Shown: in pieces, positions 1-64,000 of the stretch
Numbering within the stretch: the first letter of the stretch is position 1
Layout: the number at the start of each line of letters is the position of its first letter
Origin: Qipengyuania vesicularis
GTDB lineage: Bacteria; Pseudomonadota; Alphaproteobacteria; Sphingomonadales; Sphingomonadaceae
Reading direction: 5' to 3'
DNA length: 64,000 nucleotides
Assembly: GCF_019711415.1 (NCBI RefSeq)
Contig: NZ_JAIGNJ010000001.1
Span: 489,001-553,000 of the forward strand
Made by a program: the position numbers and the translations under genes
Notes under the pieces: generated by a model
Database searches by the model: none
Seen by the model: only the letters and a program-made list of their open reading frames with translations
What the model was told of the DNA's origin: nothing

Positions 1-3000
1 CGTAGACAGTGTCACCGCGCTCATCTTCGTCCAGGCGGAAATCCATGATTACGACGTCGGGTGGGGCAGGGGCACTGGCCAAGGCCTCCTGTTTGCTTGC
101 CGCGCATGTTACTTCGAGCCCCCATTTCCCGAGCAGAGCGGTGGTCGCCGCAAGCGCGGACGGATCGTTGTCGACCACGAGAATGCGGGCACCGGACAGC
201 GTCGAGGCTCGGCGACGTCGGCGCTCGGGCTCGGCACGAGCTCCCCAGCGAAGCACCGGCAATCGAACAGAGAAACTGCTCCCACGCCCGAGAACGGAAC
301 GCGTGACGACCTCTATTCCCAGCAATGCGGTGATGCGGCGCACAATGGCAAGGCCGAGGCCAAGCCCCTCGCGATCGGCTGTCCTGCCACGCTGAAACTC
401 GTCAAACAGGCGTTCGACATCTTCTTCGGGAATCCCCGGTCCGGTGTCGAACACGCACAGTTCGATATCGTCTCCCGCCCGGCGCACACCGAGCAAAACA
501 CCACCACTTTCGGTATAGCGGATCGCGTTGCTCATGAGATTGCGCACTACGCTGGCAAGCAGCGCCCTGTCGGTCCGGATCCACGCACTCGTGTGAACAC
601 GGCGCATGGAAAGGCCCTTGTTTTCTGCCTGCACGGTGAACTCGCGCATGATCTCATCGAAAATATCGTCCAGCGCTACCGGCTCCGGCTTCGGCTCGAT
701 CCCGCCCCCGTCGAGCTTGGAGATATCGAGCAGCGCACGGATAAGGCGGTCGGCCGAGGTGATCGAACCATCGAGGTCACGAACCAGCACTTCCAGCCGG
801 TCTTTTCCGCGCACCTCCTCGCCCAGCGCCGAGGCGAATAGCCGCGCCGCGTTGAGCGGCTGGATGAGATCGTGACTGGCCGCAGCAAGAAAGCGGGTCT
901 TGGACCGCGTCGCTGCCTCGAGCTTGGTATTCGCCTCGCTTAGCTGCCGGGTACGTTCGGCAACCTTGTGTTCGAGCGCCTGCTCGGCGCGGCGATCGGC
1001 TGTCACGTCGCTGTAGCTTGTTACATAGCCGCCACCGGGCGCGGGATTGCCGATGATACGCATGATGCGTCCGTCGTGCTGTTCGCGCTCCATGCGATGC
1101 TGGCGGCCGGCGCGCATGTGCTCGAGCCGTCGAGCGACCTGTTCCTCGATTTCCTCTTCGGGCGTGCCGCCTTGTTCGAGGTTGAAGCGGATGAGATCGG
1201 CGATTGGTGTACCGACGCTGGCCAGTTCGTCGGGCAGCGTGAACATCTCCTGGTAGCGGCTGTTCCAAGCCACGAGGTTCATGTCCGCATCGACCAATGC
1301 CACGCCTTGGTCGATGTTTTCGATGGCGAGTTGCAGGAGGTCGCCGCTGAAACTGAGGCGGCGGTTGGTCTCGTCAAACATGGCGACGACCTGCTCGAGC
1401 GGGACAGGATCGCCCTGCGACCAGCTCGACACGAGCATCCTCGCCGATGAGGTTCCCACCACCCCGGCAATTGTCCGTTCGGCCATGGCCACGATGTGCG
1501 GATCGGCCGGATCGCTATCTTTTCGGCCGGTCCCCAGGGCTTCCGTTGCCCGCTTCTGGCCGACGAATTGCGCGAGGAGCAGGCGGATATCCGCTACGCG
1601 TTTCGCAGTGACGAATGCCGGCCGCGACCCCGGCGGAGCCGTGCCTACAAACGCTGCAGCCTGCGCTGCATCGACCAAGGTTTCACGGCCGAAGGCGGAA
1701 CCGGCCCAATAGGCAGCGGTATTCGCGCCAAGGCTCAGCAGCACGCCCGAAACCAGGTGATCGGGATGGATCAGGAACAGCGGGGCCTGTCCGGTTGCCG
1801 GCGGCACGATCAGCAGCACCAGCCAGCATGCAAAGCCGGCAACAAGGCCGCAGATCATTCCGGTCTTGTTGCCGCGTCTTGTGATCATGCCGAGCACGAG
1901 GCCGGGCGCGAATTGCGCCATGGCCGCAAAGGCAAGAGTTCCGAGCCCGGCAAGGTTGGCCGTGGCACCGAAGCCGAGGTAGAAGAGATAGGCGAGAAAC
2001 AGCAGCGCGGCGATGACCAGTCGCCGGACCATCAGTAGCCGGGCTGCGAGGCGCGTTCGGTCGCCTCCTCCCAGCAATTCTCGCCGGAAAGCGAGTGGCG
2101 AGACGAGATCGTTGGTGATCATCGTCGACAGGGCCACGCTGGCGACAACGATCATTCCGGTCGAGGCAGCAAATCCGCCAATGAAGACCAGAAGCGCCAA
2201 CGCCGCGTTTCCGCTCTCCAGCGGCAGCGCCATCACAATCATGTCCGCTGGTGTCGAAGCTGGCAGCACGGCCACGCCGGCCAGCACGATCGGGACGATG
2301 ACGAGCGAAGTGATGGCAAGATAGGCAGGGAACAGCCATTGCATGGTCCCGCTGGCGCGGTCGGTTTGCGCTTCGACGAAGCTCATGTGGAACTGGCGCG
2401 GCAGGCATAGCGCAGCGCAGGCTGCGATGACCGTCAGGACGGCGAAGCGCGCATCGAACTGGCTGGCCGAGAATGGCGATATCGAGGGAGCGACGACTTC
2501 GGGGCGGTCTGCCACGATGGCGAGCGCAAAGGCTGCAACGGCCAGCAGCGCGAGCAGTTTGACGACCGATTCGACTGCTATCGTGAGTACGAGCCCGGCA
2601 TTGTCGCCCGCGCGGTCGCCGCGGCGCGAGCCGAACAGGATTGCGAACAGCGCCATGCTCCCCGCCACAAGCAGCACCAGTTCGTCCGCCGTGACATTCG
2701 CCTGAAGATCCGGGTCGATTGCCAGCAGCGATGCGCCGACCGATTGCAATTGCAGCGCCATGTAGGGAAGCGATCCGATCGTGGCGATGATCGTGACGAG
2801 TGCAGCGACTATCGCGCTCTTGCCGTACCGGGCGGAAAGGAAGTCGGCGATCGAGGTGGAATGCTGCGCCTTGGCTTGTGCCAGGATGCGTCGCACCAGG
2901 CCAAAACCGAGCGTGAAAACGAGCACCGGGCCGAGATAGATGGGCAGGTAGTGCCAGCCCGAACTCGCCGCCGAGCCCACGCCGCCGAAGAAGGTCCAGC

Positions 3001-3157
3001 TGGTGCAATAGACGGCAAGGCTGAGGCCATAGATCCAATCTCGCCTGCGCGCAGGGACAGCCTGTCCCGCGCCTGCCAGCCTGTCCTGCCGGGCGGCGAT
3101 CCAGAACAGCAATGCCAGGTAAAGCGTCGCTGCAGCTACCGCCGCTCCGAACAGCAT
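1..3157 (-). CDS. SLC5-PAS-histidine kinase-receiver hybrid sensor (CrbS/MxtR-like), 3' end cut by window edge
   Basis: About 1052 residues are visible. Residues 1 to about 480 form a sodium/solute symporter-like membrane domain. A PAS region lies around 590-700, followed by a coiled coil and a HisKA domain with motif ASHDLIQPLNAARLF, in which His762 is the predicted phospho-acceptor. The N and G boxes (NLMSNAIRYTE, DTGPGIPEE) are intact, and a receiver domain begins with VVIMDFRLD (Asp1039) before the sequence runs out. The ATG is set by a strong GGAGGGAG ribosome binding site. CrbS and MxtR of gammaproteobacteria share this architecture and control acetate-utilisation genes with a LuxR-type partner. 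Its position behind an ActP-like symporter fits that role by inference. The partner regulator would lie outside the window. Confidence 0.9.
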   Translation of the reverse strand, partial: MLFGAAVAAATLYLALLFWIAARQDRLAGAGQAVPARRRDWIYGLSLAVYCTSWTFFGGVGSAASSGWHYLPIYLGPVLVFTLGFGLVRRILAQAKAQHSTSIADFLSARYGKSAIVAALVTIIATIGSLPYMALQLQSVGASLLAIDPDLQANVTADELVLLVAGSMALFAILFGSRRGDRAGDNAGLVLTIAVESVVKLLALLAVAAFALAIVADRPEVVAPSISPFSASQFDARFAVLTVIAACAALCLPRQFHMSFVEAQTDRASGTMQWLFPAYLAITSLVIVPIVLAGVAVLPASTPADMIVMALPLESGNAALALLVFIGGFAASTGMIVVASVALSTMITNDLVSPLAFRRELLGGGDRTRLAARLLMVRRLVIAALLFLAYLFYLGFGATANLAGLGTLAFAAMAQFAPGLVLGMITRRGNKTGMICGLVAGFACWLVLLIVPPATGQAPLFLIHPDHLVSGVLLSLGANTAAYWAGSAFGRETLVDAAQAAAFVGTAPPGSRPAFVTAKRVADIRLLLAQFVGQKRATEALGTGRKDSDPADPHIVAMAERTIAGVVGTSSARMLVSSWSQGDPVPLEQVVAMFDETNRRLSFSGDLLQLAIENIDQGVALVDADMNLVAWNSRYQEMFTLPDELASVGTPIADLIRFNLEQGGTPEEEIEEQVARRLEHMRAGRQHRMEREQHDGRIMRIIGNPAPGGGYVTSYSDVTADRRAEQALEHKVAERTRQLSEANTKLEAATRSKTRFLAAASHDLIQPLNAARLFASALGEEVRGKDRLEVLVRDLDGSITSADRLIRALLDISKLDGGGIEPKPEPVALDDIFDEIMREFTVQAENKGLSMRRVHTSAWIRTDRALLASVVRNLMSNAIRYTESGGVLLGVRRAGDDIELCVFDTGPGIPEEDVERLFDEFQRGRTADREGLGLGLAIVRRITALLGIEVVTRSVLGRGSSFSVRLPVLRWGARAEPERRRRRASTLSGARILVVDNDPSALAATTALLGKWGLEVTCAASKQEALASAPAPPDVVIMDFRLDEDERGDTVY

Positions 3158-3204
3158 GGCCTACTCCCTCCTTTGCGCAGACTATCGCAACGCGCGTCTC
3201 ATGC

Positions 3205-3238
3205 AAGAAAAGGGCGGCACCTCTCGGCACCGCCCCTT
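3205..3238 (-). terminator. Rho-independent terminator after the symporter gene
   Basis: On the minus strand a GGGCGG stem pairs with CCGCCC, extended inward by wobble pairs around a GAGA loop, and is followed by TTTTCTT. It lies between the symporter stop (3261) and the kinase start (3157), so the kinase probably has its own promoter or receives only readthrough. Confidence 0.7.
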
Positions 3239-3260
3239 CCTGCGATAGCCCGTTGGGCCC

Positions 3261-5036
3261 TTAGTGAGCGTGGGCCTCTCCGGCGCCACGCGGCACGCGG
3301 ATCGAATCCACCAGCTTGCGGATTTCGACCGGCGGGCTTGCCGTCATCTTCGACACCGCGATGGCGACGATGAAGTTCAGCAGCATGCCGACCACGCCGA
3401 TCCCTTCGGGCGAGACGCCGAAGAGCCAGTTCTCCGCTACATTCGCAGCCGGGTTCGCCAGCTTGAAGTAGAAGATGTAGCCGAAGGTGAAGGCAAGGCC
3501 CGTCACCATCCCCGCAATCGCCCCTTCCTTGTTCATCCGCTTGGAGAAGATGCCCATGAAGATGGCAGGGAACAGGCTGGCTGCGGCAAGTCCGAAGGCG
3601 AAGGCCACTACTTGCGCCACCCACCCCGGGGGATAGATGCCGAGGTAGCCGGCCACCACGATCGCTGCCGTTGCCGCCACGCGTGCCGCCAGCAATTCTC
3701 CCTTCTCCGAGATATTCGGCTTGAAGGTCGACTTGAGCAGGTCGTGGCTGACCGAGCTGGAGATCACCAGCAACAGGCCTGCCGCGGTGGACAGTGCTGC
3801 CGCAAGGCCGCCCGCTGCCACCAGCGCGATCACCCACCCCGGCAGATTGCCGATCTCAGGGTTGGCGAGGACCATGATGTCGCGATCGACATAAACCTCG
3901 TTCTCGCTGTCGGCGACCGGGGTATTGGTCACCACGCGCTCGCCCGAGGGCCCGGCTTCTGCGGCAAACTCCGGCGCACCTTCGAAGGCATCGCCGCTGC
4001 GCACCTGCATCACTCCGTCGCCGTTCTTGTCCTGGAAGGCGATGAGGTCATTGCGCTCCCAGTTCTTGAACCAACCGGGTGCTTCGGAATAGCTCGTCTC
4101 ATTCACCGTATCGATGAAGTTGAGGCGGGCAAAAGCACCCACTGCCGGAGCCGTCGTGTAGAGCAGGGCGATGAAAACCAGCGCCCAGCCGGCGGACTTA
4201 CGTGCATCCGAGGCCTTGGGAACGGTGAAGAAGCGCACGATCACATGCGGCAGTCCTGCCGTGCCGACCATCAGGGCCAGCGTGATGCAGAACACATCGA
4301 TCATACTCTTCGACCCGTCGGTGTATTGCCCGAAGCCCAGGTCGGACAGGACGAGGTTGAGCTTTTGTAGGACGTATAGCCCTGACCCGTCATTCACCTG
4401 CGATCCAAGGCCGATCTGCGGGATCGGGTTGCCCGTGATCATGAAGCTCAGGAAGAATGCCGGGACCATGTAGGCGAAGATCAGCACGCAATATTGTGCG
4501 ACCTGCGTATAGGTGATGCCCTTCATCCCGCCGAGCACGGCATAGACGAAGACGATGCCCATTCCGATGATCACGCCCCAGAAGATCGGCACGTCGAGGA
4601 AGCGCGAGAACACGATCCCCACGCCGCGCATCTGGCCCGCGATATAGGTGAAGCTGATGAAGATCAGGCAGATCACCGCCACCACACGCGCAGTCTTGGA
4701 ATAGTATCGCGTACCGATGAAATCGGGCACGGTGAACTGGCCGAACTTGCGCAGATACGGCGCCAGCAGCAGTGCCAGCAACACATAGCCGCCGGTCCAG
4801 CCCATCAGGTAGACCGACGCGTCGTAGCCGAGGAAGGCGATGAGGCCCGCCATCGAGATAAAGCTCGCCGCACTCATCCAGTCGGCGGCGGTTGCCATGC
4901 CGTTCACGACCGGGTTCACCCCGCCGCCGGCAACGTAGAATTCCTTCGTCGAACCAGCCCGCGACCAGATCGCGATACCGATATAAAGCGCGAAGCTGAG
5001 GCCGACGAAGATGTAGATCAGGGTCTGTGTGTCCAT
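3261..5036 (-). CDS. Sodium:solute symporter, acetate-permease-like (VC_2705 subfamily)
   Basis: This 591-residue SLC5-family membrane protein has about 13 hydrophobic segments. It opens with the typical TLIYIFVGLSFALYIGIAIW and then STKEFYVAGGGVNPVVNGMA, the sodium-site region of ActP-like carriers. A hydrophilic insert at about residues 310-390 is characteristic of the VC_2705 subfamily rather than classical ActP. The gene starts 10 bases after the stop of the small-subunit gene and has a GGAGG ribosome binding site. The two probably form one transporter for acetate or another short organic acid. Substrate is inferred from family and from the neighbouring CrbS-like kinase. Confidence 0.9.
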   Translation of the reverse strand: MDTQTLIYIFVGLSFALYIGIAIWSRAGSTKEFYVAGGGVNPVVNGMATAADWMSAASFISMAGLIAFLGYDASVYLMGWTGGYVLLALLLAPYLRKFGQFTVPDFIGTRYYSKTARVVAVICLIFISFTYIAGQMRGVGIVFSRFLDVPIFWGVIIGMGIVFVYAVLGGMKGITYTQVAQYCVLIFAYMVPAFFLSFMITGNPIPQIGLGSQVNDGSGLYVLQKLNLVLSDLGFGQYTDGSKSMIDVFCITLALMVGTAGLPHVIVRFFTVPKASDARKSAGWALVFIALLYTTAPAVGAFARLNFIDTVNETSYSEAPGWFKNWERNDLIAFQDKNGDGVMQVRSGDAFEGAPEFAAEAGPSGERVVTNTPVADSENEVYVDRDIMVLANPEIGNLPGWVIALVAAGGLAAALSTAAGLLLVISSSVSHDLLKSTFKPNISEKGELLAARVAATAAIVVAGYLGIYPPGWVAQVVAFAFGLAAASLFPAIFMGIFSKRMNKEGAIAGMVTGLAFTFGYIFYFKLANPAANVAENWLFGVSPEGIGVVGMLLNFIVAIAVSKMTASPPVEIRKLVDSIRVPRGAGEAHAH

Positions 5037-5046
5037 GGTCGCCTCC

Positions 5047-5325
5047 TCAGTCGTCGAGGTCGTACTTGCGCTCGAGCTTCTTCATCCGGACGACGTAGAA
5101 GACGATGAGTGCAATGAAGATGTAGATCGAGCCCTGCTGGGCGAACCAGAAGCCGAGCGGGTATCCGCCGAGCATGAACTGGTCGAGGAAGTCGCGGAAC
5201 AGGATTCCGGCCCCGAAGGAGCAGGCGAACCAGATCGCCATGAGTGAGACCAGCAACCGGATATTGTCGCGCCAGTAGGCGCCCTCCGCTGCGCTGGTTT
5301 CGTGGGTTTCGTTCTCGTCGGACAT
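5047..5325 (-). CDS. Sodium:solute symporter small subunit (DUF4212 family)
   Basis: The product has 92 residues from the chosen ATG, which follows a GGAGG site; an earlier in-frame start nine residues upstream is less likely. It contains the motif AYWRDNIRLLVSLMAIWFAC, two transmembrane helices (about residues 25-50 and 62-85), a GYPLGFWFAQQGSIYIF stretch and a charged tail. This matches the small partner proteins encoded directly before VC_2705-type symporters. It is expected to sit in the inner membrane with the large subunit encoded next. Confidence 0.88.
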   Translation of the reverse strand: MSDENETHETSAAEGAYWRDNIRLLVSLMAIWFACSFGAGILFRDFLDQFMLGGYPLGFWFAQQGSIYIFIALIVFYVVRMKKLERKYDLDD

Positions 5326-5438
5326 GACCTCCCCTTCCTCTCGTTTTTGCAAAGCCCCCAGGGATTCGGGAGCTTTGCCCGGAAGGCTATGCCGTGCAGC
5401 CCGTCACGACGAGCGAGACATAAGTCTAATGAGTGTTG

Positions 5439-6113
5439 TCAGAGCCTCTCGAGCGAGCCGAGCCGGGTCGCCGCCGGCATGCGCGACAATTGCGCGAGCA
5501 GCAGCTCCGCCGCCGCGAGGGCGTCGGACAGAGCATCATGCTGGCCATAGTCCGGCAGGCCGTAGCGCTTGCGGGTCGCAGCGAGGCGGTATGGTCCATT
5601 TCCGACCAGGTTGGGATTGAGCTTGCGCTCCAGTGCGAGGGTGCAGATCGACCGGACCGGGATGGCGTGGCCATAGCGTGCTCGCGTGACACGGGAGATC
5701 ACTTCGCGTTCGACCGATGCGCCATGTGCAACCATGATCCGGCCGGCGAGCGCACCGACCAGATCGTCTACGACGCCGCCAATTCCTTCCCCCGCGCGTG
5801 CCCGTTGCTCGCCTATCCCGTGGATCGCGACCGCATCATCGTCGAGCGTGCGCCTGCTCCTTACATCGAAGGATTGCGCAGCCCTGAGATCGATGCCTCG
5901 CGCGTCGAACGGCAGCCACCCTGCCTGCAGCAGATGGGCATCTTTCGACAGACCATCGAGCTCGAAATCGAGCGCGAGCAGCGAAACATCGGCCATCGCC
6001 ATGTCGCCTGCGGGCCAATCTGCCGCGGCATAGCGCGTCAGCCGCTCATCGCCCTGCGCGGCACAGGCCCTCAGCGCGCGTGCGAAACGCCAGGAGCGAA
6101 AAGCCTCACGCAA
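5439..6113 (-). CDS. DEDDh-type 3'-5' exonuclease (DNA polymerase III epsilon / RNase T-like)
   Basis: This 224-residue protein has an N-terminal helix of about 40 residues and then an exonuclease fold: LLALDFELDG (Asp49, Glu51), IMVAHGASVEREVI, and a C-terminal YGQHDALSDALAAAELL carrying the His-Asp pair. These are the DEDDh catalytic residues. The start is a TTG overlapping the end of the DUF294 gene by 8 bases, so the two are translationally coupled. It lies upstream of the symporter genes in the same direction, a linkage also known for VC_2705-type loci elsewhere. The substrate, RNA or DNA, is unknown. Confidence 0.85.
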   Translation of the reverse strand: MREAFRSWRFARALRACAAQGDERLTRYAAADWPAGDMAMADVSLLALDFELDGLSKDAHLLQAGWLPFDARGIDLRAAQSFDVRSRRTLDDDAVAIHGIGEQRARAGEGIGGVVDDLVGALAGRIMVAHGASVEREVISRVTRARYGHAIPVRSICTLALERKLNPNLVGNGPYRLAATRKRYGLPDYGQHDALSDALAAAELLLAQLSRMPAATRLGSLERL

Positions 6114-7968
6114 TGCCGCCCGCCAAGTTACGCTTAAGCGAGTCGAGCCCGCCGCGGATCACGGAGAATGCATCCTTGAGATAGTCTCGCTCGAGAGGCG
6201 AAAGCGAAGAAGGGGCGATGATATTGTCGGGCTGCTTTCCGGCTCGCAGTTGTGCTGCCTGATGGGCAATCCGCAGCTCGTTGACGAGCAGGAAGGCATC
6301 CTTGAGGCTTTCGGCATCGCCCCTCGCCATGCGGCCAGCTTCCGCCAGCGCATCGAGCCGGTCGAGTGTGCCGACCGCCGCGAGCCCCTCCGACAGCGTA
6401 AAACTGCGCGCAATATCGATCACCGGCAGGATAGCCTGCGCCTTCGCATCGAAGCCCTTTGTGCCATCCTCCGACTTCTCAAGCACGAGATTGCGAAAGA
6501 TCCCGAGCGGAATGCGGCTGCGCTGTGCATCGCGCGCGAGGTAGCTGAGGAAGAGCCGGTTGCCCGCCACTTTTTCAAGGACGTGATCGCGCACGCGGCT
6601 CTCGAGCTCCAGATTTCCATGCACGGCGCGCATGTCGAAGAAGATCGTCGCGCGCAGGATCTTGTCTTCGTCCGGATTGTCGATCCAGTCCTCGTACCGC
6701 GATTGCCATTCGCTCACCGTGAGACGCTGATCGGCGTTCTTCGCCATGATCCCGCCCTTGCAGTAGACGAAGCCTGCCTCGTCCAGCATGTCCGAGATGC
6801 GCGTCCCGAGTGTTTCGAAATAGGTCCTGCCAGCCTCGTCCACGCGGTCGTCGATAACGAGGCCGTTGTCCTGATCGGACCCCACGAGCTGTTCGCCCCT
6901 CGCGAGCGACCCAAACACCAGCAGCGCGTAGGGCACGGGCGGCGGGCCCAGTTCCACCTCTGCCAGCTCGGCTGCCCGTCGATGCACGGCCTCGCCAAGC
7001 GCGGAGGTGAAGCGCATCGTGTGCTCGGCGTGGAAACCGCCAGCCTCCATGCGCGTGAAGCCATCGGGAATGCCTTGGGCCGCCGAAACCAGCGCCTCGG
7101 GACTCGCGGCGCGTGCTACAAGCATTCCCGTGTCGATCGCGCTGTCTCCGAGATGCGCAAGAATGTCGGTCGCGCTCAGAATGGCGCGCAATTCGCCGTG
7201 CTGGCCGAGCACCGGAATGTGGCGAAATCCACCCGCGGCCATCATCGCCATGGCTTCGGAGATGTTCGCGCTTTCGGGCAGGGTGACCGGTGACGGTGTC
7301 ATCACTGTGCTGACGGGTTCGTCGAAGCCGATCGCCCTTGCGACGACGCGATTGCGCAGGTCCTTGTCGGTGAAGATGCCGATCAGTTTGTCGTCTGCGC
7401 ATATGGCGAGGGTGCTCACATCGCTTTCGCTCATCAGGCGGGCCGCATCCGACACTTTTGTATCCGGACTGCAGGACACGGGCTGACGATGGGTGAGGAG
7501 CGCGCCGATGCTGCTCTGTTCAAGTGTGTTCGAGCGCTTCAGCTTGAGTTCGCGCACCGCGCTTCGAATGCGTTCGCTCTCGCTTTCCGCAAAGAACTCC
7601 CGGAACTGCGCCGAGTTCTGTCGCAACTCGTGAAAAATCTGCCCAGGGAGGAGATAGGCCAGCGTATCTTCGAGGGCGATGGTCGTGTTGCGGATTTCGC
7701 CACCTCGCAAGAGCGATGGAGAAGCGAAACAGCTGCCTGTAGCGAGGCGCGCGGTCAGCTCCGCTCCGGCGAGACGCAGTTCGACTGCCCCGGAGCGCAC
7801 GATGAACAGGTGATCGTTTTGCTCACCGCTCGCGAGGATGACTTCTCCCGCGCGGTAATACCGGACCGTGATACGGCGTGTGATGGATGCACGCATGTCA
7901 GGGGACAGGCTGTCGAACGGGGCCGTATCCCCGAGGAACGATTGGATTTCGCCCAGCTCACTGACCAT
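6106..7968 (-). CDS. cNMP-binding / CBS-pair / DUF294 nucleotidyltransferase-like signalling protein
   Basis: This 620-residue cytoplasmic protein has four blocks. A cyclic-nucleotide-binding fold spans about 10-130, with YRAGEVILASGEQNDHLFIV. Two CBS domains span about 155-280. A DUF294 nucleotidyltransferase-like domain has FGSLARGEQ followed by GSDQDNGLV, the GS...DxD pattern of GlnD/GlnE-type enzymes. A C-terminal DUF294_C helical domain follows. It is the first gene of the symporter operon and diverges from the lipoprotein gene at 8098. Family members are thought to sense nucleotides and act on an unknown target; here the coupled exonuclease and symporter are the obvious candidates (inference). 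Confidence 0.9.
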   Translation of the reverse strand: MVSELGEIQSFLGDTAPFDSLSPDMRASITRRITVRYYRAGEVILASGEQNDHLFIVRSGAVELRLAGAELTARLATGSCFASPSLLRGGEIRNTTIALEDTLAYLLPGQIFHELRQNSAQFREFFAESESERIRSAVRELKLKRSNTLEQSSIGALLTHRQPVSCSPDTKVSDAARLMSESDVSTLAICADDKLIGIFTDKDLRNRVVARAIGFDEPVSTVMTPSPVTLPESANISEAMAMMAAGGFRHIPVLGQHGELRAILSATDILAHLGDSAIDTGMLVARAASPEALVSAAQGIPDGFTRMEAGGFHAEHTMRFTSALGEAVHRRAAELAEVELGPPPVPYALLVFGSLARGEQLVGSDQDNGLVIDDRVDEAGRTYFETLGTRISDMLDEAGFVYCKGGIMAKNADQRLTVSEWQSRYEDWIDNPDEDKILRATIFFDMRAVHGNLELESRVRDHVLEKVAGNRLFLSYLARDAQRSRIPLGIFRNLVLEKSEDGTKGFDAKAQAILPVIDIARSFTLSEGLAAVGTLDRLDALAEAGRMARGDAESLKDAFLLVNELRIAHQAAQLRAGKQPDNIIAPSSLSPLERDYLKDAFSVIRGGLDSLKRNLAGGIA

Positions 7969-8097
7969 GCAGACGGATTAGCACGAATGGCGCCATTTCG
8001 CGCATCGACCTTAGTAGTACGGGCATCCCGGCACATTGATTTGGTGAATTCCTGCTGCGCAGTTACCTTCGTGGACAGCTGGATTGGGGGGAATGCG

Positions 8098-9027
8098 ATG
8101 ACTGGGCGCTTTCTTGTGTTTTTTGCGAGCCTTGCGCTCGCTGGATGCTCCGGCAAGGATTCGCCGGCAGAAGAAGCGACGGAGAATGTCCTGCCGCTCG
8201 AAGTGGTGGGGATGACATTTTCCGGTCCGGACACGGTCAAATCGGGATGGACGACCGTGCGCATCACCAATGATGGCGGGATGACCCATTTCGGCCTCGT
8301 CTACAAACTGCCCGATGGCGTCGATGCGGAGATGGTGGACGAAGAGGTCGTGCGCCGCTTCCAGGCCAGTCTTACCGCCCGCCTCGCAGGCGATGACGCG
8401 GAGGCCGACCGCCTGCTTGCGGGTGTGCCCGAATGGGTGGGCGGGCTGACCTGGCTGGGTGGCCCGGGCATGATTGCCAATGGCGTTGTCGGCGAAGCGA
8501 CCATGTATCTCGAACCCGGCAATTACATCGTCGAATGCTACGTCAAGACCAATGGCGTGCAGCACAATTTCAACCCCGAGCCGGGCGAGTTCGGCATGGT
8601 GCATCCGTTCACCGTAGTGGCGGAGGAAGGCGGCATGGCCGAGCCGGAGGCGAACGTCACGCTCGAGCTTCGCAACGACGGATACCGTATCGCGGATGGG
8701 CAGTTCCAGCCCGGCGCGAACAGCGTCAGGGCGCGCTTCGTGGAGCAGAGCCTCTACAACGGCTTCGTCGGGCATGACGCGCATGTCTTTCGCATCGATG
8801 ACGACACTGATGTCGATGCCGCTGCAAAATGGGTCGATTTCTTCCCGATCGATGGGCAGCAGACCCCGGCCCCGGCAAAGTTCGTGGGCGGGATCCATGA
8901 CATGCCCCAGGGTTCAACCGGCTATTTCACGCTCCAGCTCGAACCGGGGCGCTATGGCATTGCGGCAGAGATACCCGACACGCAGGCAAGCGGGCATTTC
9001 ACGACGTTCGAAATCGGCGAGGACTAG
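8098..9027 (+). CDS. Lipoprotein with two cupredoxin-like domains
   Basis: The ATG follows a GGGGGG stretch and is the first start clear of the divergent gene. The 309-residue product has a lipoprotein signal ending LALAGC (Cys17). It then shows two similar beta-rich halves, about residues 30-175 and 185-305, each opening with a strand and ending in an EPGxYxI...FTxxE pattern. The first half has His64, Cys147, His156 and Met167, spaced like a type 1 copper site; the second half lacks the Cys. I do not recognise a named family. Copper binding is an inference from residue spacing only. Confidence 0.8.
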   Translation: MTGRFLVFFASLALAGCSGKDSPAEEATENVLPLEVVGMTFSGPDTVKSGWTTVRITNDGGMTHFGLVYKLPDGVDAEMVDEEVVRRFQASLTARLAGDDAEADRLLAGVPEWVGGLTWLGGPGMIANGVVGEATMYLEPGNYIVECYVKTNGVQHNFNPEPGEFGMVHPFTVVAEEGGMAEPEANVTLELRNDGYRIADGQFQPGANSVRARFVEQSLYNGFVGHDAHVFRIDDDTDVDAAAKWVDFFPIDGQQTPAPAKFVGGIHDMPQGSTGYFTLQLEPGRYGIAAEIPDTQASGHFTTFEIGED

Positions 9028-9052
9028 GGCGGGAGGATATTTCGACCGGATG

Positions 9053-10702
9053 TCAGCGGTTCAGGCGATTGGCGATCAGCCCGCGGCCGATGACATGCGC
9101 CTGGATTTCGCCCGCACCTTCGAAGATGTTGAGGATGCGTGCGTCGCATAGCACGCGGCTGATCTCGTATTCGAGAGCGTAGCCGTTGCCGCCATGGATC
9201 TGCAGGGCGTTGTCGGCATTGGCCCAGGCCACGCGGGCAGCGAGGAGCTTCGCCATGCCCGCCTCGATATCGCAGCGTTCGCCGCGATCCTTGTGACGCG
9301 CGGCCGAATAGGTGAGCTCGCGCGCCATCAGCAATTCGCACACCATCATCACGAGCTTGTCGGCCACACGCGGAAAAGCGATCAGAGGCTTGGCGAACTG
9401 CTTGCGATCGAGCGCGTAGGCGACGCCGAGATCGAAGGCGTTCCAGCCGACACCGATCGCGCGGGCGGCGGTCTGGATGCGCGCACCCTCGAATGTCTGC
9501 ATCAACTGTTTGAATCCCTGGCCCTCGTTCCCGCCGAGCAGTCCGCTTTCAGCGACGGCGAAGCCATCGAAGCCGAGCGCATATTCTTTCATGCCGCGAT
9601 AGCCGAGCACCTCGATCTCGCTGCCGTCGATGCCGGGATCGGGGAAGGGCGCGTCTTCGCTGCCGCGGGTCTTCTCGGCGAGCATCATCGACAGCCCGCC
9701 ATAGCCAGAGACCGCCGGATCGGTGCGGCACAGCACCGTCATCAGATCGGCACGCGCGGCATGGGTGATCCATGTCTTCGCCCCGGTGATATGCCAGGTT
9801 CCGTCCTCCTGCCGGTCGGCGCGCGTGCGGACCGATGCGAGGTCGGAACCGGTATCGGGTTCGGTAAAGACGGCGGTAGGGAGGATCGAGCCGTCAGCGA
9901 TGCGGGGGAGGAAGTACGCCTTCTGCGCTTCGGTGCCGTTCTTTCCGATCAGCTCACCGGCAATCTCCGAGCGGGTGCCGAGCGACCCGGCGCAAATCCA
10001 CCCGCGCGACAATTCTTCGGACACGAGGCACATCGCCATCTTGCCGAGGCCAAGCCCGCCGTACTCCTCCGCAATGCAGATACCGAAGACGCCGAGGTCG
10101 GCCATCTCCTCGACTACTGCGAGCGGAATGAGCGCATCGGCGAGGTGCCATTTGTGCGTATGCGGCGCGATGCGATCGGAGGCGAAGGCGCGGAACTGCT
10201 CACGGATCATGTCGAGTGTTTCGTCACCCGAGCCCTCGAAAGGCCGCTCGCCATCGGCCAGGCGCCGGGCAAGGGCAGCGCGATTGGTTGTCGAGCTCGC
10301 AAAAGCGATGAGCTGGCTGACTGCTTCTCCATCGGCGAAAGCGCGCGCTTCTGGTTCAAGGGCAAAGGCAGATGGGCGGATCACCTCGTTCTGGCTCATC
10401 GCCACGCCACTGGCGATCTGTGAGCAATATTCGCCGAATCCGATCCCGAGGGCTAGCGCTTCGATTTCGCCGAGATTTCCCTCGTCATCCATGCGCTGCG
10501 CCCATTTGGCGCTAGCATCCAGTGCAGCCTGGAGGGTTGCGATCCATGCGAAGCCGTGGAGGAGATGCTGCTCGCGTTCGGCGACAGCAGCATCCAGCTT
10601 TCCGTCCGGGGCGACAACGGCGGCGAGTTTCGCATGAACGCGATCGGTGTAGTCGGCGGCAGCATCGGCTGCTGCGCGGGTAAGGGCGGGCAAATCCTTC
10701 AC
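9053..10702 (-). CDS. Acyl-CoA dehydrogenase with N-terminal extension, methylsuccinyl-CoA dehydrogenase-like
   Basis: The 549-residue protein begins with a helical extension of about 150 residues containing GEIEALALGIGFGEY and AMSQNEVIRP, a pattern I associate with methylsuccinyl-CoA dehydrogenase of the ethylmalonyl-CoA pathway. A complete acyl-CoA dehydrogenase core follows, with AVFTEPDTGSDLAS, ITGAKTWITHA and the terminal FEGAGEIQAHVIGR. The GTG start overlaps the stop of the HTD2-like gene (GTGA), so the two are coupled. The flavin-dependent desaturation is secure. The substrate assignment is only probable, because no crotonyl-CoA carboxylase/reductase is visible here. Confidence 0.85.
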   Translation of the reverse strand: MKDLPALTRAAADAAADYTDRVHAKLAAVVAPDGKLDAAVAEREQHLLHGFAWIATLQAALDASAKWAQRMDDEGNLGEIEALALGIGFGEYCSQIASGVAMSQNEVIRPSAFALEPEARAFADGEAVSQLIAFASSTTNRAALARRLADGERPFEGSGDETLDMIREQFRAFASDRIAPHTHKWHLADALIPLAVVEEMADLGVFGICIAEEYGGLGLGKMAMCLVSEELSRGWICAGSLGTRSEIAGELIGKNGTEAQKAYFLPRIADGSILPTAVFTEPDTGSDLASVRTRADRQEDGTWHITGAKTWITHAARADLMTVLCRTDPAVSGYGGLSMMLAEKTRGSEDAPFPDPGIDGSEIEVLGYRGMKEYALGFDGFAVAESGLLGGNEGQGFKQLMQTFEGARIQTAARAIGVGWNAFDLGVAYALDRKQFAKPLIAFPRVADKLVMMVCELLMARELTYSAARHKDRGERCDIEAGMAKLLAARVAWANADNALQIHGGNGYALEYEISRVLCDARILNIFEGAGEIQAHVIGRGLIANRLNR

Positions 10703-11514
10703 TGGAATTCCGCCCGCGCGGACATCGCGATCACACCGTCGCAGCGAATGGCCTCATAGGCGCCGTCATCCTGCTTCGAGAGATAGATCGGCTGGCCCAG
10801 GAAAAGCGGTGCCATCGCCCGGAACGAAAATCGCGCCAAAGAACCATCGCGCATGGCCAGTCCGGCCAGCTTGGCGGCGGTAAAGGGTCCGTGGACGATC
10901 AGCGCGGGATAGCCCTCGACTTCGGTCGTATAGGGCAGGTCGTAATGGATTCGGTGGCCGTTGAAGGTGGCGGCGGAGAAGCGGAAGAGGTTCACCTCAT
11001 CCGGGTGCCATTTCTCACCTCCGGGATGCGGCGACGATGGCACCGGCATGGGCACTGGGTCGCCCTCGTCGCGGTACACATAGGTTTGCACCTCGCGTAC
11101 GCAGAGCGAACCGCCTTGTTCAAGCCGTTTCTCGACCTTCGCAAAGACCAGATCGCCCGAACGGCCAGCCTTGTGCGTCACTTCGGCAACCCGGCTGGTC
11201 TGCCGCGCGGGCAAGCCGGGTTGCAGAGCGCCGGAAAACTCGATCTCCGAGGCTGCAAACATCCGCCGTGGAAGGCTGACATCGGGTAGGAAATCGCCGC
11301 GGCGCGGGTGTCCATCCGGCCCGATCACGGAGTCGAGTGGGCAGGGCAGGAAGAACGCCCAATGGGGGAGGGGCACACCATCGGTCTCGTTCGGCAAGCC
11401 GACCGCCCGTGCGAAGCGGCGCAGGGCAAGCGGATCGAGGGTCTCTTCCTCGACCAGTTCCCTCCCGACTGCGGACTGCCAGTCGGCGATCTGCGCTTCG
11501 CTGATGCCCGGCAT
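10699..11514 (-). CDS. HTD2/FAS1-like hot-dog dehydratase (mesaconyl-C4-CoA or itaconyl-CoA hydratase-like)
   Basis: The 271-residue protein has a degenerate N-terminal hot-dog half with HWAFFLPCPLDSVIGPDGHP, and a C-terminal MaoC-like half with LFRFSAATFNGHRIHYDLPY and ALIVHGPFTAAKLAGLA. This is the layout of the HTD2 family of hydratases acting on branched or dicarboxylic enoyl-CoAs. An AAAGGGG ribosome binding site precedes the ATG. The gene begins 3 bases after the hydratase/isomerase gene and overlaps the dehydrogenase gene. Linkage to the dehydrogenase supports a role in converting its enoyl-CoA product, by inference. Confidence 0.82.
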   Translation of the reverse strand: MPGISEAQIADWQSAVGRELVEEETLDPLALRRFARAVGLPNETDGVPLPHWAFFLPCPLDSVIGPDGHPRRGDFLPDVSLPRRMFAASEIEFSGALQPGLPARQTSRVAEVTHKAGRSGDLVFAKVEKRLEQGGSLCVREVQTYVYRDEGDPVPMPVPSSPHPGGEKWHPDEVNLFRFSAATFNGHRIHYDLPYTTEVEGYPALIVHGPFTAAKLAGLAMRDGSLARFSFRAMAPLFLGQPIYLSKQDDGAYEAIRCDGVIAMSARAEFQ

Positions 11515-11517
11515 GGC

Positions 11518-12303
11518 TCAGGCCCCTTTGAATTCGGCCTTCCGCTTCTGGAGGAAGGCCAGCGCACCTTCGACCGCATCCTGCGTGTTGCCGGCCTGTC
11601 GCTGGGTCTTCGCCTCTGCTGCCAAGGTAGCGGTGAAGTCCTTCTCAAGCCCTTCGCGCAGCGTCTGCTTCATCAGGCCGAGCGCAACTGTGGGTCCATT
11701 GGCAAGCCGCTCGACCAAGGCCCTGGCCTCGGCTTCGAGCGCGTCGTCCTCGACGCATTTGTAGATCAGGCCGATGCGTTCTGCTTCCTCGCCATGGATC
11801 TTCTCGCCCAGCATCATCATGCGGGTTGCCTGTGCGCTGCCGACGAGGCGCGGCAGCATCCAGCTCGATCCACCATCCGGGACGAGACCGATATTGACGA
11901 AGGCCTGGAGGAAATAGCCGCTCTTGCCCGCGATCACGAAGTCTGCGGCCAATGCCATCGAGCAGCCGACGCCTGCAGCCGGTCCCTGGACCATCGAAAC
12001 CACCGGCACGGGAAGCGTCGCCAGCGCCTGCACCATCGGATTGTAATGCTGGCTGAGCGAGGCGAATGCGCGGTCGCCACCGCTGATCGACATCTCGGCA
12101 TTCCCGGCGAGATCGGCGCCGGAACAGAAGGCACGCCCTTCGCCCTTGATGAGCACGGCGCGCGCATCGCCGATATCGCGCACGGCGGTGAATATCTCGT
12201 CGGCCATCGCTGGCGGGCAGGCGTTCAGCCGCTCAGGCCGGTCGAGCGTTATGGTGAGAACATTGCCCTCGCGCTCGGTCCGGATCATTTCGAAGTCGCT
12301 CAT
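11518..12303 (-). CDS. Enoyl-CoA hydratase/isomerase family protein, PaaG-like
   Basis: This 261-residue crotonase-fold protein has the CoA-binding AFCSGADLAG loop and the oxyanion-hole GPAAGVGCSMALAADFVIA. Where classical hydratases carry two catalytic glutamates, this protein has Gly-Cys-Ser at 113-115 and the motif NIGLVPDGGSSW with Asp143. That is the arrangement of PaaG-type isomerases rather than water-adding hydratases. A double-bond isomerase role is therefore likelier than hydration. It is the first of three tightly spaced genes that continue into the HTD2-like hydratase and the acyl-CoA dehydrogenase. Confidence 0.87.
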   Translation of the reverse strand: MSDFEMIRTEREGNVLTITLDRPERLNACPPAMADEIFTAVRDIGDARAVLIKGEGRAFCSGADLAGNAEMSISGGDRAFASLSQHYNPMVQALATLPVPVVSMVQGPAAGVGCSMALAADFVIAGKSGYFLQAFVNIGLVPDGGSSWMLPRLVGSAQATRMMMLGEKIHGEEAERIGLIYKCVEDDALEAEARALVERLANGPTVALGLMKQTLREGLEKDFTATLAAEAKTQRQAGNTQDAVEGALAFLQKRKAEFKGA

Positions 12304-12377
12304 CGCCTGCTCCCAGTCATCTCTTGTGTTGGGGATGCTTTGGGCAAACGGGTCTGGAATTGCAACCTAGCTTTGCG

Positions 12378-13184
12378 TCAGGCGGCCTGCCCGTAAGCCA
12401 TCGTCTTGGTCGATTTGTCAGACAGGCGATGTCCCAGCACGAATGCGTGCGGCGTGGTGGTCGCGTAGCGCCAGAATAGATGCCGCGGGTTCACGATCAT
12501 CCGGTGCAGCCATTCGAGGCTGTTGTCCTGCATCCACTGCGGTGCGCGAGGATAGTCGCCGGTGATGAAATTGAAGCAGCCGCCGCAGGTGATCGTCCAG
12601 ACCGCGTCGAGGCGGTCCTTGTATTCGACGCAGAACTTCTGTTCGAGCGGCTTGCCAAGACCCACCCAAAGGAAATCGGGCTTCTTCTCCGAAATATCGG
12701 CAAGGATTTCGTCTTCGCGGCCCTTGAAGAAGCCGTGGTTGCGCCCGACGATATTCAGCTTCGGATACATCTTGCGCAGTATGCGCGTGCATTCCGAATT
12801 GATCTCTTCCGGCGCGCCGAGGAGATAGAAAGTCCGCCCGCTTTCCTCGCACGCCTTGGCGAAATCGTGGATCATGTCGGTGGTCGGAGTGCGCTCGGGA
12901 ATAGGTTCGGCACAGTAACGCTTCGACATCTCGACAATGAACTGACCGTCGGCATGGATGACGTCGGCATGATCAAGAGCGGCGCGAAATTCCGGGTCCG
13001 TGCGCGCCATTGATACGCCCTGGCCGTTCGAATCGAAGATCAGTCTTGTGCGTACGCGGCCATGCGCATCGGCATAGTCGGCATCGGCATGGGCGGCATC
13101 GACGAAGTCCTGACGACTGGCAGCCGCGACCCATTGGTCGGCCACTCGTACGTGCCGGATCGGTGTCCAAACTTGGTCGGTCAT
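12378..13184 (-). CDS. WecG/TagA/CpsF-family glycosyltransferase
   Basis: The 268-residue product starts at the ATG behind GAAGGG, 37 bases after the thiolase-like gene. It shows the family signatures RALDHADVIHADGQ, TTDMIHDFAKACEESGRTFYLLG, PDFLWVGLGKPLEQKFC and ITCGGCFNFITGDYPRAPQWMQ. Members transfer N-acetylmannosaminuronic acid, N-acetylmannosamine or glucuronic acid to lipid-linked acceptors in exopolysaccharide or wall-polymer assembly at the inner membrane. No other polysaccharide gene is nearby, so acceptor and pathway cannot be named. It is oddly placed among acyl-CoA genes. Confidence 0.87.
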   Translation of the reverse strand: MTDQVWTPIRHVRVADQWVAAASRQDFVDAAHADADYADAHGRVRTRLIFDSNGQGVSMARTDPEFRAALDHADVIHADGQFIVEMSKRYCAEPIPERTPTTDMIHDFAKACEESGRTFYLLGAPEEINSECTRILRKMYPKLNIVGRNHGFFKGREDEILADISEKKPDFLWVGLGKPLEQKFCVEYKDRLDAVWTITCGGCFNFITGDYPRAPQWMQDNSLEWLHRMIVNPRHLFWRYATTTPHAFVLGHRLSDKSTKTMAYGQAA

Positions 13185-13221
13185 CTGACCCTTCGACAAT
13201 CCCTGCTCTGCTGGCGATCGG

Positions 13222-14733
13222 TCAGCCGTCCGCCATCTGCCAAAGCCCCATGCCCGCTTCATCGCGGACGATCAATCCCGCTGTCCCCACAGGCTCTCGA
13301 ATCCCGTCGGTCAGGAAAGTGATGGTATTATCGTCTGTTGCAGGGACATGGGCAAGGGTGCGATTTCCGCTAGCCGTCCGGGCTACGATGACGCCGGATT
13401 TCACCGAACCGTCGCGCTCATAGTGGACTACATAGGTCTCGATCATGGCCTCTCCGGTGTAGTCCTCCTCGATATCGGGAATGGGGCCACGCCTTGCGTC
13501 GGCTTCCAACTGAAAGTCGAAATCCTGCGGGAAAACCGCGCCCGTGGGAGCGCCCGACAGCAGGATCGTGTGGCTGTAGGTCGCGTAACCGCCATTGGCG
13601 AACAGCAGGCCCTTGTCGCTGGTCCCGCGCAGGCGCAGCACCATTTCAGCCACCGCATGGCTCATGTAATTCCCGATGGGGCCGCCGCCGAAGGTCAGCC
13701 CGCCGAACACCGTCGCCGGCCTGTCGAGCGGCCAGCCGAGTACGCGCCGCGCCATCTTGGGGACGCAAGGGAAGCAGGAATAAAGCTCGACATGCGCCAA
13801 ATCGTCGACCGTGACTTCATTCAGCCGCATCGTCTCCTCGATCGAGACGGCAAGGCTGAAGGATTCGTAGTAATGATCGCGGGCGAGGAAATCGCCATCC
13901 TTGCGCGCCGCAGCACCATAGCCAACGAAAGCCAGGCGATCCTCCGGCACTCCCCGCGCGCGTGCCTCGGCAAGGCTGGTCACAAGAAACCCCGCACCCT
14001 GGTTTACCGCTGCATTTGCGACCTGGAGCTTGGTATAGGGAAAGGCGATCATCCTGTTATTGGATGAGGGAGTGATTACCTCTTCGGCGCTGACGGGTTT
14101 GCGAATCCATGCGCTTTCGTTCTCGGCGGCAACCTCGCTCATCAGCGCCCAGATTGCACCGCTCTCCGCCTGGGCTTCAGCAAGGGTCTGCCCATAGGCG
14201 GCGCGGCCTGCGTTCTCATAGAGCGGATAGACATCGGTCGGGATCACCAGGCCGTAACGCTGGGCATAACCTTCGGTCTGGCGGTGCTTGGCATCCCTCA
14301 ATGCATTGGGTTTGCTGCCATCCTTGCGAGGCTTCAATGCGGCGAGTTGCCCAGCGGTGCGCAACGCCTCTGCGCCGACGACTGCGCAGACCCTTGCCTC
14401 GCCTCGCGCAATGCGATTGGCGGCCTCATGCAGCAGGAGGACTGGGCTGTCACCGCTCGGGATGGCGGTTTGCTCACGGTGTGCGTGATCGATCCCAAGC
14501 ATCTCGGCCAGCGTCCCGTCGACAGGGTTCAAATGCGGCCAGCCGAGCTGTGACACGACTGCCAGCGAATCGCGTGATGCCAACCAGTCGCCACCGGCAT
14601 CCTCGTCTGCGCGCCGCAGCGCTTCTGCCATGAGCCCGATCGGATCTAGGCCGTCTGCCGGATCGTCGGGGCGATCGTTGATCTGGCCTACGCCGATGAT
14701 GACGGGAACTGCGTGCGGATCCGTTTCGCTCAT
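13222..14733 (-). CDS. Thiolase-like acetyl-CoA acetyltransferase family protein without the usual catalytic Cys
   Basis: This 503-residue thiolase-fold protein begins with VPVIIGVGQINDRP. Where thiolases carry a nucleophilic Cys, it reads IPSGDSPVLLLHEAANRIA. Later blocks include VELYSCFPCVPKMARR, PIGNYMSHAVAEMV and a C-terminal extension of about 90 residues ending in a small beta domain (GTAGLIVRDEAGMGLW). This is a recognised SCP2-thiolase-like subfamily often annotated as acetyltransferase. With the nucleophile missing, a non-thiolytic role is possible. An alternative TTG start lies two codons upstream. The gene is first in the run of minus-strand acyl-CoA genes. Confidence 0.8.
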   Translation of the reverse strand: MSETDPHAVPVIIGVGQINDRPDDPADGLDPIGLMAEALRRADEDAGGDWLASRDSLAVVSQLGWPHLNPVDGTLAEMLGIDHAHREQTAIPSGDSPVLLLHEAANRIARGEARVCAVVGAEALRTAGQLAALKPRKDGSKPNALRDAKHRQTEGYAQRYGLVIPTDVYPLYENAGRAAYGQTLAEAQAESGAIWALMSEVAAENESAWIRKPVSAEEVITPSSNNRMIAFPYTKLQVANAAVNQGAGFLVTSLAEARARGVPEDRLAFVGYGAAARKDGDFLARDHYYESFSLAVSIEETMRLNEVTVDDLAHVELYSCFPCVPKMARRVLGWPLDRPATVFGGLTFGGGPIGNYMSHAVAEMVLRLRGTSDKGLLFANGGYATYSHTILLSGAPTGAVFPQDFDFQLEADARRGPIPDIEEDYTGEAMIETYVVHYERDGSVKSGVIVARTASGNRTLAHVPATDDNTITFLTDGIREPVGTAGLIVRDEAGMGLWQMADG

Positions 14734-14779
14734 GCGCAAGGGCTTAGCGAGACAGGAGAATTTGGCAAATGCGGGAAAG

Positions 14780-14854
14780 TGGCTGGGGTGGCAGGGATCG
14801 AACCTGCGAATGTCGGTACCAAAAACCGATGCCTTACCACTTGGCTACACCCCA
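14780..14854 (-). tRNA. tRNA-Gln (anticodon TTG)
   Basis: A complete cloverleaf can be drawn. The acceptor TGGGGTG pairs with CACCCCA, the D arm is GCCAAGTGGTAAGGC, and the anticodon stem TCGGT/ACCGA holds the loop TTTTGGT, giving anticodon TTG. The T arm is CAGG-TTCGATC-CCTG, and the 3' CCA is encoded. A TATAGG box about 10 bases upstream is a plausible -10 element. Confidence 0.97.
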
Positions 14855-14934
14855 GCAGGCGGGCGCTCCTATAGCGTGCTTGGCGGCAATGTGAAGGGGT
14901 AGCGGCCAGCAATCGGATGGGCGATAGCAGGCAC

Positions 14935-16086
14935 ATGACCGATGTTGCCGCCGCCCGCTCGATTCTCGAAACGCTTGTCGGTTTCGACACCACCTCTTCG
15001 CGCAGCAATATCGATCTGATCGACTGGGTCGAAGCCTATCTGGCGCAGCATGGCGTGGCCGCGACGCGCGTACTCGGAGAAGGCGGGAAGAAGGCCAATC
15101 TCTTCGCTACGGTCGGGCCGATGGTAGAGGGCGGGGTGATCCTTTCGGGGCACAGCGATGTCGTGCCGGTGGAGGGGCAGGACTGGTCGAGCGATCCCTG
15201 GACGGTGCGCGAGGCAGACGGGAAGCTCTTTGGGCGCGGCACCTGCGACATGAAGGGCTTCATCGCGCTGGCGCTCGCCTATGTCCCGCGTTTCCTTGGC
15301 GGGTCGAAGCCGGTGCACCTCGCGATCAGCTATGACGAGGAGGTCGGTTGCAAGGGTGCGCCCGCGATGATCGAGCGGATGGCTGCTACCATTCCGGCGC
15401 CTCGTCTCGCGGTTGTTGGTGAGCCGAGCAGCATGAAAATTATCACCGGCCACAAGGGTAGCGCGACCTTCGAGGTCTCGGTGCGGGGCCACGAAGCCCA
15501 TAGTTCTCTCGTCAATCATGGGATTTCTGCCAACATGGTGGCGGTCCGGCTAATGAGCGAACTGCTCGAGATTGCGCGTGGACTGGAAGAGACTGCTGAC
15601 CCCTACAACGGTTTCGACCCGCCGCAGGCCACGCTGACGATCGGCAAGATGGCAGGCGGCACGGCGAACAACATTCTTGCAGGTCACGCGTCCTTCCTGT
15701 TCGACTTACGCTGCCCTCCGGCGATCGATCCGGAAGCGGTCATCGCTCCCTTCCGCGATAGCTGCGCGGCAATGGACAGCGAGATGAAGGCGCGCTTTCC
15801 TGATGCCAGCGTGAGCTTCGAACAGCGATCGTCGATCCCGCCCATGGTGGCACATGGGAGCGAGGATGCGGTGGCTTTCGTGCGCACGCTGACCGGCGAA
15901 AATGCACCGCCCTCGCAGGTCGCTTATGCGGCGGAGGGCGGGCAATTCCAGCAAGCCGGTTTCCCGACCGTGATATGCGGTCCGGGCTCGATCGAGCAGG
16001 CGCACCAGCCCGACGAGTGGATCGCGATCTCGCAGTTCGAGGAAGGCGCCCGCTTCATGGAGCGCCTCGCCGAAGCTCTCGCTTAA
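14935..16086 (+). CDS. argE: Acetylornithine deacetylase (M20 family)
   Basis: The product of 383 residues (389 if the upstream ATG at 14917 is used) is an M20 metallopeptidase-fold enzyme. Metal and catalytic residues are visible in GVILSGHSDVVPV (His), FGRGTCDMKGF (Asp), ISYDEEVGCKGAP (Glu-Glu), VGEPSSM and the final GSIEQAHQPDEW (His). GHKGSATFEVSVRGHEAHSS is typical of ArgE, which deacetylates N2-acetylornithine in arginine biosynthesis. It stands alone on the plus strand and meets the GST gene tail to tail with a 4-base overlap. Confidence 0.9.
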   Translation: MTDVAAARSILETLVGFDTTSSRSNIDLIDWVEAYLAQHGVAATRVLGEGGKKANLFATVGPMVEGGVILSGHSDVVPVEGQDWSSDPWTVREADGKLFGRGTCDMKGFIALALAYVPRFLGGSKPVHLAISYDEEVGCKGAPAMIERMAATIPAPRLAVVGEPSSMKIITGHKGSATFEVSVRGHEAHSSLVNHGISANMVAVRLMSELLEIARGLEETADPYNGFDPPQATLTIGKMAGGTANNILAGHASFLFDLRCPPAIDPEAVIAPFRDSCAAMDSEMKARFPDASVSFEQRSSIPPMVAHGSEDAVAFVRTLTGENAPPSQVAYAAEGGQFQQAGFPTVICGPGSIEQAHQPDEWIAISQFEEGARFMERLAEALA

Positions 16087-16934
16087 AGCTTCTTGCCCTC
16101 GAAATCGGCCGCGGAGTGCCGTTCGAGAAGCTGCGTATCCTCATCGCCCCAAGCCTTGTTGACGATGCGCCCGCGCTTCACCGCCGGACGCTCGCCGATC
16201 TGCTTGGCCCAGCGGCCGACGTTCTCGTACTCGTCGATCGAGAGGAACTTGCGCGCCTCGTTATAGATTGTGCCTTCGACGAACGGCGCCATCCACGGCC
16301 AGGCGGCGATATCGGCGACGGAGTAATCCTTGCCACCGAGGAATTCGCTGTCCGCCAGCCGCTTGTCGGCCACATCGAACAGGCGCTTGGTTTCCATCGC
16401 ATAGCGGTTGATCGGATATTCGTATTTCTCCGGCGCATAGGCGTAGAAATGGCCGAAGCCGCCGCCGATGAATGGTGCGCTGCCGATCTGCCAGAACAGC
16501 CAACTCAGCACTTCGGCGCGGGTGTGGTCGGTCGGCAGGAAGGCTCCGAACTTTTCTGCCAGGTGCAGCAGGATCGCGCCGCTTTCGAAAATGCGCACGG
16601 GCGTGTCGCCGCTGCGATCGAGTAGCGCGGGAATCTTGCTGTTGGGGTTCAAACCGACAAAGCCGCTGGTGAACTGCACGCCATCGCCGATGTTGATGGT
16701 GTAGGCGTCGTACTCCGCGCCCGAGTGGCCGGCCTCGAGCAGTTCCTCCAACATCACCGTCGCCTTCACGCCATTGGGCGTGGCGAGCGAATAGAGCTGG
16801 AAGTCATGCTCGCCGCTGGGGAGCTCCTTTTCCTCGCGCGCGCCGGCGGTGGGGCGGTTGATGCTGGCGAACCTGCCGCCGTTCTCGGCGTCGTTGGTCC
16901 AGACTTCGGGCGGAGTGTAGGTAGGATCGGCCAA
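16083..16934 (-). CDS. yghU: YghU-type glutathione S-transferase / disulfide-bond oxidoreductase
   Basis: This 283-residue protein has the long N-terminal segment of YghU (YTPPEVW, FASINRPTAGAREEKELP). A thioredoxin-like domain follows with QLYSLATPNGVKATVMLEEL and NPNSKIPALLD, then an all-helical domain with QIGSAPFIGGGFGHFYAYAPEKYEYPINRY. YghU binds two glutathione molecules and reduces disulfides and peroxides in the cytosol. The TTG start is supported by GAGGAG eight bases upstream and by the conserved MADPTYTPPEVW opening. Confidence 0.9.
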   Translation of the reverse strand: MADPTYTPPEVWTNDAENGGRFASINRPTAGAREEKELPSGEHDFQLYSLATPNGVKATVMLEELLEAGHSGAEYDAYTINIGDGVQFTSGFVGLNPNSKIPALLDRSGDTPVRIFESGAILLHLAEKFGAFLPTDHTRAEVLSWLFWQIGSAPFIGGGFGHFYAYAPEKYEYPINRYAMETKRLFDVADKRLADSEFLGGKDYSVADIAAWPWMAPFVEGTIYNEARKFLSIDEYENVGRWAKQIGERPAVKRGRIVNKAWGDEDTQLLERHSAADFEGKKL

Positions 16935-17030
16935 ATGAGTTCTCCTCTTCGGATGGGGTGGCTATTACGCCCAACCGTTCGTCGCAAGATGGGGAACGGA
17001 TACAGCGATCCCACGGTTCTTCGCTTCGTC

Positions 17031-18032
17031 ATGACGAAGCTCATCTATGTCGACGATCAACTGCCCGGCATCACCCGCAAGGGTGCGGGCAAGGGGTGGG
17101 CCTATTACGATCCGCAAGGAGAGCTAATCACCGACCGCGCGGAGAAGACGCGCCTCAACGCCATCGCGCTGCCGCCTGCCTATGTCGATGCCTGGTTCTG
17201 CCCGGCGCCCAATGGTCACATCCTTGCCACCGGGATCGACGCCAAGGGACGCAAGCAATATCGCTACCACCCCGATTTCCGCAGCCAGCGAGAAAGCGAG
17301 AAGTTCGACAACTGCCTCGCATTCGGAAACCTGCTGCCACTCGTGCGCAAGAAGGTCGAAGAGGATTTGAATGGGCGCAAGCTCACGCGCCAGCGCGCGG
17401 TTGCAAGCGTGGTGCGGCTGCTCGACCTCGGAGCCGTCCGCGTCGGGAACGAGGGTTATGCGGAGCGCAACAAGAGCTTCGGCGCGACAACCTTGCGCCG
17501 CCGCCATGCCGAGGTCACGGGCAAGACGCTCAAGCTGCGTTACAAGGGCAAGTCCGGCATCCGCCGCGAGGTAACGCTGACCGATGGCAGCCTCGCGCGG
17601 ATCGTGCGCAACATGCAAGACCTGCCCGGCCAGAACGTCTTCAAATATGTCGACGACGATGGCGAAGTACAGGCAGTCGGATCGTCCGATGTGAACGAGT
17701 ATCTCGAAGCCTGCATGGGTGAACGCTTCACGGCGAAGAATTTCCGCACCTGGCATGCCAGCGTGATGGGCTTCGAATGCTTGCGTACGGGCGAAGGGCG
17801 CTTGCCGATGAAGGACGTTCTCGAATGCGTGGCAAAGCAGCTCGGCAATACGCCAGCCGTGACGCGCAAGAGCTATATCCATCCTGCGGTCATTGATCTG
17901 GTCGAGCGACAGGAGGATTGGCGCGAGGGCCTGCAACTGCCGCGTGCCACGCGCTGGCTGACGCGCGAAGAGCGCGGGCTGATCGATCTCCTGCAGGAAA
18001 GTCCCAGCGCCGCAGAATTGCTCGCCGCCTGA
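17031..18032 (+). CDS. DNA topoisomerase IB (poxvirus/bacterial type)
   Basis: The 333-residue product relaxes supercoils by nicking one strand. N-terminal TRKGAGKGWAYYDPQG and a core with RVGNEGYAERNKSFGATTLRRRH lead to the catalytic pocket: KYRGKSG-like LRYKGKSGIRREV, FRTWHASVMG and TRKSYIHP, with Tyr282 as the nucleophile. The length matches bacterial TopIB. No convincing ribosome binding site is seen; a start 14 codons upstream (16989) is also possible. A large palindrome and the HTH-NadE gene follow closely. Confidence 0.9.
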   Translation: MTKLIYVDDQLPGITRKGAGKGWAYYDPQGELITDRAEKTRLNAIALPPAYVDAWFCPAPNGHILATGIDAKGRKQYRYHPDFRSQRESEKFDNCLAFGNLLPLVRKKVEEDLNGRKLTRQRAVASVVRLLDLGAVRVGNEGYAERNKSFGATTLRRRHAEVTGKTLKLRYKGKSGIRREVTLTDGSLARIVRNMQDLPGQNVFKYVDDDGEVQAVGSSDVNEYLEACMGERFTAKNFRTWHASVMGFECLRTGEGRLPMKDVLECVAKQLGNTPAVTRKSYIHPAVIDLVERQEDWREGLQLPRATRWLTREERGLIDLLQESPSAAELLAA

Positions 18033-18046
18033 GCAGGTCTTGCAGT

Positions 18047-18067
18047 AATTATCTTTTCGAGATAATT
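18047..18067. promoter_or_regulatory. AT-rich perfect palindrome, candidate operator of the HTH-NadE gene
   Basis: Two 8-base arms, AATTATCT and AGATAATT, are exact inverted copies around TTTCG. The element lies 9 bases before the ATG at 18076 and is AT-rich against a GC-rich background. There is no following T-run, so it is a poor terminator for topIB. Because the downstream protein carries an XRE-like helix-turn-helix, autoregulation at this site is an attractive inference. Confidence 0.55.
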
Positions 18068-18075
18068 GCTCTTGC

Positions 18076-20367
18076 ATGCATAAGGCAGGACAGAAACTCA
18101 AGGCATGGCGCCTCTCGCGTAATCCGCCCCTATCGGCAGAGGAATTCGCCGGGCGCTATGGCTTCAAGACGCAGACCGTATTCGGCTGGGAAAGCAAGGG
18201 GCGGATCGCACGCGCCGATGCACAGCGCAAGCTGGCCGATCTCGGCATCTGCCAGCCCGCCGACTGGATCACGCCCGCCACAACTTCCGCAAAGGATAGC
18301 CAGCCAATGGCGAAGAGCGCCACGCATCACTTTTACGATCTGCACACGCACGGCTTCGTTCGCGTGGCGACCGCTACGCCCAAGGTGCGAACGGCCGATG
18401 TCGCCTACAATGCGGAGGGAATCCTGGAGCAGGCGCGCGCGGCGCATGAACGCGGCGTCGATTTGCTGCTCTATCCCGAGCTCTGCCTGTCGTCCTATGC
18501 CATCGATGACCTGCACCTGCAGACAGCGCTGCTCGAAGCGGTCGAACGCCACCTGGCCGACATTGTCGAGGCCTCGCGCTCTCTTTCTCCCGCGCTTGTG
18601 ATCGGCGCACCGCTCCGCCGGAATGGACGGATGTACAACTGTGCCATCGTGATTGCGCGCGGCCAGCTGCTCGGCGTAGTTCCGAAAAGCTACCTGCCCA
18701 ACTACCGCGAATTCTACGAAAAGCGCTGGTTCAGCCACGGGCGCGAATGCGTTGGGCTGGATATCGAGGTGATTGGCGAGACTGTACCCTTCGGTACCGA
18801 CCTCGTCTTCGACGCGGACGATCTGCACGGTTTCACTTTCGGTATCGAGATCTGCGAGGATTTCTGGTCGCCCAATCCGCCCGGCACCCTCGCAGCGATC
18901 GCGGGAGCGACGATCCTGCTCAATCTTTCCGCCTCGAACATCACCATCGGCAAGTCCGACGAAAGGCACATGCTCACCCGCGCCAGTTCGAGCCGCTCGG
19001 TCTGCGCCTATGCCTATTCGGCCAGCGGCTATGGAGAGAGCACGACCGATCTCGCGTGGGACGGGCAGGGCATGATCTACGAACTGGGTGACCTTCTCGT
19101 CGAAAGCGTGCGTTTCGACCATGCGCCCGAGCTCTGCGTTGCCGATGTCGACACGAAGCGCATCCTTGCCGAGCGTATGCGGATGCAGACATGGGGTGAT
19201 GCGGCCGACGCCGCCGGTCGGCCCGAGGACTGGTATCGCCGCGTCTCCTTCGAGCTTGGCCACGCGCCCAAGGACATCGGGCTGGAGCGCCCGATCCGCC
19301 GGTTCCCCTTCGTTCCCAACCGCCAGGAGAAGCTCGACGAGGACTGCTACGAGGCCTTCAACATCCAGGTCGATGCCATCATGCGCCGGATCGAGGCGAC
19401 GCGGCCCAAATCGCTAGTCATCGGCATCTCGGGCGGTCTCGACAGCACCCATGCGCTGCTCGTGGCAGCGAAGGCGATGGATCGGCTCGGCCGCCCGCGC
19501 ACGGACATTCGCGGCTACACGATGCCGGGATTCGCGACCTCGGACGGCACCAAATCCAACGCCTGGAAACTGATGGACGCCTTCGGCATCACGGCGGAAG
19601 AGATCGACATCAAGCCTACTGCCAGGATGATGCTGGAGAACATCGGCCACGCCTTTGCCGATGGCGAGCCGGTCTACGATACAACCTTCGAAAACGTGCA
19701 GGCGGGCCTTCGCACCGATTACCTTTTCCGCCTGGCAGGGCAGCACGGCGGCTGGGTCATCGGGACAGGTGACCTTTCAGAACTCGCGCTGGGGTGGTGC
19801 ACCTACGGCGTCGGCGACCAGATGAGCCATTACGGCGTCAATGCCGGCGTGCCCAAGACGCTTATCCAGTACCTCATCCGCTGGACGACAACGACGCACC
19901 AGTTCGATGACCATGTCGATGAAGTGCTGCTCGACATCCTCGAAACCGAAATCAGCCCGGAACTGGTCCCGGCGGACGCGGACGGCACGATCCAGAGCAC
20001 GCAGTCGATCATCGGGCCCTACGAGCTCAACGATTTCTTCCTCCATCACATCATCCGCTGGGGACAAAGCCCGAGCCATGTCGCTTTCCTTGCATGGCAT
20101 GCCTGGAGGGACATCAAGGCGGGGCAGTGGCCGATCGATTTTCCGGAAGGGTCCAAGAACGAGTACGACCTCGCCACCATTGCCAAGTGGCTGGAAAACT
20201 TCGTCAAACGCTTCTTCGGCTTCAGCCAGTTCAAGCGCAGTGCGCTGCCGAACGGGCCCAAGGTGAGTGCGGGCGGGGCGCTGTCCCCCCGTGGCGACTG
20301 GCGCGCACCCAGCGATGCCGTAGCCGACGTTTGGCTGGAAGACTTGCAGAGGAATCTGCCCCGCTGA
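18076..20367 (+). CDS. nadE: Glutamine-dependent NAD+ synthetase with in-frame N-terminal XRE-like HTH domain
   Basis: Residues 1-77 form a helix-turn-helix of XRE type ([32 protein letters not shown]). From residue 78 ([17 protein letters not shown]) a standard NadE follows: a nitrilase-like amidase with Glu135, Lys204 and Cys260 (GIEICEDFW), and a synthetase domain with SGGLDS at 452-457 and [16 protein letters not shown]. It makes NAD from deamido-NAD, ATP and glutamine-derived ammonia. The usual NadE is about 680 residues, so the extension is extra. There is a second plausible start at 18307 behind AAAGGA, so both fused and unfused forms may be made. No stop separates the two parts. Confidence 0.9.
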
Positions 20368-20473
20368 CCTTGCGGCCCAGGTTCGATTAGGGCAGCAACC
20401 AGCTGTTCGGATCGTAGGGACGCGAGCGGCCAAGGGCAGAAAGCCAGCCGCCACTCAAGCTGGGGGCCTTGCG

Positions 20474-21817
20474 ATGGCATCTGCCGCGTCGAATAAGTCA
20501 TTGATCCTGGAAAACAGCCAGCGGTTGCGGCTTTTTACACTCTTCATCCTTTATGTCGGGCAGGGAATGCCCATCGGGCTTTTCTGGTTTGCCATCCCTG
20601 CATGGATGGCGGTTAACGGCGCATCGGCGGCCGATGTCGGATCGGTTGCGGCGCTCACCGCACTGCCGTGGTCACTCAAGTTCACCAATGGCTTCTTCAT
20701 GGACCGATACACCTACCTGCCGATGGGCAGGCGGCGCGCATGGATACTCGGCGCCCAAGGCCTGATGATCGTCGTGCTGATTGTGGGGGCGTTGCTGTCA
20801 CCTGCTGTGACCGATATCGCCATCCTCGGCGCATTGGGCTTCATGCTCAACACGGCCACTGCTTTCCAGGACGTCGCTGTGGACGGGCTGGCGGTCGACA
20901 TCATGACCGAAGAGGAGCGCGCCCGCGGCAGTGGAATGATGTTCGGCGGGCAGTCGATCGGTATTGCCGCGGCCACCGCCATCTGCGGCTTCGTAATCGA
21001 GGATTTCGGCGCGCCCGGCGCCTTCTTGACAGTTGCCGCAATACTGCTGGCGCTCTGTGTTTATACAACCGCTTTTCGCGAACGGACTGGCGAGCGGCGC
21101 TATCCGTGGAGCGAAGGTGATGCCCATTCGCGAAATATCGACATCCAGCTCGACGCATGGTGGCCGATACTGCGCTCAACCTTCGTATCGCTGTTCGCCG
21201 GCAAGAGCCTCTTGTGGATGATCGCGATGTTCAGCGCGGGTATCCTCTATGGCGGGATGACCGGGGCCGTGCCGCTGATCGGGGCGAACTATGTGGGCTG
21301 GGATGTCTCTACCATCTCCTCGCACAATGCGAGCGCGGGGCTGGTCGGAGGCATCTTGTGCATGACGCTCGGCGGCTGGCTGGGCGACCGCTATGGCGCG
21401 AAGCGGATCGGGATCATGTGGATTGTCATCACTCTCGCGCTCCTGTCCACCATGTACCTTTCGGTCTCCTATTGGGGAGTGCCGGCGCTTTTCCTCGTCT
21501 TCGTATATGGGTGGATGGCGCTCAATGTTCTGCGCACCGTGGCCCTTCTGCCGGTGTCGATGCGGCTGTGCGACCCCACGGTCGCCGCAACCCAGTTCAC
21601 GATTTACATGGCGGTCGCCAATTTCGGCATTTCCTTCGGAGCATTCATGCTGGGCCAGTCGGAGAGGTTGGGCGGGCTCCAGTCCATCTTCGTCGTCTGC
21701 GGTGCGGGACTGATGGTGACGCTTATCTTGCTGCTGACGGTACAATTCCCGCGCCGCCCCGAATATTACGAAATCCAGAAGCGGCGCGAGATATTGGCAG
21801 CTCACAAGCCGGCCTGA
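20474..21817 (+). CDS. MFS permease of the AmpG/PAT1 type
   Basis: This 447-residue protein has about 12 hydrophobic helices. The signatures FTNGFFMDRYTYLPMGRRRAW and FQDVAVDGLAVDIM are characteristic of the AmpG/acetyl-CoA-transporter (SLC33-like) branch of the major facilitator superfamily. AmpG carries anhydro-muropeptides; the substrate here cannot be decided from the sequence. The gene stands alone on the plus strand, 107 bases after nadE, and converges on the doxX operon across a strong hairpin. Confidence 0.85.
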   Translation: MASAASNKSLILENSQRLRLFTLFILYVGQGMPIGLFWFAIPAWMAVNGASAADVGSVAALTALPWSLKFTNGFFMDRYTYLPMGRRRAWILGAQGLMIVVLIVGALLSPAVTDIAILGALGFMLNTATAFQDVAVDGLAVDIMTEEERARGSGMMFGGQSIGIAAATAICGFVIEDFGAPGAFLTVAAILLALCVYTTAFRERTGERRYPWSEGDAHSRNIDIQLDAWWPILRSTFVSLFAGKSLLWMIAMFSAGILYGGMTGAVPLIGANYVGWDVSTISSHNASAGLVGGILCMTLGGWLGDRYGAKRIGIMWIVITLALLSTMYLSVSYWGVPALFLVFVYGWMALNVLRTVALLPVSMRLCDPTVAATQFTIYMAVANFGISFGAFMLGQSERLGGLQSIFVVCGAGLMVTLILLLTVQFPRRPEYYEIQKRREILAAHKPA

Positions 21818-21834
21818 ATTCGTGGGCCAAAATC

Positions 21835-21876
21835 GAGAACCGCCGGGGAGCAAAGGCGCCCCGGCGGATTGTTCTC
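21835..21876. terminator. Hairpin between convergent MFS and doxX genes
   Basis: CGCCGGGG (21841-21848) pairs with CCCCGGCG (21859-21866), with an outer GAGAAC/GTTCTC pairing across a short bulge. Its position between two convergent genes suggests that it stops transcription from both sides, although U-runs are weak. Confidence 0.6.
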
Positions 21877-21890
21877 AACGGTGGGAGGCC

Positions 21891-22286
21891 CTACTTTCGG
21901 TCGAAAGACAAGCTACCCGGACCGAATGCCGCGATCTGCAGCAGGCCACCCGCAATCGCAATGTTCTTGAAGAACATCACGAATTGCATCTGGTCACCCA
22001 GCTGGTTGTGGAACACGGCGGCAGTCACCAGGCTGAACGCAGCCAACACGATGGCGGCAATCCTAGTTTTGAAGCCCGCGATGAGCGCCAGGGCGCCAAG
22101 GACCTCGATTGCGACCGCTCCCCAAAGGGCGAGGGTGGGAGCGGGCATTCCGACTGACTGGATGTACCCGATGTTCCCGGCGGGATCGGCGATCTTGCTC
22201 AACCCCGCGAGAAGGAAGATCGCTGCGATCATGATCCGCGCAGCAAGCGGGAGCCAGCTTTGGCCAAGGGTGGACTCGGTGCTCAT
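21891..22286 (-). CDS. DoxX-family membrane protein
   Basis: The 131-residue protein has four transmembrane helices and the family pattern RIMIAAIFLLAGLSKIADPAG, VGMPAPTLALWGAVAIEVLGALALIAGFKTR (in two blocks) and FFKNIAIAGGLLQI. DoxX proteins are associated with quinone- and thiol-linked redox processes at the inner membrane. An AAAGGAAA site precedes the ATG. It is the last gene of the pirin-azoR-doxX operon. Confidence 0.88.
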   Translation of the reverse strand: MSTESTLGQSWLPLAARIMIAAIFLLAGLSKIADPAGNIGYIQSVGMPAPTLALWGAVAIEVLGALALIAGFKTRIAAIVLAAFSLVTAAVFHNQLGDQMQFVMFFKNIAIAGGLLQIAAFGPGSLSFDRK

Positions 22287-22312
22287 GCCATTTCCTTTCT
22301 CTTGCTCGGCCC

Positions 22313-22906
22313 TCAGGCGGCCAGTTTTTCGACTTCTTCGTGAGCCTCGGCGATCTTCTCTTCGCCGCCCTGGCCCATAATGCCGTCGGCGGCGACGAGT
22401 TCGACATCGTGCATGCCGAGGAAGCCGAGGAAGAACTTCAGCCAGGGTGACATGAAGTCGATCTCGCTTCCCATCGCCGTGCCGCCCGATGCTGCGGTAA
22501 TGTAGACCTTCTTGCCCGTGAGCAGGCCTTCGGGGCCATTCTCGGTGTAGCGGAAGGTCGTCCCGGCGCGGGCAACGAGGTCGGCCCAGGCCTTGACCGT
22601 TGCGGGCACCGAGAAGTTGTAGACGGGCACGCTGAAGACGATGGTGTCGGCAGTTTGCAACTCATCGATCAGTTCATCCGCGACCCTTGCCAGCTCGTGC
22701 TGCTCGGGAGAACGCTCGGCATAGGGTGCGAGGTTGGCCGCGAAGCGCTCGGCGTCGATGAAAGGGATGTCGTTCTTCGACAGGTCGCGATGGACGACCT
22801 TGGCATCCTGCTTCGCTGCGAGGCCCTCGACGAGCTTGGTGCCGAGGCTGCGCGAAACGCTTTCGCCGTTGCGGATGCTTGCGGTGATGTGGAGGATATT
22901 GGTCAT
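22313..22906 (-). CDS. azoR: FMN-dependent NADH-azoreductase
   Basis: This 197-residue flavodoxin-fold enzyme has ILHITASIRNGESVSRSLG for FMN phosphate binding, VPVYNFSVPATVKAWADLVARAGTTF (shown here in one family block) and VYITAASGGTAMGSEIDFMSPWL. It reduces azo compounds and quinones by two electrons using NADH in the cytosol, which protects against quinone stress. The AGGAGA ribosome binding site is clear. It sits 15 bases after the pirin gene. Confidence 0.92.
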   Translation of the reverse strand: MTNILHITASIRNGESVSRSLGTKLVEGLAAKQDAKVVHRDLSKNDIPFIDAERFAANLAPYAERSPEQHELARVADELIDELQTADTIVFSVPVYNFSVPATVKAWADLVARAGTTFRYTENGPEGLLTGKKVYITAASGGTAMGSEIDFMSPWLKFFLGFLGMHDVELVAADGIMGQGGEEKIAEAHEEVEKLAA

Positions 22907-22921
22907 GTGAGGTTCTCCTGC

Positions 22922-23623
22922 TCAGGCCGCGTCGACGAGGACGAGTTCGCTGTCCTCGAGCGCGGTAATGGTGATGCTGTCTTCCTTGGTGATGGCCAGG
23001 CCGTCGCGGGCCTGCGCCTCGATATCGCCGACGCGGATGCTGCCGGTGGCGGGCACGAGATAGAGGTGCCGGTCGGCGGTGCGGGGAGTGTAGGTGACGC
23101 TCTCGCCTGCCTTCACCGTTGCACCCAGAACGCGGGCATCGGTGCGGATGGGCAGGGCATCGTCGTCATTCGCCACTCCGCTGGCGAGTGGGACGAACTG
23201 GCCGGCACGGTCCCCCTTGGGGAACTGCCGCGCGCCCCAGCCGGGATCGCCGCCACGTTCGGACGGAATGATCCAGATCTGGAAGAGCGTGGTTTCCTCG
23301 TCCTCGAGGTTGAATTCGGAATGCTGGACGCCGCGACCGGCGCTCATCACCTGAACGTCGCCGGCTTCGGTGCGGCCTTCGTTGCCCATGCTGTCGCGGT
23401 GTGTGATCGCGCCTTTGCGGACATAGGTGATGATTTCCATGTCCTGGTGCGGGTGGGTCGGAAAGCCGCTGTTGGGGGCAATGCGGTCGTCATTCCACAC
23501 ACGCAGCGCACCCCAATTGACGCGCGACGGGTCGTGGTAACCGGCAAAGGAGAAATGGTGGTTCGCATCAAGCCAGCCATGATTGGCCTTGCCGAGCGTG
23601 TTGAAGGGACGATGTTCGATCAT
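22922..23623 (-). CDS. Pirin family protein (cupin, possible quercetinase)
   Basis: The 233-residue bicupin protein has SGFPTHPHQDMEIITYVRKG and SAGRGVQHSEFN, which supply the three His and one Glu of the metal site in the first cupin. The ATG at 23623 follows GAGGAGA. Bacterial pirins are iron proteins, some with quercetin dioxygenase activity, and often accompany redox-stress genes. It is the first gene of an operon with azoR and doxX, divergent from a LysR regulator across 107 bases. Confidence 0.9.
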   Translation of the reverse strand: MIEHRPFNTLGKANHGWLDANHHFSFAGYHDPSRVNWGALRVWNDDRIAPNSGFPTHPHQDMEIITYVRKGAITHRDSMGNEGRTEAGDVQVMSAGRGVQHSEFNLEDEETTLFQIWIIPSERGGDPGWGARQFPKGDRAGQFVPLASGVANDDDALPIRTDARVLGATVKAGESVTYTPRTADRHLYLVPATGSIRVGDIEAQARDGLAITKEDSITITALEDSELVLVDAA

Positions 23624-23711
23624 TGTGTGGTCTCCTCGGAAGGAATGCTTCGTTGGGCCAACAGATAGCCATTGCGCCGTGTTCCGATAACTGCGATAAA
23701 ACGCGGCAAGA

Positions 23712-23730
23712 TGTTCAGGAAATCCGAACA
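23712..23730. promoter_or_regulatory. Candidate LysR operator abutting the lysR start codon
   Basis: TGTTC and GAACA form an exact inverted repeat 19 bases long ending right before the ATG at 23731. A further TGTTC half-site lies at 23680-23684. The spacing is like LysR-family T-N11-A boxes. Binding here would block the regulator's own ribosome binding site and could control the divergent pirin operon. Confidence 0.5.
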
Positions 23731-24660
23731 ATGAAATTGGGGGAGCCAAGTCTCGATCAGCTCCGCATCTTCCTTGCGGTGGCGGAAGAAGGCAGCTTTG
23801 GCGCCGCCGCGCGCAAGATGGGACGCGCCGTTTCGGCAGTCAGCTACGGCATTGCGCAGATGGAAGCGCAACTTGGCGTCAGGTTATTCGAACGCGAAGG
23901 CTCGCGCCGGCCGGTGTTGACGGACGAAGGTCGGGGCTTGCTCGCGGAAGCCAAGGCCGTGGCAGACGGCATCGACACGCTGCTCGCCAAGACGCAGAGC
24001 TTGCACGCTGGGCTGGAAAGCGAGGTGTCGCTGGTGGTCGACGTGATGCTCCCCGGCGAAGCCACTGCAAGCGTGTTGCGGGACTTCCGCGAAATGTATC
24101 CGAACGTGGCACTTCGACTGCAGGTCGAAGCTCTTGGCGCGGTCGAAGCATGCCTGCTGGGCGGGAGCGCCGATCTGGCTATCGGAGGGCCACTGATGGC
24201 CGATCACGCCGAGCTGGAGCGGCAGGCGATCGGCGCAGTCGAGCTCGTGCCGGTGGCCGCGCCGACGCATCCGCTCGCTCGCACGGGCATTCGCCCTGGC
24301 GAAAGCCGCAAACACCTCCAGTTGGTCCTCTCCGACCGTTCGCAACTATCCGAAGGCCGCGAGTTCTCGGTTCTCTCGCCGCAGAATTGGCGGCTGGCCG
24401 ATCTCGGCGCAAAGCACGCGCTGCTCAAGGAAGGCATCGGCTGGGGAAACATGCCGCGCCACATGGTCAGCGCAGACATTGCCGAGGGGCGGCTATGCGA
24501 ACTGGACCTGCCGGAAAAGCCGGGCGCGAACTACACGCTCAGCGCCTTGTGGCGACGCGATGCAAGACCCGGACCTGCGACGAGCTGGCTGATCGACGCG
24601 ATCCGCGATCGGTTGGGAGCGTGTAGTGGTGTGGAGCCCTCGGTAACTGCCGAAAGCTAG
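23731..24660 (+). CDS. LysR-family transcriptional regulator
   Basis: This 309-residue regulator has an N-terminal winged helix: SLDQLRIFLAVAEEGSFGAA, then RKMGRAVSAVSYGIAQMEAQ and LFEREGSRRPVLTDEG. A periplasmic-binding-like effector domain runs from about residue 90. It diverges from the pirin-azoR-doxX operon, which is the most likely target; a ligand such as a quinone is only an inference. The last 4 bases overlap the end of ilvE on the opposite strand. Confidence 0.9.
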   Translation: MKLGEPSLDQLRIFLAVAEEGSFGAAARKMGRAVSAVSYGIAQMEAQLGVRLFEREGSRRPVLTDEGRGLLAEAKAVADGIDTLLAKTQSLHAGLESEVSLVVDVMLPGEATASVLRDFREMYPNVALRLQVEALGAVEACLLGGSADLAIGGPLMADHAELERQAIGAVELVPVAAPTHPLARTGIRPGESRKHLQLVLSDRSQLSEGREFSVLSPQNWRLADLGAKHALLKEGIGWGNMPRHMVSADIAEGRLCELDLPEKPGANYTLSALWRRDARPGPATSWLIDAIRDRLGACSGVEPSVTAES

Positions 24661-25736
24661 AGCTTCATCGTCCAGCCGTAGGTGTCCTCGACCGCACCCT
24701 TCTGGATGCCGACCAGCTTTTCGCGCACCTTGTTCGTCATCTGACCGGTGCCGCCGCTGCCGATGGTGAACTCGCCGTCGGGGCCGAGCACGGTGCCGAC
24801 CGGAGTAACGACTGCCGCAGTACCGCAGGCCATGGTCTCGAGCAGCTTGCCTGTAGTCGCATCGGCGCGCCACTGGTCGATGCTGTAGGGCTCCTCGCGG
24901 ACCTGCAGGCCTTCCTCGCGCAGCAGCTGGATCAGGCTGTCTCGGGTGATCCCGGGCAGGATAGTGCCGGTGAGCGGCGGGGTGATGACCGTACCGTCGT
25001 CGAATACGAAGAACAGGTTCATACCGCCCAGTTCTTCGATCCACTTCTTCTCTACTGCATCAAGGAACACGACCTGGTCGCAGCCGTGTTCGATGCCTTC
25101 AGCCTGCGGGACGAGGCTGGCCGCGTAATTACCGCCAGTCTTTGCCGCGCCCGTGCCGCCGGGTGCGGCGCGCGTGTAGTTGCGGCTGACCCAGATTTTC
25201 ACCGGCTTCGCGCCGCCCTTGAAATAGGGGCCAACGGGGCTGGCAATGAGGATATATTTGTATTGCCGCGCCGGACGCACGCCGAGGAATGCCTCGGAAG
25301 CGAACATAAAGGGGCGCAAGTAGAGCGAGCCGTCCGGATCGCCCGGCACCCAGTCGCGGTCTGCGGTGACCAGCTGGCGGATCGACTCGAGGAAAAGTTC
25401 CTCGGGCAGTTCGGGCATCGCCATCCGCTTGGCGCTTTCGTTGAACCGGCGCGCATTCTGTTCCGGGCGGAACAGGGCGAGCGTGTCGTCTCCCTGCTTG
25501 TAGGCCTTCATGCCTTCGAAGACTTCCTGAGCATAGTGCAACACCGCAGCAGCCGGATCGAGGCTGATCGCCTCGCGCGGGCCGAGCGTCGCCTTGTGCC
25601 AACCACCCTTGTCGGCATCGTAATCGATTACGACCATGTGGTCGGTGAAGAGCTTGCCGAAACCCGGGTCCTTCAGCGCCTGCTGACGCGTTTCGGCGGG
25701 GGTCGGGGCGGGGTGCGAAAGATGCTCGAATTCCAT
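24657..25736 (-). CDS. ilvE: Branched-chain amino acid aminotransferase (fold type IV)
   Basis: The product has 359 residues from the ATG of MEFEHLSHP. AVLHYAQEVFEGMKAYKQGDD, SLYLRPFMFASEAFLGVRPA, the PLP-lysine region AAKTGGNYAASLVPQAEG, EELGGMNLFFV and MACGTAAVVTPVG identify the long-form bacterial enzyme. It interconverts Leu, Ile and Val with their 2-keto acids using glutamate. The gene is transcribed alone behind a leader with a small ORF and a terminator-like hairpin, suggesting attenuation. Confidence 0.93.
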   Translation of the reverse strand: MEFEHLSHPAPTPAETRQQALKDPGFGKLFTDHMVVIDYDADKGGWHKATLGPREAISLDPAAAVLHYAQEVFEGMKAYKQGDDTLALFRPEQNARRFNESAKRMAMPELPEELFLESIRQLVTADRDWVPGDPDGSLYLRPFMFASEAFLGVRPARQYKYILIASPVGPYFKGGAKPVKIWVSRNYTRAAPGGTGAAKTGGNYAASLVPQAEGIEHGCDQVVFLDAVEKKWIEELGGMNLFFVFDDGTVITPPLTGTILPGITRDSLIQLLREEGLQVREEPYSIDQWRADATTGKLLETMACGTAAVVTPVGTVLGPDGEFTIGSGGTGQMTNKVREKLVGIQKGAVEDTYGWTMKL

Positions 25737-25792
25737 GCCCGCGCGGTTAATGCGCGCCGCGTTGCAGGGCAAGGCCTGTCGCCACAAAATGA

Positions 25793-25861
25793 GAAGGGCA
25801 GCTTCACCCTGAGGAGAAGCTGCCCTTCGCATGGTCAGCGGCGGAAGTGCCGCTCACGAAG
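25793..25861 (-). promoter_or_regulatory. Attenuator-like leader structure upstream of ilvE
   Basis: On the minus strand GAAGGGCAGCTTC and GAAGCTGCCCTTC form a perfect 13-base-pair stem with a 10-base loop (25793-25828), followed by TCATTTTGT. A competing fold pairs CTTCG (25857-25861) with CGAAG (25825-25829) around an inner AGCGGC/GCCGCT hairpin and would break the base of the terminator stem. The hairpin ends 56 bases before ilvE. The arrangement is that of a ribosome-controlled attenuator. Confidence 0.6.
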
Positions 25862-25878
25862 TCTCTAAGGGTAGGGTA

Positions 25879-25935
25879 TTACCGATAGTACCTCGCGCGG
25901 AAACTTGCCGACCTCTCTGCTGAACCATGAGACAT
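25879..25935 (-). CDS. Putative leader peptide of ilvE (18 residues)
   Basis: The ORF reads MSHGSAERSASFRARYYR and then TAA. It is preceded by GAAAGGAGGTGATCC, which is complementary over 15 bases to the usual 3' end of 16S rRNA, with 7 bases between GGAGG and the ATG. Such a site in front of an 18-codon ORF argues strongly for translation. Four Arg and two adjacent Tyr lie in the last half and no Ile, Leu or Val is present, so it is not a classical branched-chain leader. The stop is 51 bases before the terminator-like hairpin. Confidence 0.6.
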   Translation of the reverse strand: MSHGSAERSASFRARYYR

Positions 25936-26012
25936 CGGATCACCTCCTTTCGCGCTTGTGAGCTAAGAGCCACCTTTTCATCGGGACCCGGGACCGCGTT
26001 TCGCCGCTGATC

Positions 26013-26060
26013 TTGAGTTCAATTTGAGTCGTTTTCGGTTGCAAAACAAGGCTTGCAAAA
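26013..26060. promoter_or_regulatory. AT-rich region with two sets of direct repeats; rest of the ilvE upstream gap
   Basis: The 434 bases between ilvE and the lipoprotein gene hold the leader described at 25793-25935 and, upstream of it, this AT-rich patch. TTGAGT occurs at 26013 and 26024, and TTGCAAAA at 26039 and 26053 (period 14). It is the natural place for the ilvE promoter and regulator sites. Bases 26061-26170 show no further structure that I can recognise. Confidence 0.35.
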
Positions 26061-26170
26061 AAGTTTTCCCACGTCAGAATTGTCGTTTGTGGCTCGGAGC
26101 ATTCTCCGGGCCTTTCTCGTGGGTGACAGAGGCAACGTTCACAGGGCGGTGAGCGGGCGCGTGAATCGCC

Positions 26171-26746
26171 TCAGCGACAATCCTCGATCACGCGCGTCAC
26201 TTCGGCCCATGCAGGCAGGTACAGCGTCGACATTCCGTCGGTTTCCACAGCGAATCGACCGCGGGTAAGTGCGATCGCGTCGAACAGCGGGTCGTTCGCC
26301 GCGATGGACACCGACAAGCGCCCGGGCGAACTGGTGCGAACTTCGCCAATGACCGAACGAGCGGCCGTCTCAGTCGAGATGCGCATTGGGGTTGCTGCTG
26401 GAAACTGGCCGTGCCTGATCAAGTCAATCTGTTGACGGGTCCTGTCGCACCACAGCGTGAACAGCGGCCGATCCGCCGTCGACCCATAGCTTGCCGCGCC
26501 GCCCATTGCAGTGACGAGATAGCGCCAGTTACCTGGCGTGCGTGGGGCATCCATCCAGTCTTCGTGATGTGGCGATGCGATCGGGGTGGGCGTCGGCGAT
26601 GGCGCCGGTGGAGGAGGAGGTGCGGCCGTTTGCACAGGCGCGGGGGATGGCGTCGGGGTAGACTCCGGTGCGGGTACACAAGCGGCTATGATGATCGTGG
26701 CCGACAGGGCAAGGACCCGGGCAATGGTGCTATGGGAGGCTTTCAT
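26171..26746 (-). CDS. Proline-rich lipoprotein of unknown function
   Basis: The 191-residue product has a lipoprotein signal peptide (LALSATIIIAAC, Cys22). A low-complexity Pro/Thr/Ser linker spans residues about 24-58. A C-terminal domain of about 130 residues has DWMDAPRTPGNWRY, FTLWCDRTRQQIDLIRHG and LYLPAWAEVTRVIEDC, with two Cys that could pair. I do not recognise a named family, although the WxDAPxTPGxW opening looks like a recurring sphingomonad theme. A GAGGGG site precedes the ATG. It diverges from tlyA with only 34 bases between the starts. Confidence 0.8.
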   Translation of the reverse strand: MKASHSTIARVLALSATIIIAACVPAPESTPTPSPAPVQTAAPPPPPAPSPTPTPIASPHHEDWMDAPRTPGNWRYLVTAMGGAASYGSTADRPLFTLWCDRTRQQIDLIRHGQFPAATPMRISTETAARSVIGEVRTSSPGRLSVSIAANDPLFDAIALTRGRFAVETDGMSTLYLPAWAEVTRVIEDCR

Positions 26747-26780
26747 GGCCCCTCAATGATCGCTAACGGCGATGTTTCCA

Positions 26781-27518
26781 ATGGCAAAAAAACGTCGCCT
26801 CGATCAGATGCTCGTCGACCGCGGGCTGGTGGAAAGCCGGACGCGGGCGCAGGCGCTGGTGATGGCGGGCCTCGTCTTCTCGGGCGAGCAGAAGCTGGCC
26901 AAGCCCGGCCAGCAGATGGCGGAAGACGCGCCGCTGGACGTGCGCGGGCGCGACCATCCCTGGGTGAGCCGCGGCGGGATCAAGCTCGCCCATGCGATCG
27001 AGCATTTCGGGCTCGATCCCAAGGGCGTTATCGCGATGGATATCGGCAGCTCGACCGGTGGTTTCACTGATGTGCTGCTGCAGGGCGGGGCGGAGCACGT
27101 CTTTGCGGTCGACAGCGGGACCAATCAGCTCGCATGGAAACTGCGGCAGGACGAGCGCGTGACCGTGCTCGAACAGACCAGCGCGCGGATTTTGACGCGG
27201 GAGATGATCGACCGGCCGGTGACCTGGGTGGTGTGCGATGCGAGCTTCATCGGTCTCGCCAAGGTGCTCGAACGTCCGCTCGAACTGGCCGAGCGGGAGT
27301 GCCGGATGGTTGCCCTGATCAAGCCGCAATTCGAGGTCGGGCGCGAGGAAGTGGGCAAGAAAGGCGTAGTCAGCGACCCGGCGCTCCACGCGCGTGTCTG
27401 CGAAGAAATCCGTGAGTGGGCAAAGGGGTTCGGTTTCGATGTGCAGGGCATTGTGGACAGCCCGATCACAGGGCCGGAAGGCAATGTGGAGTTCCTGATT
27501 TCGGCTCTACGGAGTTAG
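26781..27518 (+). CDS. tlyA: TlyA-family rRNA 2'-O-methyltransferase
   Basis: This 245-residue protein has an N-terminal S4 RNA-binding domain (RLDQMLVDRGLVESRTRAQALV) and an FtsJ-like methyltransferase domain. The latter shows HPWVSRGGIKLAHAIEHF, MDIGSSTGGFTDVLLQGGA (SAM motif I), VVCDASFIGL and ALIKPQFEVGREEVGKKGVV. TlyA enzymes methylate riboses of rRNA. An ATG three codons earlier (26772) is also possible; I prefer MAKKRRLDQ because family members start there. A weak hairpin follows the stop. Confidence 0.92.
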   Translation: MAKKRRLDQMLVDRGLVESRTRAQALVMAGLVFSGEQKLAKPGQQMAEDAPLDVRGRDHPWVSRGGIKLAHAIEHFGLDPKGVIAMDIGSSTGGFTDVLLQGGAEHVFAVDSGTNQLAWKLRQDERVTVLEQTSARILTREMIDRPVTWVVCDASFIGLAKVLERPLELAERECRMVALIKPQFEVGREEVGKKGVVSDPALHARVCEEIREWAKGFGFDVQGIVDSPITGPEGNVEFLISALRS

Positions 27519-27520
27519 TG

Positions 27521-27579
27521 CTTCGCGACACGAAGTTTACGTAAAACATAAAAAATATGTTGCGAATCGTTTGATTCGC
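27521..27579. promoter_or_regulatory. Three consecutive inverted repeats upstream of the DUF2975/XRE pair
   Basis: CTTCG/CGAAG (27521-27535), ACATA/TATGT around AAAAA (27546-27560) and GCGAATC/GATTCGC around GTTT (27562-27579) stand in a row in the only AT-rich stretch between tlyA and the DUF2975 gene. The first may belong to a tlyA terminator. The other two are candidate operators for the XRE regulator encoded in the downstream operon. Confidence 0.45.
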
Positions 27580-27616
27580 GATCATTGAGCCTCCACAGCA
27601 GTTTGGAGAGGTAGCA

Positions 27617-28243
27617 ATGAGCGCGAAGCTTATCCGTCGCATCGTCGAGATCGCGATCGGCGTGTTTTTCATCGGGGGCTTCCTGATGATCGGCCGGGCG
27701 ACGGCACATATATTTGACGGCAAGTTCGGCACTGTCACCTGGCCGGTCCAGGCCGAGGCTTACGATCTCGAAGTGGCCATGGGCGAGCAAGCGAGAACGA
27801 TATTCATCGATGGCACGCTGTCGGTTTCGGGCATGCCCTTCTGGCACGCGATCGACCTGACGTTTTCCATCGCTACGATCGCGATCTTCATCACTGCCCT
27901 GATGCTGTTGCGCGGTGTCCTGGCGAGCTTCACAAGCGGCGACCTGGTGACGGCCGAGAATGCCGGCGCCTTGCGCAAGATCGGTTGGATATTGCTTGGC
28001 GCCTGCGGCCTCTCGGTCCTTCATGCGCTTGTCCTGCAACCTGCGATCATCGCTGCAGTGACGCCCGTAGAGGGAACGATCCTGCATCCCTCGCTGTCAT
28101 GGAATGTGAAGGGCGCGACGAATATCTGGCTCCATTACGATGTGCCGATCTTCACCTTCGTCCTCGGCGGCCTTGCCCTTCTGTTTGCAGAGGCCTTCCG
28201 GGTCGGAACCGCCTATCGCGAAGACAGCGAGAGCGTGGTCTGA
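27617..28243 (+). CDS. DUF2975-family membrane protein
   Basis: The 208-residue protein has four transmembrane helices (about residues 12-35, 72-100, 120-142 and 165-190), with DLTFSIATIAIFITALMLLR and LVTAENAGALRKIGWILLG as family marks. DUF2975 proteins occur as membrane partners of a small XRE regulator, and the gene here overlaps such a regulator by ATGA. A GGAGAGG site sets the start. Function is unknown; a membrane sensor or sequestering partner of the regulator is a reasonable guess. Confidence 0.85.
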   Translation: MSAKLIRRIVEIAIGVFFIGGFLMIGRATAHIFDGKFGTVTWPVQAEAYDLEVAMGEQARTIFIDGTLSVSGMPFWHAIDLTFSIATIAIFITALMLLRGVLASFTSGDLVTAENAGALRKIGWILLGACGLSVLHALVLQPAIIAAVTPVEGTILHPSLSWNVKGATNIWLHYDVPIFTFVLGGLALLFAEAFRVGTAYREDSESVV

Positions 28244-28476
28244 TGGCGATCGTCACCAACCTTGATGTCATGATGGCGAAGCGGAAGGTCAGCTTGAAAG
28301 AGCTGGCCGACCGCATCGGCATTTCGAACACCAACCTCTCGCTATTGAAGACGGGCAAGGTGCAAGGCGTGCGCTACAAGACACTGAACGCGCTATGCCG
28401 CGAGCTCGACTGCCAGCCCGGCGATATCCTCGAATATCGGCCCGGCGATGAAGAGGAGGATGGCTCCGGCGATTGA
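28243..28476 (+). CDS. Small XRE-family regulator (YozG-like)
   Basis: The 77-residue protein is essentially one helix-turn-helix: [40 protein letters not shown] and [18 protein letters not shown], with an acidic tail. The ATG overlaps the stop of the DUF2975 gene. The pair resembles YozF/YozG-type membrane protein plus regulator modules. The inverted repeats at 27546-27579 are likely binding sites. Confidence 0.9.
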
Positions 28477-28531
28477 CGTTGCCACGCTCCCCGCTCTAGG
28501 CGCTTGGCCGAGAGTTCAAACGGAGAGACAT

Positions 28532-30064
28532 GTGTCCGCCAATATCGCCGAAATGGAACGCCGCCGCGAAGCTGCCCGTATGGGTGGCGGCCAGAAGCGC
28601 ATCGACGCGCAGCACGCCAAGGGCAAGCTGACCGCGCGCGAGCGGCTCGATGTGCTGCTGGATGAAGGCAGCTTTGAAGAGCTGGACACCTATGTCGAAC
28701 ATGACTGCGTCGATTTCGGGATGCAGGACCAGAAGATCCCTGGCGACGGCGTGGTCACCGGCAGCGGCACGATCAACGGCCGCCTCGTCTATGTTTTCTC
28801 CCAGGATTTCACCGTCTTCGGCGGCTCCCTTTCCAAGCGCCATGCAGAGAAGATCTGCAAGGTGATGGACACCGCGATGAAGGTCGGCGCGCCGGTCATC
28901 GGACTCAACGATTCCGGCGGCGCGCGCATCCAGGAAGGTGTGGCTTCGCTCGGCGGTTATGCCGAGGTGTTCCAGCGCAATGTCCTCGCCAGCGGCGTGG
29001 TGCCGCAGATCAGCCTCATCATGGGGCCATGCGCGGGCGGCGCGGTGTACAGCCCCGCGATGACCGACTTCATCTTCATGGTGGAAGACAGCTCCTACAT
29101 GTTCGTCACCGGCCCCGACGTGGTAAAGACGGTGACCAACGAGGTCGTCACGCAGGAAGAGCTGGGCGGCGCGAAGACGCACACCACCAAGACCTCGGTC
29201 GCCGACAACAGCTTCGAGAACGACATCGAAACGCTGCTCGCGACGCGCGATTTCTTCGATTACCTGCCGCTCTCGAACCGCGAGGAGGTGCCCGAGCGTC
29301 CGACCAGCGATCCGTGGGACCGCATGGAGGACAGCCTCGATACGCTGATCCCCGACAACGCCAACCAGCCCTATGACATGCATGAAGTCATCCGGAAGAC
29401 GCTGGACGAGGGCGATTTCTTCGAGATCCAGCCGAACCATGCCGCCAACATCATCTGCGGCTTCGGCCGAGTCGAAGGGCGCACGGTGGGCGTTGTGGCG
29501 AACCAGCCGATGGTGCTCGCCGGCGTGCTCGACATCAACTCATCGAAAAAGGCCGCACGTTTCGTGCGTTTCTGCGATGCCTTCGAAATTCCGATCCTGA
29601 CCTTTGTCGACGTGCCCGGCTTCCTTCCCGGCACGGCGCAGGAGCACAACGGTATTATCAAGCACGGCGCGAAGCTGCTCTTCGCCTATGCCGAGGCTAC
29701 CGTGCCCAAGATCACCGTCATCACCCGCAAGGCCTATGGCGGCGCCTATGACGTGATGGCGAGCAAGCACCTGCGCGGGGATTTGAACTACGCCTGGCCC
29801 ACCGCCGAAATCGCCGTGATGGGCGCCAAGGGCGCGGTGGAGATCATCTTCCGCCAGGATCGCGACGATCCCGACAAGATCGCCGAGAAAACCAAGGAAT
29901 ACGAAGACCGCTTCGCCAACCCCTTCGTGGCGGCCCAGCGCGGCTATATCGACGAGGTGATCTACCCGCACTCAACGCGGCGGCGGATCGCGCTGGGGCT
30001 AAGGAAGCTGCGGACGAAGCAGCTCGAGAACCCGTGGAAGAAGCATGACAATATTCCGCTCTAA
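28532..30064 (+). CDS. pccB: Propionyl-CoA carboxylase beta subunit
   Basis: The 510-residue carboxyltransferase has [20 protein letters not shown], an [18 protein letters not shown] opening, SFLGGSLS-like [46 protein letters not shown] and [19 protein letters not shown]. This is the PccB pattern for transferring carboxyl from biotin to propionyl-CoA. The GTG start follows GGAGAG. It works with the biotin-bearing alpha subunit encoded 6.5 kb downstream. Its end overlaps the next small ORF by 20 bases. Confidence 0.95.
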
Positions 30065-30314
30065 GGCCAAATCGGCGTCGCTCACTCGGATCGAGTTCTT
30101 CATCAAGAATGAGGAGGCGGAGCCCCTTCATATTATGACAGAGCCGGGTTGCGAGGAATTCGATTTGCAACAGGGGGACAAGCTGCGAATTCGGATTCCA
30201 ATTGCGGACCTTCAGGACCCTTTCGATCCTCTTCAATTTGATACTTGGCCAAACAACAGGCACATCTCGATCTGGGTGCCGACATTCACCAATTGTGAGG
30301 TGATCAAGAAATGA
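30045..30314 (+). CDS. Orphan 89-residue protein inside the propionyl-CoA operon
   Basis: The ORF starts inside the last codons of pccB (20-base overlap) and ends overlapping the epimerase ATG (ATGA), so it is fully embedded in the operon. Between the overlaps the sequence is visibly richer in A and T, with codons unlike its neighbours. The protein has no signal peptide or membrane helix and looks like a small beta-rich domain ([42 protein letters not shown]). I recognise no family. Tight packing and a GGAAGAAG site support translation. Confidence 0.65.
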
Positions 30315-30760
30315 AACTCGGCCGTCTCAACCATATCGGCGTCGCCACGCCCTCGATCGAGGAATCGATCCGCTACTACCGCGATGTCATGGGCGCGACC
30401 TCGTTCCACAAGCCCTTCGATCTCGAGGCGCAGGGAGTGAAGGTCTGCTTCGTCGATACACCCGGACAGGAAGGCACGCACGGCACGCAGATCGAGCTGA
30501 TCGAGCCGCTCGGCCCCGACAGCCCCATCGCCAAGTTCCTCGAAAAGAACCCCGCCGGCGGGCAGCACCACCTGTGCTACGAGGTAGAGGATATCGAGGA
30601 AGCGCGTAGCTGGTTCGAGGGGCTTGGCAAGCGCATACTCGGCCCCACGCGCATCGGCGCGCATGGCACGCCGATTTTCTTCCTCCACCCCAAGGACATG
30701 ATGGGCCAGCTCACCGAGATCATGGAAACGCCCAAGGACAATGCGCACTGGTCGAACTGA
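30311..30760 (+). CDS. mce: Methylmalonyl-CoA epimerase
   Basis: This 149-residue VOC-fold protein has GRLNHIGVATPSIEESIRYY, THGTQIELIEPLGPDSPIAK, GGQHHLCYEVEDIEEA and PIFFLHPKDMMGQLTEIME. His and Glu residues in these blocks form the divalent metal site. It interconverts (S)- and (R)-methylmalonyl-CoA between propionyl-CoA carboxylase and the mutase. It is coupled by ATGA overlap to the orphan ORF. Confidence 0.95.
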   Translation: MKLGRLNHIGVATPSIEESIRYYRDVMGATSFHKPFDLEAQGVKVCFVDTPGQEGTHGTQIELIEPLGPDSPIAKFLEKNPAGGQHHLCYEVEDIEEARSWFEGLGKRILGPTRIGAHGTPIFFLHPKDMMGQLTEIMETPKDNAHWSN

Positions 30761-30766
30761 TGTCGA

Positions 30767-31231
30767 TCACACGGGGATAGCGGTCTCGAACTTGACGGTG
30801 CGGAAGGCAAAGGTGCTGTCGCAGCGCTCGACGTCGGGGTCGGTGATCACGTAGTCATCTAGCCACTGGTCGTAGGTCGGCATGTCCTCGAAATGGCCGA
30901 TCAGCACGAAATCGGCCTCGCCCGAAGTGTTGTAGACCTGGCTGATCGCTGGGCATTCGGCCCAGCGTGCTTCGAGCCGGGCATAGCTGTCCCGGCTTTC
31001 GGTTGTGCACCGCATCCCGATAATCACCGTGAAGCCGTTGCGATTGCGATCGAGCAGCGCGACCTCGCTGGCAATCAGCCCCGATTTGCGAAAACGCTGG
31101 AGCCGACGACGCACCGCGCTTTCCGAAAGATTGACCTTGGCTGCCAGGACCAGATTGCTCTGCCGATTGTCGCGCTGGATTTCATCGAGCAGGGCCCGGT
31201 CGAAAGAATCAAGTGCGATCGTATTCGTCAT
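30767..31231 (-). CDS. Lrp/AsnC-family transcriptional regulator
   Basis: The 154-residue protein has an N-terminal winged helix (LDSFDRALLDEIQRDNRQSN, SESAVRRRLQRFRKSGLI) and a C-terminal RAM/AsnC ligand domain with YNTSGEADFVLIGHFEDMPTYDQW. It lies between the epimerase gene (convergent) and a serine hydrolase gene (divergent). The hydrolase or an amino-acid-related locus may be its target. An alternative ATG four codons upstream has a weaker ribosome site. Confidence 0.9.
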   Translation of the reverse strand: MTNTIALDSFDRALLDEIQRDNRQSNLVLAAKVNLSESAVRRRLQRFRKSGLIASEVALLDRNRNGFTVIIGMRCTTESRDSYARLEARWAECPAISQVYNTSGEADFVLIGHFEDMPTYDQWLDDYVITDPDVERCDSTFAFRTVKFETAIPV

Positions 31232-31349
31232 CCCACTCACCATATCTGACGAATCTCGCAATCACCACGCCGAAAAACGACGAATTCATTTCTGGCCGGG
31301 TCTTTCTGGCTCACCTATCAAGCGACTGAAATTAGGACGGAGATTGATC

Positions 31350-32822
31350 ATGAATTCGGGTCGCCTGATGCTGGCGGCGCTGCTTCTGGGCTGCGCCGGA
31401 CCGGTCTCTGCGCATGGTGGGAATCCTGCCGACGCTGCTGCAGAATACCGCTTCGGAGATGAGGCAAGCCTGGACCGGCGTATCGAGGAAGTACGAGCCG
31501 ATTACGGTATCATTGGCGGAGCTGTCGCGGCAGGCCGGTCCGACCGCGTACTGTACGAGCGCGCATTCGGTTTCGCCGACCGCGAGGAAGGCAGGGCGGC
31601 GACCACCGATACCCCGTTCGCGCTTGCCTCGGTAACCAAACCGATCACCGCCATCGCCATCATGATGCTGGTCGATGAAGGGAAGGTCGATCTCGACGCT
31701 CCGGTCAATCGCTACCTCGGCGACAATGGAGTGCGCGCCACCTTCGGCGGGGCGGATGAGATCACGGTCCGCAGGGTGATGAGCCATACTGCCGGCCTGC
31801 CGTTCCTATACGAGCTGAGCTATGCGGACGCGCGGCAGCCGCTTCCCGATTTCGCGGGTTTGATGGATCGCTATGGCTACACGATCCTGCCGCCCGGCGT
31901 GTCGAGCCAGTACTCGAACCTGGGCTATGAAATTCTCGCCGAAATCGTCACCCGCCAATCGGGGATGCCATGGCACGATTTCGTCCACAGCCGGATTTTC
32001 GGGCCGCTCGAACTGTCCAGCGCCAGCATCGCCTTGGCCGCTGCAAGGCCCGAAGGCGCGGCGCAGCGCTACATGGTCGACGGGTCGATCGTGCCGGGCG
32101 CCGATACTTCCCACCGCGGAGCTGCAAGCGCCTATATGTCGGTCTCGGATCTGCTAAAGCTGGGCCAATTCTGGTTACGCGCCTATCGCGGCGAGAGCCG
32201 ATTGCTGAGCCGGGCGAGTGCGGTTGCCATGGCGACCAATTCCGAAGGGGAGCTGGCGGCCGGCGCGGGTCACGGCTTCTTCATGGAGGATTACAAGGGC
32301 ACGCTCTATGTCAGCCATGGCGGCTCGATGGCCGGGACCAAGGCTCGACTCGGCATCCTGCCCGAGAAGGACCTCGTGATCGCTGTCCTGCTGAACGAGC
32401 AGAATTCCTACGCCGAGGCGTTCTTGGGCGAAGAAATGATCCGATCGTTCGAGCCTGCGCACAACTTCTATTGGGATCCGCCGAAAGCCCCGTCGGCCCT
32501 GCAGGGCAAATGGTCGGGCACGATAGGCGGCAACGGTCCGATCGCGCGGCTCGATCTGGACTTCACCGATCTCGATCACCCGCTTGCGCGGATCGACGGG
32601 AATGACGTCGCGATCCGATCCGCTGGGGGAGAAGGTCCCTACAGGTTCCGACTGGATGGCGCGATTGACGGCGCGGGGTTTGGAGTGCCGCACGACCTGC
32701 GATTCTTCCTTATCGAGCACGAGGAAGGCCTGGTTGGAGAAGTTCGCCTGGAACCCCTCCCGCAAATGGACCGGGCGAACGGCGGTGTCGGATATTGGGT
32801 GAAGCTCTCAAGGGTCGAGTGA
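31350..32822 (+). CDS. Secreted serine hydrolase of the beta-lactamase/penicillin-binding (S12) family
   Basis: This 490-residue protein has a signal peptide ([16 protein letters not shown]). The S12 fold shows the SxxK motif in [20 protein letters not shown], the Tyr motif in [19 protein letters not shown] and a His-Gly-Gly motif in [15 protein letters not shown] in place of KTG. A C-terminal lipocalin-like extension of about 100 residues follows. Family members are esterases or peptidases; the substrate is unknown. GGACGGAG precedes the ATG. It separates the two halves of the propionyl-CoA genes and diverges from the Lrp regulator. Confidence 0.88.
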
Positions 32823-32859
32823 TTGGCAATCGGCATGGGCGGCGCTAGAGGTGCCGCCC

Positions 32860-35112
32860 ATGAGTGAGAGAACCCCCAAATACGAAGACTGGAAGCCCCT
32901 TGCCGACAAGGAAGTGAAGGGCCGCGACCTCACCTGGCATACGCCCGAGGGCATTGCGGTGAAGCCGCTCTACACCAGCGAAGATACGGCTGACCTTGAT
33001 CCCGGCGTACCGGGAATCGCGCCGTTCACGCGCGGGCCCTATGCCTCGATGTACACCGGCCGTCCGTGGACTATCCGCCAGTATGCGGGCTTCTCGACTG
33101 CCGAGGAATCGAATGCCTTCTATCGCCGCAACCTTGCAGCAGGGCAGAAGGGGCTGAGCGTCGCCTTCGACCTTGCCACACACCGCGGCTATGACAGCGA
33201 CCACCCGCGCGTGGTTGGCGATGTCGGCAAGGCGGGCGTCGCCATCGACACCGTGCGCGACATGGAAATTCTGTTCGACCAGATCCCGCTCGACACCATG
33301 AGCGTGTCGATGACGATGAACGGCGCGGTAATCCCCGTGCTCGCCTTCTACATCGTCGCGGCAGAGCGGCAGGGGGTGAGCAAGGACAAGCTTGCCGGGA
33401 CCATCCAGAACGATATCCTCAAGGAGTTCATGGTCCGCAACACCTATATCTACCCGCCCGAACCGAGCATGCGGATCGTCTCGGACATCATCGCATATAC
33501 CTCGGCCAACATGCCGAAATTCAACAGCATTTCGATCTCGGGCTATCACATGCACGAGGCGGGGGCGACCGCGGTTCAGGAACTCGCCTTCACCATCGCC
33601 GACGGCAAGGAATACGCCAAGCGCGCGATGGAAGCGGGGCTCGATATCGACGCCTTCGCGCCGCGCCTGTCCTTCTTCTGGGGCATCGGCATGAACTTCT
33701 TCATGGAGATCGCCAAGATGCGCGCCGCGCGCCATTTGTGGCACGATGTCATGACCGATCTGGGCGCGCAGAACCCCAAGTCGAAGATGCTGCGCACGCA
33801 TTGCCAGACGAGCGGTGTGAGCTTGCAGGAGCAGGACCCCTACAACAACGTCATCCGCACCACGATCGAGGCGATGGCGGCGGTGCTGGGGGGCACGCAG
33901 TCGCTCCACACCAACGCTCTGGACGAAGCCATCGCGCTGCCGACCGACTTCTCCGCCCGCATCGCCCGCAACACGCAGCTGGTGATCCAGGAAGAGACCG
34001 GCATCACCCATGTCGCCGATCCGCTGGGCGGCAGCTATTATATCGAAAGCCTCACTGCCGCGCTGGTGGAGCAGGCCCGGGCGATGTTGGACGAGGTCGA
34101 AGCGGCGGGCGGCATGACCGAATATGTCGCCAGCGGCAAACCCAAGGCGCAGATCGAGGAAGCGGCGGCTGCCAAGCAGGCGAGCGTCGACAAGGGCGAC
34201 ACGGTCATCGTCGGCGTGAACAAGTACCGCCTGCTCGAAGAGGCCGAGATCGACACGCTCGATATCGACAACCACGCGGTGCGCGAAAGCCAGATCTCGC
34301 GCATCCAGAAGGTGCGCGAGGGCCGCGACGAGGCGGCGTGTCAGGCCGCGCTCAAGTCGCTGACCGAGGCGGCAAGGTCCGATCCTAGCGCCGCCCGTGC
34401 GGCACTGGCTGACGGTCGCGACGAGCGCGGTGTGCCGCTGCGCCCCTCGCAAATGGCCGAGCTTCAGGCGGGCGGGGATGCCAACCTCCTTGCCCGTGCG
34501 GTCGAATGCGCGCGCCAGAATGCGACGCTGGGCGAGATTTCCGCTGCGATGGAGGCGGCCTTCGGGCGCTATGACACCACTCCCAAGCCGGTGAGTGGGG
34601 TCTATTCCAAGGCCTATGCGGGCGATCCGCGCTATCTGCAGGTGGTCGAGGGCGTCCACGCCGTCCAGCGCCGCCTCGGTCGCGCCCCGCGTCTGATGGT
34701 CGCCAAGATGGGTCAGGACGGCCACGACCGCGGCGCGAATGTGATCGCCTCCGCCTTCGCCGACATGGGCTTTGAGGTCGTCTCCGGCCCGCTGTTCCAG
34801 ACACCCGAAGAAAGCGCCCGCATGGCGCTCGACCACGATGTCGACGCTATCGGCGCGAGCAGCCTTGCCGCAGGTCACAAGACGCTCATCCCCGAACTCA
34901 TCGGTCACCTGCGCGACGCAGGCCGAGCGGACATAAAGGTTATCGCCGGCGGCGTAATCCCGCAGAAGGACTACGACTTCCTGCGCGATGCCGGGGTGCA
35001 GGGCATTTATGGGCCGGGCAGCAATGTCGTCGAATGCGCGGCGGATGTGCTCCGCCTGCTAGGCCACAATATGCCGCCTGCGGGCGAGGATCTGGACGAG
35101 GCGGCGGAGTGA
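32860..35112 (+). CDS. scpA: Methylmalonyl-CoA mutase, single-chain
   Basis: The 750-residue protein has an N-terminal TIM-barrel domain ([78 protein letters not shown]). A C-terminal cobalamin domain has [18 protein letters not shown] with His622 as the lower axial ligand. It rearranges (R)-methylmalonyl-CoA to succinyl-CoA. The single-chain form resembles ScpA/MeaA-type homodimers. GAGG precedes the ATG; a GTG three codons earlier is possible. Its stop overlaps the next gene (GTGA). Confidence 0.95.
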
Positions 35113-35585
35113 CTACGAGATTCAAGTTGCCCACGCACGTCCGTGAGCTTGTCGCTGCCAGAAACAAACTTAAGGACCATTTCTCGGATTATGATCTCAG
35201 GTTCACATTCGATGGAAATTTAGTTGGTGACTTGGGGGAGGCTGTCGCGGCTGACTTGTTCGGTCTCACTTTGACGGGCCGAAGCAACGAAGGCATCGAT
35301 GGCTACGCACATGACGGACGCTCAGTTCAGGTGAAAGCTAGTGGAACGCGTCGCGGTCCCGCTTTTCGTCCGGTCGAAACGAAAGCAGACCACCTCATTG
35401 TCTTGCATCTCGATTACGATGCTTGCGAAGGTGAAGTTATCTACAACGGACCCGAAGAGCCTGTTGTCACGCAGCTCTTGCCGGGTGGTTGGCGGGATCA
35501 GCGCACCGCCAATCTACGCGGCCTAATCAAACTCAATGACAGCGTCGCCGACCATGAACGGCTTCCTATCGTCAAAAGCAACTAA
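35109..35585 (+). CDS. PD-(D/E)XK nuclease-like protein in the methylmalonyl-CoA mutase operon
   Basis: The GTG start overlaps the mutase stop. The 158-residue product carries [26 protein letters not shown] and SVQVKASG, in the order Glu ... Asp ... Gln-x-Lys typical of PD-(D/E)XK restriction-type nucleases. A C-terminal part has a [11 protein letters not shown] strand. No partner methylase is present. Base composition is clearly lower in GC than the flanking genes, suggesting acquisition. It could be an endonuclease fragment, a DNA-binding remnant or an active small nuclease. Confidence 0.75.
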
Positions 35586-35644
35586 TGACCCAAATCCGCA
35601 CCGACTTGACCCGCGAGGCCGTAAAGTGAGCCTTCCGATTCCAC

Positions 35645-35730
35645 GTCACGCCGGACTTGATCCGGGGTCTCGCTTTTCTTCGGGCGGGGTCACAAAGGTA
35701 GCGGGACACCGGCTTGGGGGCCGGGGTGAC
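35645..35730. repeat. REP-like palindromic repeat unit
   Basis: The 86-base unit is bounded by GTCAC (35645-35649) and its inverse GTGAC (35726-35730). It contains two stem-loops: CCGGA/TCCGG around CTTGA, and ACCGGC paired with GCCGGGGT. The wording resembles dispersed GTCA...CCGGACTTGATCCGG elements common between genes in sphingomonads and relatives. It fills most of the gap between the nuclease-like gene and the DUF3445 gene. Confidence 0.6.
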
Positions 35731-35744
35731 GGTGGAGTGAATAG

Positions 35745-36548
35745 TTGACCCTCGGCTTCTCCGTCGACGAATTGCTGCCCAGAGCTCGTGGCGGAGGCGT
35801 GCTCAAGATGGGGCTTGCCAAGCTGGACGAGAGCGAGTGGCTCCAACCCAATCCTGACCTCGCGGTACGCGAAACGGGGTTTGAAGCCTATCCCGAAGGC
35901 ATCCAGATTTCACCAGAAGGCGAGGCTCCGGGTGCGGAACTTGCCGCCATGCTCGGCCTGTCGGGCGGCCTGCCCGAAGCGGCTCGTGCCCATCACGAGG
36001 ACATGTGCCTCTTGACCCTGCAACCCGGGGACGAGCAATACCGCCTTGTCGGCGCCGCAGTTGCTTGGCCCTCCGACTGGACACCCGCCGACAAGATGGG
36101 GCTGCCCTTGCGTGCGCTCCATGCACCGATCCAGGGCTATGAAGAGCAGCTCGCGACCGGTGTCGATCACTTCATGGCCAAGCTCAAGCCGGGCGCGATC
36201 TACGGGCGTTGCAACTGGTTCATCGCCGCGACCGGCGACAGGCGCTGGGTAGCCGGGCCGCCGGAGCAGGCCTTTGCCCATGTCACCTGCGACAATGCGG
36301 GCGAAACGCTGTTCGTGCGCTCTGAACGCCAGACGCTGCGCCGCCTGCCCGAAACCGGCTCGATCCTGTTCACGATCGGCATATACGTTTCGCCGCTCGG
36401 CGAACTTTCGCACGACAACCAGCAGCGCCTCGCCTCCGCAATCGCCTCGCTTCTGCAAGGCGAGGGCGACCGTCGCGGCGCAGGGGCTTACGCGGAAGCA
36501 TTAATCGGCTATGCGGCCGGTCAGAGAGAAGAGAATTCGAGGTATTAA
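35745..36548 (+). CDS. DUF3445 protein (heme-dependent oxidative N-demethylase family)
   Basis: The TTG start is fixed by a stop codon immediately upstream in frame and a GGTGGAG site. The 267-residue protein begins GFSVDELLPRARGGGVLKMG and has QPGDEQYRLVGAAVAWPSDW, HFMAKLKPGAIYGRCNWFIA, LFVRSERQTLRRLPETGSIL and TIGIYVSPL, the DUF3445 pattern. Some family members are heme proteins that oxidatively demethylate amines. Its stop overlaps the next ATG (TAATG), coupling it to the winged-helix-PccA gene. Confidence 0.87.
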   Translation: MTLGFSVDELLPRARGGGVLKMGLAKLDESEWLQPNPDLAVRETGFEAYPEGIQISPEGEAPGAELAAMLGLSGGLPEAARAHHEDMCLLTLQPGDEQYRLVGAAVAWPSDWTPADKMGLPLRALHAPIQGYEEQLATGVDHFMAKLKPGAIYGRCNWFIAATGDRRWVAGPPEQAFAHVTCDNAGETLFVRSERQTLRRLPETGSILFTIGIYVSPLGELSHDNQQRLASAIASLLQGEGDRRGAGAYAEALIGYAAGQREENSRY

Positions 36549-38977
36549 TGCTGCTGCTACCGCGCACACCTGACGTTGAAGAGGCTCTTTTACACTTGCT
36601 CCAAGAGTTAGGTGGGATCTCGAAACCAGCGGAAGTCTATGGCCCCTTGGCAAGGTTGTTCGGGCTGAGTGAAGAAGCGCAGAATGCTTTGATGCCCCGA
36701 CAGAATGAGCGGCACTGGGATAACCGCGTGAGGACAGCAAGAAAGCATCTAGTTGAAAGAGGACTCCTCGACAATTCCGTTCACGGTACGTGGTCACTCA
36801 CGGCGGACGGACGCGACGCCCAAACAGCATCCGCGCACGAGTTCAGTCGACGTGAGAAAGAAGAGGTCAAGTCAGGTGGATTTGAACCAGGGAGGACGGG
36901 TTTATCTCAACCATTCAAGAAGATCCTGATCGCCAACCGCGGTGAAATTGCCTGCCGTGTCATCAAGACCGCGCGCCGCATGGGCATCCAGACGGTTGCC
37001 GTCTACTCCGATGCCGATGCGCGCGCGCCTTTCGTGCGCATGGCGGACGAGGCGGTGCATATCGGACCCGCACCTGCGGCGGAAAGCTATCTGATCGCGG
37101 ACAAGATCATCGATGCCTGCAAGCAGACCGGCGCGGAAGCGGTGCACCCGGGCTATGGATTCCTCTCCGAGCGCGCGAGTTTCGTCGAGGCGCTCGAGGC
37201 GGAAAACATCGCCTTCATCGGCCCTCCGCCGAACGCCATCGCGGCGATGGGTGACAAGATCGAATCCAAGAAGCTGGCCAAGGAAGCGGGCGTCAATGTC
37301 GTCCCCGGCTTCGTCGGCGAAATCCGTGATACGGACCATGCCGTCGAAATCAGCAACGACATCGGCTATCCGGTCATGATGAAGGCCAGCGCAGGCGGCG
37401 GCGGCAAGGGCATGCGCCTTGCCTATTCTGAGAAGGACGTGCGCGAAGGCTTCGAGGCGACCAAGCGCGAGGGCCTCAACTCCTTTGGCGACGACCGCGT
37501 TTTCATCGAAAAGTTCATCGAAAACCCGCGCCACATCGAGATCCAGATCCTCGGCGACAAGCACGGCAACGTGATCTACCTCAACGAGCGCGAATGCTCG
37601 ATCCAGCGCCGCCACCAGAAGGTGGTCGAGGAAGCGCCGTCGCCCTTCGTGACGCCCAAGATGCGCAAGGCCATGGGTGAACAATGCGTCGCGCTGTCAA
37701 AGGCGGTGAACTATCACAGCGCGGGCACGGTCGAACTGATCGTCTCCGGCGCGGACAAGTCGGGGGAGAGCTTCTACTTCCTCGAAATGAACACCCGCCT
37801 GCAGGTGGAGCATCCGGTCACCGAGGCGATCACCGGCGTCGACCTCGTCGAGCAGATGATCCGTGTCGCGGCCGGCGAGAAGCTCGCCATGACGCAAGAC
37901 GACGTCAAGATCGACGGCTGGGCGATCGAGAACCGCGTCTATGCCGAAGACCCCTATCGCGGCTTCCTGCCCTCGACGGGCCGCCTGGTGCGCTATCAGC
38001 CGCCGGTTGAGCCCTGGACCGATGATGGCGAGGCCAATGGCCGCCGCGGTCTGGCGGGTATTCGCGTGGACGATGGCGTGTTCGAAGGCGGCGAAGTCTC
38101 GATGTTCTACGACCCGATGATCGCCAAGCTGGTGACCTGGGGCGAGACACGTGACGAGGCTGCCGACCTGCAGATCGCCGCGCTCGATGCCTTCCGTATC
38201 GAGGGGCTCGGCCACAATATCGATTTCCTCAGCGCCATCATGCAGCATGAGCGCTTCCGTTCGGGCGAACTCACCACGGGCTTCATCGCCGAGGAATATC
38301 CAGATGGCTTCGAAGGCGCTCCGGCGAGCGACCAGCTGAAGCGGGTGCTTGCAGCCGTGGGCGGCGTGATCGCAACCGCGGATGCCGACCGCGCACGGCG
38401 GATCGATCAGCAGCTCGACGGCGAGGAATATGCTCCCGGCGACTGGACGATCCGCATCGGCGAGCGTGCAGAAGGCTCGACCACGCACGAAGTGGTGCTC
38501 GAGGAGAACGCGCTCACGGTCGATGGCGAGCAGGTCACGATCGAAATGCAGTACACGCCCGGCGATGCGATGGTGGATGTTGTCCTGTGGGATAACGAGG
38601 CAGGCGAGGATGCCGATCCGCTCGACATCTATACGATCCAGCTCAAGCCTACGCGGACGGGCTATGCGATGACCGCGCGCGGCGCGACGCACCAGCTGCG
38701 CATCCTCCAGACGCGGATCGCGCATCTCGTGGGGCACATGATCGAGAAGGAACCGCCCGATCTTTCCAAGATGCTCATCTGCCCGATGCCCGGGCTGTTG
38801 GTGAAGCTGCACGTCGCAGAGGGTGAGGAGGTCCAGCCCGGCCAACCGCTCGCCACGGTGGAGGCGATGAAGATGGAGAACATCCTGCGCGCCGAAAAAC
38901 AGGCCACGGTTGGCAAGATCAACGCGGGCGAGGGCGATTCGCTGGCGGTGGACGAGGTGATCCTGGAACTCGAATAG
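36548..38977 (+). CDS. pccA: Propionyl-CoA carboxylase alpha subunit with in-frame Mrr_N-type winged-helix extension
   Basis: Residues 1 to about 95 form a winged helix like the N-terminal domain of Mrr-type restriction proteins (PDVEEALLHLLQELGGISKP, HWDNRVRTARKHLVERGLLD, GTWSLTADGRD). After a linker of about 23 residues PccA begins at QPFKKILIANRGEIACRV and runs complete: biotin carboxylase (ASAGGGGKGMRLAYSE, FLEMNTRLQVEHPVTE), BT domain, and biotinyl domain with Lys775 in EAMKMEN. The total is 809 residues against about 670-690 normally. A GGAGG site at 36891-36895 faces TTA at 36902, so no standard separate start exists. The extension is lower in GC. Confidence 0.9.
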   Translation: MLLLPRTPDVEEALLHLLQELGGISKPAEVYGPLARLFGLSEEAQNALMPRQNERHWDNRVRTARKHLVERGLLDNSVHGTWSLTADGRDAQTASAHEFSRREKEEVKSGGFEPGRTGLSQPFKKILIANRGEIACRVIKTARRMGIQTVAVYSDADARAPFVRMADEAVHIGPAPAAESYLIADKIIDACKQTGAEAVHPGYGFLSERASFVEALEAENIAFIGPPPNAIAAMGDKIESKKLAKEAGVNVVPGFVGEIRDTDHAVEISNDIGYPVMMKASAGGGGKGMRLAYSEKDVREGFEATKREGLNSFGDDRVFIEKFIENPRHIEIQILGDKHGNVIYLNERECSIQRRHQKVVEEAPSPFVTPKMRKAMGEQCVALSKAVNYHSAGTVELIVSGADKSGESFYFLEMNTRLQVEHPVTEAITGVDLVEQMIRVAAGEKLAMTQDDVKIDGWAIENRVYAEDPYRGFLPSTGRLVRYQPPVEPWTDDGEANGRRGLAGIRVDDGVFEGGEVSMFYDPMIAKLVTWGETRDEAADLQIAALDAFRIEGLGHNIDFLSAIMQHERFRSGELTTGFIAEEYPDGFEGAPASDQLKRVLAAVGGVIATADADRARRIDQQLDGEEYAPGDWTIRIGERAEGSTTHEVVLEENALTVDGEQVTIEMQYTPGDAMVDVVLWDNEAGEDADPLDIYTIQLKPTRTGYAMTARGATHQLRILQTRIAHLVGHMIEKEPPDLSKMLICPMPGLLVKLHVAEGEEVQPGQPLATVEAMKMENILRAEKQATVGKINAGEGDSLAVDEVILELE

Positions 38978-39156
38978 GCCAGCAGGCCGTTCCGTTAACC
39001 AAACTATAGCGCAAGAATGCTCGCAGAAGTGCGCAACATTATTGCATAATAGCCTGAATTAACTGCGATTCGTGGTAAACGCGCTGGTAAGGACTTGGCG
39101 TGCCGGGAATCATGAGGGTGTGAGTCGGATCACACATTCATGCAGGAGCGACTGGC

Positions 39157-39405
39157 ATGGCACGTAAAGGCACCGGCTTCTTCGATGCGAGAGGCCACTA
39201 TTACAAGACGCCGGAAGAGGCGACGGTCAGCGACCTCGCAGGCATTCTCGGCAAGATCGGAGACGGCGAAAGCCTCGCCCCCGGCATCGCGCACATGATG
39301 CTCGACCGCCGCAGCGAAATCGAACGGCTGTTCGCCGAACACGACACGATGATGGCCGAATACCAGCCCGTCGGCGCGGGGAAGGTCACCCGTCTCCGCG
39401 CCTGA
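39157..39405 (+). CDS. Small conserved-looking protein of unknown function
   Basis: The 82-residue protein starts at an ATG behind AGGAG. It is predicted soluble, with FFDARGHYYKTPEEATVSDL and a C-terminal helical part (HMMLDRRSEIERLFAEHDTM). No family is recognised. In the 179-base gap before it there is a small palindrome, ATTAT-TGC-ATAAT (39038-39050), that could be an operator or part of its promoter. It converges on the GNAT gene 6 bases away. Confidence 0.75.
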   Translation: MARKGTGFFDARGHYYKTPEEATVSDLAGILGKIGDGESLAPGIAHMMLDRRSEIERLFAEHDTMMAEYQPVGAGKVTRLRA

Positions 39406-39411
39406 TCTTAG

Positions 39412-39870
39412 TTACAGCTCGAGGTGGTAACACTGGTTGTGCGGGCCGTTCTCGTATTCCGAGAAGGCCTCGCCCACCTCGAAGCCGTGGCGCGTGTACA
39501 GCCCGATCGCGGGCCTGAACTCCTCACTGGTGCCAGTCTCCAGGCTTAGCCGGTGATATCCTTCCGAACGCGAAACCTCGATAAGCTGCGCGAGCAATGC
39601 CTTGGCGACACCCTTGCCAAGATGGTCGGGATGTGTGCGCATCGACTTGAGCTCTGCAGTTCGTTCATCGAGCCGCTTGAGTGCACCAATGCCGACCAGC
39701 GTCTCGCCCTCCCAGGCGCCCAGAACGCTTACCGCGGGGCCGGTCAGCCCGGACAGGTCCAGCGCCCAGCTCGTACCCGGCGGCGACATCGCCTCCATGT
39801 CCTGCTGATGGTAGGCAATCATCTCGCGCACATCGGGATCGTCGAGGCTGGCGCGAGCGACGCGGATCAT
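39412..39870 (-). CDS. GNAT-family N-acetyltransferase
   Basis: This 152-residue protein has the GNAT core AELKSMRTHPDHLGKGVAKALLAQLIEVSR (read as motif A, with the acetyl-CoA loop HLGKGVAK) and LSLETGTSEEFRPAIGLYTRHGF as motif B. Such enzymes acetylate small amines or protein termini; the substrate is unknown. Its ATG overlaps the stop of the cyclase-family gene, so it ends the aroK-aroB-cyclase-GNAT run. Confidence 0.9.
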   Translation of the reverse strand: MIRVARASLDDPDVREMIAYHQQDMEAMSPPGTSWALDLSGLTGPAVSVLGAWEGETLVGIGALKRLDERTAELKSMRTHPDHLGKGVAKALLAQLIEVSRSEGYHRLSLETGTSEEFRPAIGLYTRHGFEVGEAFSEYENGPHNQCYHLEL

Positions 39871-40637
39871 TCTTCCACCATCGCTACCGCGCGGATCCAG
39901 CCTGCGCTGGCGCGTTCGATCTTCACCGGGAAGCAGCTGAAGGTGAAGCCATGCGCGGGGAGGGCGTCGAGATTAGTCAGCTTCTCGATCTGGTAATAGG
40001 GGCGGATGCGGCCCGCCTTGTGGCCTTCCCAGATGATCGACGGGTCGCGTTTTTCCGCCCAGCGCTTCGCCGTGTGGCTGAAAGGGGCATCCCAGCTCCA
40101 CGCATCGGTGCCGACCACTTCCACGCCGCGCTCGGTCAGCCAGAGCGTCGCTTCGGCGCCCAGACCCACACCCTGATCGGTGAAATTCTCCGTCCCATAG
40201 ATCGCGCCCGACTGGACGAGCACGATGTCGAGCGGCTGGAGGTCGTATCCGATCTTCTCGAACGCTTCTGCCACCTCATCGGAACTCACCACATGGCCGT
40301 GTGGCAGGTGGCTGAAATCGAGCTTCACACCCGGGCGGAAGAAGCGGTCGAGCGGAGCTTCGTCGATGCTGGGGGCGGGCGAGGAACCGCTATCGGTGGT
40401 CGAATGGTAATGCCATGGCGCGTCCATATGCGTGCCATTGTGCGTCGACAGTTCCAGCATCTCGACTGCCCAGCCTTCGCCATCGGGCAGATCCTGTTTC
40501 TCCAGCCCCGGGAAGAACATTGCGATCTGCTCCCACGTGTTTTCGTGGGTCATGTACTGGATTTTCGGCCGCATCACTTCCGGGTCGGAAACGACATCGT
40601 TGGTGATGGGGATCGAGAGGTCGATGAAGCGCGTCAT
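39867..40637 (-). CDS. Cyclase-family metal-dependent hydrolase (KynB/isatin-hydrolase fold)
   Basis: The 256-residue protein starts FIDLSIPITNDVVSDPEVM and has the metal-binding signature STHNGTHMDAPWHY (HxGTHxDxPxH). DIVLVQSGAIYG and VEVVGTDAWSWDAPF follow. The family includes arylformamidase, isatin hydrolase and related amide or lactone hydrolases using Mn or Zn. The substrate here is unknown. It begins 11 bases after aroB and overlaps the GNAT gene by 4 bases. Confidence 0.88.
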   Translation of the reverse strand: MTRFIDLSIPITNDVVSDPEVMRPKIQYMTHENTWEQIAMFFPGLEKQDLPDGEGWAVEMLELSTHNGTHMDAPWHYHSTTDSGSSPAPSIDEAPLDRFFRPGVKLDFSHLPHGHVVSSDEVAEAFEKIGYDLQPLDIVLVQSGAIYGTENFTDQGVGLGAEATLWLTERGVEVVGTDAWSWDAPFSHTAKRWAEKRDPSIIWEGHKAGRIRPYYQIEKLTNLDALPAHGFTFSCFPVKIERASAGWIRAVAMVEE

Positions 40638-40648
40638 GGCGCGGCAAC

Positions 40649-41758
40649 CTAATGCGCTTGCAACTGCTCGTCGAGAAAGGCCGCGATGTCGGATAGCTCG
40701 ACGTCCTTCGCCAGCCAGGCCTCGCCGATGCCGCGCAGCAGGATGAAGGGCAGGGTGCCCGCATCCATCTTCTTGTCGTGCAGCATGTGGTCGGCAAGCG
40801 TCTGGCCGTTGCAGGTCATGCCGAGCGCAGCAATTTCGGCGGGCAGCCCGGCGGCATCGACTGAACGGGTCACGCGCGCCGCATCCTCGCTGCTCATCTC
40901 GCCTCGCCTCGCCGAATAGCGCGCCGCCAGAACCATGCCGAGCGCCACGGCCTCGCCGTGCAGCAAGCGATCGGAGAAGCCGGTTTCAGCCTCCAGCGCA
41001 TGGCCGAAAGTATGGCCGAGGTTGAGCAGTGCGCGCGCCCCGCTCGTTTCTCGCTCGTCCTCGGCGACGATCCGCGCTTTTGCGGCGACACTGGTGGCGA
41101 CGGCGTATTCCAGCGCTTCGGGCTTCAACGCGAGAACATCGGTCCCGTTCGCCTCGAGCCAGTCGAAGAACTCCGCATCGCCAAGCACGCCGTATTTAAG
41201 CACTTCGGCATAGCCAGCGCGCAGTTCGCGCGGGGGTAGGGTGCCGAGAGTGTCGAGGTCCGCCAGCACGAGTGAAGGCTGGTGGAACGCGCCCACGAGG
41301 TTCTTGCCAGCGGCTGTGTTGATCGCGGTCTTGCCACCGACCGAACTGTCTACCTGCGCCAGCAGGGTCGTCGGCAATTGCACGAAGCCGCACCCGCGCT
41401 TGAGGATGGCGCAGGCGAAGCCCGTCAGGTCGCCGACTACGCCGCCGCCCAATGCCAGCACGTGGTCGCCGCGTTCGACGCCCTCGGCCAGTAGCCAGTC
41501 TGTGAGCCGCGCCAGGCTGTCCCAGCTTTTCGAACTCTCGCCGGGGGCTACATCGTACCAGCGCGGCTCATTGCCGGCCGCGCGCAGCGATGCCTCCACG
41601 GCATCGCCCCACTTCGCCCGCGCATTATCGTCTGCGACGATCGGCACGGACTGTTTGCGCAGGAAGGGTGCAGCCTCCTCCGAAAGATTTGCCAGCAGAC
41701 CACGCCCCACCCGCACTTCATAGCTTCGGCCTGCCAATTCGACCGGAATCACTGCCAT
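40649..41758 (-). CDS. aroB: 3-dehydroquinate synthase
   Basis: This 369-residue enzyme converts DAHP to 3-dehydroquinate in the shikimate pathway using NAD. Marks are HVLALGGGVVGDLTGFACAI (NAD binding), FVQLPTTLLAQVDSSVGGKT, NLVGAFHQPSLVLADLDTL, GYAEVLKYG and LNLGHTFGHALEAETGF with the zinc-binding His residues. The start overlaps the end of aroK by 10 bases, a common aroKB arrangement. Confidence 0.95.
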   Translation of the reverse strand: MAVIPVELAGRSYEVRVGRGLLANLSEEAAPFLRKQSVPIVADDNARAKWGDAVEASLRAAGNEPRWYDVAPGESSKSWDSLARLTDWLLAEGVERGDHVLALGGGVVGDLTGFACAILKRGCGFVQLPTTLLAQVDSSVGGKTAINTAAGKNLVGAFHQPSLVLADLDTLGTLPPRELRAGYAEVLKYGVLGDAEFFDWLEANGTDVLALKPEALEYAVATSVAAKARIVAEDERETSGARALLNLGHTFGHALEAETGFSDRLLHGEAVALGMVLAARYSARRGEMSSEDAARVTRSVDAAGLPAEIAALGMTCNGQTLADHMLHDKKMDAGTLPFILLRGIGEAWLAKDVELSDIAAFLDEQLQAH

Positions 41759-42318
41759 GCGGCCAGCTCCTGCAAGATGCGTGCGACGGTCGCTTCATGC
41801 GGTCCGTCATCGGTTACGACATGGATCTGCGCCTGCGAATAGGCGGGGCTGCGCTGTTCCTTGAGGTTGAACAGGATCTCGCGGGGGTCGCCGGTTTTCA
41901 GGAGCGGCCTCGTGTTCTTGCGCGAGGTGCGCTCCACCAACGTGTCCAGATCGCAATCGAGCCAGATGGCGATGCCCTGTTCCAGCACCAGTGCCCGCGT
42001 CTCCGCATCGACGAAGGCGCCGCCGCCCGTGGCGATCACGCCGTGTCCCTCTTCCATCAGCCGCGCGATCACCCTGCGTTCGCCGTCGCGGAAATAGGCC
42101 TCGCCATGCTCCTCGAAAATTTCCGAGACGCTGCGATCAGCCGCGCGCTCGATTTCCTCGTCGGCATCGACGAAGCTGCGATCGAGCGCGCCCGCCAGCC
42201 GCCTGCCGATGGTCGATTTGCCCACGCCCATCAGCCCGACCAGCACCAGCGGACGGTCGATCCGAGCGGCAATCGCGGCGGGTTCCAGCTGGTTTGAGGA
42301 TGGATACGCGTTGTTCAT
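41749..42318 (-). CDS. aroK: Shikimate kinase
   Basis: The 189-residue kinase has the P-loop LVGLMGVGKSTIGRRLA, SFVDADEEIERAADRSVSEI for shikimate and Mg binding, FRDGERRVIARLM, GVIATGGGAFVD and the lid arginines in RTSRKNTRPLLKTGDP. It phosphorylates shikimate with ATP. An N-terminal stretch of about 20 residues precedes the core. It diverges from the small membrane ORF at 42388 and heads an operon with aroB. Confidence 0.95.
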   Translation of the reverse strand: MNNAYPSSNQLEPAAIAARIDRPLVLVGLMGVGKSTIGRRLAGALDRSFVDADEEIERAADRSVSEIFEEHGEAYFRDGERRVIARLMEEGHGVIATGGGAFVDAETRALVLEQGIAIWLDCDLDTLVERTSRKNTRPLLKTGDPREILFNLKEQRSPAYSQAQIHVVTDDGPHEATVARILQELAAWQ

Positions 42319-42387
42319 TGCCGCTCGGCCTATAGATGCGCTAGGGCGCGAGCAAGACATAGGGATTTGAGCGAGGATACGAAAAAC

Positions 42388-42528
42388 TTGGCCGCCAAAC
42401 GTTCGCGCATCGTGTGGATCGTCTCGCTGGTGATCGTCGCAATCCTTGTCGTCGCCTGGATCGACGGGGGTGAAGAGCCCCTGCGCCAGATAACCCAGCC
42501 GGTAGATTTGCCGGAGGGTGCGCAATGA
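42388..42528 (+). CDS. Small single-helix membrane protein
   Basis: The 46-codon ORF begins at TTG behind GAGGA and encodes a basic N-terminus (AAKRSRIV), one transmembrane helix (WIVSLVIVAILVVAWI) and a short acidic tail (DGGEEPLRQITQPVDLPEGA). A TTG 7 codons upstream (42367) is an alternative. Its stop overlaps the ATG of the large secreted protein gene, so the two are probably coupled. I recognise no family. Confidence 0.65.
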   Translation: MAAKRSRIVWIVSLVIVAILVVAWIDGGEEPLRQITQPVDLPEGAQ

Positions 42529-44378
42529 CGCGCGGCCTGTTGCTTGCGGGCGCGGCCATCGCGTTCACTTCCGGTGTCGTGCTGGCACAGGATGCTCCGG
42601 AAAGCCTGCTTCCGCCAGGATTCGACCAGCCAGCGCCGTCGCCGACGCCTACACCAACGCCAGTTCGCACACCGACCCCTTCCACCACGCTCGCGCCGGG
42701 TGTGACTCCTGTGGCGCCCGGCGGATCGGAAGTCGTCCAGCCCATTCCGGCCGATCCGGGCCCGGTCGATGTATCTGGCGTCGCGTTGACCGACATTCCC
42801 TCCGCCGAAGAGCTTGAGGCGATGACCAGCGAGGAGCTGGACGATCTCTTCGGTCTCAAGCCGAAATACGATATTCCGCCCGCCGCCCGCCGCTCGACCG
42901 AAAGAGTCGGGATCATCGATGCGGATGAAGGCGGGCTTCCTGTTGGGTCGCTGGCCCGCCAGCCCGCCTCGATCGTGCGCGCGGCGCTTGCGGCCACCAA
43001 GGGCCCGCTCGTTTCGCGCTGGGGCCACATCCTGATGCGCCGCGCTCTGGCCAGCAGGCTGGCCGCGCCCGATGGGATGGATCCGGTCGAATTCGCCGCG
43101 CTCAGAGCCTCGGCACTCAATGCGATGGGCGAGCACGTCGTGGCCCGCGCGCTGGTACAGGATGTCGATACGGCGAACTATAGCGCGGCGCTGACGAATG
43201 CCGCGCTTGGCGCCTATCTTGGGACGGGCGACATCGTGGGTGCTTGCCCGGTAGTCCGGCTCGGCCGGGTCGAGGGCGACACCACCCGCTGGGAAATGTT
43301 CGAGGGCATCTGCGCCGCCTATACTGGCGAGACGACCTCGGCGAACAACGACCTCCGCAGGCTGCTGAGCCGGACCGAAGAGGACGAGCAGATCGATGTG
43401 CTTCTGGCGCAGCGATTTGCGGGTGCTGCAGGGCAGGGCAATCGCGCGGTGACGATCGAATGGGACGGCGTCGAGCAGATGAATCCCTGGCGCTTTGCGC
43501 TTGCGAGTGCGCTGGGCGAGCCGCTGCCGGAGAACCTGTCCGAAAGCCTGGGCAATTACTATCTGAAGTCCTCCGCGTTGATTCCCGCGCTGCCGGTGTC
43601 GCAGAAGCTGCGGGGGGCTGAAGTCGCTGCAAACTCGGGCATTTTCTCTGCTCGGGCCATGGTCGACCTTTACTCACAGCTCTACGCCAACCGCCAGGAA
43701 GAAGAGGATAGCGCTGGTCTTGAGCTGGCAACGCGCCTGCGCGACGCCTATACCGATCCGGCTCCGGCAGCGCGGCTTGCAGCGATCAAGGATGTCTGGG
43801 GCGGGGGAACACCCGAGTATGGACGGCTCGTGCTGACCGCCTATGCGGCGGCGCGCCTCACGCCGAGCGGGGATTTCGCTTCCGATGCGAGCCAGTTGAT
43901 TGCTTCCATGCTGACTGCCGGTCTGGAACGCGATGCCATGCGCTGGTCGGGCGTCGTGGAGGATGGCAGCGTCGCATGGGCGCTGCTCGCACTGGCCAAT
44001 CCGCGTGGCGCGATGGTTACGGACGGACAGCTCGATTCCTTCGAAGGCAATGACGGTTCTTCGGGCCAGGCGAAATCGCAGATGTTCCTCGCCGGGCTTG
44101 CCGGGCTCGGCCGCACCGATGCGGACAATATCGCTGAATATAGTAACCGGCTGGAGGTCAATCTGTCGGCGCCGACCAACTGGACGCGGATGATCGATAA
44201 GGCAGCCGAGGCTGACAACGCTGTTCTCGTGGCGGTGCTGGCGGGGCTGGGCATGCAAGGCACCAGTTGGGACCAGATGACCCCGCGCCATCTCTTTCAC
44301 ATCGTTTCGGCTCTCAATCGCGTGGGGCTGGAAGCCGAAGCCCGGATGATCGCCGCGGAGGCGGTCGCGCGGGCGTGA
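42525..44378 (+). CDS. Large exported helical-repeat protein of unknown function
   Basis: The 617-residue product has a signal peptide (LLLAGAAIAFTSGVVLAQ), a Pro/Thr-rich linker at about 35-75, and then roughly 500 residues that read as alpha-helical repeats (RALASRLAA, LVSRWGHILMRRAL, LTNAALGAYLGTGD, MLTAGLERDAMRWSG). It is probably periplasmic and scaffold-like. No catalytic motif is seen. GGAGGG precedes the ATG. It lies directly upstream of xerD (10-base gap), suggesting co-transcription with a housekeeping recombinase, but no functional link can be shown. Confidence 0.82.
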   Translation: MTRGLLLAGAAIAFTSGVVLAQDAPESLLPPGFDQPAPSPTPTPTPVRTPTPSTTLAPGVTPVAPGGSEVVQPIPADPGPVDVSGVALTDIPSAEELEAMTSEELDDLFGLKPKYDIPPAARRSTERVGIIDADEGGLPVGSLARQPASIVRAALAATKGPLVSRWGHILMRRALASRLAAPDGMDPVEFAALRASALNAMGEHVVARALVQDVDTANYSAALTNAALGAYLGTGDIVGACPVVRLGRVEGDTTRWEMFEGICAAYTGETTSANNDLRRLLSRTEEDEQIDVLLAQRFAGAAGQGNRAVTIEWDGVEQMNPWRFALASALGEPLPENLSESLGNYYLKSSALIPALPVSQKLRGAEVAANSGIFSARAMVDLYSQLYANRQEEEDSAGLELATRLRDAYTDPAPAARLAAIKDVWGGGTPEYGRLVLTAYAAARLTPSGDFASDASQLIASMLTAGLERDAMRWSGVVEDGSVAWALLALANPRGAMVTDGQLDSFEGNDGSSGQAKSQMFLAGLAGLGRTDADNIAEYSNRLEVNLSAPTNWTRMIDKAAEADNAVLVAVLAGLGMQGTSWDQMTPRHLFHIVSALNRVGLEAEARMIAAEAVARA

Positions 44379-44388
44379 CCCCGCAACG

Positions 44389-45267
44389 ATGAGCGCGATC
44401 GATGATTTCCTCGCCATGCTCGCGGCAGAGCGGGGCGCGGCGCGCAATACCTTGCTCGCCTATGGCCGCGACTTGCACCAGGCAGAAGGCATGGTCGACG
44501 GCTCGCTCGCACAGGCCACTCCGGCACAATTGGCGCGGCTGGGGCAGGGTTGGTCTTCGCTCGCTCCATCGACACTGGCGCGCAAGATATCCGCGCTGCG
44601 ACAGTTCTACGGCTTCCTCGTGGACGAAGGCGAGCGCGAGGACGATCCGACCCACGCACTCCCGCGCCCGGCGACCCGGCGTCCGTTGCCGAAAATTCTC
44701 TCCCATGCGCAGGTGGAAGCACTATTCGCTCGCGCCGAGGACGAAGCATCGGGGGAGCGGCCTGAAGCCGTGCGCCTGCTTGCCATGCTCGAACTGCTTT
44801 ACGGCTCCGGCCTGCGCGCGACCGAGCTGGTTTCATTGCCGCTGTCGGCCGTGCCGCGCGACGAACCTTTTCTCACCGTCACGGGGAAGGGAGGGCAGGC
44901 GCGCCTCGTGCCGGTCAGCACGCGCGCCAAGAAGGCGCTGTCGCGCTGGCTGGCGGTCCGGCCGAGCGATACGAAATGGCTGTTCCCATCGCGCACAAGC
45001 CATCTTTCGCGCATCCGCCTCTACCAAATGCTCAAGGAACTGGCTGTCCGGGCCGACCTGCCACCCGAGAAGCTCAGCCCCCACGTGCTGCGCCACGCCT
45101 TTGCCACGCATCTGCTGGAGGGCGGGGCGGACCTGCGCGCACTGCAAACGCTGCTTGGGCATGCCGATATCGCGACCACGCAGATATATACGCATGTGGA
45201 TGCCGCGCGGTTGGTGAAGCTCGTCAACGAGCGTCATCCGCTTGCGCGCGCGCGCCGCAGCGACTAG
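44389..45267 (+). CDS. xerD: Tyrosine recombinase (XerD)
   Basis: This 292-residue recombinase has an N-terminal SAM-like core-binding domain (SAIDDFLAMLAAERGAARNT) and a catalytic domain with Arg in YGSGLRATELVSLP, Lys in VTGKGGQARLVP, HVLRHAFATHLLEGGADLR, LLGHADIATTQIYTHV and Tyr267. The length and motifs match XerD, which resolves chromosome dimers at dif near the terminus. No att sites or cargo surround it, which argues against an integrase role. Confidence 0.92.
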   Translation: MSAIDDFLAMLAAERGAARNTLLAYGRDLHQAEGMVDGSLAQATPAQLARLGQGWSSLAPSTLARKISALRQFYGFLVDEGEREDDPTHALPRPATRRPLPKILSHAQVEALFARAEDEASGERPEAVRLLAMLELLYGSGLRATELVSLPLSAVPRDEPFLTVTGKGGQARLVPVSTRAKKALSRWLAVRPSDTKWLFPSRTSHLSRIRLYQMLKELAVRADLPPEKLSPHVLRHAFATHLLEGGADLRALQTLLGHADIATTQIYTHVDAARLVKLVNERHPLARARRSD

Positions 45268-45277
45268 CGGACGTGCG

Positions 45278-46222
45278 ATGATTTCCTATCTCGAATTCGA
45301 AAAGCCGGTCGCCGAGCTTGAGCAGCGGATCGCCGAACTGCGCGCCGCATCGGAAGGCGACGATGTCGACATCTCCAAGGAGCTGAAGCGGCTCGAGGAG
45401 AAGAGCGCAACGCTGCTCGCCAGCACCTACGAATCACTTTCGCCCTGGCAGAAGACACAGGTCGCTCGCCATCCCTCGCGCCCGCATTTTCGCGATTTCG
45501 TCGAGCATGCGTTCGAGGATTTCATTCCGCTCGGCGGCGATCGTGCCTTCGGCGAGGATGAGGCGATTCTTGGCGGCTTCGCGAAGCTAAATGGTCGCAA
45601 GGTCGTGCTGATCGGGCACGAGAAGGGCAATGATACGGCGAGCCGGATCCGCCACAATTTCGGCATGGGCAAGCCCGAGGGCTATCGCAAGGCCATCCGC
45701 CTGATGGAACTGGCAGACAGGTTCGGCCTGCCGGTCGTCACGCTGGTGGATACTTCAGGCGCATTCCCGGGCGTCGAAGCCGAAGAACGCGGCCAGGCAG
45801 AGGCCATTGCCCGCTCGACCGAGGCTTGCCTCGCCTTGGGCGTGCCCATGGTGGCGACCATCGTGGGCGAGGGCGGTTCGGGTGGCGCGGTCGCACTGGC
45901 CAGTGCCGAACGCGTGCTGATGCTCGAACATGCGGTCTATTCGGTGATTTCCCCCGAGGGCTGCGCCTCGATCCTGTGGCGCACGGCCGAAAAGGCTCCC
46001 GATGCCGCCGAAGCGATGAAAATTACTGCGCAGAATCTCCTGGAACTGGGCGTGATCGACCGGATCGTGAAAGAGCCCGTCGGCGGCGCGCATCGCGACC
46101 CGGAAGCGACAGCGAAGCTGCTCGCCGATGCCATTGGCGAGGAACTCGACATGCTGTCGCGCAATGCACCCGATGAACTCAGGCGCATGCGCGAGGAGCG
46201 TTTCCTCCAGATGGCGGGCTGA
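45278..46222 (+). CDS. accA: Acetyl-CoA carboxylase carboxyltransferase subunit alpha
   Basis: The 314-residue protein has the AccA opening MISYLEFEKPVAELEQRIAE, then ATLLASTYESLSPWQKTQVA, GFAKLNGRKVVLIGHEKGND, NFGMGKPEGYRKAIRLM, LVDTSGAFPGVEAEERGQAE and GEGGSGGAVALASAERV. It forms the carboxyltransferase with AccD in fatty acid synthesis. It starts 10 bases after xerD. The xerD-accA order is frequent in alphaproteobacteria. Confidence 0.95.
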   Translation: MISYLEFEKPVAELEQRIAELRAASEGDDVDISKELKRLEEKSATLLASTYESLSPWQKTQVARHPSRPHFRDFVEHAFEDFIPLGGDRAFGEDEAILGGFAKLNGRKVVLIGHEKGNDTASRIRHNFGMGKPEGYRKAIRLMELADRFGLPVVTLVDTSGAFPGVEAEERGQAEAIARSTEACLALGVPMVATIVGEGGSGGAVALASAERVLMLEHAVYSVISPEGCASILWRTAEKAPDAAEAMKITAQNLLELGVIDRIVKEPVGGAHRDPEATAKLLADAIGEELDMLSRNAPDELRRMREERFLQMAG

Positions 46223-46341
46223 TTTCGCTCGTGCACGGGGTGGGAACAAAGCGCCCGCCCGCCAAGTTTCCCCTTTCAGAGACAGAACTTACGGGCCGCG
46301 AGCAAGGATCCCGCGAGCCCGGTGCAAGGGGAGCCTATTCA

Positions 46342-47814
46342 ATGCCCAGAATCAAACATCTCGCCGCAGCATCGACCGCGACGCTCTCGCTCGCGCTGAC
46401 GGGCTGCATGGGGGTCGGTGGAAGCATCCCCGATGCCTCGACCCCGATCACGCAGGACGAAGCCAAGATCGGCGCCGAAGCGCATCCGCAGCTGCTTGCC
46501 GAGTTCGGCGGAGCGATGACGGGCAGCCAGGCGCAATATGTCGAGCAGGTCGGCAAGACGATCGCGGTTCAGTCGGGCCTCGGCAATGCGCGTGACAGCT
46601 TCACCGTCAGCCTCGTCAACAGCCCGGTGAACAATGCTTTCGCCATCCCGGGCGGTTATATCTACACCACCCGCCAGCTCGTTGCTCTGATGAATAACGA
46701 AGCCGAACTGGCAGGTGTGCTCGGCCACGAAGTTGCCCACGTCGCATTGCGCCATTCGCAGCGGCGGCAGGCAGCAGCCCAGCGCAACTCGCTGCTCGGT
46801 GCAGCGGGCGCAATCCTTTCGGGCATCCTGCTTGGCGGCAACCCGCTCGGCCAGCAACTCGGCCAGGCCGCGATGCAGGGCTCGCAGATGCTAACGCTGA
46901 AGTTCTCGCGCAGCCAGGAGCTCGAAGCCGACGAAGCCGGTATCCAGTATCTCGGTACGGCGGGCTACGATCCGCGCGCCATGGCAACCGTACTGGCGAG
47001 CCTTGCGGCGCAGAACGCACTCGACGCGCGTCTCCAAGGTCGCGATGACGCGCGCCTTCCGGAATGGGCATCGACGCACCCTGATCCCGCGAGCCGTGTG
47101 CAAACTGCGCTGAGCAAAGCGCAGGGCATGACTGGCGTGACCAACCGCGACACCTTCCTCAGCCGGATCGACGGGCTGACCTATGGTGACGATCCCGCCC
47201 AGGGCGTGGTGGAGGGACGCCAGTTCATCCATCCCGAACTGCGTCTCGCTTTCACGGCACCGCAGGGCTTCTACATGGTCAATGGCACGCGCGCCGTGAC
47301 GGTGAACGGTCAGAGCGGGAAGGCGCAGTTCACGCTGGCGCAGTACAATGGCAATCTGCAGACCTATGTGAACAGCGTGTTCGCCAGCCTCAGCGACCAG
47401 CAGCAGATCAGGCCGACGAATATCCAGACGACCACGGTGAACGGGCTGCCGGCGGCCTATGGAACCGCGCGAGTGAACAATGGCAGCCAGCAGGTCGATG
47501 TGACCGTGTTTGCCTATGAGTTCTCGAACGACCGCGCCTATCATTTCCTGGCGCTTACCCCGGCAGGCAAGGCGGGGACGTTCAACCAGATGTTCTCGTC
47601 CGTGCGGCGGATTTCTTCGCAGGAAGCGGCCAATGTTGTGCCGCGTGTGCTCGACGTCGTGACGGTGCGCAGCGGTGATACGGTCAGCTCGCTCGCGAGC
47701 CGGATGGCCTATACCAGCGCGCAGGAAGAGCGCTTCCGCGTGCTCAACGGCCTCAGCTCGAACGACGGTGTCCGCGCCGGGCAGAAGGTCAAGATCGTGG
47801 TGCGGGGCCGCTAG
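46342..47814 (+). CDS. M48-family zinc metalloprotease lipoprotein with LysM domain (BepA/YfgC-like)
   Basis: The 490-residue product has a lipobox (LALTGC, Cys22). An M48 peptidase domain has GGYIYTTRQLVALMNNEAEL, the zinc motif HEVAH (129-133) and SRSQELEADEAGIQYL with the third ligand. A middle beta domain follows, and a C-terminal LysM-like motif (LDVVTVRSGDTVSSLASRMA) probably binds peptidoglycan. BepA-type proteins survey outer-membrane protein assembly in the periplasm. A GGGGAG site precedes the ATG. It follows accA and ends at a strong bidirectional terminator. Confidence 0.9.
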   Translation: MPRIKHLAAASTATLSLALTGCMGVGGSIPDASTPITQDEAKIGAEAHPQLLAEFGGAMTGSQAQYVEQVGKTIAVQSGLGNARDSFTVSLVNSPVNNAFAIPGGYIYTTRQLVALMNNEAELAGVLGHEVAHVALRHSQRRQAAAQRNSLLGAAGAILSGILLGGNPLGQQLGQAAMQGSQMLTLKFSRSQELEADEAGIQYLGTAGYDPRAMATVLASLAAQNALDARLQGRDDARLPEWASTHPDPASRVQTALSKAQGMTGVTNRDTFLSRIDGLTYGDDPAQGVVEGRQFIHPELRLAFTAPQGFYMVNGTRAVTVNGQSGKAQFTLAQYNGNLQTYVNSVFASLSDQQQIRPTNIQTTTVNGLPAAYGTARVNNGSQQVDVTVFAYEFSNDRAYHFLALTPAGKAGTFNQMFSSVRRISSQEAANVVPRVLDVVTVRSGDTVSSLASRMAYTSAQEERFRVLNGLSSNDGVRAGQKVKIVVRGR

Positions 47815-47856
47815 GACCTCGGCACTACGAGCTCGCTTTCATTGCTGGCAAAAGAA

Positions 47857-47890
47857 AAGGCGGCGAGGTTTCCCTCGCCGCCCTTCTTTT
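47857..47890. terminator. Bidirectional Rho-independent terminator
   Basis: GGCGGCGAGG (47859-47868) pairs perfectly with CCTCGCCGCC (47873-47882) around TTTC. It is followed by CTTCTTTT on the plus strand and, read backwards, by TTTTCTTT. It separates the M48 peptidase gene from the convergent Flp pilin gene. Confidence 0.9.
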
Positions 47891-47905
47891 GGCTTGCGCC
47901 GTCTA

Positions 47906-48085
47906 TTAGACTGCAGCGTTAGCCGTAGCCATTTCACCCGAAACGGTGTTGAAGGTGGTGCTCAGCTCGTTGCCGAGTGCGCCCATTGCAGTGATAGCAG
48001 CAACAGCGATCAGAGCAGCGATAAGGCCGTATTCGATAGCGGTTGCACCTTCTTCGTTGCGGCGCAGCTTGTTGATGAACTTCAT
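47906..48085 (-). CDS. Flp/Fap-type IVb pilin
   Basis: The 59-residue protein reads MKFINKLRRNEEGATAIEYG and continues with a hydrophobic helix LIAALIAVAAITAMGALG. This is the Flp prepilin pattern: a basic leader, a cleavage site after Gly in NEEGA, then Glu and Tyr at mature positions 5 and 6. The leader is cleaved by a TadV-type peptidase and the pilin is assembled by a Tad machine. No tad genes lie in the window. It is too short for many gene callers. Confidence 0.9.
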   Translation of the reverse strand: MKFINKLRRNEEGATAIEYGLIAALIAVAAITAMGALGNELSTTFNTVSGEMATANAAV

Positions 48086-48209
48086 GTGTAGTCTCCTGGT
48101 TCAGTCTTCGGTACCCGACTCTCACCGCGTCCTGACGGCTTGAGCTAATTTCGGTATGGCTTCGACAAATTGACAAACTCCTAACGGGATCGACAATTTT
48201 GCTTCCACC

Positions 48210-48386
48210 TTACGGACGTACAGATGCGACAGTGGTGCTGATGTTGTTCCACATCGAGATCGCCGTGTTGCCGAAGGTCTGTACCCCCCCGATCATCGCG
48301 AGAAAGATCAGCGCGACGATCAGCCCGTACTCGACGGCGGTTGCACCCTGGTCGTCACGTCCCAGACTTTTTAGAAATCGGACCAT
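48210..48386 (-). CDS. Second Flp-type IVb pilin
   Basis: The 58-residue protein MVRFLKSLGRDDQGATAVEY continues GLIVALIFLAMIGGVQTFG and ends in SMWNNISTTVASVRP. It shares the leader, QGA cleavage site, Glu-Tyr pair and helix with its neighbour, but has a longer C-terminal part with Trp. GGGGG precedes the ATG. The 124-base gap between the two pilin genes suggests separate promoters. It may be a minor pilin or paralogue used under other conditions. Confidence 0.88.
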   Translation of the reverse strand: MVRFLKSLGRDDQGATAVEYGLIVALIFLAMIGGVQTFGNTAISMWNNISTTVASVRP

Positions 48387-48472
48387 TTGGATTGCCCCCA
48401 CTGTCAATTCGTAGCTGACACTGGAGAGGTACTCGGGCAGGTCTTAAGAAAGAGTTGCAGGGAAATGGTGAA

Positions 48473-48895
48473 TTGGAAAGTAATCCGACATGGGTGCCAG
48501 TGGTCGCCCTTGCTCTGACTGACGGGGCGGGGAGGTGGTTGATGCACCGCAGGCCTGAAGAAAAACATCACGGGGGCTTATGGGAATTCCCCGGCGGAAA
48601 GGTCGAAATCGGCGAGAATCCGCCGCAAGCACTGATTCGCGAGATTGGCGAGGAGCTGGGAATTGCGCTGTCGCCAGCCGACCTGGCGCCAGTTGGTTTC
48701 GCGCAGGAATCGTTCGAATCGAGCGCTCGGCCGATTGTCATCCTTCTTTACAGATGCGCACGATGGGAGGGGGAGCCGCAGGCACTCGAAGGCGGGGCGG
48801 TCGGGTGGTTCACACCGGAGGAAGTGGCCTCGCTCGACAAGCCCCCGCTCGATGTGTCGCTGGCGGGCGCGCTATTCCAAAAAATGCCCGATTAG
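48473..48895 (+). CDS. mutT: NUDIX hydrolase, MutT-type 8-oxo-dGTP diphosphatase
   Basis: The product has about 140 residues with WEFPGGKVEIGENPPQALIR and EIGEELGIALS, a full NUDIX box (Gx5Ex7REUxEExGU). MHRRPEEKHHGGLWEFPGGK is typical of MutT, which hydrolyses 8-oxo-dGTP to prevent mutations. The start is uncertain: TTG at 48473 (behind AGGGA), TTG at 48455 or GTG at 48488 are all in frame. It ends 44 bases before tRNA-Arg. Confidence 0.88.
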   Translation: MESNPTWVPVVALALTDGAGRWLMHRRPEEKHHGGLWEFPGGKVEIGENPPQALIREIGEELGIALSPADLAPVGFAQESFESSARPIVILLYRCARWEGEPQALEGGAVGWFTPEEVASLDKPPLDVSLAGALFQKMPD

Positions 48896-48939
48896 GTGTT
48901 GCCAAGCTTGGAGCACCTGCCTATGTGCCGCCCTCCAAC

Positions 48940-49016
48940 GCGCCAGTAGCTCAGCTGGATAGAGTACCTGACTACGAATCAGGCGGTCGGAGGTTCGAAT
49001 CCTTCCTGGCGCGCCA
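48940..49016 (+). tRNA. tRNA-Arg (anticodon ACG)
   Basis: The cloverleaf has acceptor GCGCCAG/CTGGCGC, D arm GCTCAGCTGGATAGAGT, anticodon stem CCTGA/TCAGG with loop CTACGAA (anticodon ACG), a 5-base variable loop, T arm GGAGG-TTCGAAT-CCTTC and an encoded CCA. The ACG anticodon would be read as ICG after deamination by TadA. Confidence 0.97.
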
Positions 49017-49056
49017 GAAAAGCCCATGACCCCAAATCGGGGTCGTGGGCTTTTTT
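49017..49056 (+). terminator. Rho-independent terminator after tRNA-Arg
   Basis: AAAAGCCCATGACCCC pairs with GGGGTCGTGGGCTTTT through one T-G wobble around a 5-base loop, followed by TTTTTT. It begins immediately after the tRNA CCA end. Confidence 0.92.
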
Positions 49057-49129
49057 GGTGGTGGAGCGCGCAGGTTCGGACTTCGGAGCCCAACAGCCGA
49101 AAGCGGCCGGCACAAAGAACCCGAACGCC

Positions 49130-49528
49130 CTATTCCGCCTTGTCTTCCAGCGCGTGCATGTCCTCGTCGCTGAAACCGAAATGGTGGCCCGCTTCGTGGA
49201 TCACCACGTGCCGCACCAGATCGTCCATTCTCACGCCCGTATCGCGCCACTCGGCGATCAGCGGTTGGCGGAACAGCCAGATCCGTGCAGGCATGCGATG
49301 GCTTTCCCAAATCGAACGGTCGGGCAGGGCAACGCCTTCGTAGAGTCCGCTCAGCTCCCATTTGTTGTCCAGATCGACCGAAGCCAGCTGTTCGGGTGTG
49401 GCGAAATCTTCCACCTGCATCACGATCTCGCCCGTCTCCAGGCGGAATTGTTCGGGCAGCGAAGCAAGCACCGCTTCGGCCATTTGCTGCATCTGTCCTG
49501 CGGTGGGCCCTGCCTTCTCGAACGTCAT
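49130..49528 (-). CDS. Minimal zincin-type metallopeptidase (Zincin_1 / DUF1025 family)
   Basis: This 132-residue protein has the C-terminal signature DLVRHVVIHEAGHHFGFSDE, in which HEAGH with the following Asp provides the zinc site, and a central RIWLFRQPLIAEWRDTGVRM. These are marks of the small metallopeptidase family represented by PF06262. The substrate is unknown and some members may be inactive. It is transcribed towards the tRNA-Arg terminator. Confidence 0.88.
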   Translation of the reverse strand: MTFEKAGPTAGQMQQMAEAVLASLPEQFRLETGEIVMQVEDFATPEQLASVDLDNKWELSGLYEGVALPDRSIWESHRMPARIWLFRQPLIAEWRDTGVRMDDLVRHVVIHEAGHHFGFSDEDMHALEDKAE

Positions 49529-49622
49529 GTGCCCGATATGCGGTGCTGGTGTACCGCATTCAAGCTCTGGTGGAACCGCAGCGCTTGCAGCCTGTTCTCA
49601 AAAGGAAAAGGAGACCAAGCCC

Positions 49623-50114
49623 ATGGCCGACGCAACCGAGATTTTCGCCCGCCTGAAGAAGGACCACGACAAGCACCGCGAGCTGCTGGACAAGCTGCTG
49701 GAAACCAGCGGCGAGACCGAAGAACGCAAGGAGCTCTTCACCGAACTGACCAAGGAACTGAAGAGCCACGCGGCTGCGGAAGAGCAGGCGCTCTACTCCA
49801 CCATGCTCCGCAAGCCGCCGACCACCGACGAGACGCGCCACTCGGTTGCAGAGCATCACGAGATCGACGAAGCGCTCAACGACCTTGCAGCGACCGACAT
49901 GTCCGAAGGTGCGTGGTTGACCAAGTTCAAGGAATTCGACCACCAGTACCGCCACCACATCGAGGAAGAGGAAGACGACCACTTCCCCGATTTCGAGGAA
50001 CACCTCGACGACAAGGATATGGAGCACATGCGCAAGGTCTTCGAACGGCGTAAGCAGGAAGAGAAGGCCGAGGCCGAAGTGACCCCGGAGAAGAAAGAGG
50101 ACGCCAAGGAATAG
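49623..50114 (+). CDS. Hemerythrin HHE domain protein
   Basis: The 163-residue protein is an alpha-helical hemerythrin-like domain: FARLKKDHDKHRELLDKL, LKSHAAAEEQALYSTML, SVAEHHEIDEALNDL and FDHQYRHHIEEEEDDHFP supply the His and Glu ligands of a diiron site. The C-terminal 25 residues are charged and likely disordered. AAGGAG precedes the ATG. Related proteins handle oxygen, NO or iron stress. It is 2 bases from the PLD gene, so the two are co-expressed. Confidence 0.9.
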   Translation: MADATEIFARLKKDHDKHRELLDKLLETSGETEERKELFTELTKELKSHAAAEEQALYSTMLRKPPTTDETRHSVAEHHEIDEALNDLAATDMSEGAWLTKFKEFDHQYRHHIEEEEDDHFPDFEEHLDDKDMEHMRKVFERRKQEEKAEAEVTPEKKEDAKE

Positions 50115-50116
50115 AC

Positions 50117-51682
50117 ATGGCAGGGGAGGGGGGCTCCAAAACCGCGGACAAGGAAAAGCCCGATCCAGAGCGCGTCTCGCGCCTGGACGAGGGCCTTTCT
50201 GAAAGCGTCTGGCTTTACGCCGAGGTCGAACGTGCGGCTGTGCTTATCGATGCTGCCGAATATTTCGCCGCCATGCATGCCGCCATGCTGAAGGCCAAGC
50301 ACCGCATTTTCCTGATCGGGTGGGACTTCGACACGCGCATCCACCTCGCCGAAGGCCGTCACTGGTGGGAGCGCGGTTGGAAGGACAAGTATCCTGCGCG
50401 GCTCGGCAGCTTCATCGGCTGGCTCGTCCGCCATCGCCCTACCCTGGAGGTGCGCATCCTGAAATGGAGTTTCGGGGTCTTCAAGTTCGTGGTCCGCGGG
50501 TCGATGTGGTGGGACCTCATGCGCTGGTTCCGCCACCGGCGGATCGACTTCAAGTTCGACAGCGCCCACCCCACGGGCTGCAGCCATCACCAGAAGATCG
50601 CCGTGCTGGACAACCGCCTCGCCGTGTGCGGCGGGATCGACATGACGGTGAAGCGCTGGGATACGCGCGAGCACGAGGAAGAGAACGAGCTTCGCAAGAC
50701 GCCCAATGGCCGCGCTTACGAGCCCTGGCACGATGCCTCGATGATGATGGAAGGTGAGATTGCCGATGCGCTGAGCGAGCTGGGCCGCGATCGCTGGGTT
50801 CGCGCTGGCGGCAAGGCCTTGCTTCCGATCCAGGCCCGCGAAGACAGCCTCTGGCCGGAGGGCCTGAGGGCGGATTTCGAGAATGTCGAGGTCGGCATTG
50901 CCCGTACCCGGGCCGAGTATCGCGATTGGGAAGAGGTGCGCGAGATCGAGCACCTCTTCGTCGAACACATCAAGCGCGCACAGAAATTCATCTATGCCGA
51001 AAGCCAGTACTTCGCCTCTCGGGCCATTTGCGAGGCGTTGTGCGAGCGACTGCACGAGGAGGATCCGCCAGAGATCGTGATCGTCCACCCGCGCAATGCC
51101 GACGGCTGGCTAGAACAGCAGGCGATGGACCACGCCCGCGCCGAACTGGTGCGCTGTATCGAAGAGGCGGACGACAAGGGTCGATTCAGCATCTGGAACC
51201 CGGTTTCCGGAGCCACACCCATCTATGTCCACGCCAAGGTCATGATCGTCGACGACCGCATCTTCCGCATCGGCTCGGCCAATATGAACAATCGTTCGAT
51301 GGGCCTCGACAGCGAATGCGACGTCTTCATCGACTGCGATCGCAAGGGTAATGAACACGCCTGCGACGCGATCCGTGACATTCGCTATTCTCTCCTCGCC
51401 GAACATTGCGGCGTAGAGGAAAGCGAAGTGGGCCAGCTGCTCTCACGCCACGGATCGATGGCAGCGATGATCGACCACACGATTACCGAAGATGGGCGGA
51501 ACCTCGTGCGTTACCACCCCCCGGACCTCAACGATGCCGAGAAGGCGGTGGCCGAAAGCGGCCTGCTCGACCCCGAAGATCCCGACGACATGTTCGAGCC
51601 GTTTGCAAAGGGCGGACTTTTCCGCAAGGGAAGCCGCCTCGAGCGCATGCGAGACAAGTTCAGAAGGAAGAATGGCAAGTGA
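50117..51682 (+). CDS. Phospholipase D-family phosphatidyltransferase or phospholipase
   Basis: This 521-residue protein has two HKD regions: GCSHHQKIAVLDNRLAVCGG and IYVHAKVMIVDDRIFRIGSA, each with its following GG/GS and acidic residues. RIFLIGWDFDTRIHLAEGRH and IEHLFVEHIKRAQKFIYAES are typical of the cardiolipin-synthase-like and eukaryotic-PLD-like group. There is no signal peptide or obvious membrane helix beyond a hydrophobic patch near 120. The stop overlaps the folE GTG. Substrate is probably membrane phospholipid. Confidence 0.9.
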   Translation: MAGEGGSKTADKEKPDPERVSRLDEGLSESVWLYAEVERAAVLIDAAEYFAAMHAAMLKAKHRIFLIGWDFDTRIHLAEGRHWWERGWKDKYPARLGSFIGWLVRHRPTLEVRILKWSFGVFKFVVRGSMWWDLMRWFRHRRIDFKFDSAHPTGCSHHQKIAVLDNRLAVCGGIDMTVKRWDTREHEEENELRKTPNGRAYEPWHDASMMMEGEIADALSELGRDRWVRAGGKALLPIQAREDSLWPEGLRADFENVEVGIARTRAEYRDWEEVREIEHLFVEHIKRAQKFIYAESQYFASRAICEALCERLHEEDPPEIVIVHPRNADGWLEQQAMDHARAELVRCIEEADDKGRFSIWNPVSGATPIYVHAKVMIVDDRIFRIGSANMNNRSMGLDSECDVFIDCDRKGNEHACDAIRDIRYSLLAEHCGVEESEVGQLLSRHGSMAAMIDHTITEDGRNLVRYHPPDLNDAEKAVAESGLLDPEDPDDMFEPFAKGGLFRKGSRLERMRDKFRRKNGK

Positions 51683-52287
51683 GCAGCCTGGTAGGACCCG
51701 ACGAAGACGATCCGCGCGGTAAGCCCCCGGTCCCCGAAAACGTACAGGATGCGATCCGCACTCTGATCGAATGGACGGGTGACGATCCGGGCCGCGAAGG
51801 CCTGCTCGATACCCCCTCGCGCGTCGCGCGCGCGTGGAAGGAATACTGTCTCGGCTATACCGAAGACCCCGCGATCCACCTCGGCCGGGTATTCGAGGAA
51901 GTCGGTGGCTACAACGAGATCGTGCTGCTGAAGGATATTCCCTTCCAGTCGCATTGCGAACACCACATGGCGCCGATCATCGGCAAGGCCGCGATCGCCT
52001 ATTTGCCCAATGACCGGGTGGTCGGCATCTCCAAGCTCGCCCGTGTGCTCCACGGATTTGCGCGCCGCTTGCAGGTGCAGGAACGCCTGACCGCAGAGGT
52101 GGCCGACTGCATCTGGGAGAACCTCCAGCCGCAGGGCGTGGCGGTAGTCATCGACGCGCAGCACAGTTGCATGACCGCCCGCGGCGTGCGCACTCCGGGG
52201 GTCGGCATGGTCACCAGCCGGATGATGGGTACCTTCCTCGAGGACCAGCGCAGCCGCAAGGAAGTGCTGAGCCTGATGGGCTATTGA
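51679..52287 (+). CDS. folE: GTP cyclohydrolase I
   Basis: The 202-residue enzyme makes dihydroneopterin triphosphate from GTP, the first step of folate synthesis. GYNEIVLLKDIPFQSHCEHH contains the zinc Cys and His; IAYLPNDRVVGISKLARVLH and VVIDAQHSCMTARGVRTPG give the second Cys and the catalytic His. The GTG start lies in the GTGA overlap with the PLD gene. An acidic N-terminal extension of about 20 residues is usual in alphaproteobacteria. Confidence 0.95.
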   Translation: MSSLVGPDEDDPRGKPPVPENVQDAIRTLIEWTGDDPGREGLLDTPSRVARAWKEYCLGYTEDPAIHLGRVFEEVGGYNEIVLLKDIPFQSHCEHHMAPIIGKAAIAYLPNDRVVGISKLARVLHGFARRLQVQERLTAEVADCIWENLQPQGVAVVIDAQHSCMTARGVRTPGVGMVTSRMMGTFLEDQRSRKEVLSLMGY

Positions 52288-52456
52288 TCGGCAGGTTCCC
52301 GCATTTCTCGATGGGTTCCCGGCGTTTCCTGGCCTGTCCCCATTTGGGACGGATGGTGAGCTTTCAGCCGAAATTCTCTTATATTACTTGGTGTTGAAGG
52401 ATTTCGCTGCTAGCTGAGGAATCCAGACGGGAGGGCATCTTGTCGAAGAGGTCGCG

Positions 52457-53137
52457 ATGCCCGTATCAATCAGAACAGCGCTTCTAGCCACAGCCGTATG
52501 TGGCAGTTTCCTTGTGGCTCCGAAGGTCGAATCCGCCATCGTTTCGGCGATGGGGTTGAGCGATCGCGAGGCAGTGGAAAGGGTCCGACTGGATGCCGGA
52601 CCGGTCGGCCAGGATCTGGCGTCGGCCAGTCTCGCTGCGCAAGTCGCGAGTTCCGCGCGCCTGGCTGACCTGAGCAAGTCCTCATTTGCAGCATCGATAA
52701 GCCGGCCGAGCATGCCCACCTTAGGCAGCGGCACCGAGCGTTTTGCATTTGCGGTTGGTCCGGGATCGCGTTTTGCCGGCGCCAGCCATCACGCCTTTCC
52801 CAATGCGGCGGGCCTGTCCGGCCATCCCGTGTTTGGATCTTCTGGCCATCCCCTGTTCGGGTCTGCGGGCTTCTTCCCGCCCTCCGGCCCCTTCGGGTTT
52901 CCTGGCGGCGATGAAAATGGACTTGGACCGATTACCAATCCGATCGAGTCACTCGAACCCGGTGCGAACGAGCCTTCGGGACAAGCGGGAGGTGGAAGCA
53001 ATCCGCTGGTAGTCGCAAGCGCCGAAAGTGCGGTTCCAGAACCTTCGACCTGGTCCTTGCTTCTCCTGGGCTTCGCCAGCCTCGGCCTCGCCCTGCGGAG
53101 GAAGCGGGCGGCAACGCGCAGTATGGCCCAAACCTGA
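52457..53137 (+). CDS. PEP-CTERM sorted exported protein
   Basis: The 226-residue protein has a signal peptide (RTALLATAVCGSFLVAPKVE), a low-complexity Gly/Ser/Pro-rich middle with repeated GHPVFGS and GHPLFGS units at about 120-133, and a C-terminal PEP-CTERM tail: VPEPSTWSLLLLGFASLG, then a run of Arg/Lys. Exosortase would recognise the tail and anchor or release the protein, often linked to exopolysaccharide. No exosortase gene is in the window. GAAGAGG precedes the ATG. The 169-base leader has a GTCCC/GGGAC hairpin. Confidence 0.87.
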   Translation: MPVSIRTALLATAVCGSFLVAPKVESAIVSAMGLSDREAVERVRLDAGPVGQDLASASLAAQVASSARLADLSKSSFAASISRPSMPTLGSGTERFAFAVGPGSRFAGASHHAFPNAAGLSGHPVFGSSGHPLFGSAGFFPPSGPFGFPGGDENGLGPITNPIESLEPGANEPSGQAGGGSNPLVVASAESAVPEPSTWSLLLLGFASLGLALRRKRAATRSMAQT

Positions 53138-53149
53138 GGTGCAGAAACA

Positions 53150-53305
53150 ATGGAATATCTGGTCGCAGCCCTGATCCTTCTCGCATTGCTTGCCGGTGTC
53201 GGCATGCTCGCCGCGCATGATTGGCGCAAGTGGCGCGACAGGAAGGCACAGATGGAAGCGCGCTGGCGCAGGAAGCGGACTGCGCAGCTAGGTTCAGGCA
53301 AGTAG
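53150..53305 (+). CDS. Small membrane protein following the PEP-CTERM gene
   Basis: The 51-residue ORF starts 12 bases after the PEP-CTERM stop. It has an N-terminal transmembrane helix (YLVAALILLALLAGVGMLA) and a strongly basic cytoplasmic tail (HDWRKWRDRKAQMEARWRRK). Proximity suggests co-transcription. I recognise no family. The ORF has normal high-GC codon use for the region. Confidence 0.6.
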   Translation: MEYLVAALILLALLAGVGMLAAHDWRKWRDRKAQMEARWRRKRTAQLGSGK

Positions 53306-53390
53306 GTTCACATTTTAGAGAATGATGGGGAGCCTGTCTCCCCGCGACCGGCGCTGTGCGTTCCGATCGTCCGGCCAGACCGGATGGCAA

Positions 53391-53567
53391 TCACGCCTTC
53401 GAGCACTGGCGCGGTGTTTGGCACTCCAAATCCTTCGGATCGCTGATCGACAAGGCTGCAAAGCTGAGGGTGCGGTCCACCATTGCATTGAGATAGGCCG
53501 ATACGAAGGGATCACGCTCCCGGTCGGCCCTGTCTCGCAATCTTTTCTCGACCAGTTCTGCAACCAT
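53391..53567 (-). CDS. Possible small protein of 58 residues
   Basis: A short ORF on the minus strand begins at an ATG behind AAGGGCAGG and reads MVAELVEKRLRDRADRERDP, FVSAYLNAMVDRTLSFAALS and ISDPKDLECQTPRQCSKA. The first part looks like a charged amphipathic helix, and two Cys lie near the end. No family is recognised. It occupies a 349-base stretch (53306-53654) that otherwise holds no gene. Support comes from the ribosome site and protein-like composition only. Confidence 0.4.
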   Translation of the reverse strand: MVAELVEKRLRDRADRERDPFVSAYLNAMVDRTLSFAALSISDPKDLECQTPRQCSKA

Positions 53568-53654
53568 GTTTCAACCTGCCCTTCACAAGATGAAGCAGGT
53601 CGCGCCGATTTAGTTCCACGAATTTAATGGCTTGAAGAAAATCTGGTGTGGCCT

Positions 53655-53912
53655 TCAGCCGCCCAGCAACCGCTCCAGCAGGCCGGGCTTTCTCGGTGGC
53701 GGAGGCGTCTCGCCGGCCACTCCGTACAGGAAATTCCCCAGTTGCACCGCTTGCTGCTTGGTCAGGAAATAGCGGTACTCGCGCACGTCGTCGTCGCTCT
53801 CTACGACCTTGCTCGAACTCTGCATCAGTAGCGCGATCTTTTCGCCTGCCGGATCGGCACGCCAACCGAGCAGCATGCCGAAGTCGTCTTTCTCACCCGA
53901 AGTCTGAGCCAT
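53655..53912 (-). CDS. Small conserved-looking protein of unknown function
   Basis: The 85-residue protein has an excellent GGAGGAGGG ribosome site. It reads as a small alpha/beta domain: DDFGMLLGWRADPAGEKIAL, SSKVVESDDDVREYRYFLTK and QQAVQLGNFLYGVAGET, followed by a Pro-rich stretch and GLLERLLGG. No signal peptide is present. It lies downstream of the peroxiredoxin gene, beyond a terminator. The family is not recognised. Confidence 0.78.
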   Translation of the reverse strand: MAQTSGEKDDFGMLLGWRADPAGEKIALLMQSSSKVVESDDDVREYRYFLTKQQAVQLGNFLYGVAGETPPPPRKPGLLERLLGG

Positions 53913-53930
53913 TTCCCTCCTCCTGGACCC

Positions 53931-53976
53931 ACAAAAAGACTGCGCCCCGCCGTGCCGGGAGGCAAGGCGGGGCGCA
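53931..53976 (-). terminator. Rho-independent terminator of the peroxiredoxin gene
   Basis: On the minus strand TGCGCCCCGCC and GGCGGGGCGCA form an 11-base-pair stem around a 14-base loop, followed by GTCTTTTTG. It lies 35 bases after the peroxiredoxin stop. Confidence 0.88.
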
Positions 53977-54011
53977 AACTTGTCCGCAATCGGGACGTGT
54001 TGGCTAGCCGA

Positions 54012-54491
54012 TTACATCTGGCCGAGCATGTGCTCCGCGCTGGAGACCGAGAAGTCTCCCGGCTCTTCGACATTGAGTTGCTTCACCACACCGTCTTCGA
54101 CCAGCATCGAATAGCGCTGGCTGCGCTGGCCCATACCGAAGCCGCTGAAATCGGCGCCGAGACCGGCGGCCTGTGCGAAGTCGCCATTGCCGTCGGCCAG
54201 CATGGTGATGTCGTCGCTGCCAGCTGCATCCTTCCACGCGCCCATGACAAAGGCATCGTTGACCGAAGTCGCGACGATCTCGTCGACACCCTTGGCCTTC
54301 AGTTCATCTGCCTTTTCGACGAAGCCCGGAAGGTGCTTGGCCGAGCAGGTGGGGGTGAAGGCACCCGGCACAGCGAACAGCGCCACGGTCTTGCCCTTGA
54401 AATAGTCACCCGACTGGACTTGCTCGGGGCCGTCGGCGGTGGCCTTGACTAGTTTTACGTCGGGTAGGCGATCGCCCACAGCGATTGTCAT
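54012..54491 (-). CDS. Peroxiredoxin of the Prx5 type
   Basis: This 159-residue thioredoxin-fold peroxidase has the peroxidatic motif [20 protein letters not shown] (Cys49) and [40 protein letters not shown] is characteristic of the Prx5/AhpE-like branch. It reduces hydrogen peroxide and organic peroxides, probably with glutathione or glutaredoxin as donor. It is monocistronic, with its own terminator. Confidence 0.93.
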
Positions 54492-54666
54492 AGGTTAAAA
54501 CTCCTGTGTCTTCCCGTCCACACATGGGAGTAGGATCGACGAAGCGTTCTTGCAAGGAGTCGGATGGTTAACAGGAATTCACCCCGCGGGTTTAAATCTC
54601 GGTAAATATTTGCAGGCATGTTCTTTCTGGCAGGCACGGGACGCTTGCCGACGGGAGACTAGGGAC

Positions 54667-55125
54667 ATGCTTTTCAAGAAGACTATCGCTGCTGGCGCAA
54701 CTGCTGCAGCCCTTATGATGACGCCGACCGCAGCCAGCGCCGCGAGCCAGGACGAACAGGTTCGCAAGCTCGATATCATGCTGATGGTCACCTCGCTTCG
54801 CTGCCGTACCGGCGCGGACGATTTCCAGCCGCAGTATCGCAAGTTCTCGGCCGCTCACATCACCTCGCTCAACGCAGCCGCTCGCAAGCTCGAGGCAGGC
54901 CTCGTTGCTCGCCACGGCCAGAAGGGTGCCAAGCGCGCTCTGGACCGTATCAGCGTCGGCATGGCCAACCAGTACGGCCAGGGTCATCCGTGGCTCGGCT
55001 GTGCAGAGCTGAAGGAGATCACCACCGATCTCGCCAATTCGAAGGATCCGACAGTGCTTGCCCAGGCGGCAGACGAACTGCTCGGACCGGCGCCGCGCAG
55101 CGGGGGGCGCTGGGCACGGCGTTAA
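54667..55125 (+). CDS. Exported small protein of unknown function
   Basis: The 152-residue product has a signal peptide (FKKTIAAGATAAALMMTPTA, SAA cleavage). The mature helical domain has KLDIMLMVTSLRCRTGADDF and GMANQYGQGHPWLGCAELKE, where two Cys may form a disulfide. It is probably periplasmic. No family is recognised, although similar proteins seem common in sphingomonads. A 175-base leader contains an AT-rich patch (TTTAAATCTCGGTAAATATT). A terminator follows before ahcY. Confidence 0.82.
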   Translation: MLFKKTIAAGATAAALMMTPTAASAASQDEQVRKLDIMLMVTSLRCRTGADDFQPQYRKFSAAHITSLNAAARKLEAGLVARHGQKGAKRALDRISVGMANQYGQGHPWLGCAELKEITTDLANSKDPTVLAQAADELLGPAPRSGGRWARR

Positions 55126-55191
55126 GGCCTTTCGGGATCGTATCGCGGAGGGGCTAAGGGGCTAGCTTGCCCTCTCTGCAGCGAAAGGCTA

Positions 55192-55224
55192 GGGGCGGCG
55201 CCATCATGGTGCCGCCCTTTTCGC
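55192..55224 (+). terminator. Rho-independent terminator upstream of ahcY
   Basis: GGGCGGCGCCAT pairs with ATGGTGCCGCCC through one wobble, with a 1-3 base turn, followed by TTTTCG. It closes the small exported protein gene, so ahcY needs its own promoter in the remaining 55 bases. Confidence 0.8.
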
Positions 55225-55278
55225 ATGCGCGGCACATTTCTACCGAATACTTGTTTTGAAACACGAAAAGGACCGACC

Positions 55279-56688
55279 GTGGCCCAGTTCACCGATTACG
55301 TCATCAAGGACATTGCGCTCGCCGATTACGGCCGTGAAGAAATCCGCATCGCCGAAACCGAAATGCCGGGCCTGATGGCCACGCGCGAGGAATACGGCGC
55401 AGCGCAGCCGCTGAAGGGCGCGCGCATCGTGGGCTCGCTCCACATGACCATCCAGACCGCCGTGCTGATCGAAACGCTGGTCGCTCTTGGCGCAGAAGTC
55501 CGCTGGGCGACCTGCAACATTTTCTCGACGCAGGACCACGCCGCCGCCGCGATCGCCGCGCAGGACATCCCGGTCTTCGCCGTGAAGGGCGAGAGCCTCG
55601 CCGATTACTGGGACTATGTCGGCAAGATCTTCGACTGGTCGACCGAAGCCGACGAAGACCTCACCGCCAACCTCATTCTCGACGATGGCGGCGATGCCAC
55701 CATGTTCGCCCTTTGGGGTGCGCGTATCGAGGCGGGCGAGGAAATGCCCGAGCCGCAGAATGCCGAAGAAATCGAGATGCAGCGCGCGCTCAAGGACTTC
55801 CTCAAGCGCAAGCCGGGTTACCTCACCAAGTCGGTGAAGAACATCAAGGGCGTCTCGGAAGAGACCACCACCGGCGTTCACCGCCTCTACCACCTCGCCA
55901 AGGCCGGCAAGCTGCCGTTCCCGGCGATCAACGTGAACGATAGCGTCACCAAGTCGAAGTTCGACAACCTCTACGGCTGCCGCGAATCGCTGGTCGACGC
56001 GATCCGCCGCGCAACCGACGTCATGCTTTCGGGCAAGGTCGCCTGCGTCGCCGGCTTCGGGGATGTCGGCAAGGGTTCGGCCCAGTCGCTCCGCAATGGC
56101 GGCGCGCGCGTGCTCGTGACCGAGATCGACCCGATCTGCGCGCTACAGGCCGCCATGGACGGCTTCGAGGTCGTGACCATGGAAGACGCCGTGAAGCGCG
56201 CCGACATCTTCGTCACCACCACGGGCAATGAAGACGTCATCACTGCCGAGCATATGAAGGCGATGAAGCCGATGGCGATCGTCTGCAACATCGGCCACTT
56301 CGACAGCGAGATTCAGATTTCGGCGCTCGACAATTACGAATGGACCGAACTCAAGCCGGGCACCGACCTGGTGAAGTTCCCCGATGGCAAGGAGATCATC
56401 GTGCTGGCCAAGGGCCGCCTGGTGAACCTCGCCTGCGCCACCGGTCACCCGAGCTTCGTGATGAGCTGTTCCTTCACCAACCAGGTGCTGGCGCAGATCG
56501 AGCTGTGGAAGAACACCGACGATTACGAGAACGACGTCTACGTCCTGCCGAAGAAGCTCGACGAAAAGGTGGCCGCGCTCCACCTCGACAAGCTCGGCGT
56601 CAAGCTGACCAAGCTCAGCAAGGACCAGGCGGACTATATCGGCGTTCCCGTCGAGGGCCCGTACAAGCCGGAACACTACCGTTATTGA
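55279..56688 (+). CDS. ahcY: Adenosylhomocysteinase
   Basis: The 469-residue enzyme hydrolyses S-adenosylhomocysteine to adenosine and homocysteine using bound NAD. The GTG start follows AAAAGGA. Motifs include [100 protein letters not shown] and the C-terminal KPEHYRY. The insert at about 150-190 is the usual bacterial long form. It lies upstream of the divL block as a separate unit. Confidence 0.97.
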
Positions 56689-56695
56689 CCCTTAC

Positions 56696-56770
56696 GTGTC
56701 CCCGCTCGCTCGGGGACACAGCCATCCAGGCGCAACGCCATTTCGAACCCCCGCCCCCGTGCGGGGGTTC
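56696..56770. terminator. Two strong stem-loops after ahcY
   Basis: GTGTCCCCG/CGGGGACAC (56696-56719) and GAACCCCCGC/GCGGGGGTTC (56745-56770) are perfect inverted repeats. Neither is followed by a clear T-run. They probably stabilise the 3' end of ahcY mRNA or form a weak terminator before divL. Confidence 0.5.
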
Positions 56771-56798
56771 ATTGCGTCGAACACCCCATTGCATCGAA
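56770..56798. repeat. Tandem 12-base direct repeat in front of divL
   Basis: CATTGCGTCGAA (56770-56781) and CATTGCATCGAA (56787-56798) differ at one base and are 17 bases apart. They start 55 bases before the divL ATG, a plausible place for a regulator acting on divL. No known factor is recognised. Confidence 0.4.
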
Positions 56799-56824
56799 GC
56801 AGTTAGCCTAATAGCTGGCAGGTA

Positions 56825-59167
56825 ATGGAAACCTCGCCCGTATTCGTTTCTCTCATAACCGTCCTCATCGCGCTGTGGACGGGCGGGGCGGCGTATTTGA
56901 TGTTCAAGGCGAGCCGCCAGACGCAGCGGGCGGCGGCACATCGCAAGGTCGCGCGGCGCCTGTCGCGCATGGTCGAGGAAGGTCCCGCGATCCCGCTGCT
57001 CGTCCGCGTCGACGGCCGGATCGAGGCGCCCGATCGATTTGCGAGGTGGATCGGGCTCGACAGGGTACCCGAATATCTCACCGAACTGGCTGGGCAGGAC
57101 GGACTGGGGCTGTCCGAAGACCAGGTCGACCGGCTTTCTGCCCATGTCCGTCGCACCCAGAAAAGCGCCAAGCCTTTCAAGATGGCGCTGCGCCCTCCGG
57201 GCTCGGGCAAGACCCTCGCGCTGCGCGGCGCGCTGGCGGACCCGTCCGTCTCGCCCGGCGGCGCTGCGCTGATCTGGGTCTTCGACTTCACCGAAACCGA
57301 AGACGAACTGGCGAGGCTGGGCGAGGAGGCCGCGCGCGCCAAGGACGATTTCGGCGCACTGGTGGGCCTGATCGAGGCGGCCCCCATGCCGATGTGGTTC
57401 CGTGGTGCCGACATGCATCTGCGCCTCGTCAACAAGGCCTATGTCGAAGCAGTCGGCGCGAAGAGTGCTGACCAGGTGGTGGCCGACCAGATCGAACTGG
57501 TCGAACAGGTCGGCGGACGCAGCGCTGCCGAGGTTGCCCAGCAGGCTTCCGACCGTCGCCAACCGATCGAGCGTATCCTGACCGCGACTATTAACAATGC
57601 CCGCCGCACGGTGCGCGTGACGGACCTGCCGCTGGTTGGCGAGGGGATCGCCGGTTACGCGGTCGATATCGAGGAAATGGAAGAACAGGCGCGCGAATTC
57701 CGCGCCTTCCGCGAAGCGCAGCGCTCGATGCTCGACCAGCTGTCGATCGGTGTCGCCCAGTTCGACGGCCAGCAGCGCATGACATTCGCGAACCAGCCGT
57801 TCCACCGCGTTTTCTCGCTGCCGCCCGGCGTGGTGAGCGAGCGGATCCGCTTCGACCAGATGCTGATGATCGCGCGCGAGAACGGTCGCATCCCCGAGGT
57901 CCGCGACTTTCCCACCTGGCGCAAGGAACTGGGCGAATGGTTCCAGATCGACGAGCCGCGCGAATTCGACTGGCCGCTGCCCGATAGTACCCACCTGCGC
58001 GTGGTCGCACAGCCGCTTCCGGATGGCGGGTTGGTGCTCATCGCGGAGGATCGCACCGAACAGTTGGCACTTTCGGCGACCCGCGACACTCTGCTGCGGA
58101 CAAGAACCGCGACCTTCGACAGCCTGTTCGAAGCACTCGCCGTCTTCGCCCCTGACGGGCATCTCGAGCTGTGGAATCGCGGCTTCCCGCTCGCCTGGGG
58201 CCTCGAAGGCGAGGTTGTTGACCAGCATCCGCAGGCCGAAAAATTGCTCGAAGCGATTGCGCCGCAGCTGGCCGATCCGAAGCTGGTTGCAGAGATCGGC
58301 CAGACTATCCGCTCCGCCACGCTCGACCGTAAGAGCCGCGATGGCCGGGTGGAACTCGCTGACGGTCGCACGTTGACCTATGCCGGGGTTCCGCTGCCCG
58401 ATGGCAATGGCCTGCTTACCGTGCTCGACGTCACCGCCTCGCAGCAGGCGGAAGAGGCACTGCGCGAACGCAACCGTGCGCTGGAAGAGGCGGACGCGGT
58501 GATGACGCGCTTCCTCGCCAACATGAGCTACGAATTCCGCACGCCGCTCACCTCCATCGGCGGCTTCGCCGAACTGCTCTCGCAAGGCGTGGCGGGCGAT
58601 CTCAGCCCGCAGGCAAAGGAATATGTGCAGGCGATCACCATGTCGGTGGGCAAGCTGACCGAGCAGGTCGAGAATGTGCTCGACCTCTCACAGTCCGAAG
58701 CGGGATTGATGCCGCTGCGCAAGACCAAGCTCGAACTAATGCCCTTCATCGAGCAGATCGTGCGCAAGCGCGAACAGGCGATCGTCAATGCGGGCCTGAC
58801 GCTCGATCTCAACGGTAATGCGACCCGCACGATAGAGGCCGATCGCCAGCAGTTGCAGCGTGCCATCGGGCAATTGCTCGACAACGCCATTACCCATACG
58901 CCGCGTGGCGGACGCATCCTTATCGATACCGCCAAGCGGCGCGGCCTCGTGCGCATTGCGATATCGGACAACGGCAGCGGCATGAGTCAGCACGAACTGG
59001 CGCGCGCTCTGGAAGGCATAAGGATGAGCCGGGACGGAAAGGGTATCGAGCGGCGGCAGGGCCTTGGCATCCCGCTCGCGCGGCAGCTCGTCGAGGCGCA
59101 TGGCGGCACGCTGGAATTCCAGACGCGCAAGAACGCCGGGACGACGGCGACGATCTCGTTGCCGTGA
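56825..59167 (+). CDS. divL: DivL-type cell-cycle pseudokinase (PAS-domain histidine-kinase homologue with Tyr acceptor)
   Basis: The 780-residue protein has one N-terminal membrane helix (about 7-27) and three PAS-like regions (about 180-290, 300-400 and 420-540). The HisKA-like domain reads FLANMSYEFRTPLTSIGGFA: Tyr569 stands where kinases carry the phospho-accepting His. The ATP-binding domain keeps LLDNAITHTPRGG, SDNGSGMS and GLGIPLARQLVEAHGG. Caulobacter DivL has the same Tyr substitution and size and regulates CckA and DivK signalling to CtrA. Placement before tsaE-amgK-murU-addB matches alphaproteobacterial DivL loci. Confidence 0.92.
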   Translation: METSPVFVSLITVLIALWTGGAAYLMFKASRQTQRAAAHRKVARRLSRMVEEGPAIPLLVRVDGRIEAPDRFARWIGLDRVPEYLTELAGQDGLGLSEDQVDRLSAHVRRTQKSAKPFKMALRPPGSGKTLALRGALADPSVSPGGAALIWVFDFTETEDELARLGEEAARAKDDFGALVGLIEAAPMPMWFRGADMHLRLVNKAYVEAVGAKSADQVVADQIELVEQVGGRSAAEVAQQASDRRQPIERILTATINNARRTVRVTDLPLVGEGIAGYAVDIEEMEEQAREFRAFREAQRSMLDQLSIGVAQFDGQQRMTFANQPFHRVFSLPPGVVSERIRFDQMLMIARENGRIPEVRDFPTWRKELGEWFQIDEPREFDWPLPDSTHLRVVAQPLPDGGLVLIAEDRTEQLALSATRDTLLRTRTATFDSLFEALAVFAPDGHLELWNRGFPLAWGLEGEVVDQHPQAEKLLEAIAPQLADPKLVAEIGQTIRSATLDRKSRDGRVELADGRTLTYAGVPLPDGNGLLTVLDVTASQQAEEALRERNRALEEADAVMTRFLANMSYEFRTPLTSIGGFAELLSQGVAGDLSPQAKEYVQAITMSVGKLTEQVENVLDLSQSEAGLMPLRKTKLELMPFIEQIVRKREQAIVNAGLTLDLNGNATRTIEADRQQLQRAIGQLLDNAITHTPRGGRILIDTAKRRGLVRIAISDNGSGMSQHELARALEGIRMSRDGKGIERRQGLGIPLARQLVEAHGGTLEFQTRKNAGTTATISLP

Positions 59168-59601
59168 TCGAGGCATTGCCGGACCTTGCGGCCATGGAGG
59201 CCTTCGGCGCGCGGATCGCGGCGCGGCTCGAACCTGGCGACGTGGTGGCGCTTTCTGGCGGCCTCGGTGCAGGCAAGACCACGCTCGCCCGAGCCATTAT
59301 TGCAGCGCTTGGACACACGGGCGAAGTTCCGTCACCGACCTTCACCATCGTCGAGACCTACGACCACCTTCGCGTGCCGCTGGTCCATGCCGATTTCTAT
59401 CGGCTCGAGGATCCATCCGAGGCCGAAGAGATCGGGCTCGACGATTATCGCGAGGGGGCGGCGCTGCTCGCCGAGTGGCCCGACCATGCCGGCGGGTTCG
59501 AGCATGAGCCGAGCTGCCTTGCGATCACGCTGGAAATAGTGGGAGAGGGCAGGCAAGCCATTGTGAAGCCGGGCGATGCTTGGCAAAGCCGCTTGCCATG
59601 A
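59164..59601 (+). CDS. tsaE: tRNA threonylcarbamoyladenosine biosynthesis ATPase TsaE
   Basis: This 145-residue P-loop ATPase has VALSGGLGAGKTTLARAIIA, GEVPSPTFTIVETYDHLRVP and LVHADFYRLEDPSEAEEIGL, all TsaE marks. With TsaB and TsaD it makes the t6A37 modification of ANN-decoding tRNAs. The GTG start overlaps the divL stop, and the gene ends in an ATGA overlap with amgK. Confidence 0.95.
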   Translation: MIEALPDLAAMEAFGARIAARLEPGDVVALSGGLGAGKTTLARAIIAALGHTGEVPSPTFTIVETYDHLRVPLVHADFYRLEDPSEAEEIGLDDYREGAALLAEWPDHAGGFEHEPSCLAITLEIVGEGRQAIVKPGDAWQSRLP

Positions 59602-60584
59602 ACGCGCTTCCCGACGGCATCCACCAGTTCCTCGGCGACACCGAATGGGAAGGGGCCGAAATCGCCCCGCTCGTCGGCGATGCCAGCTTCCGCCGCTATT
59701 TCCGCCTGAAGATGGGCGGGAAGAGCGCCATGCTGATGCATGCACCACCGCCGCACGAAGATCCGAAGCCCTTTCTCCACGTCGCCCATTGGCTCGAACA
59801 GGAGGGCATGCGCGGGCCTGCGATCCTCGCGGAAGATGCCGCAAATGGCTGGGTGCTGACCGAGGATTTCGGCGATACGCGCATGAAGGAGTGGATCGAC
59901 GACCATCCCGGCGAAGAGCGCGATATCTACGCGCAATCCATCGATGCACTGGTCCGTCTGCACCGATTGCCGCCCGGTCCCTTCGATCCCTACGACATGG
60001 CGGTCTACCGGCGCGAGGTGGACCTTTTCACCGAATGGTATTGCCCCGCCGCCGGGCTTTCCGTCGATCAAGCCGGGTGGGCCGCGGCGTGGGAAGAAGC
60101 GCTTGCCCCCATGCTTCCGCGTCAGCAGCCCGGCGTCACCGTCCTGCGCGATTACCACGCGGAGAACATCATGCTGCTCGAACCCGGCAAGCTGGCGGGC
60201 GAGCAGGGGCTGATCGATTTCCAGGACGCGCTGGTTGGCCACCCTGCCTATGACATCGTCAGCCTGCTGCAAGATGCGCGCCGCGACGTTTCCGAACAGC
60301 TCGAACACGACATGCTGTGCCGCTATCGCGCCGCCGCCGATCCGGGCGAGCATTTCGAGGCCGATTACGCGCGCCTCGGGGCACAGCGGAATGCCAAGAT
60401 CGTCGGCATCTTCACCCGGCTTTACAAGCGTGACGGCAAGCCGCGCTATCTCTCCATGATCCCGCGCGTCTGGAAGGCGATGGAACGCGATCTGGCCCAT
60501 GAAGCGATGGCGCCCGTGGCCGCCTGGTTCGAAGCCAATATCCCGCAGGCGCTGCGCGATGCCCATGGCGGAGAGATTTTGTGA
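59598..60584 (+). CDS. amgK: N-acetylmuramate/N-acetylglucosamine kinase (AmgK-like phosphotransferase)
   Basis: The 328-residue aminoglycoside-phosphotransferase-fold protein has LVGDASFRRYFRLKMGGKSA, GWVLTEDFGDTRM, the catalytic VLRDYHAENIMLLEPGKLAG (catalytic Asp in the RDYHAEN loop) and GLIDFQDALVGHPAYDIVSL. With MurU it forms the anomeric sugar kinase route that recycles MurNAc straight to UDP-MurNAc, by-passing fosfomycin-sensitive de novo synthesis. ATGA and GTGA overlaps couple it to tsaE and murU. Confidence 0.9.
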   Translation: MNALPDGIHQFLGDTEWEGAEIAPLVGDASFRRYFRLKMGGKSAMLMHAPPPHEDPKPFLHVAHWLEQEGMRGPAILAEDAANGWVLTEDFGDTRMKEWIDDHPGEERDIYAQSIDALVRLHRLPPGPFDPYDMAVYRREVDLFTEWYCPAAGLSVDQAGWAAAWEEALAPMLPRQQPGVTVLRDYHAENIMLLEPGKLAGEQGLIDFQDALVGHPAYDIVSLLQDARRDVSEQLEHDMLCRYRAAADPGEHFEADYARLGAQRNAKIVGIFTRLYKRDGKPRYLSMIPRVWKAMERDLAHEAMAPVAAWFEANIPQALRDAHGGEIL

Positions 60585-61303
60585 CCAGGCTCGTCTCCGA
60601 TACCGCTATGCTGATGGCCGCGGGACTGGGCAAGCGCATGCGCCCGCTAACCGCAACCATGCCCAAGCCGATGGTGCGCGTGGCGGGCAAGCCGCTGATC
60701 GACCGCGCGCTCGACCGGCTCGAGAGCGCTGGCATCGAACAGGCGGTGGTCAATGTCCACTACCTCGCCGAATCCATCGAAGCGCATATCGGCAAGCGCG
60801 CTGCGCCCAAGGTGACCTTCTCGGACGAGCGGGCTGAGCTGCTCGAGACCGGTGGGGGCATGATGAAGGCGAAGGGTGCCGGCCTGCTCCCCGATCCTTT
60901 CTTCGCCTGTAATGCCGACAGCATCTGGCTTGACGGACCGCGCAATGCCTTTGCGGACCTTTCGGCGGCGTGGGATCCGGAGCGGATGGATGCGCTTCTG
61001 CTGGTCGTGACCCACGCCCGCGCGCGCAATTTCGACGGGACGGGCGATTTCTACATGGACGGGGCGGGGCGGCTGAGCCGCAAGAAACCCGATCGGATCG
61101 CGCCCTTCATCTACACCGGCATCCAGCTGGTCTCGCACCACCTGCTGCGCGAGGCGCCGGAAGGAAAATTTTCGACCAATGTGCTGTGGGACCGCGCGAT
61201 CGAGGAAGACCGCCTGTTCGGCGTGGCCTTCACAGGCATGTGGTACGAAGTGGGCACGCCTGCGCATATCAAGCCGACCGAGGAGGCGTTGACGGGTGGC
61301 TGA
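60581..61303 (+). CDS. murU: N-acetylmuramate-1-phosphate uridylyltransferase (MurU-like)
   Basis: This 240-residue nucleotidyltransferase has MLMAAGLGKRMRPLTATMPK, KPMVRVAGKPLIDRALDRLE, LLETGGGMMKAKG and FFACNADSIWLDGP. It activates MurNAc-1-phosphate with UTP and completes the AmgK route of wall recycling. Start and stop codons overlap amgK (GTGA) and addB (8 bases). Glucose-1-phosphate nucleotidylyltransferases look similar, but linkage to amgK decides for MurU. Confidence 0.9.
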   Translation: MTRLVSDTAMLMAAGLGKRMRPLTATMPKPMVRVAGKPLIDRALDRLESAGIEQAVVNVHYLAESIEAHIGKRAAPKVTFSDERAELLETGGGMMKAKGAGLLPDPFFACNADSIWLDGPRNAFADLSAAWDPERMDALLLVVTHARARNFDGTGDFYMDGAGRLSRKKPDRIAPFIYTGIQLVSHHLLREAPEGKFSTNVLWDRAIEEDRLFGVAFTGMWYEVGTPAHIKPTEEALTGG

Positions 61304-64000
61304 CGGGCGCGAAGGGCCCCAAGTCTATTCCATCGCCGCGCACCGGGGCTTTGCCGATGCGCTCGTTGCCGGGCTGGTCCCGCGATATGGCGACGATGAA
61401 CTTGGGCTCGCCCGGCTGACGCTGCTCCTGCCCAGCTCGCGTGCCCGCCGTACAGTCTCAGAGGCCTTCATCCGGCACGCAGGTGAGAGCGGGCGCGCCG
61501 GCCTGCTGATGCCGCGCATGGCGGTGGTGGGGGATCTCGATCTCGATGAGGCTTTGGGGCCTCTGCTCGATCCCTTGGGGACAAGCGACATCCCGCCAGC
61601 CGTCGATCCGCCGCGCCGACTGTTTGCGCTGGCAAGCCTGATCACGGAGGAGATGGGCGACGAGGCCTCCAAGGGGGCGACTCTTTTGCGCCTCGCCCGC
61701 GAAACCGGGGCGACGATGGACCGTCTGCTGGTCGAGGATATCGGGCCCGAGCAACTGGTCGACGAGAAGGTGGTGGACGTCTTCCCGAACCTCTCCGCCC
61801 ACTGGCAGAATTCCATCCGGCTGTTCGCCAATGTGCAGGCAAAATGGCTCGCATGGCTCGGTTCGCAAGGCATGCTCGATGCGGCTGCGCGGCGAAACCG
61901 GCTGTTCGATGCGGCGCGCACGGCGTGGAAGGCCGAACCGCCCGCTACGCCGATCGTCGCGGCGGGCGTCACCAGTGCATCTCCGGCGCTGGCGAAGTTG
62001 CTGCGCGTTGTGAGCGAGCTGCCGCAAGGCGCTGTAATCCTGCCCGACTTCGACCTCACCATGGATGCTGCTGTGTGGGAGGAGCTAGGCCGCGCCGGTG
62101 CTGCGCCCGCGCCCGGTGACACGGCTTTCGCCCGCGACGATGCGGTGACCCATCCGCAATATCACCTCAAGTTGCTGCTCAACCGCATGGGGGTGGGGCG
62201 AGAGGAAGTGCAGCCTTGGCACCGCAAGGGCATGACCGCCGCGCCGCCCGAGCGCAGCCACGCGATTTCGGCGCTCTTCCTGCCTCCCGAGGCAAGCCGG
62301 GTTTGGGTGGATTTGCCTGCGGAGAAGCGCCGCCTGTCGGGCGTGCGGATCATGCAGGCTGCAAACCCCGAGGAAGAGACCCAAGCGATCTCTCTGCTGG
62401 TCCGTGAGGCACTGGCCGAGCCGGAAAAGCGCGTGGTTGTGGTGACGCCCGATCGTCCTCTCGCCCGCCGCGTGGTGCATCATTTGGCACGCTGGAACAT
62501 CATCGCCGATGACTCTGCTGGTCGCCCGCTGTCGCAGACACCGGCTGGCAGGGCATTCCTGCTCGCCGCCGAGGTCATGTCGGAGGGCGCGCGGGCGGTT
62601 CCGCTGATGGCGCTGCTCGGCCACCCGCTGGTCGATGGCGGAATGGAACGTGGGCGCTGGCTGCGACGGTTGCGGCGGCTGGAGCGGGCGCTGCGCGGGC
62701 CGAGGCTTGCTCCCGGCCTCGAACCGGCTCGGGCGGAGATTGGCAGGCTCGCCGAGACTCACCCGGACATGGCGGAATGGTGGGCGATTGCCGAGGTGCA
62801 CTTGCTCCCGCTGGTGGAGATTGACCGCGACAGCCCCGCAAGCCTCGCCGAACTGATTGATACCCTCGCCGCCTGTGCCGAAGGTTTGTGCGGCGAGAAG
62901 CTGTGGGCGCAGGAAGACGGGCGCACGCTCGCCGCTTTCGTCGAGGAGTTCCGCCTCCACGCCCGCGAGGCCGGTTTCGCTGTGGCACCGCGCGATATCG
63001 CGATCGCGCTTGCCGATGCCATGGAGGAACGCGCGGTGCGCCCGCCCTATGGCGGCCATGCGCGCGTGCAGGTGCTCGGCCTGCTAGAAGCGCGGATGAA
63101 CCGGGCGGATCTCGTGATCTGTGCGGGCCTCAACGAGGGCATCTGGCCCCCACGCGGAAGCGTCGATGCGCTGCTCGCCCCGCCGGTGCTGCGGGCGCTC
63201 GGCGTTCCGGGCGGGGATTTCCGCATCGGCCTATCCGCGCACGACCTTGCCGGTGCGATGGGCGCTCCGGAAGTCGTGCTCAGCCGGAGCGAGAGAGATG
63301 AGGGCGGCCCGGCCATCCCCAGCCGGTTCCTGCTGCGGGTGCAGGCGCTCTTGAGCGATACGAGGAAGGAAAGCGATCTGTCGGATCGGCACCGGGAAGC
63401 TGGCGCTATCAATCTCGCCCGCGCCATGACACGCGCCGAGCCTGCGCCCGACTATCCGCGCCCGATGCCCAAGCCCAGCGCCGACCAGCGCGATGTCGAC
63501 ATTTCCGCCACCGCGCTCGACCGGCTGCTGGGCGATCCCTACCAGTTCTTCGCGCAGAAGATCATGGGCCTGTCCGACCTCGACGCGCTCGATGCGGAAC
63601 CCAATCCACTGTGGCAGGGCAATGTCGCGCACACCATCCTCGAGCGCTGGCATCTCACCCGCAAGACCGACCCCGAAGCCCGCATTGTGCCGATCATGGA
63701 AGCGGTGCTGGAGGAAGAGAATGCCGATACCTACACCCGCGGCCTGTGGGTTCCGCGGCTGGAGCAGGCGCTGCTCTGGATCGAGGAGACGGTCACCGCC
63801 TACGACGGGCGTGAGGTGCTGGCGGTGGAGGCCAAAGGGTCGATGCATTTCGACGACGTCCTCGTCCACGGCCGCGCCGACCGGATCGACCGGCTGGAGG
63901 ACGGCACGCTCGCCATCGTCGACTACAAGACGGGCAAGCCGCCGAGCAAGGCGATGGTCGAGGAAGGCTACGCGCTGCAGCTCGGCATCCTTGGACTTAT
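61296..64000 (+). CDS. addB: Double-strand break repair protein AddB, 3' end cut by window edge
   Basis: About 901 residues are visible from the GTG that overlaps murU. The N-terminal part is an inactivated helicase-like region (LLLPSSRARRTVSEAFIRHA). Later come VVTPDRPLARRVVHHLARWN, the conserved RVQVLGLLEARMNRADLVIC and GLNEGIWPPRGSVDALLAPP, and near the right edge the RecB-type nuclease core (VHGRADRIDRLEDGTLAIVD, then YKTGKPP). AddB works with AddA to process broken DNA ends for RecA. The addA gene is expected just outside the window. Confidence 0.93.
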   Translation, partial: MADGREGPQVYSIAAHRGFADALVAGLVPRYGDDELGLARLTLLLPSSRARRTVSEAFIRHAGESGRAGLLMPRMAVVGDLDLDEALGPLLDPLGTSDIPPAVDPPRRLFALASLITEEMGDEASKGATLLRLARETGATMDRLLVEDIGPEQLVDEKVVDVFPNLSAHWQNSIRLFANVQAKWLAWLGSQGMLDAAARRNRLFDAARTAWKAEPPATPIVAAGVTSASPALAKLLRVVSELPQGAVILPDFDLTMDAAVWEELGRAGAAPAPGDTAFARDDAVTHPQYHLKLLLNRMGVGREEVQPWHRKGMTAAPPERSHAISALFLPPEASRVWVDLPAEKRRLSGVRIMQAANPEEETQAISLLVREALAEPEKRVVVVTPDRPLARRVVHHLARWNIIADDSAGRPLSQTPAGRAFLLAAEVMSEGARAVPLMALLGHPLVDGGMERGRWLRRLRRLERALRGPRLAPGLEPARAEIGRLAETHPDMAEWWAIAEVHLLPLVEIDRDSPASLAELIDTLAACAEGLCGEKLWAQEDGRTLAAFVEEFRLHAREAGFAVAPRDIAIALADAMEERAVRPPYGGHARVQVLGLLEARMNRADLVICAGLNEGIWPPRGSVDALLAPPVLRALGVPGGDFRIGLSAHDLAGAMGAPEVVLSRSERDEGGPAIPSRFLLRVQALLSDTRKESDLSDRHREAGAINLARAMTRAEPAPDYPRPMPKPSADQRDVDISATALDRLLGDPYQFFAQKIMGLSDLDALDAEPNPLWQGNVAHTILERWHLTRKTDPEARIVPIMEAVLEEENADTYTRGLWVPRLEQALLWIEETVTAYDGREVLAVEAKGSMHFDDVLVHGRADRIDRLEDGTLAIVDYKTGKPPSKAMVEEGYALQLGILGL

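Follow-up and report, generated by a model that had tools for sequence, protein, structure and literature searches.

The window analysed here is a stretch of 64,000 nucleotides from Qipengyuania vesicularis. On its forward strand, a Pfam-recognized methylmalonyl-CoA mutase gene (scpA, 32851..35112) adjoins a low-GC gene encoding a DUF6998 protein (35109..35585), which overlaps the scpA stop in the sequence GTGA. These are followed by a HODM_asu-like gene (35745..36548), also identified by Pfam and present at the locus in all nine genus relatives compared. Directly downstream of it lies a single open frame of 809 amino acids with an ATG start (36548-38977).

This frame comprises an Mrr_N-type winged helix of low GC content (residues 1-98, 36548..36841), a linker (residues 99-122, 36842..36913), and a complete propionyl-CoA carboxylase alpha subunit, PccA (residues 123-809, 36914..38974). 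Pfam places Mrr_N (PF14338) at residues 13-91 (E 5.7e-15, 55.7 bits against a curated cut-off of 29.5), and the PccA part contains Biotin_carb_N (123-231), CPSase_L_D2, Biotin_carb_C, PCC_BT (601-734) and Biotin_lipoyl (745-808), all likewise above their cut-offs. The biotin carboxylase, BT and biotinyl domains are complete, and the biotin motif is, as we take it, EAMKM. A preliminary description of this DNA had read a winged helix and a complete PccA in one 809-residue frame and had proposed searches with the PF14338 and PccA profiles; the open frame and the matches to both sets of profiles bear that reading out. Both remaining frames are interrupted by stops between 36549 and the pccA part. 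The closest solved PccA is 3n6r chain A (Propionyl-CoA carboxylase alpha subunit), which matches residues 123-809 over its full length; compared with it, the protein of the window has 122 extra N-terminal residues, and its PccA part is without a start codon of its own.

The winged helix was modelled alone (residues 1-108), with an AlphaFold pLDDT of 84.9, and this model was used throughout, the model of the full-length fusion being unusable (mean pLDDT 46.6, shallow alignment). Foldseek matched it mostly to winged helices, including MukE, the cullin winged-helix B domain, MntR, a putative transcriptional regulator and F93, of which cullin and MukE are not transcription factors, and some of the matched proteins do not bind DNA; the best E was 3.3e-3, with no match at or below 1e-3. 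No solved chain matched the domain by sequence at E <= 0.1. The NRV..A[RK]..L pattern of the Mrr_N domain of Mrr-type restriction enzymes is kept in helix 56-70. Unlike those enzymes, the chain has no Mrr catalytic domain, and its 16 Pfam matches (up to E 1) include no nuclease family; it is also joined to a metabolic enzyme, and its winged helix clusters with four further copies that lack a nuclease.

The fusion is expected to be translated from ATG 36548, where a GAGG ribosome site (36539-36542) stands five bases upstream and the start codon overlaps by one base the TAA stop (36546-36548) of the upstream open reading frame 35745-36548, forming a TAATG junction (36539..36550 with the ribosome site). 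There is no in-frame start between the upstream in-frame stop at 36323 and this ATG. Canonical in-frame starts occur at codons 1, 17, 34, 37, 48, 49 and 61, and then only at codon 145, within the biotin carboxylase domain; codons 62-144 thus hold no ATG, GTG or TTG, in agreement with what had been noted before. In relatives, the pccA start codon directly precedes a phenylalanine codon, so the equivalent of the ancestral start in the window is CCA (36911-36913), the last codon of the linker. We compared native pccA starts in 69 genomes from three genera, the window included (44 genomes out of the 60 in its genus, 21 Sphingopyxis and four of the genus of a metagenomic carrier, the MAG described below), and found 50 ATG, 13 TTG, five GTG and one CCA. 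The window is therefore the only one of the 69 without ATG, TTG or GTG at this position. TTG, named in the preliminary description as an example of the start to be expected, is indeed used in 13 genomes, but ATG is commoner.

The genome of the window has one close PccA, the next matches being at 54% and 49%. Between its pccA and those of seven relatives, dN/dS is 0.045-0.083, and among those relatives it is 0.026-0.081; judged by these ratios, the PccA part is under protein-level constraint like that of its relatives.

Recurrence of the fusion was sought with the winged helix alone as query, blind to any fusion partner. Within the family, 26 of 397 genomes matched, the window included, with G259 and G093 as the best others, and a second search of the family, again with 397 genomes, added no further carrier; within the order, there were matches in 21 of 296 genomes, among them G558 and G561. 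The genome_contigs collection gave two loci, in Sphingopyxis indica DS15 (G558) and in the MAG SZAS KAN-30 PROT-KAN-1 (G259). A sample of the class gave matches at E <= 1e-9 in 12 of 385 genomes, with the window as the sole carrier of this winged-helix clade. The preliminary description had called for a comparison of the junction in relatives, and the same in-frame join, with the winged helix directly before pccA, is found in S. indica and in the MAG. The S. indica domain is 70% identical to that of the window, with a similar linker; the MAG fusion is an 831-codon open frame (817 residues counted from GTG). Both retain ATG at the native pccA start, so unfused PccA is also possible in these two species. 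In G093, the winged helix is at the C-terminus of IlvN with no stop between them, and it may be made as a separate product from an in-frame TTG in the linker. G561 carries a stand-alone winged helix of 90 residues. The PccA fusion is infrequent (1/80 genomes in Sphingopyxis, 1/6 in the genus of the MAG). Since partner-blind searches found it in two further species, it is more than a chance join, and its recurrence, together with the attachment to a different enzyme in a fourth species, suggests more than accident.

By eye, the remaining winged-helix matches belong to Mrr-type or McrB-like NTPase proteins. One further match, L043, lies at a contig end and falls outside this classification, and two others (L056, L062) were rejected as spurious, both falling in an unrelated enzyme. 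A tree built from 40 domains, which were gathered by similarity to the five nuclease-free copies, separates the four fused copies and the stand-alone one, itself a long branch, from the remaining domains with support of 99/95. No second copy occurs in the genome of the window at E <= 1. A phage origin was considered and rejected, the domain having no relative in viral_contigs or phages. Among plasmids, the winged helix of the window matched a single record, from Kovacikia, whose open reading frame is by eye an ordinary Mrr protein, and that of G093 matched none; the MAG domain matched 17 records, in which the feature concerned is annotated as a restriction endonuclease (7) or a site-specific DNA-methyltransferase (6), or has no name (4). 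These plasmid relatives, together with a weak PADLOC match of the window's domain to mREase_IV (E 2.4e-5), fit a DNA-reading module.

Ungapped DNA identity was compared over 190 codons, beginning at the third codon of pccA. The highest values lie within the genus of each host: the pccA of the window reaches 0.905 with its own genus, that of S. indica 0.925 with other Sphingopyxis, and that of the MAG 0.847 with a genus mate (two other genus mates give 0.742 and 0.421, where indels are probable); the window and S. indica share 0.818. Each pccA being closest to the genus of its own host, the winged helix did not bring pccA along. The inserts are foreign in composition, with a GC content of 0.546 in the window (36548-36913), 0.522 in S. 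indica, 0.559 in the MAG and 0.537 in the IlvN case, whereas the neighbouring genes compared have 0.635-0.66 (0.635 in the pccA of the window). Native pccA in each host combined with low-GC inserts suggests that the domain was inserted three times independently at one pccA codon. Between the window and S. indica, 84 of 108 winged-helix codons differ, 52 silently and 32 with a change of residue, the differences by codon position being 33/26/75; by this pattern, the winged helix is under protein-level constraint. Over the 16 codons of residues 93-108, leading into the linker, ten differences are silent, four change the residue and two codons are identical. That no silent-site distance could be computed between the two domains (value given as -1) suggests saturation, and we infer that they split long before the present insertions or came from different donors.

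The position before pccA is itself changeable. In 34 of 36 other genomes of the genus that were searched, the whole protein retrieves a PccA at E 0, and residues 1-77 lie outside all 34 best matches. The window has no close relative with the same fusion. The order scpA-bioB-HODM-pccA is found in eight of nine genus relatives compared, the ninth (G468) having no bioB at the locus, as in the window, and HODM and pccA lie about 650-700 bp apart in seven of the nine. In the window, DUF6998 occupies the position of bioB, and the winged helix stands in place of the HODM-pccA gap. Across the 69 genomes, the gene preceding pccA differs widely.

We favour, with moderate confidence, a real and retained fusion of the winged helix to PccA in which the added domain may still work. 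A nuclease-free Mrr_N-type winged-helix gene would move horizontally, insert into the gene-swapping slot upstream of pccA and be joined to it in frame, taking the place of the former leader and start codon. Ribosomes would then initiate at ATG 36548, which has its own GAGG and overlaps the upstream stop, to give a single chain of 809 residues, the one close PccA of the genome; the enzyme would be produced in fused form only. Each alpha subunit of the holoenzyme would carry a winged helix, and, if this domain still binds DNA, the enzyme could work as a trigger enzyme like BirA or PutA, with a promoter or modified DNA as its target. That a DNA-binding-type domain is fused to a biotin enzyme, one of the options first put forward for this locus, is supported by the open frame, the good ribosome site at 36548, the complete PccA and the recurrence in two species.

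BirA and PutA are enzymes with a DNA-binding domain. To our knowledge, few enzymes with such a built-in domain are among the well-known cases. BirA is treated in this sense in a passage of PMC4016012. The likeness is that a metabolic enzyme and a DNA-binding-type domain share one open frame; PccA, however, is an unrelated enzyme, and its DNA binding and regulatory role are putative. A second parallel is offered by winged-helix fusion endonucleases, for which an excerpt of PMC11037411 describes winged-helix domains that read 6mA and are combined with several nuclease types, and suggests multiple separate fusion events. There too, a small winged-helix module has varied partners, but those named in the excerpt are nuclease and NTPase domains, whereas here they are metabolic enzymes. 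Searches of an open-access full-text library returned no description of a winged helix fused to PccA.

More tentatively, and with appreciably less confidence than in the fusion itself, we propose that a nuclease-free winged-helix family moves among sphingomonads and has repeatedly been welded (three times to PccA, once to IlvN) to enzymes of propionate and branched-chain amino acid metabolism, which would thereby become DNA-binding enzymes that couple metabolic flux to transcription or DNA modification, the PccA of the window having lost its own start and existing solely in fused form. A restriction-type domain has apparently been joined three times, in frame and at the same codon, to a pccA that stayed in its host, and in one further case to a different enzyme. 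Such a natural replicate series bears on whether new DNA-binding enzymes arise by the capture of mobile domains.

A serious rival, to which we give somewhat less than an even chance, is that the winged helix arrived without a stop codon and has been kept as an inert N-terminal tail, a tolerated passenger. It shares the fusion with our favoured explanation and differs from it in the function of the domain alone, so the probabilities assigned to the two overlap. By its logic, the slot constantly takes up small horizontally acquired open reading frames, and an insert that removes the leader survives only if PccA stays translated, through either a stop-start overlap or an in-frame fusion. Consistent with this, the pccA start overlaps an upstream stop, as TGATG or TAATG, in 22 of the 69 genomes; the overlapping frame has 69 codons or more in 21 of these, and the genes concerned are unrelated to one another (LprI-like, DUF6998, and open reading frames without a Pfam match). 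In G026, DUF6998 fits seamlessly between bioB and pccA (GTGA...TGATG). Further, the fused pccA of S. indica is broken by an insertion element, in our view of the IS6 family, that contains a transposase ORF and has an 8-base target duplication; the enzyme is probably lost there, and at least one carrier would therefore not keep it. Overlaps of one and four bases couple translation, according to an excerpt of PMC10666635. What a passive tail leaves unexplained is that members of the same rare clade stand three times at this codon and once on IlvN, and that the other slot genes are not fused: all three slots with the winged helix carry a fusion, against 0/66 without it (Fisher p 1.9e-5, treating genomes as independent despite their kinship and in a test framed after the data were seen). 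In-frame extensions of at least 45 residues occur in 27 of these 66 slots and look like wrong-frame readings; among the 26 scanned with Pfam (all except the 45-residue one of G597), 25 had no match and the remaining one matched Emfourin well short of the cut-off (E 0.056).

It is very unlikely that the winged helix and the upstream DUF6998 protein, nuclease-like in this reading, form a split restriction system with PccA as carrier. Both are low-GC inserts at one locus, and both have weak restriction-type PADLOC matches, that of DUF6998 being to mREase_II (E 2.4e-5). DUF6998 matches occur in two of 40 genomes (the window and G026), each at the pccA locus, and it also stands directly before pccA in a third genome, G019. 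The two parts are nevertheless found separately, since G026 and G019 have DUF6998 but not this winged helix at the pccA junction, and the other four carriers of the winged helix (G558, G259, G093, G561) have no DUF6998 match. DUF6998 has no relatives in viral_contigs and ten plasmid records, all below 60% identity, and our literature searches found no mention of it.

We consider it equally improbable that unfused PccA is made from a non-canonical codon (TTA 36902, ACG 36896, ATC 36923 or CTG 36926), with the winged helix as a separate or accidental product. These near-cognate codons are present, and the GGAGG at 36891-36895 does stand six bases before the TTA at 36902-36904, as first described. 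This TTA, however, is not at the expected PccA start but three codons upstream of the ancestral position. The 50 bases before TTC 36914 resembled the leaders of 13 relative loci no better than shuffles did (p 0.39-0.89), and the eight TTG-start leaders among them showed no detectable relatedness (p 0.79-0.84). With similarity at the level of shuffles at all 13 loci, homology of the GGAGG/TTA stretch to the TTG leader of relatives was rejected, loss of the start by a single change from TTG to TTA is unsupported, and an unusual start codon has no positive support. The fusion would be made in any case, as there is no stop between the winged helix and PccA.

Least credible is an assembly or base-calling error merging two genes: the start-less version is known from a single genome, but all three bases of CCA would have to change to give ATG, so that correcting one wrong base, as had been suggested, would not restore the ancestral start, the same join occurs in two other species, and the genome is reported as 100% complete, with 0.04 contamination, in four contigs.

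Within the genus, three genomes, that of the window included, carry a small, low-GC DUF6998 ORF at their pccA locus. It occupies positions 35109-35585 in the window, and ORFs of the same kind lie at the loci L185 (9168-9638), L034 and L197. In one of these congeners (G026), bioB, the DUF6998 ORF and pccA fit together exactly, through the overlaps GTGA and TGATG. Reading by eye, we also noted PD-(D/E)XK-like motifs in the DUF6998 ORF, namely GDLGEA, GIDG and VQVKAS. The interval between scpA and the HODM gene contains bioB in eight of the nine relatives compared; within this interval, bioB is absent from the window (35112-35745), and likewise from the locus of a genus relative, G468 (L153).

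In another genome, G102 (L161), a 167-residue ORF of 43% GC ends at the pccA start via a TAATG overlap, and it has no Pfam matches up to an E-value of 0.5. In Sphingopyxis indica, another species with the winged helix-PccA fusion, an element splits pccA (L091:5944-6823) and is flanked on both sides by the 8-base duplication CTTCGGCG. We take this element to be IS6-like.

A winged helix of the same type as that of the window is found at the C-terminus of IlvN in G093 (L094:880-1758). The next gene, 10 bases after this ORF, resembles ilvC by eye. Elsewhere in the window, an ORF on the minus strand (30767-31261) resembles, by eye, an Lrp/AsnC-type regulator, and it adjoins genes that were similarly read as an epimerase and a mutase.
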